Source: Candidatus Sulfotelmatobacter sp.
Lineage (GTDB): Bacteria > Acidobacteriota > Terriglobia > Terriglobales > Acidobacteriaceae
NCBI GenBank assembly: GCA_030040965.1
Contig: JASHOT010000154.1
Coordinates: forward strand, 1-35,888
Direction of reading: 5' to 3'
DNA length: 35,888 nt
The stretch's first letter is position 1. The number at the start of each line of letters is the position of its first letter. Below the pieces are notes generated by a model. That model worked only from the letters and a program-made list of their open reading frames with translations. It did no database searches and had not been told where the DNA came from. Positions 1 to 35,888 of this stretch are shown one piece after another. A program made the translations under genes and the position numbers.

Positions 1-38
1 CTCCCGGGCTGAACCGTGGTCGTGTGCGATACTGAGTC

Positions 39-422
39 ATGCAGTCTCCCCTTCAGACTCCGAGCGCAGCCACGGATCCCAGGTCAGTCAAAGTGAATCT
101 GACAACGGGTACTGGAGTCGACATCGAGTGGGCTGACGGCCACGTTTCGCACTACAGCTTTATCTATTTGCGCGACGCCTGCCCGTGTGCCATGTGCGAG
201 GAAGAGCGCTCGAAGTCCGGCCGCCGGCCGGGCGATGCTCCGAAAGCGGCGCCAGGCGCGCTGCCCATGTTCAAGCCGGTTGCCAAGCCGGTTTCCGCCG
301 AGGGAGTGGGCAAGTACGCGATCAAGTTCTCGTGGAACGATAACCACGATCTGGGGCTCTATTCCTGGCGCTTTCTGCGCGAGATTTGCCCCTGCGCCGA
401 GTGCAAGTCGCCGCAGCATTAG
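39..422 (+). CDS. DUF971 (GBBH-like N-terminal domain) protein
   Basis: A 127-aa protein matching the DUF971 family, the small domain also found at the N-terminus of gamma-butyrobetaine hydroxylases. The core strand pattern is visible (LTTGTGVDIEWADGHVSHY near residues 21-39, then a YLRDACPC motif). Two cysteine clusters, CPCAMC and CPCAEC, lie near each end and could bind metal. Stand-alone DUF971 proteins are often linked with Fe-S or Mrp-type functions, but nothing here fixes a role. It ends 174 bp before dnaG on the same strand, so co-transcription is possible. Family call is fairly secure; the function is unknown. Confidence 0.85.
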   Translation: MQSPLQTPSAATDPRSVKVNLTTGTGVDIEWADGHVSHYSFIYLRDACPCAMCEEERSKSGRRPGDAPKAAPGALPMFKPVAKPVSAEGVGKYAIKFSWNDNHDLGLYSWRFLREICPCAECKSPQH

Positions 423-596
423 CAGCGTTGTGCGCCCTGTCCACTGTGTGCCTCGTGGTGAACGGTCTTGCCTGAACCGCGTCGACCTCGATCGACAAAC
501 AATCCACATTTTTCACACCCCTCCACAGGGACCGGGCCATTCTCACCTTCGTCCCAACCTGATACGCTCATTCTTCCACGCACATGGCCGTCATCT

Positions 597-2528
597 ATGG
601 CTAACCCCGGCGACTTCGCATACACCGTCAAGCAGCAGGCCGACATCGTCCGCATCATCGGCGACTACATCAAGCTGAAAAAATCCGGCTCGCAGAATTT
701 CTCCGGCCTCTGTCCCTTTCACGGCGAGAAAACTCCATCGTTCTCCGTCCACTCGACGCGCCAGTTTTACCACTGCTTCGGATGCGGCGTCTCCGGCGAC
801 GTCTTCAGCTTCATCCAGAAAATCGAAAACATCACCTTCCCCGAAGCTGTCCGCCTGGTCGCGCAAAAGCTCGGTATCCCGCTTCCCAAGGCTGCCTACG
901 CGACCGAAGGCGAAGCCAAAGAAGCCCGCCTGCGCGGTCAACTCCTCGACATCCACGAGCGCGCCGTCGCCTTCTTTCAGGAATGCCTCCGCCGCCCCGA
1001 AGGCGCCCGCACCCGCGAATATCTTGCCGGTAGAGGCTTAAACGAAGAGATGACTTCGAAGTTCCGCATCGGCTTCGCGCCCGACAGCGGTTTCCTCCTC
1101 CGCGATCGCCTGAAAAACGAATTCAGCGAAGATGTCCTCCGCGAAAGCGGTCTCTTTTCCTGGAAGCAGGACGACTCTCAAGGGGGTGCCCCATTCAAGC
1201 CCGGTTTTGGCTTGAGTGGGGAAGTCGCGGTTGCTCAGCCGACGACCAACGACCATCGACCGACGACGGTTTTCATGTACTCCAAATTCCGCAATCGAGT
1301 AATGTTCCCGATAAGCAGCGACGCGGGCAAAGTCATCGCCTTCACCGGACGCACTCTCTCCACCGACGAAAAAGCCGGGCCCAAATATCTCAACTCGCCC
1401 GAGACCGCGATCTACTCCAAGAGCAAAGTTCTCTTCAACCTCGATCTCGCCAAAGAGTGGATCAAGAAATTCGACTATGCCATCCTTGTCGAAGGCCAGA
1501 TGGATTGCATCTCCGTTTTCGCCGCCGGACTTCACAACGTCATCGCCAGCTCCGGCACGGCCTTCACCGAGCTGCAAGCCAAGCTGCTCGCCCGTTTCAG
1601 CAAAAACGTTGTCGTCAATTTCGATCCTGACACTGCCGGTGCCAAAGCCACCGAGCGCACTCTCGGCCTGCTCGTCGAAGAAGAATTTCAGATCAAGGTC
1701 CTCACCCTCGAGCCCGGATTCGATCCCGACCTCTTCATCCGCCGCAAAGGCAAAGAAGCTTACGAAGACGCGCTCCGTCATTCGCAAAAATATTTCGACT
1801 ACCTCATCGAGCGCGCCCGCTCACAGTTCCCCATTCGCAGCGCCGAAGGAAAAGTCAAGGCGGTGAACTACCTCCTGCCGCACATTCAGCGCATTCCCAG
1901 CCGCATCGTGCGCGACGAACTCGCGAACGAGATCGCGCAAAAACTTTCCATCGACTCCGCCGTGCTGCGCCAGGAACTTCGCCACGCCGCCGGAACCCGC
2001 TCCACTTCCGCCGTCAAAGCGCCGGCCGAAGCCCAGGTCACCGACGCCGAAAAAATTCTCATCCGCGCCCTCGCCTCCACTCGCCAAATGCAATCCGCTG
2101 GAGAACGTGTCTCCGCTCGCGATGGAGCCGACGAAGAATTTGACCCATCGCGGCAAGCACACTACGTCCTGCAAAACGAAAGCCTGCATCACGGCCTCGC
2201 CACCGAGTCGTTGATCGACTCGCTGCTCAACGCCAGCCATGATGTCGACGTGCTCGAAATCCCCGCCAGCGAATCCGACCGTCGCCTGCTCGCCGCGATT
2301 CTCTTCAAGGACGAGGAAGATCTCACCGCCGAAATTGTGGAAGCCGCAGTCCGCGCCCTGCGCCGCATTCGTCTTCGCCGGCGCCAGCAGGAAATTCAGC
2401 AGCAACTCAAGCAGCCCGGCCTCGCCGCCGACCCCGCCCAAAATAAAGACCGCCTGCGCGAGTTGTTGGCCGAACTGGAAGGCATCAGCCGCGCCCTCCG
2501 CGACCCCGCCCTCGCCGGCGTCGCCTAG
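597..2528 (+). CDS. dnaG: DNA primase DnaG
   Basis: Primase that makes RNA primers at the replication fork. The N-terminal CHC2 zinc finger is present (C39, H42, C60, C63 counted from the ATG at 597). The TOPRIM domain carries EGQMD at 299-303 and FDPDTAG from 342, the acidic metal-binding residues. The C-terminal part (after about 430) fits a DnaB-binding region. An upstream in-frame start at 468 adds 43 residues of low-complexity sequence, so the start at 597 (MANPGDFAYTVKQQADIV) is preferred because it matches the family N-terminus. Length is 643 aa, typical. Odd feature: residues of about 194-226 are an in-frame insertion made of a dispersed palindromic repeat, just before the conserved FRNRVMFP segment. 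The gene otherwise looks intact and functional. Confidence 0.96.
   Translation: MANPGDFAYTVKQQADIVRIIGDYIKLKKSGSQNFSGLCPFHGEKTPSFSVHSTRQFYHCFGCGVSGDVFSFIQKIENITFPEAVRLVAQKLGIPLPKAAYATEGEAKEARLRGQLLDIHERAVAFFQECLRRPEGARTREYLAGRGLNEEMTSKFRIGFAPDSGFLLRDRLKNEFSEDVLRESGLFSWKQDDSQGGAPFKPGFGLSGEVAVAQPTTNDHRPTTVFMYSKFRNRVMFPISSDAGKVIAFTGRTLSTDEKAGPKYLNSPETAIYSKSKVLFNLDLAKEWIKKFDYAILVEGQMDCISVFAAGLHNVIASSGTAFTELQAKLLARFSKNVVVNFDPDTAGAKATERTLGLLVEEEFQIKVLTLEPGFDPDLFIRRKGKEAYEDALRHSQKYFDYLIERARSQFPIRSAEGKVKAVNYLLPHIQRIPSRIVRDELANEIAQKLSIDSAVLRQELRHAAGTRSTSAVKAPAEAQVTDAEKILIRALASTRQMQSAGERVSARDGADEEFDPSRQAHYVLQNESLHHGLATESLIDSLLNASHDVDVLEIPASESDRRLLAAILFKDEEDLTAEIVEAAVRALRRIRLRRRQQEIQQQLKQPGLAADPAQNKDRLRELLAELEGISRALRDPALAGVA
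1185..1222. repeat. REP-like palindrome, copy 1 (inside dnaG)
   Basis: One of eight copies of a roughly 38-bp element with GGTGCCCCATTCAAGC at one end and GCTTGAGTGGGG at the other, which pair as a stem around a variable centre. Here it lies in frame in dnaG and is translated as GAPFKPGFGLSGE. It is followed by a second simple repeat (ACGACCAACGACCATCGACC) at about 1241-1260 that is also translated. Confidence 0.9.
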
Positions 2529-2905
2529 CTGCCGTAGCGCCAGCATCTTGCCGGCCGTCGGAGCTGGAGGGTGCCCCATTCAAGCCTTCTTTTGGCTTGA
2601 GTGGGGACTTCGCTTGGCGAAGCTCGACCGCAGTCGCCGGACCCTGCGTTTTCGTTTTGTCATTCCGAACGCGCGCCCAGCGCGGGTGAGGAACCTGCTT
2701 TACCGCTTGTCATCCTGACCCTGAGCTTGTCGAAGGGGAAGGACCTGTGCACTTCCAATGCATGGGAACACGGCCAACACAGTTAACCACGGCGCACTTC
2801 CGAGTTGCTGCGTCATCCTGAGCGAAGCGGTTCTTCAGGCGGAGCGAGGGATCTCGCGCGGAGTGCACAACAACTCAGTCGCAGCCGAGCGATTCATCCA
2901 ACTTC
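2529..2905. repeat. Gene-free interval packed with dispersed repeats
   Basis: No credible gene between dnaG and the convergent nucleoside hydrolase. It holds a copy of the 38-bp REP-like palindrome (copy 2, 2569-2607, same orientation as copy 1). It also holds three versions of a second repeat starting GTCATCCTGA or GTCATTCCGA and ending in GGAACCTG or GGATCTCG-like sequence (about 2658-2700, 2708-2747 and 2812-2860). Such elements usually lie between genes, and this is a convergent junction. Confidence 0.75.
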
Positions 2906-3964
2906 TTACTCCACTCCTCCCACCCGCTTCAAATAAAACACAAAAAAATCATCCGGCTTCGAATCCAGACACACCTCAGCATTAGCCGCGCCCGCTTCCT
3001 CGCGCGTGTATCCTTTTTCGTCCACGCGAATGTGCAGCGGCGTCACCGGACACAGCTCCGGCCGGATCGCAAACCCGACCGCCATCGGATCAAACAGCGT
3101 CGGCGTCTCCTGCCCCCACAGGTGATACAGAATCGTCAGCTGATCCGTAATCGCCGTGCCGCGCGTAAAAAGAAACGCTCGTTTCACTTCATCCAGTTTT
3201 AATTGTGTCGAATCGAGCGGCATCACGTACACCGGCACGCCCGACGCGAACAATTTCTGCGCCGACGCGATGTCGTTCAGTATGTTCCACTCCGGCTGCG
3301 GCGCCACGTGCTCGTTGTAGCCCAGATCGCCATAGCCGCGGCGGATCGATCCGCCCATCATCACCACCCGCTTCAGTTTGCGAAATGTCGCCGCATCCCG
3401 GTCGATCGCCCCGCCTACATTGAATAGAGGCCCAATGCAAATCAGCGTGATCTCGCCCGGATACTTCTGAATCTGCGCGAGCAGAAAATCGACTGCGTCG
3501 GAATGCGAGCGCTTCGCAAAATGGCCGCCGTCGGCATAGCGGCCCTGCGACATCGAAGTCTTCGCCGCCGTCTTCTTGCCCGCAAGCACCGGGATGTCGC
3601 CACGTCCAATCTCTCCCAGAAAACGGTCCACAATGCGGGCGCGCGTCTCGGTATCGCCGAAGGTTGTCTCAATTCCCAGGATCTCCAACTCCCGGCTCTT
3701 GATCGCCAGCGCCAGCGCAAAGGCGTCATCAATGTCGTCGCCAATATCGGTGTCAATGATCACCTTCTCCGGCGCCGATTGTGCAACGCCCGACGCATAG
3801 ACGTGCGCTGGGCGTAGCGGGAGAACCGCTCCCGCAACCCTCCACGGATTCCGATCTTCCTCCACCGTCTGCGCCGCGACGAAGAGCGAAGTGAAGACCA
3901 ACGCGACCGTCAGTGCGAAGACAACATGAAACCCTGAACGGCAAAGGAACCGCGAAGAATGCAT
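2906..3964 (-). CDS. Exported inosine-uridine preferring nucleoside hydrolase
   Basis: IUNH-family hydrolase that cleaves the N-glycosidic bond of nucleosides. The calcium- and ribose-binding aspartate motif is seen as DTDIGDDIDDAFALALA. Further family landmarks are GPLFNVGGAI, VVMMGGS, a PEWNILNDIASAQKLF segment and a late FDPMAV. The chosen start (MHSSRFLCRSGFHVV) gives an N-terminal hydrophobic signal peptide ending near FVAAQ, so the mature enzyme is probably periplasmic. Another in-frame ATG at 4018 adds 18 residues; neither start has a clear ribosome binding site. The gene is convergent with dnaG and divergent from the kinase, so it is transcribed alone. Substrate is not deducible. Confidence 0.88.
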   Translation of the reverse strand: MHSSRFLCRSGFHVVFALTVALVFTSLFVAAQTVEEDRNPWRVAGAVLPLRPAHVYASGVAQSAPEKVIIDTDIGDDIDDAFALALAIKSRELEILGIETTFGDTETRARIVDRFLGEIGRGDIPVLAGKKTAAKTSMSQGRYADGGHFAKRSHSDAVDFLLAQIQKYPGEITLICIGPLFNVGGAIDRDAATFRKLKRVVMMGGSIRRGYGDLGYNEHVAPQPEWNILNDIASAQKLFASGVPVYVMPLDSTQLKLDEVKRAFLFTRGTAITDQLTILYHLWGQETPTLFDPMAVGFAIRPELCPVTPLHIRVDEKGYTREEAGAANAEVCLDSKPDDFFVFYLKRVGGVE

Positions 3965-4271
3965 CAAGTCAACGTCCCACAACGTGTGGCCAGCACCGTG
4001 AATCTCAGTTGTGTTCATGGAGAAACATACTATTTGAAAGCACCTCCAAGCGTAGACACATAACGGCGTGCGGCGGACAAAGCGACATAAGACGGCAGCA
4101 GCGGTCTTAAACGAATCACAAACGGATCACAAGGCGCTTGAGCTCGCGCCCGAACGTTTTGCCCCGCGACGCGGATTTTGAGATGCAACTGCGCTTTGGA
4201 GCGGAGCCTGCCTGCTCTGCCTGCTTCCTCTCATTGACTAGCCCCACTCCCAGTCCTAAGATTTCAGCCCA
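3965..4271. other. Divergent intergenic region
   Basis: About 307 bp between the divergent nucleoside hydrolase and kinase genes. Both promoters should lie here, but I see no convincing -35/-10 pair, repeat or RNA structure. Confidence 0.4.
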
Positions 4272-7091
4272 ATGATCGGCCAGACCATCTCGCACTACCG
4301 CATTGTCGAAAAACTCGGCGGTGGGGGGATGGGCGTGGTGTATAAGGCGGTGGATGTCACACTGGGACGATTTGTGGCCCTGAAATTTCTGCCCGATGAG
4401 GTAGTAAAAGACTCTCTAGCGTTGGCTCGGTTCCGGCGGGAGGCGCAAGCAGCTTCCGCACTGAACCATCCCAATATCTGCACCATCCATGAAATCGGGC
4501 AGCACCAAGGCCAGCCATTCATTGTCATGGAGTGTCTGGACGGGCTGACGCTGAAACATAAGATTGCCGGGCGTCCATTGGGGACCGATTTAATTCTTTC
4601 TCTGGCCATCGAAATTGCCGATGCTCTCGATGCCGCGCACACAGAAGGCATCATTCATCGTGACATCAAACCCGCCAACATTTTTGTGACTAAGCGTGGA
4701 CACGCCAAGATACTGGACTTCGGGTTGGCCAAAGTCGCGCTCCCGCCGAATAAAATTGCAGCCCTCAGCACGCAAATGGGTTCGGAAGACGAGCAACACC
4801 TGACCAATCCAGCCTCGGTGCTTGGCACTGTGGCCTACATGTCACCGGAACAAGTGCGAGGCAAGGAACTGGATACTCGTACCGATTTGTTCTCATTCGG
4901 CGTGGTGCTGTACGAAGTGGCAACCGGGCAGTTGCCCTTCCGGGGTGAAACCTGGGCTGTCGTTGTTGAGGGGATCATGAATTATGCTCCTCTGCCCCCG
5001 TTACGGCTGAATCCCGGCTTGCCTCCCAAGCTGGAGGACATCATTCACAAGGCCTTGGAGAAAGAGCGGGACCTGCGCTATCAGCATGCCTCCGAAATGC
5101 GTACCGATCTCCAACGGTTGAAGCGCGACACCGATTCAGGGCCCGCACCGCCACATCCCTCTACCCCAGAACCAGATGCACGCCCAGGCATCCCAGGCAC
5201 GGCCGCGCCTGCGGCAACGGAAAATGATTCGTCCTTAAGGCAAGTTTCAAGTGGCGCGTTAGTGGCCCAAGCGGCGAAACAGCATAAGGTCGGGCTGGTG
5301 ACAGGTCTCGTTGTGCTGGTTGCTGTGCTGGCGGCCGCGGGCTATGGCATCTACTCCCTTTTGCGTAGCAGGCGCGCTCTGCCCTTCGAGAATTTCACGA
5401 TCTCGCAAATCACGAACAATGGAAAAACTGTTGCAGCTGCGATTTCACCGGACGGAAAATATCTCCTGAGCGTAGTCGACGAGGGCGGCAAACAGGGCTT
5501 GTGGTTGCGTAATATCCCGACCCACAGCGATACGCAGGTCCTGCCTCCGTCAGATGATTTTTACGAGGAACTCGCGTTCTCGCCGGACGCTAATTACATC
5601 TATTTCCGCAAAGCGATTGATAAGGCGGGAACCGGATTCAATCTGCTGCGAGCCCCGGTTCTTGGTGGCACTCCCCAGGTGATTGCGCGAGACGTTGACA
5701 GAAGCATCAGCTTTTCGCCCGACGGCAAGCGCATGGCTTACGCGCGCGGAAATGATCCTGAAGTTGGAAAATTTCAGGTGCTTACGGCCAACGCGGATGG
5801 CACCGATGAAAAGACGCTCGCCGGAGGAATCCCATCTTTATTAGCGGGTTCGGTGGCGTGGTCCCCGGACGGCAAGCAGATCGCCACTGTGGTTCCCGAG
5901 CTCGGCGATAAATGGAGCACCGTTAAACTGTACGACACGACTTCTACCAGAGCGAAGGCGCTCGCCGAGTTCAATGAACTGCAAGTGAACGATCTGGCCT
6001 GGCTGCCGGATGGCAGCGGGCTTGTTGCCACTTATCAGAACACTCCGGACCTGACGTTCGCCAACGCTGCGCGTGTACAGGTGGGGCTTATCGTCAACCC
6101 CAACGGTCAATTTCGGACCGTCACGAGAGACACGAACAGCTATAACACACTGACCCTTTCCGCCGACGGAAAAATGCTCGCGACGGTGCAGCAAAAAATT
6201 ACGCAATCTCTTTATCTACTGCCAGTAGGGGATTACGCTCACAAACCTGCCGTTTTGGCGGCCGCGCAGGACAAGGACACGGTCAGTTTCGGCTGGGCGA
6301 GTAATGGAGATTTCTACTTCGAGGACGTTGGCAATCTGCAGCGAATTTCAGTCGACGGCAGCAGCAAGACCATGCTTCTGATTGATCCCGCTGTCCAGGT
6401 CACTCGGGCAGAGGGTTGCCCCGGGGGGCGCTACATCGTCTTGCTGGGTGCGAAGCAATCGGCACCAAACAAAGTCCATATCTGGCGCATGGATACCAAC
6501 GGCTCGAATCGTATGCAACTCAGCCGCGATCCAGCCGACCCGGGCGTCGGTGCTGTGTGCACGGCAGACGGAAAATGGGTGTATTACCAGGATTCCAGCG
6601 CCTGGGTCGCAAAGAAGGTAAGCATTGATGGTGGGGCCTCAGAAGCTGTGCCGGGGACGGACATCCCTAATTACAATTTTATCGATGGAAACGGGATTTC
6701 TCCCGACGGCAAACTCCTGGCGCTTCTCACCACGGGGCCAGTTGGGGAGAAGACCGAAAGTAAGTATCCAATGCATTCTGTTGCCATAGTGGGTCTGGAT
6801 GCCGGGGCGAAACCACCGAGGCGAATGCTTGATCCCGATCCACGCATTGCGGGCTGGCCACAATTCGCACCGGACGGGAAAGCTATCGTATACCCAATTC
6901 GTGAGAACGGCGTGGACAACCTCTGGCTCCAGCCGCTCGACGGCTCGCGCGGCCGTCAGATCACTAAGTTTCAGTCGGATGCCATCCAGACATTCCGGTT
7001 TTCTCCCGATGGCAAGACCCTTGGCGTGCTGCGTTCTCACAGCGAGTCCGACGCCGTTCTTTTGCGAGATTCCAGTACTCGGGCGCGATGA
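4272..7091 (+). CDS. Membrane Ser/Thr protein kinase with PD40/TolB-like propeller sensor
   Basis: A 939-aa Hanks-type kinase. Residues 1-285 form the kinase domain: glycine loop GGGGMG near 16-21, catalytic lysine K38 in [14 protein letters not shown] with D131, DFG at 149-151, SPE at 191-193 and DLFSFG at 205-210. A proline-rich linker follows, then one transmembrane helix (about 340-364). The rest (370-939) is a series of PD40/TolB-like blades with repeated SPDGK motifs (for example [27 protein letters not shown]). The kinase is therefore cytoplasmic and the propeller extracytoplasmic, a sensor-kinase architecture common in Acidobacteriota. It sits alone between the hydrolase and rpoD. Its substrates and ligand cannot be read from the sequence. 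Confidence 0.95.
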
Positions 7092-7429
7092 TGCCGGGCG
7101 ACGGTCCACTCGGGTCGAAGGTCGCTGGGCCCCGAACCCCTAAATCTCCCTGAAACAAAAACGCCCTCAAAGCCATCTAACTATCTAGCGGAATTGGAGA
7201 TAGCGGCTGGCGGATTCGACGGCGATGCAGCCAAAAGTACGTGAACGATTACGATCCAGCCGCGGCGGGCGAAGGTAAGGCAGGCAACCGATAGACGCGA
7301 CGGCACTTACGTGCTATAGTCTATAAGTTTGTGCTAGGGCACAATCCCGCTTTACACCCAGATCCCACCTTTTCGCAACTGTACCACGCGCCCCGGCGCG
7401 ATGGAATTTGACTATTTGAGGAACCATCT
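7092..7429. other. rpoD upstream region
   Basis: 338 bp with no gene. It contains AT-rich hexamers TATAGT (7315-7320) and TATAAG (7322-7327) that could serve as -10 elements of the rpoD promoter, though no good -35 is visible. A perfect short palindrome lies immediately after them. Confidence 0.4.
7329..7344. promoter_or_regulatory. Small palindrome TTGTGC-N4-GCACAA upstream of rpoD
   Basis: Perfect 6-bp inverted repeat with a 4-base centre, about 85 bp before the rpoD start and just downstream of possible -10 hexamers. It could be an operator or chance; no regulator is identified. Confidence 0.3.
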
Positions 7430-9121
<1,692 letters not shown>

Positions 9122-9188
9122 GTGTGTGGGGCGTCCTCGCCCGCCTTGTTAGCAGCGGATTTGCGCGGATCAACGCGGATAAAGACAG

Positions 9189-9213
9189 GGCACGGCGAGA
9201 GCTGTGCCTTTTT
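9189..9213 (+). terminator. Intrinsic terminator after rpoD
   Basis: Stem GGCACGGC, loop GAGA, stem GCTGTGCC (one G-U wobble), then five Ts. It lies 68 bp past the rpoD stop and is well formed. Confidence 0.8.
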
Positions 9214-9255
9214 CATTGAAATGTCTCTGGGAGTCTTGACGCGTGCAGTAAAATA

Positions 9256-9587
9256 ATGTGTACGTTTCGTTTGTTTGAAATAAAGAGCAGGAATCTGTTG
9301 CATACGGCGAAAAACGGGAAAAACGTGGTTTCACCCCCCAGGCCCGCAGCAACTTTGGAAAGCTGCTGCGCCGCGTCGCCGAGGAGCGGGGATCGCTGAT
9401 CATTGAAAAGCGCGGCACGCCGCAGGCGATCCTGATGAGCATCCGTAACTATGCGCGGTTGGCTGCTCCGGAGCCTGAGGTTTTGCGGCTCATCGGCGAA
9501 GAGTCGCTACGTAAGGAAACCGACAAACTCTCCTCCCGCCAGATCGATCGCGTAATTGCCGAGGCTCGCAAAGCCGCCCGCAGATAG
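9256..9587 (+). pseudogene. Phd/YefM-type antitoxin, frameshifted
   Basis: From 9339 to the stop at 9585-9587 one frame encodes a typical Phd/YefM antitoxin: QARSNFGKLLRRV, then a short LIIEKRGTPQAILMS DNA-binding fold, then a charged C-terminal helix (RQIDRVIAEARKAARR). That frame has no usable start codon; it is open only back to the TGA at 9276. A plausible N-terminus starts at ATG 9256 in another frame and runs up to a run of six Cs at 9334-9339. One extra C there would give NVVSPPQARSNFGKLL, the expected Phd-like start. Either the gene is broken by a one-base deletion or the base is a sequence error. It lies 9 bp before the PIN toxin, which fits a toxin-antitoxin operon. Confidence 0.7.
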
Positions 9588-9596
9588 CCAAGCAAT

Positions 9597-10018
9597 ATGC
9601 TCCCGCTGCGCATCGTGGTCGATACGAATGTTCTGTTTCTGCGGCCTTGCGTCCCGATGGGTTGCAACGGACAGTATTATTGCTGGCCCTGACGAAGCCG
9701 GCGCGGATGTACATTTCCCGAGAGATTCTTGCGGAGTACAGAAATGTTCTGGCGCGGCCACTGTTGGGAATCTCAAGAGGACTCCAACAGCAACTGATTC
9801 AGCTGATCAAAAACCGCGCCCAGACGGTACGCCCGTCGTACACGCTCAAAGTCACTAACGATGCCGACGACAACAAGTTCCTGGAATGTGCCGACGCAGC
9901 CCGCGCCGACTACCTGATTACCGGCAACCAGCGGCATTTCCCGCGATTCTGGAAGAGTACGAAAATCGTTTCGTCGCGAGAGTTCGTCAGCCTCGTAGCT
10001 CCGCACCTGCCGATTTAA
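9597..10018 (+). pseudogene. PIN-domain toxin, frameshifted
   Basis: Partner of the upstream antitoxin: a PIN-domain ribonuclease toxin. The ATG at 9597 begins LRIVVDTNVLF, with the first catalytic aspartate, and then reads to a stop at 9690. The next frame, entered at 9638, continues exactly as the family does: SAALRPDG, YISREILAEY, then DADDNKFLECADAARADYLITGN with the remaining acidic residues. Adding one T to the TTT at about 9636-9638 joins the two parts into a normal protein of about 140 aa. As it stands the gene is frameshifted (or has a sequencing error). Apart from the shift no residue of the PIN core looks lost. Confidence 0.75.
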
Positions 10019-10054
10019 GGACGACGGAAGTCTCTTGCGGATACAGCTGTGAAT

Positions 10055-10092
10055 CCCACCCTTTCGCAAAGAGCGCGAAAGGATGGGGCACC
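10055..10092. repeat. Palindromic repeat, CCCACCCTTTCGC family
   Basis: CCCACCCTTTCGC, a short loop, then GCGAAAGGATGGGGCACC. Same family as copies at about 24327-24367 and 25080-25121. Intergenic, after the PIN toxin. Confidence 0.75.
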
Positions 10093-10116
10093 CCGGCCAT
10101 TGCTAAGGGGAAAGCG

Positions 10117-11032
10117 ATGATTATCACCCAGATTTTTATGGTTGCTGGTAACTCTGGATCGTCGTTCCTTTCAAGGTGGTGGAATAGCCTAACAGCAGTC
10201 CAGTGGGCTGCCGTAATATCCGCACTTGTTTTGTGCGTCGGCGCTGTCACTTGAATACTGGGCAAAACTTAAACTGCTAATACTCCTACTAGGAAAACTG
10301 ATTTTCTTTAAATCAACCCCTTTTGAACGTTGTGCGCTCAAAAAGATCGCTCTCCACTCCTTGGGGCCGCTGTTAGTGGTGGTAGGCATAGCCGGAGAGG
10401 TGATCTTTGAAGGACAGACGTTCATCTTGGAGTACAGACAAGAAACCAAGTCACGGGAAACCATCGCCTCGTTACAGCGGGAAGCATCTTCAGACGAACG
10501 CGCAGAAGAACAATTACGCAAAGACGCCGAAGATGAGCATATGGAGCGCGTCAAGATCGAGGCCAGTGTTGCATGGAGAACTCTATCGACGGCTGACCAA
10601 AGGGCCATCGGTGCGCATTTACGAAAATTTCCAGGAACGACGACCTTTTCGCAGTTTGAACACGGCGATATCGAGGCGAGCGCCTTTACGGTCGATATAG
10701 ATTCGGCGCTTTCAGTGGCACAATGGACGGTGCATCCTCCGGGCGAAATGGAGCAACGAGTATTCCCGAATAGCCTTCGTTTTGTCCCGCATACCGGCCC
10801 GCTGCTACCTACTGGCGTACTAATACATTCATCGGAAGGAGGCATTAAAGCAGCCAACGCCTTAAGGGATGAATTACGAAGCAAAGGATTCGATGCCGAA
10901 GTCTCTCCGACCAAATCTGATGGCAAGACGAGCGTGCTTGTGATCGACGTGAACCATAGACCAGAAGGCCCGCAAGGACAGTTCAAGCTTAAGGCTGAAG
11001 CCGAAGCCAAGAGTAGGAAAATAGACAAATAA
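10117..11032 (+). pseudogene. Membrane-anchored coiled-coil protein, frameshifted near 10253
   Basis: An ATG at 10117 with a GGGG ribosome binding site encodes 45 residues that end in a hydrophobic stretch (WAAVISALVLCVGAVT) and a TGA at 10252-10254. The next frame continues without a break as EYWAKLKLLILLLGK, a second hydrophobic helix (SLGPLLVVVGIAGEVIFEG), a charged coiled-coil region with many Glu and Arg, and a C-terminal globular domain. Deleting one base at about 10251 fuses the two into a protein of about 305 aa with two membrane helices and a cytoplasmic or periplasmic coiled coil. I recognise this layout as a common bacterial membrane protein type but know no function. If unfused, the downstream frame would need a TTG start at 10226 inside the first helix. 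Confidence 0.6.
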
Positions 11033-11259
11033 GCTGTGCCCGCGAAACGGCACCAGTGCCCGCGGCTCGCAGCGCAAACGGGTCCGAACAGTGAGGGTAA
11101 GCGGATATCTAAGGAAGACAAAGGAATTACAGAAGATACTCAGCGGGGCTGAATTCCCGTTTCGGAAACAGCTCAACTTTTTCCGTTCATTTGCTTGCTC
11201 CTAAATTTCAGAAAATTTCCAATGGAAAGGACAGCGGATTCTTCGGGCGTCCTTTAACT

Positions 11260-11298
11260 TCCCCACTCAAGCCAAAAGCGAGCTTGAATGGGGCACCC
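11260..11298. repeat. REP-like palindrome, copy 3
   Basis: CCCCACTCAAGCC, variable centre, GCTTGAATGGGGCACC. Intergenic, 36 bp before the nuclease gene start. Confidence 0.9.
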
Positions 11299-11333
11299 GA
11301 CGCCGGTTCGGAATGACAAGGGATGGAGTTCGG

Positions 11334-11954
11334 ATGAAGAAGCGGAAAGGAAAGAGAAAGATCATTGAGGATCCGAAGCTGCGCGGGGAGTGGGCGGAGT
11401 CGGTGTTTGTGGCGCGGGCGAATGAGGAAGGGCTGGCGGTGAGCCGTCCTTGGGGAGATTCGAAGAGCTTTGATTTTGTGGTGGGACGGCCGGGGAGATT
11501 TGTTGGCGTGCAGGTGAAGTCGACGGCGTTCGAGTTGAGCGGGGGATACTCGTGCAGCGTGAAGCACAATAACCAGGCTTATCCGCGCGGGTCGTTTGAT
11601 TTCGTGGCGGCGTATGTGATTCCGGAGGATATGTGGTACATCGTGCCGGCGGGGAAGCTGGGGAAGCGAACGACGATGATTATTGGATCGGATGCGAAGC
11701 AGGCGATGTATGAAGAGTATCGCGAGGCATGGCATTTGCTGCGCGAGGCAGCGGGCGGCGGAGAGGAAACGCCTGAGGCGGAAGTTGCGCGAGAGGAAGT
11801 TTCAACCGCGGAGGATGGCTCCGGCAAAGACGAGGCAGCTCGGGAGCAAGCGCCGAAGCGTCCGCCGGCGAGCGCGCTGGAGCGGATGGAGGCGTCGGGG
11901 AAGTTTTTCAGAGATCATCTCGCCGGAAGCGGCACGAGCAGGTCGAGGCGCTGA
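11334..11954 (+). CDS. PD-(D/E)xK nuclease-like protein
   Basis: A 206-aa protein. The N-terminal 110 residues match the PD-(D/E)xK nuclease layout: E22 in GEWAESVF, D47 in SFDFVV and the Q60-V61-K62 motif in VGVQVKS. The remainder is charged and Ala-rich (GGGEETPEAE and similar), probably disordered. Start chosen at ATG 11334, with a GGAG motif at 11325-11328; a longer in-frame start at 11313 lacks such a motif. It stands alone, without methylase or restriction partner. It could be a housekeeping DNA-processing or homing-type nuclease; the domain class is likely, the activity unproven. Confidence 0.6.
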   Translation: MKKRKGKRKIIEDPKLRGEWAESVFVARANEEGLAVSRPWGDSKSFDFVVGRPGRFVGVQVKSTAFELSGGYSCSVKHNNQAYPRGSFDFVAAYVIPEDMWYIVPAGKLGKRTTMIIGSDAKQAMYEEYREAWHLLREAAGGGEETPEAEVAREEVSTAEDGSGKDEAAREQAPKRPPASALERMEASGKFFRDHLAGSGTSRSRR

Positions 11955-12777
11955 AATTCCGAGCGCTAAAGAATCAAGAAAAGGACGAACTTGGCGTTCC
12001 GCTGTGAATCGCTTGGCTGCCCTCTAAGTGATTGAAAAGATTTGGGGCGCAAGCGGTGCGCCAGAGTTCGTTCTTAGATTTCCTCATGCTTCCACAAGGA
12101 AGTCTCATCCTCCACAGCTTCTGCACAAACGAGTAATGATTTTATATTGCGGCGCGCAACAAGTTGGCTGAGAGTGGGTTCCAGCGAAAAAACGTGGCGT
12201 TTCTGAGCTTGCCGAATGATTGCGGCCAAGCCAGCGGCAGCCGGCGGTTCTCGAGGGTGAATCGCCGGGGGACAATTCCAGATGAGCGCGTGAGCGCGGC
12301 TGGTTGCCCGGGCGTTGCGGCCTCCTCCCCTGTGCCTGCCCTCGCTTGCTGGACGCGGCTCTTCGGAGTCTGCGACCCGAGCACGAGCAGGACTGGGCCG
12401 CTGGACGAAAGCTGCAACGGCTTGAGAGTTGCGATCGCGAGATTGCGAATCTCGGCCGGCTTTGGCAAATGCGGCACTCGTCGCTGAAGCAGATCATGCC
12501 TTGGGCATGGTTTGCGGAGCGCGGGCACTGTCGGGCTGAAGCGATCATTCCGCCGCCTTGCGGTGACGATGGCAGCGCAGGAACTCACGTATCAATGCGG
12601 CTGAGGTGGCTGGCCTCGGCCGCATTCGATTTTTTGGGAAGTTTCTTCTTCGAGTTTCTTTCTTCGAGGATGCCGGCGAAGTAGCCCGTCGAGTGACATT
12701 GCCTGTCGTTTGGCTTCTCGTTTTTTGCCAACTGCGTATCGGTATCGTTCATTTCCCGAATTTCTCGCTTTTGCGCA
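11955..12777. other. Gene-poor interval
   Basis: About 820 bp. Several overlapping open frames exist on both strands, but none shows a recognisable domain, convincing start or ribosome binding site. One plus-strand frame (12304-12684) has a short helical-looking stretch (LRPEHEQDWAAGRKLQRLES) that might be a gene remnant. I do not call a gene. Confidence 0.45.
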
Positions 12778-13311
12778 TTATTTCTTGGTGGCTTTGGCGT
12801 CCATGAAGGTCATCCAGTTGGTGTTGTCGGTGGAGACTTCGAGCTTCAGCGTGTAGCTGGTCGGCGAGACAACCTTTACGGTTACCTTCTGCTGAATTTC
12901 CTGACCGCCGTAGTTCTGTGAACTGGTCCAGATCCAGGTGTCGGCGGTGACGGTGCCCTTGGAATCTTCGCGGCGTCCCTGGCTGGTGAACTCGGTGGAG
13001 GTGTAGGTATTCTGGTCGGCGTCGTAGCCCGTGATTTGCAAGCCCTTGCCGTCGCCGCCGAGTTCGGCGGGGAGTTTGAAATCGGAGTGGTCGACGATGA
13101 AGAAGTTGCCGTCCATCCACTGCCAGGTGTGGGTCGCGGAAAATTTTCCGCCATTGCCCCAGGGGCCCTGGGCGATGGTTCCATCGACGGTCCAGGAGCC
13201 GACGAAGTAGTCGAGTTTTTTCACTTCGGGGCCGGGCGCGGAGGGCATCTGCGCCCACGCTGAGGCCGCAATCAGAATCAGGGCTGTCGCCAGAATGGTT
13301 TTGAGGTTCAT
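12778..13311 (-). CDS. Exported DUF1579 family protein
   Basis: A 177-aa protein with a signal peptide (MNLKTILATALILIAASAWAQ, cleavage after AWA) followed by a DUF1579-type lipocalin-like domain: KKLDYFVGSWTVDG near 30-43, then alternating strands. A GAGGAGA ribosome binding site lies 6 bases before the ATG. Function unknown; the family binds unknown small ligands and is abundant in acidobacteria. It lies 60 bp downstream of the DinB-like gene on the same strand, so the two may be one operon. Confidence 0.85.
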   Translation of the reverse strand: MNLKTILATALILIAASAWAQMPSAPGPEVKKLDYFVGSWTVDGTIAQGPWGNGGKFSATHTWQWMDGNFFIVDHSDFKLPAELGGDGKGLQITGYDADQNTYTSTEFTSQGRREDSKGTVTADTWIWTSSQNYGGQEIQQKVTVKVVSPTSYTLKLEVSTDNTNWMTFMDAKATKK

Positions 13312-13371
13312 ACATGTTCTCCTCTGAAATTAAATTGCTTTGGATTCGGGCCTGGATTATTCGTTGGAATT

Positions 13372-14001
13372 TTAGTCCTTCGGAAAATTGGGATCGGCCT
13401 TCACTTCCTCGATCTGCGCGGTATGGCGCGCGCTGTGGGCTGAGAGGAACAGGAGCCATTGATATGCATCGAGGGTTCCGAAAACCGGATGGTCAAAAAA
13501 GTGATCGCGGAGATCGTCGTTGGTGGTGCGGATGTATTGGATGCTGGTGGCGCGGGCGGCTTCGAAGGCCTTGATCAAATCGGCCTCGGTGGCCCAGCGT
13601 CCGGTGGGACGCAGAATCTCGGGGGCTTGCGCTTTGTGGCTGCGGTCGGCGAGCCTCTGGAGAATCAGTTGATCCTTGCCCTTTACCAGTTCGCGTTTTG
13701 CAGGATCGGCGGGGGACTGCAGGGCTCTCTGGACGCCGGCAAAGATGGTGGATTCGGCGACGGTGATGTGTTCTGCGACTTCGGCGACGGACCAGCGATC
13801 GGGCGCGGGTTTGAAGGCCCATTGTTTCTGGGAAAGGCCGGCGATCGATTTCAGGAAATTACCGCGCGTGGTCTGGAACTGCTGGATGGCAAATTCGCGG
13901 TCCTGGGCGGTGAGTGTGGCGGGTGCTGCGGCGTTTTGGGCGAAGGCGAAAGCGGCGGCGAGACTGAATAAGAGAGCGATGCCGGTCTGCTTCACGTGCA
14001 T
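13372..14001 (-). CDS. Exported DinB-like metal-binding protein
   Basis: A 209-aa protein with a signal peptide (MHVKQTGIALLFSLAAAFAF, ending AQN) and a DinB/YfiT four-helix bundle. The three metal-binding histidines of the family fit H78 (AEHITVAE), H189 and H193 (AHSARHTAQI). DinB-like proteins are thiol-dependent metalloenzymes or of unknown role; export of one is unusual but common in acidobacteria. Start at 14001 is preferred to the longer frame (14037) because GAGGAAG lies just upstream and the signal peptide then starts at residue 1. Likely co-transcribed with the downstream DUF1579 gene. Confidence 0.85.
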   Translation of the reverse strand: MHVKQTGIALLFSLAAAFAFAQNAAAPATLTAQDREFAIQQFQTTRGNFLKSIAGLSQKQWAFKPAPDRWSVAEVAEHITVAESTIFAGVQRALQSPADPAKRELVKGKDQLILQRLADRSHKAQAPEILRPTGRWATEADLIKAFEAARATSIQYIRTTNDDLRDHFFDHPVFGTLDAYQWLLFLSAHSARHTAQIEEVKADPNFPKD

Positions 14002-14261
14002 GGTTTCTTCCTCGATCTGAATCTTGGTACGGGACAAATCGTAGAGGCAAAGGATGCGCGGTGCCAGTGCAATTCGTCAAAGGCGGTGAATGACAATTGT
14101 CATGCGGGGAGCAACAAGGACGCGGTGTGATTGTAGCGGGAGCGCGTTTTTACCAGGGCGTTGTGGGGCTTCCATGCGACGCCTCGGGATGACGCCCACT
14201 CAAAGCGCAAAGGACGCGCTTAGCGTGGGCGCCCGTAAGGTATTCTTGTCATAGATCTCGT

Positions 14262-16325
14262 TCACTTCCGGGGACTCAAGTAGTCGGCGGGGAGGGGGGG
14301 CAACTTCAAATCCGTCGGCCAGAATGCTTTCAACTTTTTATCGAAGTCATCCATGGCTTGTTGACGCGCCGGGTCTGGTTTGACGTGATCCTTGCGTAAG
14401 CGTTCCCGGTCTTCGACCTTGATGGAAGCCATGGCGATAAGTGCGTCGCGGGGTTCTGCGTGATCGAGGGTGAACTTGTGCGGCAAAGGCGTGATAAGGG
14501 CCGGTTTGTTGGCGGAAAAGAAGTCGGTGATTTTAGCCCGGGTTGAGGGGTCCTTCACTTTGTTGATGATGTCGGACCAATTCGCCTCCTCTTCGGGGTG
14601 CCCTTTGAGGTGATCAGGTGGGCGCGGCCGATCGAGGTGGTCCTTTCCGAGTTTGTAGTGAACTGTGAATTGCCCGTCGACGCTGGCGATGGCGTTACCG
14701 GGATCGGGTAACTGGAAGCCGATGTAGACCCAGCCGGCGCCCTTGATGGTGGCGGGCCCCTTGATGCCGGTCTGCGAGGCCCAGCCTTCGAAGTTGGTCA
14801 TGTGGAAGTCGGTGGCATGTTCGCGCCAGGGGAGATTGAGGAAGTACCATCCGGGACCGCTAAAGTTGGGGGAAAGACCTTGCCAGGAATGCTGGTTTCC
14901 AGAGCCGCAGCCACCTTCGTCGCCGGAGTTGCGCAGGAAGAAGACCCAGGTGTCGTCGACGCCGTCGCCGGACTCCTTCTCGTCGGTCCAGATGGCGAGC
15001 GCGAGCACGGGGTGAATCTCAGTCCAGCCGCCATGCACGCCGTCGATGCCCATGATGCCGGTGACCACCGCGGGATTGCCGTTCATGGAGGTGCCGATGG
15101 TTCCGGGCTGCCAGTAGGGCTCCTTGTAGTTGTTGATGGTTTCGGTGGAATCGAATTCGAGGCCGAGGGTGCCACTGTTGAGGGTGGTGACTCCGCCGTT
15201 ATTGACGGGAGCAAGCTGAAGATTGATGTCGTTGTCATTGGGCCAGGAGCCAGAGGCGCTTTCCCAGTAGATGGTGCCCTGATAGGTGACGTTGTACCAG
15301 TTCAGGTGCCCTGATAGAGGATCGGGGGAGCAGAGGCCAAAGGCATTGAAGAAGCTATAGCCATGGGGATCGAGCGTAGGCTCCTGGGTGGTGCAGGAGG
15401 CTCGGAGTGCGTTCTGGTCGATATTGCCGGTGTAAACCGGGACTATTTCGCTGCCCACAATCAGATCGGTGGTAACAAATGCGGGCTTGCAGACCTGGGT
15501 GAAATCGGGATCCACGGCGGGGCCGCCGGGGACCTGACCAAGTTGCGCAGTCCAGACAGGATTGAGGGGGAGAAGGTTGCCGTCGTAACCATCGTCTTCA
15601 TCCCAGACGACGTCGAAAGGTTTGTAGTGCGGTGACAAGTCGTGGTTGGTGGCGGTGTCGGAGGTGACTTCAATCTCGACCCAGGCATTGCCCACGTCGA
15701 GGCACTGATTGTTGGGACCGTTGTCATGGCTGTAATAACCGTTATCTCCATAGTCGCCAGCCTCGTCTTCAAAGCCGAGGTGGAGAAAGAAATCGTTGGA
15801 GGTGAAGCCGGCTTTTTTGAGGGTATCGGGAAGCTCGGCGGGAATCTGAAGAGTAGGACCGTACTTGTAACCAGTGCGGGCGTCGCCACCCTGTAACTGG
15901 TAGACGTAGCCGCCGATGCGTGGGTAACCGGTGACGTCGCCAGAATCGAGAGGGATGGCGCCTGGGATAAAGATGGTGCCACTGTAGTAGGTGGGCGAAG
16001 AGCCGCCTTGCGGATTGACGTAGAGGTGCCAGGTACTGCCCATGCCCCCGCTCTGAACGCAGCCGCCGGCGGTGACCTTGATGCTATCACCGGGTTTGAA
16101 TTTGATCATGGGATAACTGGTCTGGGGCTCGATCACGTTGGGCATAAAGATTTCCCAGATTGTTTTTTTGTCGGAGGGATGAGAGACAAAGATGACATCG
16201 CACGAGTCTCCGGCGCTGTCGCAGTTTGCATGCTGAGACACGAGGTGACCCTTGGCTGCCGGTTGAGCGTAGCAGATGGTGAGACTCATCATCGCCAGTA
16301 CGATCGTGCCCAAGGCTTTCGTCAT
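14262..16325 (-). CDS. Large secreted protein of unknown function
   Basis: A 687-aa protein with a clear signal peptide (MTKALGTIVLAMMSLTICYA) and an AAGGAGC ribosome binding site. The N-terminal third contains glycine- and aromatic-rich strands, including FKPGDSIKVTAGGCVQSGG and FLHLGFEDEAGDYGDNGYY, reminiscent of lectin-like beta domains, but I do not recognise a family. Paired cysteines suggest disulfides, in keeping with export. The C-terminal 150 residues are charged and helical, with no catalytic motif visible. It is the only large protein in this exported-protein cluster. Alternatives: a carbohydrate-binding or adhesion protein. Confidence 0.75.
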   Translation of the reverse strand: MTKALGTIVLAMMSLTICYAQPAAKGHLVSQHANCDSAGDSCDVIFVSHPSDKKTIWEIFMPNVIEPQTSYPMIKFKPGDSIKVTAGGCVQSGGMGSTWHLYVNPQGGSSPTYYSGTIFIPGAIPLDSGDVTGYPRIGGYVYQLQGGDARTGYKYGPTLQIPAELPDTLKKAGFTSNDFFLHLGFEDEAGDYGDNGYYSHDNGPNNQCLDVGNAWVEIEVTSDTATNHDLSPHYKPFDVVWDEDDGYDGNLLPLNPVWTAQLGQVPGGPAVDPDFTQVCKPAFVTTDLIVGSEIVPVYTGNIDQNALRASCTTQEPTLDPHGYSFFNAFGLCSPDPLSGHLNWYNVTYQGTIYWESASGSWPNDNDINLQLAPVNNGGVTTLNSGTLGLEFDSTETINNYKEPYWQPGTIGTSMNGNPAVVTGIMGIDGVHGGWTEIHPVLALAIWTDEKESGDGVDDTWVFFLRNSGDEGGCGSGNQHSWQGLSPNFSGPGWYFLNLPWREHATDFHMTNFEGWASQTGIKGPATIKGAGWVYIGFQLPDPGNAIASVDGQFTVHYKLGKDHLDRPRPPDHLKGHPEEEANWSDIINKVKDPSTRAKITDFFSANKPALITPLPHKFTLDHAEPRDALIAMASIKVEDRERLRKDHVKPDPARQQAMDDFDKKLKAFWPTDLKLPPLPADYLSPRK

Positions 16326-16535
16326 GACTTTGCTCCTTTTGCGCCCCGAAAGGATGCGTTTGGATGTTGGGGTTGAAAGTTATGGGGGATGCTTAGTGGG
16401 CCAGGGTGCGAAACGAAGGGCGTATAAGAACGGTCGTATACCACAAATCTACGAGGACGGCGCAGAAATTTTAAATCTGTCCTGAGATTGGAAAATGAGC
16501 GAAGGATCCGTCATGTTCCAGACATTCCGATCGGG

Positions 16536-16757
16536 CTAGTCCCGTTCATAGGGCAATCGGGCCATCGGAACATCGTTGACGATGACGAATTCCATATGGC
16601 AATGCTCGCAGCGCTCCGGAGCCATATGCACAACGGCAAAGATCGCAGCCGCGCCGATTCCGGTTAATTGACCGCAGTGCGGACACCTGACGGAGGAACC
16701 GTCGTTGGCGTGTGTCTCGCGATGCCTTGTGTTCGACATCGCCGACGATGATGCCAT
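16536..16757 (-). CDS. Small zinc-ribbon protein
   Basis: A 73-aa protein with two CxxC knuckles, CPHC (25-28) and CEHC (50-53), spaced as in a zinc ribbon. The start at 16757 has a GAGAAAA stretch upstream; the longer frame to 16838 runs into a REP element and is disfavoured. No known function. Confidence 0.55.
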   Translation of the reverse strand: MASSSAMSNTRHRETHANDGSSVRCPHCGQLTGIGAAAIFAVVHMAPERCEHCHMEFVIVNDVPMARLPYERD

Positions 16758-17304
16758 AGTTTTCTCTGGCGAAGGTGAACTGATTGTTACAGTGCCCGGA
16801 GCGCGGATGCAGCGCTGAAGCGCTCGATGATCCCCCACTCAAGCCAAAAGCGGGCTTGAATGGGGCACCCGGCGCAGCTGAGCGGCGCGCTTTCAAAGAG
16901 GTGCCCCGGCCCGATTGTTGGGTCCGGTTGTGAGGGAGATCCCTCGGCCCGCGGCTTCGCCGCCCCCGGCTAAAGCTGGGGGTCTACCGGAAAACGCGGG
17001 CCTTCGGGATGAAGCCAATCCCAAGCGCAAAGGACGCCAGGGCGGTGAGAGTTGTGGAGTTCCATGCGAAATCGCGGGACCTCAGGGGCTAAAGCCCGAG
17101 TTCTTATGCGGCTCGGATTGGCACGAGTAAACTCGTGCCCTTCCCGTCGTACCGACTGGTTCGTCTTTCAGGAGTCCTGGCGAGGCGCTAAAGCGCCGCG
17201 CGTCTACGCTAGCTTGGGGCGTCGATGCGCGATGCAAAACTCCCCACTCAAGCCAAAGGCGGGCTTGAATGGGGCACCGTCGATTGTCTATACGTTCCGC
17301 GCGA
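16758..17304. repeat. Repeat-dense intergenic region
   Basis: About 550 bp without a gene, made largely of palindromes: two copies of the 38-bp REP element (16831-16870 and 17241-17278), a CCCCCGGCTAAAGCTGGGGG stem (about 16963-16982), GGGGCTAAAGCCC (about 17085-17097), a perfect 9-bp stem GGCACGAGT-AA-ACTCGTGCC (17120-17139) and GGCGCTAAAGCGCC (17184-17197). This is BIME-like (interspersed mosaic) architecture. It separates the zinc-ribbon gene from the DUF481 gene. Confidence 0.8.
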
Positions 17305-18414
17305 TCAGTGGGTGAAGGTGATGTTCAGGCCGGTGGTGAGCAGGACGTCGTTTTTCTTGGCGTCGGTGGGGGGATTGGAGACGTAGATGTCTTCAAACTG
17401 GTTCTGCCATCCAAACCACTTGTTGATCTTGGTGACGGTGCCCAGGTTGAAGGTGCCGCGATATTGCCCGGTTTGCTGCAGATTGGGATAGAAGCTGAAA
17501 TTCTGCGTGACCACGGTGCTCTTGCCGAGCTTCTGCGACAACACTTCGGAGAGAGTCAGCGCCACGTAGCGGTTGGTGACGCCGTAAGACTGGTAAGTTG
17601 GCGGCGTGGTGGGAGGCGTGACGGGTGCACCGTTGGAATAGACTTCGTGCGTGTAGTTGACGCCGCCGAGGAAATCGAGCGTGGTGCGATCGTTCTTGAT
17701 GGCGTGGAAGCCGAGTCCCCCGCTGTAGACCTGGCGGAGATCGAGATACTGCAGGGCATTGGCCATGTAGTCGCCGGAGACGAATCCGAACAATTTGGGA
17801 TTGACGTTGCGGTCGTAGCGCCAGCCGCCGGTGTCGAGGTTGGCGACGGTGGAGGGCGTGGCGAGATTATTCGTGGTGTCGATGGAAGTGGCGTAGAGCA
17901 GGATTTTGCTGTTCACCGTGGGGTGGGCAGCGTTGAAGGCGAGGGCGAGGCTTTCGGTTTCGCTGTTGCCGCGGGCGACGGAGAGGCCAACGTTGGCGGC
18001 GCCGGTCCATCCGTGCAAGAGCCCGGGATGGAGCGATTTGTCGTAGGCGGCCTGCTCGGCGTCGTTGCGGATGACGGTGATGTCGGCGGGCGGAGCTTCG
18101 ACGGTGCCAGCGATTTTGGTGGCGACTTCGAGCTTGCCGTCGGTGGTGGTGACGGGGCCGACAACGGTCTTTCCGCCTTTGAGGCCGATGTGCAACTCCT
18201 CGTCGGTTTTGATTTCCTGAATAGCGTCGAATTTAAGAGTGATGTCGCCGCCGGCGTCGGTGTGCAGGACGAGGGTCTTGCCATCGCCTTTGACGACTTT
18301 GCCGGTGAGACGATCGCCATTTTTCAAGGTGACCTGATCGGCGAATGCGAGGAGAGAGAATCCGAAAAGAGCGAGGAACAGCACGAGCTTCAAGAATTCA
18401 GACTTGCGCGACAC
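17305..18414 (-). CDS. DUF481 outer membrane beta-barrel protein
   Basis: A 369-aa exported protein. The signal peptide MSRKSEFLKLVLFLALFGFS (to about residue 25) precedes an N-terminal SH3-like region with LKNGDRLTGKVVKGDGK. The C-terminal 250 residues show alternating amphipathic strands (VGLSVARGNSETESLAL, FGFVSGDYMANALQYLDL) typical of the DUF481/YdiY barrel, ending in NITFTH. The start is GTG at 18412-18414, preceded by GGAGG and 5 bases. A longer GTG start at 18426 would place that ribosome binding site inside the coding region. Role unknown; the family is called salt-induced outer membrane proteins. Confidence 0.85.
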   Translation of the reverse strand: MSRKSEFLKLVLFLALFGFSLLAFADQVTLKNGDRLTGKVVKGDGKTLVLHTDAGGDITLKFDAIQEIKTDEELHIGLKGGKTVVGPVTTTDGKLEVATKIAGTVEAPPADITVIRNDAEQAAYDKSLHPGLLHGWTGAANVGLSVARGNSETESLALAFNAAHPTVNSKILLYATSIDTTNNLATPSTVANLDTGGWRYDRNVNPKLFGFVSGDYMANALQYLDLRQVYSGGLGFHAIKNDRTTLDFLGGVNYTHEVYSNGAPVTPPTTPPTYQSYGVTNRYVALTLSEVLSQKLGKSTVVTQNFSFYPNLQQTGQYRGTFNLGTVTKINKWFGWQNQFEDIYVSNPPTDAKKNDVLLTTGLNITFTH

Positions 18415-18579
18415 GACTACCTCCACAGGAGAGAGATGAAAAAACCACTGCGATTTTGGGATCCCGGAATTGCTTATGGAACGGAGTTGAAACCAGCGAC
18501 GAAATGGCGAAGAGCGCGACGAGAAGATACTGCTCGCGATAATTCCCCCAGCCAGGGATAAACCGGAGGGGAAAGCCGC

Positions 18580-18774
18580 TCAGCCTTTGTTTTCCGTATT
18601 GTTCTTCTGCTCGCTAGAGCTCTGCGTCGGCGGCGCGGGATCTTTCAGGCCTTCCTTGAAGCCCCGAATGCCTTCCGCCAGGCCTTTGCCGAGTTCGGGT
18701 AACTTCTTGGGGCCGAACAACAAAAGCGCGATCGCGATAACGAACAGCCAATGCCAAATTGAAAGCTCGCCCAC
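18580..18774 (-). CDS. tatA: Sec-independent translocase TatA/TatE
   Basis: A 64-aa TatA-family subunit: one N-terminal transmembrane helix (ELSIWHWLFVIAIALLLFG), the FGPKKLPELGKGL hinge and amphipathic helix, then a hydrophilic tail. TatA forms the pore for folded, twin-arginine-signal proteins. The start is GTG at 18772-18774, with GGAGG five bases upstream; the longer ATG form (18786) would place the ribosome binding site inside the gene, and family members start close to GELS. No tatB or tatC is nearby, so this is a stand-alone tatA. Confidence 0.92.
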   Translation of the reverse strand: MGELSIWHWLFVIAIALLLFGPKKLPELGKGLAEGIRGFKEGLKDPAPPTQSSSEQKNNTENKG

Positions 18775-19263
18775 AAAAACCTCCATGAAACCGTATTGAG
18801 GCTGGCGCCACTTATTAGGCTACGGGAGCGGTATGGCGAAGTCAAATGGCCGGGGCCCGTAGGTGGCGGTTGCGGTTTCCGGTAGTCAGGTTAATCGCGA
18901 GGCGGGAGGGGCTCGGTGAATGGTGCCACGAGGAGGTGTGATTGGGATCACAAGATTTTTGGGGCCTTCAACCGCGAAGCCCCAGCCTCAGGGGCTAAAG
19001 CCCTAACAGAAAAGAAGAGTATTAATCGCAGAGCTGAAGCGCTGCGCCACCCAAAATCAGTTATCGGGGGCGGGTTACCTCGGTGACCTTACCTTCGCGT
19101 CGGGCAGAGGACTATGGTGCTGATAAGGCCTTGCCTTGGCTTTTCTACGAAACGCCGCTACCAGCAGGCGTTTTAGGGGTCGAGCAGTCCGGATCGAGCA
19201 GTCCGGCGTGGGCGTTCAAGGCTGGGGACTCAGGCCCGGCTATTCCGGCGTTGAGGAGTATCG
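18775..19263. other. Intergenic region with small repeats
   Basis: About 490 bp without a gene. It holds GGGGCTAAAGCCC (18991-19003), a CAGAGCTGAAGCGCTG motif (about 19029-19044) and a 13-bp direct repeat TCGAGCAGTCCGG at 19180-19192 and 19194-19206. The promoter of the TPR gene must lie here, but none is clear. Confidence 0.5.
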
Positions 19264-20835
19264 GTGAAAGTCAAGGCGATTCCATCTCAGGTTGCGATCA
19301 GCCGTTCTCTCGTCTTATTTATTGGCGTCGTTTTTGCTGCGGGCATCGCGCCGGGAGCGAGCGCGAGTAACGCTTCGTCGGCGGCGGGTTCCGCTTCCTC
19401 TTGTTCTTTTTCGTTGGGCGAATGTGCCACGGGCAGTTCGGCGGTGACCACGACGCAGGTTGCGGCGTGGCTGGCGGGAGGAGTCTCGAGCGGTCGGCTG
19501 GCCCGGATCGTGCGCGAGCAGGGACTTGGGACTTTGCCGACGCACAAGGAATTGCAACAGATCGAGGCCGCGGGCGGAGATAAGGAACTGCTCGGCGTGC
19601 TGGGATCGGGAAATGTGGAATCGGCCAAGATTGGTCCGGAGATTCCGGCGGCGTTGCTCAAGGCCGCAAGCGAGGCGCGGCGGGAGAATTATCACGAGGC
19701 GGAGCTGGCGTTGCGCGATGCGATGCGGACTCCGCTCGCGACCGACGCGCAGAATTCGGCGATGCATTTTGCTCTGGGCGTGATGCTGCGGCAGCAGGAG
19801 GAGTGGGACGACGCTTATGAAGAACTCGCCGAAGCGACGCAGCTGATGCCGGAGCTACCGGAGAATCATGCGGCGATGGCGTATCTTTTCTACCGCATCG
19901 ATGATGGCCCGAATGCGATTGCGGAAGCGCGCACGGCGCTGAGCATCGATCCGAAAAATGCCGAGGGGTATCAGTATCTGGGGCTGGGGCTTTATTCGCT
20001 GGGGCAATATCAGGCGGCGGTGCACGCCTATGAAGAGGCGCTGGCGCGCGATGCGGGCGACGCCGACACGTATTACGACATGGGCATTGCGCTGCATGGC
20101 GCGGGGAATCTGCCGGGCGCAGTGGCGGCGTATCAGCATGCGATCCGGTTGCGCAGCAGTTTCTGGGAGGCGCACGCGAACCTGGGGCTGGTGCTGCATC
20201 AGGAAGGCGATCTGGAGCAGGCGGCGAATGAGTATCGCGAGGCAAAGAGGATTGCTCCGGGTGAGGCTTCGGTGCGCAACAATCTGGCGAACACGTATTG
20301 CGACGAGGGGAATTTCGACGCAGCGCTGGGAGAATTGAAGGAACTATACCGCGAGCATCCGGAGTGGCAGCAGGGACATGCGTGCATGGCCAGCGCGTAC
20401 ATGGCCAAGCACAACTACGATGCGGCGGTTGAAGAACTGCGCATTGCGCTGCAGCAGAATCCGACGGGCTCGACCGAGCACCGCATTCTGGGGCAGGCGT
20501 TGCTGCTCGATAGTCAGCCGGAAGAGGCGCTGCGCGAACTGCGGTTGGCGGTGACGCTGAATCCAGATTCGGATGTGGCGCATACGATGCTGGGGACGGC
20601 GCTGTTTCAGCAGCAGCAACTGCATGCGGCGGAGAAGGAATTTCGCGAGGCGCTGCGGGTGAATCCGTCGGCGGAGAATCATTATTCGCTGGCCGCGTGT
20701 TTGATGACCATGGATCGCTACGAAGAGGCGCTGGCCGAGCTGGATGCGGCGTCGAAGCTGGATCCGCAGCGGTCGCTGTATCGCGCACGGCGCGAGGAGT
20801 TGCTGAAGCTGATGAAAGAGACGAACTCGCGGTAG
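19264..20835 (+). CDS. Exported tetratricopeptide-repeat protein
   Basis: A 523-aa protein with a signal peptide (hydrophobic core LVLFIGVVFAAGIAPG) and an array of about nine TPR units from about residue 135 to the end. The repeated A/G-Y/L-x8-A-x3-A pattern is clear (for example AEGYQYLGLGLYSLGQYQAAV, then ADTYYDMGIALHGAGNLPGAV). TPRs mediate protein-protein contacts. GTG start at 19264 with GAGGAG (19253-19258) upstream. The gene stands alone. Partner and pathway unknown; probably periplasmic scaffold. Confidence 0.88.
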   Translation: MKVKAIPSQVAISRSLVLFIGVVFAAGIAPGASASNASSAAGSASSCSFSLGECATGSSAVTTTQVAAWLAGGVSSGRLARIVREQGLGTLPTHKELQQIEAAGGDKELLGVLGSGNVESAKIGPEIPAALLKAASEARRENYHEAELALRDAMRTPLATDAQNSAMHFALGVMLRQQEEWDDAYEELAEATQLMPELPENHAAMAYLFYRIDDGPNAIAEARTALSIDPKNAEGYQYLGLGLYSLGQYQAAVHAYEEALARDAGDADTYYDMGIALHGAGNLPGAVAAYQHAIRLRSSFWEAHANLGLVLHQEGDLEQAANEYREAKRIAPGEASVRNNLANTYCDEGNFDAALGELKELYREHPEWQQGHACMASAYMAKHNYDAAVEELRIALQQNPTGSTEHRILGQALLLDSQPEEALRELRLAVTLNPDSDVAHTMLGTALFQQQQLHAAEKEFREALRVNPSAENHYSLAACLMTMDRYEEALAELDAASKLDPQRSLYRARREELLKLMKETNSR

Positions 20836-20846
20836 GCTGGGCCAAA

Positions 20847-20932
20847 GGCCCCACTCAAGCCAAAACCGGGCTTCCACCCCGAATCGCGAAAGTCGCGCGG
20901 TCCGGGGACCCCCGGGCTTGAATGGGGCACCG
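20847..20932. repeat. REP-like palindrome, copy 6, interrupted
   Basis: Copy 6 of the REP family, split after CCGGGCTT by about 46 bp, after which GGGCTTGAATGGGGCACC completes the element. The insert carries its own dyad, with CCCCGAATCGCG near one end and CGCGCGGTCCGGGG near the other, and duplicates the 6 bases GGGCTT. Confidence 0.75.
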
Positions 20933-21174
20933 GGGACCATCGGACAAGGTACGGGAGTGGACTTCGGCTCGCGAGCTCGTGTACTGCGGGGTGGTGTACC
21001 ACGGGTCAGTACTCGAATGGCCGAAACGAACTTAGACTGGAAGCGGGTTAGAGGTAACTTAGCCCTCCAAACAAAAGGTCCCTGCACGCACGATTGGATG
21101 GGCTACGCCAATCCAATCGCTTGGTCGGGATGACAAGTTGTTTGAAGAGCGCTACTGATAGCGGAGAAATTTGT
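20933..21174. other. Intergenic tail with a palindrome
   Basis: No gene. A hairpin-forming GATTGGATGGGC / GCCAATCCAATC stretch lies at about 21091-21118, 57 bp before the next start. Confidence 0.4.
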
Positions 21175-21831
21175 ATGGCGACCAACCCACCGCGATCGCA
21201 AGCACCGGCCGGCGCTGCTGCCGCTGCGGCGGCAGCGCGCGAAGTCGCCACGCACAAAGTGGATACGGCTGCGGCGCCGATGCCCTCGAATGGGACGCCG
21301 AAAGTTTCAGGATATGGTCTGCCGTGCGCGAAATGCCGGCTGTACTATCCGGCAGATCTGGATGTGTGCCCGACGTGCCATCATCGCGGACGCGTGTCGC
21401 CGGTGGTGAAGCGCATTCCGCCGAAAGTTGCGCCGGCGCCGGCAGAGCCTGTGCCCGATAGCGCCGCCATCGAGCAGGAGCGCGAGGAATTTCTGCGGCA
21501 GTTCAAATCACAGCTCATCGAAGCGCACGCGGAAGTCGCGAACGGCGCCGAGGCAGTTTGCAAGCTGGCCGATCAGCACAAGGGCAATCCGGAGGAAGCG
21601 GAAGTCTGCCGGGGATGTTATGAGCGGCTGCAGGAGCGGCTGGATCTGTGCGAGGCGGCGCTGCATCTGGATCTGAAAGAGGCGGCGCAGATTATTTATG
21701 ACGCGGTGTGGGCGGATCCTTCCGATCCGAGCAAGACGTATCAGAATGCGGCCAGCGCCCTGCTGGCTGAGTTGCGCAAGCGCTGCGGGATGAATTCACT
21801 GCATGGGCCGTTTCATCCGCTGGCGCATTGA
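21175..21831 (+). CDS. Zinc-ribbon protein of unknown function
   Basis: A 218-aa protein: an Ala-rich disordered N-terminus (1-45), a zinc ribbon with C51, C54, C65 and C68 (LPCAKCRLYYP, then CPTCHH), a proline-rich linker, then a helical C-terminal domain rich in Glu and Cys (CRGCYERLQERLDLCEAALH, about 139-158). Start chosen at ATG 21175 with GGAG (21163-21166). Convergent with the small membrane gene. Family not recognised. Confidence 0.7.
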   Translation: MATNPPRSQAPAGAAAAAAAAREVATHKVDTAAAPMPSNGTPKVSGYGLPCAKCRLYYPADLDVCPTCHHRGRVSPVVKRIPPKVAPAPAEPVPDSAAIEQEREEFLRQFKSQLIEAHAEVANGAEAVCKLADQHKGNPEEAEVCRGCYERLQERLDLCEAALHLDLKEAAQIIYDAVWADPSDPSKTYQNAASALLAELRKRCGMNSLHGPFHPLAH

Positions 21832-21854
21832 GGCCCGCGTGCTAACCCAGCGCA

Positions 21855-22214
21855 TTAGCCCAGATCGAGACGCTCTCCGCAGGACGCTTTGAGCGCGTCC
21901 GAGCGTGAGTAAACGAAAAAGCAATACAGTGCAGGTCCCAGCGGGGCGCAAATCATCACGCAAAACCAGAATACCTGCATCAATCCGCTCGAGGTATCGA
22001 AGCGGAACAAAAAACACTCCATCCCGACCCCGTTGAGCGCGGTTGCCAATATGCCGAGGAGAACCAGCGCCCTAAGATATGGCACGGGCTCACCCAGGAT
22101 CGCGGCGCCGAGGGTCGCATACAAAGACAGGGAGACCAGCGCCGCAGTTTGGTAGACGAGCTTAGCTGCAGGCGAGAGAATCCATTTCTTGTCGATGAAT
22201 TGGTAGCCGTCCAT
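21855..22214 (-). CDS. Small multi-pass membrane protein
   Basis: A 119-aa protein with about four hydrophobic helices (AAKLVYQTAALVSLSLYATL, LRALVLLGILATALNGVGME, and MQVFWFCVMICAPLGPALYC with its continuation). No known family. Start at ATG 22214 is chosen because GGGGAG lies 5 bases before it; the overlapping GTG at 22217 would be only 2 bases from that site. Confidence 0.65.
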   Translation of the reverse strand: MDGYQFIDKKWILSPAAKLVYQTAALVSLSLYATLGAAILGEPVPYLRALVLLGILATALNGVGMECFLFRFDTSSGLMQVFWFCVMICAPLGPALYCFFVYSRSDALKASCGERLDLG

Positions 22215-22237
22215 CACGACTCCCCACGCCGCCGCAT

Positions 22238-22756
22238 CTATTCAACTTTGACGGCGACCCATTTCTTTCCTGCGTATAACTTGTAGCCGGCGCCATCTTC
22301 GACGAGCTTGAGAGGGACGGCGCGCTTGAGATCGGGATCGTTCTGCCACGTGGTGCTGAGCACGTCGTTGTTGGCGACATCCATGACGGCGAATTTGCCG
22401 TCGGCGGTGAAGCCGAAGCCGTACTGGCCGGGCGCGAGTTCGGCGGTGCCGAGGGTGAGCCTGGTTTCGGTGATCAGCAGCCCCTGATATTTCTGCTGGA
22501 TGGCGGTGGAGTAGCCGGAGGCATCGACCAGCGCGGCGAGAAACATCTTGCCGTCGGCGAGCTGGAATCCCACGGCGTTGCGCAGTTGCACGGGTGCTTT
22601 CTGGCCGCGATAGAAATATTCGGTGGGGACGGCTTTTTGGAGTTCGTCGGCCGTGAGCAGGTGCTTCGGTATCTCGCGCTTCATGGCCGACTGCGCGGCG
22701 GTCGGGATGGCCGCGCCGGCCAGCACGGCCAGAAGCAGTACGCGAAAAGTTTTCAT
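22238..22756 (-). CDS. Exported protein of unknown function
   Basis: A 172-aa protein with a signal peptide (MKTFRVLLLAVLAGAAIPTA) and a mature beta-rich domain. Start at ATG 22756; the longer frame to 22894 covers a repeat-like intergenic region and is not preferred. It ends 24 bp from the next gene, so the two may form an operon. No family recognised. Confidence 0.65.
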   Translation of the reverse strand: MKTFRVLLLAVLAGAAIPTAAQSAMKREIPKHLLTADELQKAVPTEYFYRGQKAPVQLRNAVGFQLADGKMFLAALVDASGYSTAIQQKYQGLLITETRLTLGTAELAPGQYGFGFTADGKFAVMDVANNDVLSTTWQNDPDLKRAVPLKLVEDGAGYKLYAGKKWVAVKVE

Positions 22757-23135
22757 GAGTGAATCCTTGAATGTGAAATGAAAAAAGAGGAACGGGAAAA
22801 TGTAATCGTTGTGGCGGCTGGGGCGCAAGGGCGGGAGCCGTCGGCGCCCCAGTTGCCAGTGCCAAGTACCCGGTACCGAGTACCGAGTGAACAACTTCCT
22901 GAGCGTAGGGCTGATGCGCGGGAAGAATTCCCTGCAGCGGCGCTTTTAGGTGCGAGGAAACAAGGGGTCCTTCGACTGCGTCTCGCCTTCGCGCTCAGCG
23001 CGAAGGCGAAACTCCGCTCAGGATGACAGAGTTGGGTGCAGGCGCTTTACATCAGAGCTAAGTGCGGGCATTTTTGGTTTGGGCGCAAGATTCGGATAGT
23101 CCGCTGGGCGGTGGTCCGCGTAGGCTTTTCTTACT
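22757..23135. repeat. Repeat-containing upstream region of ada
   Basis: About 380 bp without a gene. It holds a short tandem GTACCGAGTACCGAGT (22872-22887) and a dispersed element whose core is a perfect 10-bp stem GCCTTCGCGC-TCA-GCGCGAAGGC (22985-23007), ending in CTCAGGATGAC. The latter family matches those after dnaG. Confidence 0.7.
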
Positions 23136-24305
23136 ATGACAAGCAATGCCATACTCGAAAACGAAATGTTGAATGAGATGTCGCGCACGATGAACTCGCG
23201 GCCCGAGCAGTTGAGGGCGCCTTCACGCGGTGGAGTGGAGTCAATGGCCGGGCGGTCTTCAGGAGAAGACCGGCGCTGGCAGGCGGTGATGGCGCGGGAT
23301 CGGGCGCAGGACGGGCAGTTTGTCTTTGCGGTTGCGACCACCGGCGTCTATTGCCGGCCGTCGTGCGCGGCGAGGCGGCCGCGGCGGGAGAATGTCCGAT
23401 TCTTTTTGACGACGGACGAGGCCGAACGCGCGGGATATCGGGCGTGTTTGCGCTGCCATCCGAAATCTGTGGGCAATGGCGAATCGGATGCGATGAAGGC
23501 GGTGTGCCGGTTCATCGAGCAGCATCTCGATGAGCCGCTGACCCTCGAGCGACTGGGCCGCGAATTTGAGCAGAGTCCGTTTCATTTGCAGCGGCGGTTC
23601 AAGGCGGCGGTCGGGATTACGCCGCGCGAGTACGCCGACTCGTGCCGGCTGCGGCTGTTGAAGCGCAATCTGCAGGCGGGGGATTCGGTGACGCGCGCCA
23701 TGTATGACGCGGGCTATGGATCGAGCAGCCGGTTATACGAACGAACGGCTTCGCAACTGGGAATGACTCCGGAAAAATATCGGCGCGGGGCGATCGCGGC
23801 GACCATTCGTTACACGTGCGCCGACTCGCCGTTGGGGCGCATGCTGGTGGCGGCGACGGAGCGGGGAATTTGCGCGATCCAGTTTGGGCGCAGCGATGGA
23901 GAGTTGCTGGAGGGATTGAAGCGCGAGTTTCCTTTTGCCGCGCGCAAAGCGGACGATGGTGGACTGAAGACGTGGGTGCGGGAGTTGCTTGCGCATATGC
24001 AGGGGAAGAAATTGAGTTCGGCGCTGCCGCTCGATATCCGCGCGACGGCGTTTCAGCGCAAGGTGTGGCGACATTTGCAGTCGATTCCGTTCGGCGCGAC
24101 GAAGTCGTACAGCCAGGTGGCGAAGGCGATCGGCAGGCCGAGCGCGACGCGGGCGGTGGCGCGGGCGTGCGCGACGAATCCGGTGGCGGTCGAGATTCCG
24201 TGCCACCGTGTGGTGCGCGAGGATGGCAGCATGGGAGGGTATCGGTGGGGGATGGAGCGGAAGAAGGCGTTGCTGGAGATGGAGGGGATGGAGGGGAGGG
24301 CGTAG
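23136..24305 (+). CDS. ada: Ada-type bifunctional alkylation repair protein / regulator
   Basis: Methyl-phosphotriester and O6-alkylguanine repair protein that also acts as a transcription factor. The N-terminal Ada zinc domain has YCRPSC (C73, C77) and CLRC (C104, C107). A helix-turn-helix AraC region follows (LERLGREFEQSPFHLQRRFK, 137-156). The C-terminal methyltransferase has the suicide cysteine C356 in IPCHRVV. Length 389 aa is a full Ada. The first ATG is listed; ATGs at 23166 or 23178 are also possible, since no ribosome binding site decides. The gene stands alone, and its own promoter is expected to be self-activated by the methylated protein; no Ada box was identified. Confidence 0.92.
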   Translation: MTSNAILENEMLNEMSRTMNSRPEQLRAPSRGGVESMAGRSSGEDRRWQAVMARDRAQDGQFVFAVATTGVYCRPSCAARRPRRENVRFFLTTDEAERAGYRACLRCHPKSVGNGESDAMKAVCRFIEQHLDEPLTLERLGREFEQSPFHLQRRFKAAVGITPREYADSCRLRLLKRNLQAGDSVTRAMYDAGYGSSSRLYERTASQLGMTPEKYRRGAIAATIRYTCADSPLGRMLVAATERGICAIQFGRSDGELLEGLKREFPFAARKADDGGLKTWVRELLAHMQGKKLSSALPLDIRATAFQRKVWRHLQSIPFGATKSYSQVAKAIGRPSATRAVARACATNPVAVEIPCHRVVREDGSMGGYRWGMERKKALLEMEGMEGRA

Positions 24306-24326
24306 CGTTGTTGATCGGATGTGCAA

Positions 24327-24427
24327 TGCCCACCCTCTCGCGAAGAGCGCGAGAAGGGTGGGGCAACCACGTTTTGTGTCACCAGAATCCCCACTCAAGC
24401 CAGAAGCGGGCTTGAATGGGGCACCCG
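24327..24427. repeat. Two adjacent palindromic repeats after ada
   Basis: A CCCACCCTCTCGC / GCGAGAAGGGTGGGGC element (24327-24367) followed by REP-family copy 7 (24388-24427). Both lie between the convergent ada and the next reverse-strand gene. Confidence 0.85.
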
Positions 24428-24435
24428 ATTGGGAT

Positions 24436-24885
24436 CTAGTGGTGCCCGCCGTGTGCAGCGGCATGGCCACCACGATATCCGGGGAGGGCATGCTCAGCCT
24501 CGCCTGGATGAGGAGCGGGGCCTACGTTGCCTCGCCCATCCCGCGCCTCGTTTGCCTGGAAGTGGTTGAAGCGCTCGGCCCCGCGCGGCGGCAACGGTCC
24601 GTTGTAACCGTGATGAGGATCGAAGCGGTTATCGACATGTCCGTAGAAGCCGTGAGGGCCGTGAAACCATGGACCTGCTCCAATGAATACCCCACCAACA
24701 AACCAATCAGGCCCGTAGTAGCCGTAAGGAGCACAGTCGTACGGGGCATAGTCGAAGTATCCGTAAGGACATATGGGAGCCGGTCCGATGTTTACGCCAA
24801 CGGCGACCTGAGCTTGCGCCACAGATGCAGAGCATAAAAAGCCAGCTACGAGAACTGCGAAAGCAAGTGCGCTGATTTTGAACAT
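24436..24885 (-). CDS. Exported Gly/Tyr/His-rich protein
   Basis: A 149-aa protein with a signal peptide (MFKISALAFAVLVAGFLCSA), then a low-complexity region rich in Pro, Gly, Tyr and His (PICPYGYFDYAPYDCAPYGY), and a C-terminal His/Gly tail (GGHAAAHGGHH). A strong AAGGAGGAA ribosome binding site precedes the ATG. The composition suggests a secreted or surface protein, perhaps metal-binding through the histidines. No family recognised. Confidence 0.65.
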   Translation of the reverse strand: MFKISALAFAVLVAGFLCSASVAQAQVAVGVNIGPAPICPYGYFDYAPYDCAPYGYYGPDWFVGGVFIGAGPWFHGPHGFYGHVDNRFDPHHGYNGPLPPRGAERFNHFQANEARDGRGNVGPAPHPGEAEHALPGYRGGHAAAHGGHH

Positions 24886-25242
24886 GATTCCTCCTTCATG
24901 CGTTTATTTCGCTTTGGGACAGTCTGAGGGCAGCATAATACCGGGAATAAGAAATGGGCAATCGCTGGAAGTTGACTGATGTGAATCTAGCGCAAGCATT
25001 CCCTGTCTAATTCGCCGTGAACGACGGAAAAAACTTTGCCTGGTTTTAGCGAGCAAAGCTGGGACAGGGGTTTGCGGGAATGCCCACCCTCTCGCAAGGG
25101 ACGCGAGAAGGGTGGGGCAACCGGGTGGGGCAACCGGGTATAGGAACACCTCGATGTGAAATTCGGTCTCGAAATTTCCCACTCAAGCCAAAGGCGGACT
25201 TGAATGTGGCACCCGGCACTGCTCCAGATGTTAACCCCGATC
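24886..25242. repeat. Intergenic interval with two repeats
   Basis: No gene. Contains a CCCACCCTCTCGC family repeat (25080-25121, with the GGGTGGGGCAACC end duplicated in tandem) and REP-family copy 8 (25177-25214), which has diverged in one arm (GAATGTGGC). Confidence 0.75.
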
Positions 25243-26673
25243 TCATCCATTGCCGGAGTCGCCTAAAGAGCTCGGTTCACCTGGAACGGATCTGGTTACG
25301 ACGAGCCAATTCAGAAAAGCGACGGCGACGGCGGCGATGAGGATGAGGGATTTGTTGTATTCGATTTGGGTGAGCAGTCCAGCACAGACGACAACGCCGA
25401 GAATAGCGATAAATGTTCCGGCGGGCAGACGGAAGACGGCGTGCGCGGATTCTGTTTCCCGCAATTCTTTTCCCGGAAAATCTTCCCGCAGATCTTTTTT
25501 CTGCGACCTTTTTCCCTGCAAGTCTTTTCTTCGCAGAACCGGAAGCGCGGCGCAGAGCACGCCGTAGTAGAAGAGGCGCGATCCGGCTGAGAGAGTGGCG
25601 TTGCCGGCGAAATTGCCGAACACGGCGAGCACCCATACCACGAGGGCAAAAACGAAGATCGAAAAATAGGGGGTGCGGAAACGCGCGTGGATGGCGGCGA
25701 ACCAGGAAGGGAAGTCTCGGCGCTCGGCGAGAGCGAAGGTGAGGCGTGGCGTAGCGAGCATGTTTCCGCTGAGATATCCGTAGGTGGAAAATAGCGCGCC
25801 CAGGGCGATCAGCGCGGCGCCGCCGTGGCCGATGGCGATGCGGGCGACGTCGGCGAGAGGGCGGGTGCTGTGCGCGGGATCGGGAAGAACTCCGACGACG
25901 ACCCACTGAATGATTCCGTAGATGACGGCGCAGGTGACGAGCGCGGTGAACAGGCCGAAGGGCATGTCGCGGCGGGGATCTTTGGCCTCGCCGGCGGAGA
26001 CGAGCGCGGCCTCGAAGCCTCCGTAGGCGAAGACGAGCAGGACCATGGAGCGGGCCCAGGCGTGGCTGGCGGTGGAGATGTGGTCCTGGGGAACGAGGTG
26101 ATGGGTGGAGATGAGATACCAAGCGCCGGCGATGGAGACCAGGCCGAGGGCTCCGAGTTTGGCGATGGTGAAGAGGTTGCTGACGCCGGTTCCGGCGCGC
26201 ACGCCGCGAAAATTGATGGCGGCGAGAATTCCGATGAGCACGGTGAGGATGACGAGTTTCGCCGCGGGCTTGGTGGCGTCGGGCCAGAATTCTCCGAGAT
26301 AGGTGACGAACAAATTGGCGTTGGCGGCCGAGGCGGTGAGGCGCACGAACCAGAGAAGCCATCCGACCTGTATGCCCATGAAGCGCCCGAAGGCTTCGCG
26401 GGCGTAGAGATAAGGACCGCCGGTCTGGTGAAAGCGCGAGGAAACTTCCGCGACCGAGGCCATGATGACGCCCATGGCCGCGGCGGCGAGGAGTACGGCG
26501 AGGATGGAGGCGCGGCCCAGAAGCGCGGCGATGATGGAGGGTAGTCCGAAGACGCCGCTGCCGATGATGCAGTTGACGATGAGCGCGGCGAGGCTCCAGC
26601 GGCCGATGGCGCGGACCAGACCTTCGGAGGATGTTGGCGCGAGAGTTGGATTCGCCAGCTGGGTTTCAGTCAC
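25243..26673 (-). CDS. APC-family amino acid permease
   Basis: A 476-aa secondary transporter of the APC superfamily with about 12 hydrophobic helices. The first helix has the conserved GSGVFGLPS substrate motif (about residue 39), and FAYGGFEAAL sits in a later helix. GTG start at 26673. Odd feature: between helices 10 and 11 lies a charged segment (KDLQGKRSQKKDLREDF, then PGKELRETES) that looks like an expansion of short repeats. Substrate cannot be assigned. It is followed by no partner gene. Confidence 0.88.
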   Translation of the reverse strand: MTETQLANPTLAPTSSEGLVRAIGRWSLAALIVNCIIGSGVFGLPSIIAALLGRASILAVLLAAAAMGVIMASVAEVSSRFHQTGGPYLYAREAFGRFMGIQVGWLLWFVRLTASAANANLFVTYLGEFWPDATKPAAKLVILTVLIGILAAINFRGVRAGTGVSNLFTIAKLGALGLVSIAGAWYLISTHHLVPQDHISTASHAWARSMVLLVFAYGGFEAALVSAGEAKDPRRDMPFGLFTALVTCAVIYGIIQWVVVGVLPDPAHSTRPLADVARIAIGHGGAALIALGALFSTYGYLSGNMLATPRLTFALAERRDFPSWFAAIHARFRTPYFSIFVFALVVWVLAVFGNFAGNATLSAGSRLFYYGVLCAALPVLRRKDLQGKRSQKKDLREDFPGKELRETESAHAVFRLPAGTFIAILGVVVCAGLLTQIEYNKSLILIAAVAVAFLNWLVVTRSVPGEPSSLGDSGNG

Positions 26674-26957
26674 CGCGATTTTGTATCACAAACGGCTCTG
26701 GATTGGGCGTGATGGATGGGGACAAGGGCCACAAAGCAGTCTTGCACAGGGCAGTGACTTCCGGTCCGATAGCAGGTGCACTAACGAGTGGCGCAGGAAG
26801 CAAACCGGGAGTGAAGGAGTTGAGAAGCGTGCGATCCCGCGGAAAGCCGCGTCCAGAGCGGAGTTTGGCATGGTGACCTTGGCGCAGACCAAAGTAATCC
26901 GAGAATTACGAAAGCGCATGCCCGTGGGACATCTACAAGCGGGGCTTTGCCGATGAG
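26674..26957. other. Intergenic region
   Basis: About 284 bp with no recognisable gene, repeat or RNA; it probably holds the promoters of the flanking divergent genes. Confidence 0.35.
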
Positions 26958-27365
26958 ATGTTGGGACGGCGGACAAGAATGGCCAAAGACGACATGGACG
27001 ATCTGCATCTACGCATTGCGCGAGTCACGGAAGATTTGCGCACGATCCAGCAGGAGCTCAACTGCGCTGCCATGCAGGCGCCGAGCGATCCGGAGCTGAT
27101 GGAGGCGCTCAATTCGCTCTCGGAGACCGAGCCGATCGAGAACCTGCGCTGCGCGCTCGATCAGATGAGACATTTTTTGTGGTTCTATTCGCAGGTGATG
27201 AACAACGAGCCGGAGCTGGGAGACAAGCTGCGGCAATCGGCGCCGAAGACGGCGAGCGATGAGACGCCAAAGCTGGAGAATTCTTTTCTCGATCAGCTCT
27301 CGCGGGCTGATGAGATGATCCTGCTGCATCACATGGCGCAGGCCAAGCAGAGAAAGCCGAATTAG
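26958..27365 (+). CDS. Conserved helical protein of unknown function
   Basis: A 135-aa mostly helical protein, charged and leucine-rich (LHLRIARVTEDLRTIQQELN). Another ATG at 26979 (MAKDDMDD) would shorten it by 7 residues. No family recognised. Not clearly part of an operon. Confidence 0.55.
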   Translation: MLGRRTRMAKDDMDDLHLRIARVTEDLRTIQQELNCAAMQAPSDPELMEALNSLSETEPIENLRCALDQMRHFLWFYSQVMNNEPELGDKLRQSAPKTASDETPKLENSFLDQLSRADEMILLHHMAQAKQRKPN

Positions 27366-27396
27366 AGGGTTTTTCCCTGCGCGTGTGGACTACGAA

Positions 27397-27418
27397 CCTC
27401 AGCGGCTAAAGCCGCGCC
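27397..27418. repeat. CTAAAG-centred palindrome
   Basis: CCTCAGCGGCTAAAGCCGCG: GCGGC and GCCGC arms around TAAA. Same family as at 17085-17097, 17184-17197 and 18991-19003. It lies between convergent genes. Confidence 0.6.
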
Positions 27419-27494
27419 TTTTCAAAGCACGTTTCCAAACAAAGAAAACGAATTGACTCGCCAGTGGACTACGGGGAGTGTCGCTGGATCCGAA

Positions 27495-28100
27495 TTACTG
27501 TGGCGAAGCTCCCTTGCTCGCGTCCTCCAGCGCCTGCTTCAGTTCGGGGTGTTCGGCAAGAACCTCCTCCATAGAATCGCGCCCCACTCCTTCGCCCCAC
27601 TTTCTCCCGTTTTCTTGCAATTCTGACACCAGCTTGGGCATGACGGATAAAGTCTTCTTGCCGAGCGGAGTGGAATAGTAGGCGGTCAAACCCTTGATCT
27701 CGTCGTCGGTGAAATATTTGTCGTAGATGGGAACGGCGAGGGTCTTGATCACGTTGGCATCGACTTTCGATTGAAACTTGGCAAAGAACAGGTCGAGCAG
27801 GCGCTCGCGGTAGTCGCCCGGAGGAAGCGAGCTCATCATGAGGGGACGCAGGTTCTTTCCCATGTCGGCGATCATCTGGGTGGATAGTTGAGCGGCGCCG
27901 CTGATCTCGATCAGTTTGGCAATGTCGGCGGCCTTGACGGGATCGATTTGTGACTGCGCGGCCGGAGCGGTTGCGTCCGGCGCGGTTTTTGTCGACGGTG
28001 CGGACTGCGCAGACGGAGCAGCTTGTGGGGCAGAGTTCTGGGCCTGGGTACAGATTGCGGCCAACAGCAAGATGAGAGCGAGGCGAGCGGGAGATTTCAT
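27495..28100 (-). CDS. Exported DUF2059 protein
   Basis: A 201-aa protein with a signal peptide (MKSPARLALILLLAAICTQA), a Pro/Ala/Ser-rich linker (22-50), then a DUF2059 domain of about 130 aa (IAKLIEISGAAQLSTQMI, then YDKYFTDDEIKGLTAYYSTP). GAGGAAT precedes the ATG. Function unknown. It lies 57 bp downstream of nagA on the same strand and may share its transcript. Confidence 0.82.
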   Translation of the reverse strand: MKSPARLALILLLAAICTQAQNSAPQAAPSAQSAPSTKTAPDATAPAAQSQIDPVKAADIAKLIEISGAAQLSTQMIADMGKNLRPLMMSSLPPGDYRERLLDLFFAKFQSKVDANVIKTLAVPIYDKYFTDDEIKGLTAYYSTPLGKKTLSVMPKLVSELQENGRKWGEGVGRDSMEEVLAEHPELKQALEDASKGASPQ

Positions 28101-28157
28101 GATTCCTCGTTTCGTTGAAAAACGTTCGTGAAGACGTGGAAATTGTTGATGGCCGGT

Positions 28158-29309
28158 TCAAAGGCCGCGAACGAATGTTTTCTGCACCTCTCCGTTGGGC
28201 GAGAGCACGACGAAATTGGCCTCGGCGCCAACGGTGAGCGTTCCGATAGAGCCGCCCAGGCCCACGGCGCTGGCGGCGTTAAGGGTCGCGGCGCGGACGG
28301 CGTTGCGCAGGCTCCAGCAGGAAAATTTGGTCACGTTGCGCACGGCGCGATCCATGGTGAGCACGCTGCCGGCGAGACTTCCGTTGGAGGTGCACTTACC
28401 GTCTTTCACGTCGACTTCGATGGGGCCGAGTTGATAGCGGCCGTCGGGCATGCCAGTGGCGGCAATCGCGTCGGTGATGAGCACGGCGCGGTCGACTCCC
28501 TTGGCGTCAAGAAAAAGCTGGACAACCTGAGGCGCGACGTGGATGCCGTCGACGATCATGTCGGCGGTGAGGCGGTCGTCGGTGAGGACTTCGGCAATGA
28601 TGCCGGGATCGCGATGATCGAGCGGGCGCATGGCATTGAAAGTGTGGGTGGCGTGGCGGGCGCCGGCGTTAACCGCCTGCTGGGCCGTGGGTGCGTCGGA
28701 GTCGGAGTGTCCGATGCTGACGCAGACGTTGCGGCGAGCGGCTTCGGCGATGACCTCCATTGCACCGGGGAGTTCGGGAGCGATCGTCAGAACGCGAACG
28801 TGGCCGCGGGCGGCCTGCCAGAGGCGATCGAAAGTGGCGACGGTGGGAGCAATGAGATTTTCCGGCGGATGAACGCCCCGGCGCTTGTGGCTGAGAAAAG
28901 GTCCTTCGAGGTGAATGCCGAGAGGACGGGACTCGGCGGCGTTGCCGGGTTGCGCGGCGCCTTCGATGGCGTCTGCGAGGCGATTGAGCGCGGTACAAGT
29001 CGCGTCGAGCGGAGCAGCGACGGTGGTGGGGAAATATCCGGTAACTCCGTGAGAGGCGAGGAATTTGCCGAGGCGTGGGAGTTCTGAAGGCTCGGCGCGC
29101 ATGAGATCGAGGCCGGCACCGCCATGAATGTGAATGTCGATGAAGCCGGGAGCGAGGATGGCATCGCCGAAGTCGGTGGCGGGGCCGGAGGTGGTCTTCT
29201 CCGTGCGCGAAGAGATTTCGACGATACGGCCGTCTTCGACGACGACGAGGGGATGCTCGATCTCGTCGAGCGGCGTGTAGAGGCGGCGGGCGGCGAATAG
29301 AGTTTTCAT
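28158..29309 (-). CDS. nagA: N-acetylglucosamine-6-phosphate deacetylase
   Basis: Amidohydrolase that removes acetate from GlcNAc-6-P, feeding amino-sugar catabolism and peptidoglycan recycling. Metal and substrate residues are visible: H60 and H62 (FIDIHIHGG), HLEGPF with E135, H201 (SIGHSD), H222 (ATHTFNAMRPL), H257 (DGIHVAP) and D280 (LITDAI). Length 383 aa is normal. No nagB or PTS gene is adjacent. Start at ATG 29309 has no clear ribosome binding site but begins at a typical N-terminus (MKTLFAARRLYTP). Confidence 0.93.
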   Translation of the reverse strand: MKTLFAARRLYTPLDEIEHPLVVVEDGRIVEISSRTEKTTSGPATDFGDAILAPGFIDIHIHGGAGLDLMRAEPSELPRLGKFLASHGVTGYFPTTVAAPLDATCTALNRLADAIEGAAQPGNAAESRPLGIHLEGPFLSHKRRGVHPPENLIAPTVATFDRLWQAARGHVRVLTIAPELPGAMEVIAEAARRNVCVSIGHSDSDAPTAQQAVNAGARHATHTFNAMRPLDHRDPGIIAEVLTDDRLTADMIVDGIHVAPQVVQLFLDAKGVDRAVLITDAIAATGMPDGRYQLGPIEVDVKDGKCTSNGSLAGSVLTMDRAVRNVTKFSCWSLRNAVRAATLNAASAVGLGGSIGTLTVGAEANFVVLSPNGEVQKTFVRGL

Positions 29310-29477
29310 GATCGAGTGACAAACGAACCGGTCATGTACCTGAACGAATTCAGGCTACTAAACGAATTGAGATCAGTTCAAAGAAAGCGCACTTCTAATT
29401 TAGATCACTCTTAGATCGCTTCAATAAAGATTGGGCCGCAGCGCATGTCCTGCGGACCCGGGAAGAACACGCCCTGT

Positions 29478-29483
29478 TATAAT
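29478..29483 (+). promoter_or_regulatory. Candidate -10 element of the tRNA-Pro promoter
   Basis: TATAAT, 60 bp before the tRNA gene. No good -35 is seen at the right spacing, so this is tentative. Confidence 0.35.
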
Positions 29484-29543
29484 GCTCAAGATATTCTGGT
29501 TACGCAAGACGCGCGCAGTTCCTCCTGTGTTTTGCGGCAAAGT

Positions 29544-29622
<79 letters not shown>

Positions 29623-30031
29623 TCAACATACAATCTCTCAAAGGCCCAAGAAACTGACCACCTGGTAGAGCACCAGGGGGTCACTTTCATATTCGCGGCT
29701 AATGCATCCAGAGACTTACAACGACGAGTTTCGAAGCGGACTTGGGAAGCATTCGATAAAGGGGAGGCTTACGCAAAAAGGGTTTACATCCTTCCAGCAG
29801 CGAACGCAATGTCTGGACATGTCGGCGCTTCCGCAGTTGGGGCTTACTTGTGCGGAACATCAGATTACATGGATAGCTGACAATCCATGAACATGGTTTG
29901 GTTCGTTTCATCAGAAGCGCCTTCGACGAAGCGGCCCCAATTCTTCTTTCGCATGGCCGCGGGAAATGTATGAGATCGATCGAACTGATGTTTCCTCTTG
30001 ACGGTTACTTCGCAAAATGCGAATATGTTAA
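29623..30031. other. Gene-free stretch at island left end
   Basis: About 410 bp. It contains the tRNA-fragment palindrome (29657-29682). Short open frames exist, but none has a recognisable domain or convincing start. Confidence 0.4.
29657..29682. repeat. Truncated tRNA-Pro relic
   Basis: CCTGGTAGAGCACCAGGGGGTC matches the D-arm and variable region of the tRNA, with exactly 12 bases (CTGGTTCGGGAC, most of the anticodon arm) removed. With GACC before it, it forms a GACCACCTGGT / ACCAGGGGGTC hairpin. Confidence 0.65.
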
Positions 30032-30322
30032 ATGTGGATCATTAGCCGGAAAGCGATTAGCGAGGCATCCGCCAAACACACTGAATGGAGCGCGTCCTTA
30101 AACGCATGGTACAAGATAACGAAGGGCGCAGATTGGAAGAACTTTGCAGACGTTCGGAACAGTTGGAAAAACTCGGACACCGTTGGACGCTTTGTGGTGT
30201 TCGACATAAGCCACAACAAGTGCAGGTTGATTGCGTCCATCAAATATGAATGGAAAGTGGTCTACATCCGGCGCATTCTGAGTCATGCCGAATACGACAG
30301 GAAGGAGTGGCAAAAGGGATGA
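30032..30322 (+). CDS. higB: HigB-type mRNA interferase toxin
   Basis: A 96-aa toxin of the HigB family: MWIISRKAI start, then VGRFVVFDISHNKCRLIASI (70-89) and VVYIRRILSHAEYDRK. HigB cleaves mRNA at the ribosome. Its stop overlaps the antitoxin start (ATGA), as in many type II systems with the toxin gene first. Length typical. Complete toxin fold elements are present, so it is likely active. Confidence 0.88.
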   Translation: MWIISRKAISEASAKHTEWSASLNAWYKITKGADWKNFADVRNSWKNSDTVGRFVVFDISHNKCRLIASIKYEWKVVYIRRILSHAEYDRKEWQKG

Positions 30323-30705
30323 TTGCAGTAGCTGAAAAATATGCAATCGAAGTTAACACACCCGTGCCGATCACATCCGAGCGCCAACACCAGGAATACG
30401 TGTCGGTCCTGGACAAGCTGGCAAGCAAAAAGAATCCAACAAATGAAGAAGAGAAGTACGCCCAAGTCTTGATGACCTTGATTGAAGCGTACGAGGAAGA
30501 GCATCATCCTATTCCCGACGCCTCTCCGGTAGAAGTCCTCCGGGCGCTAATGGAGGCCAATAATCTGCGGCAAAAAGACCTGGCGCCGATCTTTGGCTCC
30601 GAAAGTATTCTCTCCGAAATCCTGCACAATAAGCGCACCCTCAACAAAGGACACATCGAGAAGTTAAGCGAACGGTTCCACGTTTCACCGGCGGTTTTCT
30701 TCTAA
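30319..30705 (+). CDS. higA: HigA-type antitoxin
   Basis: A 128-aa antitoxin with a C-terminal Xre/Cro helix-turn-helix (LRQKDLAPIFGSESILSEIL, 92-111, then NKGHIEKLSERFHVSP). The N-terminal half should bind HigB. Start at ATG 30319 overlaps the higB stop by four bases. It probably also represses the pair's promoter. Confidence 0.87.
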   Translation: MIAVAEKYAIEVNTPVPITSERQHQEYVSVLDKLASKKNPTNEEEKYAQVLMTLIEAYEEEHHPIPDASPVEVLRALMEANNLRQKDLAPIFGSESILSEILHNKRTLNKGHIEKLSERFHVSPAVFF

Positions 30706-30992
30706 GCGGTCCTGCTGCTGGGCGCAAAGGGCACAATACGGGGTCGATTTTCGGCGGCTCGCCGGGCATGCTCGTTGTCTCGCATGCACTCAATCAGTGC
30801 TTCGGCTTCGTTTGCGGGTCTGCCCGGAGCAGCAATGTCGTCAGCGATTATCCCATCCCCATCAACCACCTGCCGGCGCCCAACGCCGAGCGGAATCGCT
30901 CTTCCTCTGACCCGGAATATTTTTTCTGTTGAGTTCAGAACTCGATACCCGTAGTTCATCGGCTGAGGCCGACCCGCATGAGCGTGTTTCAT
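30702..30992 (-). CDS. Possible small hypothetical protein
   Basis: An open frame with coding-like composition (GYRVLNSTEKIFRVRGRAIP, then VVDGDGIIADDIAAPGRPAN). The first credible start is M at 30992; a longer frame to 31157 has no support. The stop overlaps the higA stop by 4 bases in a convergent arrangement. No family known; low confidence. Confidence 0.35.
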   Translation of the reverse strand: MKHAHAGRPQPMNYGYRVLNSTEKIFRVRGRAIPLGVGRRQVVDGDGIIADDIAAPGRPANEAEALIECMRDNEHARRAAENRPRIVPFAPSSRTA

Positions 30993-31282
30993 TCCCTGCC
31001 TACCCACATGCTGATAACGTCGCCACATACGCTTCACTTTGCGAAACTCAACTGCGGCATGGCTGCTGCATCCACCAACTTCAGTCCCTCTGGACAAATC
31101 GTCCATCACCTCCACTCGCTCCAGCTCACGAGTGCTCGTGGCTGCCCTCTTCAACAAGACCTAATTGTCGGAGATTCCAGTTAAGGGGACATTTCTAGTG
31201 AGTCCGCGATGGGACGTTATCAAAGAGTTTCAACGCACAGCTTCTCGCGTTACACTTGCACTGCCCAGTGCACGGAAACTCT

Positions 31283-31606
31283 ATGTGGGAGATTAAGGAA
31301 ACTGACTGGAAAGTGCTGCGGCGCGTGCATCCGCTGGCGCTCGAACGCTTCTGCGAGCGTGTCCTTGCAGAGATCGACCGCGTCTCGCGCGACGGCTCGA
31401 AGAGTTGCCATGCGCGCTACCTCCAAATCTTCAGGATTATCAAACAAAGTGATCGGGAGATAGCGCGCCTCTTCGACAATCCGCGGCGCTCTCATGCACT
31501 AACGATGCTGGCCCAGATTCGCTCGCACGGCTTGCTTACGGAGGATGAGTTTTTCCGTCTGAGCCCAGAAACGCGCGGTGTCATTCAAATGCTGCTCGCA
31601 GGATGA
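31283..31606 (+). CDS. Small helical protein, first gene of the SNF2 operon
   Basis: A 107-108-aa, mostly helical protein (WKVLRRVHPLALERFCERVL near residue 9, then MLAQIRSHGLLTEDEFFRLS). Its stop overlaps the next start as ATGA, so it belongs to the same operon. Similar small helical proteins are familiar as uncharacterised bacterial hypotheticals; I recall no function. ATG at 31283 preferred over the 31256 start, which has no supporting ribosome binding site. Confidence 0.65.
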   Translation: MWEIKETDWKVLRRVHPLALERFCERVLAEIDRVSRDGSKSCHARYLQIFRIIKQSDREIARLFDNPRRSHALTMLAQIRSHGLLTEDEFFRLSPETRGVIQMLLAG

Positions 31607-32538
31607 GGCTCCATATGGCTGCACGGTCTCGCTTTTCCACATCCACCGTCATCGATTCCAAATCCCTCGTCCCTTGGCTTTCTGCAGAAGGCCCCCTGGC
31701 CTACACTCCCTCCAATCCGCCGGCTACGGATTACTTCTTTCAGTACACCTGGATTCTCCCGGGAATCTTCAATCCGCAGGTCAATCTGCGCGAGCATCGC
31801 TACTTCGGTAGTCCCCTCAAGGGGAGCGCACGATTCCTTTTCGACTTCTGGGCAAATGCGCGTGGAGGAGATAGACCGGTCCTGCAAAGATACTGTCAGT
31901 TCGGATTCTTTTCAGGCAACGAGTTGAGGACGCCGATGGCGGTCTATCATCATGGCCGCGGCTATCGCGACGAACCCGGTTTCCTGCTGATTCAACATGG
32001 TAGTTATCAGTGGGTCTGCCTGGAGGATCAGCCGAGTATCCCGGCCGGAGAGGTCTCGCTTTATCGGGGCATCGGACAGTCCACTCGGTTTCGCTGCTTG
32101 CGATTCCGGCCCGAAGAACTCTTGCCCGAGAACGGGGAAATATGGCGAAAGTACCTGCGCGTCCAGGCAGGCATGTTGTCGGACTCGATCCTGTCTTTCA
32201 ACACGATTCATGACCGTCTCAAACGTTGCGAGACTTCCGGCCTGCGCGACGGGACTTGGATGGGAGACGAGCTGGCCACGCAGGCCGGATTAGACATTCA
32301 ATCGCCTGGCTTCGCCAGGGATCTTTGGCACGCCGCCCAGCAGTCGTATTCGCTCGAACGGGTGATAGCAGTCGTGAAGTTCGGTCCCCACCACGTCGTC
32401 GTCAAGACCCCTCTGAGCAACATCCGGATCACGACGTTCTTCGCGGGGGAGTCGGAAGCAAAGATAGTAGATCCGAGCCGGATCTCGGAAATACAAGCCG
32501 TCGGCTGTGAGGTGGATTTCAACACTCCATTAAAATGA
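31603..32538 (+). CDS. Protein with weak ADP-ribosyltransferase-like pattern
   Basis: A 311-aa protein of unknown family. The motif order loosely fits an ART-fold toxin: LYRGIG (candidate NAD-binding Arg, about 153), a later SNIRITTFF strand, and GESEAKIVDP (candidate ExE, about 284-293). The STS-like motif is weak, so this is only a suggestion. Start ATG 31603 overlaps the upstream stop; ATG 31615 is an alternative. It is followed after 24 bp by the SNF2 helicase. If it is an ART, it could be the effector of the operon. Confidence 0.55.
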   Translation: MRLHMAARSRFSTSTVIDSKSLVPWLSAEGPLAYTPSNPPATDYFFQYTWILPGIFNPQVNLREHRYFGSPLKGSARFLFDFWANARGGDRPVLQRYCQFGFFSGNELRTPMAVYHHGRGYRDEPGFLLIQHGSYQWVCLEDQPSIPAGEVSLYRGIGQSTRFRCLRFRPEELLPENGEIWRKYLRVQAGMLSDSILSFNTIHDRLKRCETSGLRDGTWMGDELATQAGLDIQSPGFARDLWHAAQQSYSLERVIAVVKFGPHHVVVKTPLSNIRITTFFAGESEAKIVDPSRISEIQAVGCEVDFNTPLK

Positions 32539-32562
32539 CCATCCTATGACTCCCTGTACCTC

Positions 32563-35235
32563 ATGTTGACGAAACCGAGCACTGAGCTGACGCTGTTCGA
32601 CACACTTTCGGGACTTACTTTCACCAAGGCGGCGAAGCTGCTCGGCCCCAACGGTAACCGCCTCATCGCCTCGGGCGGCAAATTCGACATTGACCTCACC
32701 ACTCAGGTCAAATTCGATCGGGACATGTTTCGGCTGACTCTGGACGGCGCCGCGGTCACGCTGACTCTGAGTCCGGCCGCCCGCCATCGTCTCAAATGGC
32801 GCTGCGACGCCTGCGAGGTGCCGTGTGAGCACGCCGGGGCGGCCTTCTCTCTGATTCTGGAAGAAAAGCTCGCGCTGGGACTGGCCGAAGCGCCACCCGC
32901 GCGGGCGGCAGCTGAAAACGTGAGCGAGGAGGCGCTGGTCGCGCAAGCGCTCGCGGAGCGGGCAGAACGCGCCCGGACCGAGAAAATGCGGCTGACGTCT
33001 CTCGACAGTCAGGAGATCTGGACCGACTACACATTGACCAATGCGGCCTCTGGCAAGTCGTACCGCGTCGCTCTGCGAGGGTGGGAGCCGGGACAGTCGT
33101 ATTGCTCGTGCCCGGATTTCCGTAAGAACACGCTCGGCACCTGCAAACATATCCTTCATGCGCTCGAAAAAGTCCGAAAACGATTCTCGGACTCGCAGCG
33201 CAATCGACCGTATCGGCGCCGGGACATCAGTGTGCATCTGTCATACGGGGATGAACTGGAATTGCGTATCTTGTTGCCGCCTCACCTCAATGACGTGACC
33301 AACGGCATCGTGCGCCCGATCCGCGACAGACCGATCACCGATCTCCCGGACCTGGTAAAACGCATCCGTCAACTCGCAGCACACGACGTCGCCGTGACGG
33401 TCTATCCCGATGCGGAGGAGTACATCCAGACCCGTCTGCTGCTGCAGCGCATTGCGGCAAAGGTCGCCGAGATCCGGCGCAATCCGAAATCTCATCCACT
33501 GCGAACGACCCTGCTGAAAGTGGAGATCCTTCCCTATCAGCTGGACGGCATCGCTTTCGCAGCAGGCGCTGGGCGCGCGATCCTGGCTGATGACATGGGA
33601 CTTGGGAAGACCCTTCAGGGTATCGGTATGGCGGAACTGCTGGTGCGCGAAGCGGACATCCGCAAAGTCCTGGTCGTTTGCCCGGCATCCGTGAAAGCCC
33701 AATGGCGTAGCGAGGTTCTCCGCTTCTCAGGGCGCGATTGCCAGATCGTATTAGGGAGCGCTGCAGGGCGGAGCGGTCAGTACGAGAACGAATGCTTTTT
33801 CACCATCTGCAACTACGAGCAAGTATTGCGTGACATTATCACGATCGAACGCGTGAGGTGGGATCTCATTGTTCTAGATGAGGGCCAGCGCATCAAGAAC
33901 TGGGAAGCGAAGACGGCTCAGACCATTAAGAGCCTGCGTTCGCCGTTCGCACTCGTGCTCTCCGGCACGCCGCTGGAGAATCGGCTCGACGATCTTTTCT
34001 CCGTCGTCGAGTTCATCGACGACCGGCGTCTCGGGCCTGCATTTCGATTCTTCAACCGTCACCGCGTCACCGACGAGCGCGGCAAGGTCCTGGGTTACAA
34101 GGATCTCGATCTATTGCGCGAAAGACTCAAGCCGGTACTGCTGCGCCGGACGCGTAGCGCGGTGATGAAGGATCTGCCGCCTCGCACGACGGAAATTGTG
34201 CGGATTGCGCCCACCGATGAGCAGGCCAGCATCGATCTCGCGCAGATGCAGATCGTGAGCGCGATCGTCCGTAAGTCGTATATCTCGGAAATGGATCTGT
34301 TGCGTCTGCAAAAAGCATTGCTGCTCGCGCGGATGAATGCGGACAGCACCGTTCTCGTGGACAAGCACGCTCCGGGCTTCTCGAGCAAGCTGGAACGGCT
34401 GCAGGAGCTTTTGGAAGAGCTGGCCGCGGAGGACGATCGCAAAATCGTGCTCTTCTCCGAATGGACAACCATGCTCACTTTGATCGAGGGACAGATTAAG
34501 CGACTCAAGCTCAATTACGTAAGGTTGGACGGGTCCGTCCCGCAGAAGAAACGGCAACAGCTGGTGCACCGGTTTCAGCGCGATCCGACCTGTCGCGTGT
34601 TCCTCACCACCAACGCTGGCTCGACGGGGCTCAACCTCCAAGCGGCGAACACCGTCATCAATGTCGACCTGCCGTGGAATCCGGCCGTTCTCGAGCAGCG
34701 CATCGCGCGGGCGCACCGGATGGGGCAGAAGAACCCAGTGCAGGTCTATTTGCTCGTTACGGAAGGGACGATTGAGGAGAAGCTGCTGGCAACGCTCTCG
34801 GCCAAACATGACCTGGCTCTCGCCGCGCTGGATATGGAATCTAATGTGCGAGAGGTCACACTCGCATCCGGCATCGAAGAGCTCAAGCAGCGCCTCGAGG
34901 TGCTGCTCGGCGCGAGGGCACACGCCGCGGTAGACGAGACGGAAAAACAGCGCCAGCAGCAAGAGGCAGAGCGGCTCGCTCGTCGCTCGCGTGTGGCAGA
35001 GGCTGGAGGCCAACTCGTGGCTGCCGCATTCGCATTCCTCGGTGAAATGATCCCGCAGCGTCAGCGAACGAACGGTGCAGAGCAAAAGGCAAGCGAGTTC
35101 AAAGCTCGTCTCAACGAGTGTTTGGAACGCGACGAGCAAGGGCGCCCGCGACTCACTGTCACACTGCCAAACGAAGCCGCGCTCGAGAGCTTTGCTAGGT
35201 CACTTGCCGCCCTGTTCACCGTTGCCGAGCCGTGA
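32563..35235 (+). CDS. SNF2-family helicase with SWIM zinc fingers
   Basis: An 890-aa DNA translocase. The N-terminus carries a degenerate Cys/His cluster (C81, C84, C88, H90) and a canonical SWIM finger (C181, C183, C194, H196). The SNF2 core follows: Walker A DMGLGKT (344-350), a DEGQ box (439-442) in the DEAH position, SGTPLENRLDDL, and the C-terminal helicase lobe with TTNAGSTGLNLQAANTVINV and the arginine finger region QRIARAHRMGQ. Such ATPases move along dsDNA and remodel protein-DNA complexes; several anti-phage systems use SNF2 enzymes. Last gene of the three-gene operon. DNA target and partner unknown. Confidence 0.93.
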   Translation: MLTKPSTELTLFDTLSGLTFTKAAKLLGPNGNRLIASGGKFDIDLTTQVKFDRDMFRLTLDGAAVTLTLSPAARHRLKWRCDACEVPCEHAGAAFSLILEEKLALGLAEAPPARAAAENVSEEALVAQALAERAERARTEKMRLTSLDSQEIWTDYTLTNAASGKSYRVALRGWEPGQSYCSCPDFRKNTLGTCKHILHALEKVRKRFSDSQRNRPYRRRDISVHLSYGDELELRILLPPHLNDVTNGIVRPIRDRPITDLPDLVKRIRQLAAHDVAVTVYPDAEEYIQTRLLLQRIAAKVAEIRRNPKSHPLRTTLLKVEILPYQLDGIAFAAGAGRAILADDMGLGKTLQGIGMAELLVREADIRKVLVVCPASVKAQWRSEVLRFSGRDCQIVLGSAAGRSGQYENECFFTICNYEQVLRDIITIERVRWDLIVLDEGQRIKNWEAKTAQTIKSLRSPFALVLSGTPLENRLDDLFSVVEFIDDRRLGPAFRFFNRHRVTDERGKVLGYKDLDLLRERLKPVLLRRTRSAVMKDLPPRTTEIVRIAPTDEQASIDLAQMQIVSAIVRKSYISEMDLLRLQKALLLARMNADSTVLVDKHAPGFSSKLERLQELLEELAAEDDRKIVLFSEWTTMLTLIEGQIKRLKLNYVRLDGSVPQKKRQQLVHRFQRDPTCRVFLTTNAGSTGLNLQAANTVINVDLPWNPAVLEQRIARAHRMGQKNPVQVYLLVTEGTIEEKLLATLSAKHDLALAALDMESNVREVTLASGIEELKQRLEVLLGARAHAAVDETEKQRQQQEAERLARRSRVAEAGGQLVAAAFAFLGEMIPQRQRTNGAEQKASEFKARLNECLERDEQGRPRLTVTLPNEAALESFARSLAALFTVAEP

Positions 35236-35888
<653 letters not shown>

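Follow-up and report, generated by a model that had tools for sequence, protein, structure and literature searches.

The window analysed here, that is, the whole stretch of 35,888 nucleotides, comes from a fragmented assembly (437 contigs) of a soil bacterium, a Candidatus Sulfotelmatobacter sp., placed by NCBI in the Terriglobia of the Acidobacteriota. Close to its beginning lies dnaG (positions 597–2528, plus strand), encoding a DNA primase of 643 aa that is matched by the Pfam models for the zinc ribbon, DNAG_N, Toprim, and DnaB_bind; we chose 597 as its start codon (the mechanical open reading frame begins at 468). The primase carries a hypervariable loop of 40 aa between two strands (residues 188–227; positions 1158–1277, plus strand), recognized from its bounds, the lengths found in other bacteria, and an AlphaFold2 model. 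Most of this loop is coded for by two kinds of repeat, both in frame: a REP-like palindrome (1184–1221, plus strand), translated GGAPFKPGFGLSGE (residues 196–209), and a 7-nt tandem array of the ACGACCA type (1239–1262, plus strand), found in an array scan and lying within the peptide PTTNDHRPTT. The initial annotation of this stretch had described an in-frame REP-like palindrome with an ACGACC array inside an essential gene, and the open 643-aa frame bears this out.

The segment is also an insertion of the kind that had been claimed, roughly 30 residues long and ahead of the Toprim part. The interval corresponding to residues 186–228 comprises 41 residues here, whereas 30 distant DnaG proteins (29 from outside the phylum and one, L073, from a distant Acidobacterium) have 8–24 there, with a median of 9. 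The best DNAG_N stretch in Pfam begins at residue 227, which places the insertion in the N-terminal half of the catalytic core. The predicted structure, a check that the initial annotation had proposed, gives an unstructured and probably disordered loop: in the AlphaFold2 model, pLDDT is below 50 at residues 195–215 against a mean of 87.5 for the protein, with strands at 187–190 and 226–229 on either side, and residues 471–478 and 508–510 are also below 50. The alignment to the solved primase 2au3 runs up to residue 188 and resumes at 220, and that to 4e2k runs up to 192 and resumes at 227, so that the loop falls in the gap in both cases. An intein or another insert that is removed from the product was dropped as a candidate on anatomy alone, the segment being short, variable, and without conserved ends.

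The palindrome belongs to a dispersed family. It reads GGGTG-CCCCATTCAAGCC-cggtttt-GGCTTGAGTGGGG, and by eye 12 of the 13 positions of its arms are paired. Positions 1150–1300 of the window, used as a query, match 42 places in the source genome including dnaG itself, 3 of them with the ACGACC part alone, and copies identical to the dnaG palindrome over 38–42 nt occur elsewhere in this genome. As a pattern allowing up to three mismatches it has 36 copies in the source genome and is present in 37 of 45 genomes of the genus, against none for the reversed pattern in all 45; the dispersal asserted from the window alone is thereby confirmed. An alignment of 35 copies from the source genome gave the consensus cGGGTGCCCCATTCAAGCCCGCtTTTGGCTTGAGTGGGGAtTTtg (in brief, GGGTGCCCC...GGGGATTTTG), outside which conservation drops, and the conserved element is about 38–44 bp long. 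Among these 35 copies in the fetched stretches, 27 were called intergenic, 3 lie at gene edges, and 5 lie inside genes, according to a crude gene caller based on hexamer scores, in keeping with the earlier statement that REP-like elements are mostly intergenic. All five in-gene copies are read in the sense direction and in one shared frame, giving GAP(F/L)KPxxGLSG(D/E); in the window's copy four of the six frames are free of stops, and the frame used by all five is one of these four. Besides dnaG, the carriers in the source genome are genes for an amine oxidase, a squalene/phytoene synthase, an ABC protein, and an FAD-linked oxidase, and a menaquinone decarboxylase gene of genome G008 also holds a copy. 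In the genus set, seven palindromes were called inside genes; four of these, in weak frames (L279 twice, L282, and L283), were set aside, two of them being in the sense direction in the usual frame and two antisense.

Further copies lie within the window. One at 2569–2606 (plus strand) is intergenic and begins 40 nt past the dnaG stop; those on the minus strand at 11261–11298, 16833–16870, 17242–17278, 24389–24426, and 25178–25214 (the last diverged) were all called intergenic, and a partial copy lies at 20849–20873 (minus strand). Another REP-like family, with stems resembling CCCACCCT...AGGGTGGG, occurs at 10051–10094, 24325–24368, and 25079–25122. The source genome encodes a REP-associated tyrosine transposase (NF047646; L310, positions 1462–1983, contig C30), which may conceivably mobilize the palindrome family of dnaG. 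Downstream of dnaG, Pfam identifies a sigma-70 factor gene at 7430–9118. Toward the far end of the window lies a gene for tRNA-Pro(CGG) (29544–29620), a 55-nt 3′ part of which (29568–29622) recurs 6 kb downstream at 35581–35635 with 96% identity; this duplication resembles the ends of an integrated element, and a helix-turn-helix (HTH) protein and an SNF2-type helicase are encoded between the two copies.

To place the loop in a wider context, we searched 101 genomes, the source genome included, and found a match to the DnaG protein in 94. We could read the loop in 35 of the 45 genus genomes, again counting the source genome; no match was found in G009, G021, G035, and G039, only fragments or distant matches in G008, G013, G024, G033, and G042, and G044 has Ns. 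All 35 loops are long (29–84 aa, median 56) and each is different, with varied kinds of repeat. In the family outside the genus we used 12 of 16 genomes (G045 had no match, G050 was not fetched, and G053 and G057 were not parsed); the loops there have 13–61 residues, and only that of G052 reaches the threshold for an array as defined below, although lag-7 identity pooled over all 12 is raised too (0.357).

The peptide encoded by the 1184–1221 palindrome is found in the window's loop only, the 34 other loops read from the genus being without it. A related palindrome, GGTGCCCC-GTCC...GGAC...GGGGATTT, occurs in the loops of G001, G011, G028, and G031, in one frame throughout. By eye, insertions are nested: the related palindrome of G031 contains a short palindrome, and another interrupts the ACGACC array of G014. 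Perfect stems of at least 8 are present in 8 of the 35 loops, where codon shuffles lead to an expectation of 2.0. No empty dnaG site lacking the palindrome was found among the genus loops, as alignment fails even between the nearest of them. The initial annotation had considered a recent insertion. For the palindrome this looks right, given its absence from the 34 other loops and its identical copies elsewhere in the genome; as a one-off event the idea does not survive, since the long loops recur across the genus and the same holds for the mnmG and nrdJ loops and, for the palindrome, in mutL (see below). An ancient protein segment, which relatives would show as the same residues over divergent DNA, is contradicted by the comparison of their DnaG proteins, where the residues are quite different.

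The loops are also rich in tandem repeats of one particular unit length. Scoring as an array any segment with at least 12 of 14 matches at a lag of 7 nt, we found arrays in 28 of the 35 genus loops and in none of 174 dnaG control segments. Lag-7 identity over the 35 loops is 0.422, compared with 0.268 for codon shuffles (z = 25.8) and 0.233 for the control segments, and the loop DNA matches itself at 37% of positions at lag 14 and 35% at lag 21. The excess is confined to lag 7: at lags 4–6 and 8–12 none of the 35 loops has an array, and among the 174 controls there is one at lag 4 and one at lag 8. Because 7 cannot be divided by 3, these repeats exist at the level of the DNA, and selection on the protein alone would not produce them.

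Arrays were also sought in longer stretches of two genomes. A 400-kb sample of G019, 86% of it coding, has 11 strict arrays, of which 10 are intergenic, 1 is at a gene edge, and none is inside a gene, and at a looser threshold 1 of 20 lies inside a gene; in 468 kb of the source genome (a sample of 40 contigs), 3 of 9 looser arrays (L182, L202, and L205) were called in-gene by the crude caller. For 9 of the 40 loop arrays the repeat unit is identical to one from the intergenic sample, where shuffling gives 0.92 on average and 5 at most. The remaining 31 lack an exact counterpart there, 20 of them being one base away from such a unit and 11 neither; it should be noted that the intergenic sample consists of 17 arrays only. 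The loops hold 40 arrays in 5,634 nt, whereas the intergenic DNA of G019 has 16 in about 56 kb, which makes the loops about 25-fold denser, and the sample of the source genome has 4 arrays in about 73 kb. Because arrays are far denser in the loops than between genes, a landing site that merely resembles intergenic DNA falls short of a full explanation. A direct comparison of the loops with 207 kb of flanking DNA, in which 14 of 47 loops were matched, was discounted: three control sets gave 0/46, 0/47, and 0/47, but a fourth gave 81 hits in 11 of 46, which we think came from incompletely masked dnaG ends.

The loop sequences are replaced quickly. In the closest pair, G004 and G017, the DnaG cores are 96.7% identical and loop identity is 0.55, compared with 0.52 for codon shuffles, although other close pairs lie somewhat above their shuffles (e.g., G002 and G020 with 0.72 vs. 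0.56). When array types, labelled with hand-written peptide patterns, were mapped onto a loop-free tree of the 35 genus tips, the type of the right array required at least 15 changes (200 label shuffles: mean 19.6, minimum 15) and that of the left array 16 (mean 19.9, minimum 16). Changes of array type are thus nearly as frequent as with shuffled labels, which indicates a weak phylogenetic signal: part of the loop is inherited, and replacement is fast.

The frame in use tends to be the most hydrophilic one. It gives 9.9% hydrophobic residues in the loop; the alternative frames give 17–35%, and the core has 31%. The used frame is more hydrophilic than the five alternatives in 34, 21, 34, 34, and 30 of the 35 loops, respectively. 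The closest rival is the +2 frame, which is as hydrophilic or more so in 14 of the 35 loops, yet it contains stops in 31 of them. The composition of the loops shows a filter for hydrophilic peptide, a pattern that neutrality combined with purifying selection gives equally.

Loops of this type are not restricted to dnaG. We looked at three further genes, named from Pfam and NCBIfam matches (nrdJ is our own label for a gene with Ribonuc_red_lgC and TSCPD); mnmG was matched in 43, nrdJ in 37, and mutL in 43 of the 45 genus genomes, and the best 30 loci of each were taken, among which 4 of mnmG (anchor missed, although these look alike by eye), 2 of nrdJ, and 4 of mutL were unreadable. A loop of mnmG carries an array in 22 of the 26 genus genomes read, compared with 0 of 104 controls, and a linker of nrdJ ahead of the C-terminal cysteine motif carries one in 19 of 28, compared with 1 of 108 controls. 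In mutL no arrays were found in the 26 genus genomes read where the loop is long enough to be scored, and the palindrome is present in three: G041 (L311), G015 (L312), and G024 (L313). These copies have the opposite orientation to the dnaG copy and are read in another hydrophilic frame, and the three may go back to a single event; the mutL loop has just 7 residues in 10 of the 26 genomes, which makes this a case of presence versus absence, and 10–28 in the other 13. The mutL gene of G030 (L315) has a different proline- and serine-rich insert at that loop, possibly another palindrome. An FG-GAP/UnbV_ASPIC protein of the source genome (L177, positions 812–4000, minus strand, contig C108) contains two different in-frame 7-nt arrays about 30 nt apart. 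Loci of the genus and its near relatives, 1.51 Mb in total, hold 60 strict in-gene arrays, every one of them in dnaG, mnmG, nrdJ, or one FG-GAP/UnbV_ASPIC protein, in a locus set that is itself enriched for dnaG, mnmG, and nrdJ; the mnmG, nrdJ, and UnbV stretches of the source genome were likewise picked for palindrome or array matches and are a nonrandom sample.

Several points are shown directly: which repeats are present and where they lie, that close species differ in them, that the frame in use is biased, that disorder is predicted, and that other enzymes have the same pattern. On this basis we regard the segment as translated repeat DNA in a disordered, tolerated loop of the primase, where repeats land or slip and in-frame hydrophilic versions are kept (a probability of roughly 80%). 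Dispersed REP-like palindromes would insert into the hairpin loop, and short 7-nt arrays would either arise within it, presumably by slippage, or reach it from elsewhere. Most insertions would be lost through a broken frame or fold, the survivors being those of frame-keeping length that, on the strand and in the frame read, encode a hydrophilic and flexible peptide, presumably nearly neutral for enzyme function. Further insertion, slippage, and replacement would then rewrite the loop into species-specific versions.

That every one of the 35 genus genomes read has a long loop, that one pair shows turnover with cores 3% apart, and that arrays are about 25 times as dense as in the intergenic DNA of G019 would also fit a functional loop under diversifying selection, in which surface variation of the primase, MutL, MnmG, and RNR is favored, for instance for escape from phage proteins or for tuning of fidelity, and repeats supply the variants. 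Replication and repair genes do recur among the carriers, as Di Nocera and co-workers noted for their own elements together with speculation about a mutator role (in the portions of PMC3733652 used here). We nonetheless consider such selection improbable: the filter for hydrophilic peptide is given just as well by neutrality with purifying selection, and the other palindrome carriers of the source genome, from the amine oxidase to the FAD-linked oxidase, have no obvious common function. Arrays formed purely in place by slippage from a hydrophilic linker, with no dispersed elements moving in, would agree with the 31 of 40 loop units that lack an exact intergenic match and with a published survey, as summarized in the portions of PMC4679880 used here, according to which 7 nt is the most abundant tandem unit length in most genomes. 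For the palindrome this is refuted, as 36 genomic copies cannot come from slippage, and for the arrays the exact sharing of 9 of 40 units against 0.92 expected speaks against it; as an account of the whole loop we hold it to be very improbable. Hardly credible at all is an ancient protein with repeat-like DNA by chance, or an assembly artefact: the 437 contigs of the source assembly are a point in favor of the latter, but 35 assemblies have long in-frame loops of differing sequence, and the lag-7 signal is missing from the control segments.

The reading of translated repeat DNA in a tolerated loop may be carried one step further: Sulfotelmatobacter would maintain a few repeat-fed hypervariable loops in enzymes of replication, repair, and tRNA modification, where arrays and palindromes accumulate far above background and change from one close species to the next, driven by a local mutational hot spot or by selection for change. 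We see this extension as doubtful; were it true, selfish genomic repeats would be raw material for varying essential enzymes. A unit length that is not a multiple of three is an expected frameshift hazard in an essential gene, yet 28 of the 35 primases read from the genus carry such arrays. The genus offers many natural replicates of repeat DNA turning into protein at a fixed site, which makes it testable whether selfish repeats feed protein evolution. On the practical side, alignments and profile matches in these genomes may break at such loops.

Palindromic elements of Rickettsia (RPE) were reportedly described by Ogata et al. in 2000 and 2002. In the portions of the literature considered here, RPEs are 105–146 bp long (PMC2229807) and occupy in-frame positions in 19 reading frames of Rickettsia, and an RPE-bearing guanylate kinase, when tested, kept its activity with a changed substrate affinity (PMC2229807, PMC10969869). 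The palindrome of the window resembles them in being dispersed palindromic DNA that lies in frame in conserved genes with a conserved encoded peptide and also occurs between genes (compare the same portions of PMC10969869, PMC2229807, and PMC3733652). The five in-gene copies of the source genome share one frame, as expected of a constant peptide, and the mutL copies use another frame and strand. It differs in its host, an Acidobacterium, and in its length of about 38–44 bp, the likeness being one of description rather than of compared RPE sequences; it also adjoins 7-nt arrays, at a gene site that is built from repeats in most genus genomes read. The palindrome works like an RPE but is not classed as one.

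A second parallel is provided by the GTAG/CGTC REPs, which Di Nocera et al. (2013) found inside open reading frames of several species, many of them DNA synthesis or repair genes; in the portions of that paper used here (PMC3733652), in-gene copies are proposed to be neutral if they lie in flexible linkers or loops, a mutator role is speculated on, the same recB site holds a REP in two Xanthomonas species, and RPE-4 and RPE-6 correspond to short repeats treated there. The shared features are short palindromes within open reading frames, including those of DNA synthesis and repair genes, whereas by eye the consensus here (cGGGTGCCCC...GGGGAtTTtg) has neither GTAG nor CGTC as an end tetranucleotide. 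The terms dnaG, primase, and mutL are absent from the main text of PMC3733652, and its portions considered here report neither 7-nt arrays nor species-by-species turnover. By the general description of REPs as short (14–40 nt in Escherichia coli), palindromic, highly similar, repeated, and seldom overlapping protein-coding regions (PMC12306157, in part), our element qualifies: it is 38 bp long, its arms pair by eye at 12 of 13 positions, the source genome has 36 copies of it, and only 5 of 35 copies lie in genes and 3 at edges according to the crude caller.

Heptamer tandem repeats are likewise known, with TAACTGA in Beggiatoaceae (PMC4679880) and GGGAATC in Xanthomonas and GGGGA(C/T)T in Nostoc (PMC4692102); the portions of these two papers considered here describe them as mainly intergenic, the G-rich ones being under-represented in coding regions. 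The arrays of the genus share the dispersed, over-represented 7-nt tandem units, with an excess over neighboring unit lengths at lag 7 alone, but unlike those heptamers they lie within conserved enzymes, so that a mainly intergenic location does not hold for dnaG, mnmG, and nrdJ. In the listed titles and abstract openings of the open-licence PMC literature we found no report of repeats in acidobacterial dnaG, and in the same literature no earlier case of a single site at which 7-nt arrays turn over. Repeats inside genes are thus known from other bacteria, and what is unusual here is the presence of 7-base repeats at one site throughout a genus. The case extends a known kind by a palindrome family of its own, by 7-nt arrays in essential enzymes, and by the recurrent rebuilding of one site across the genus.
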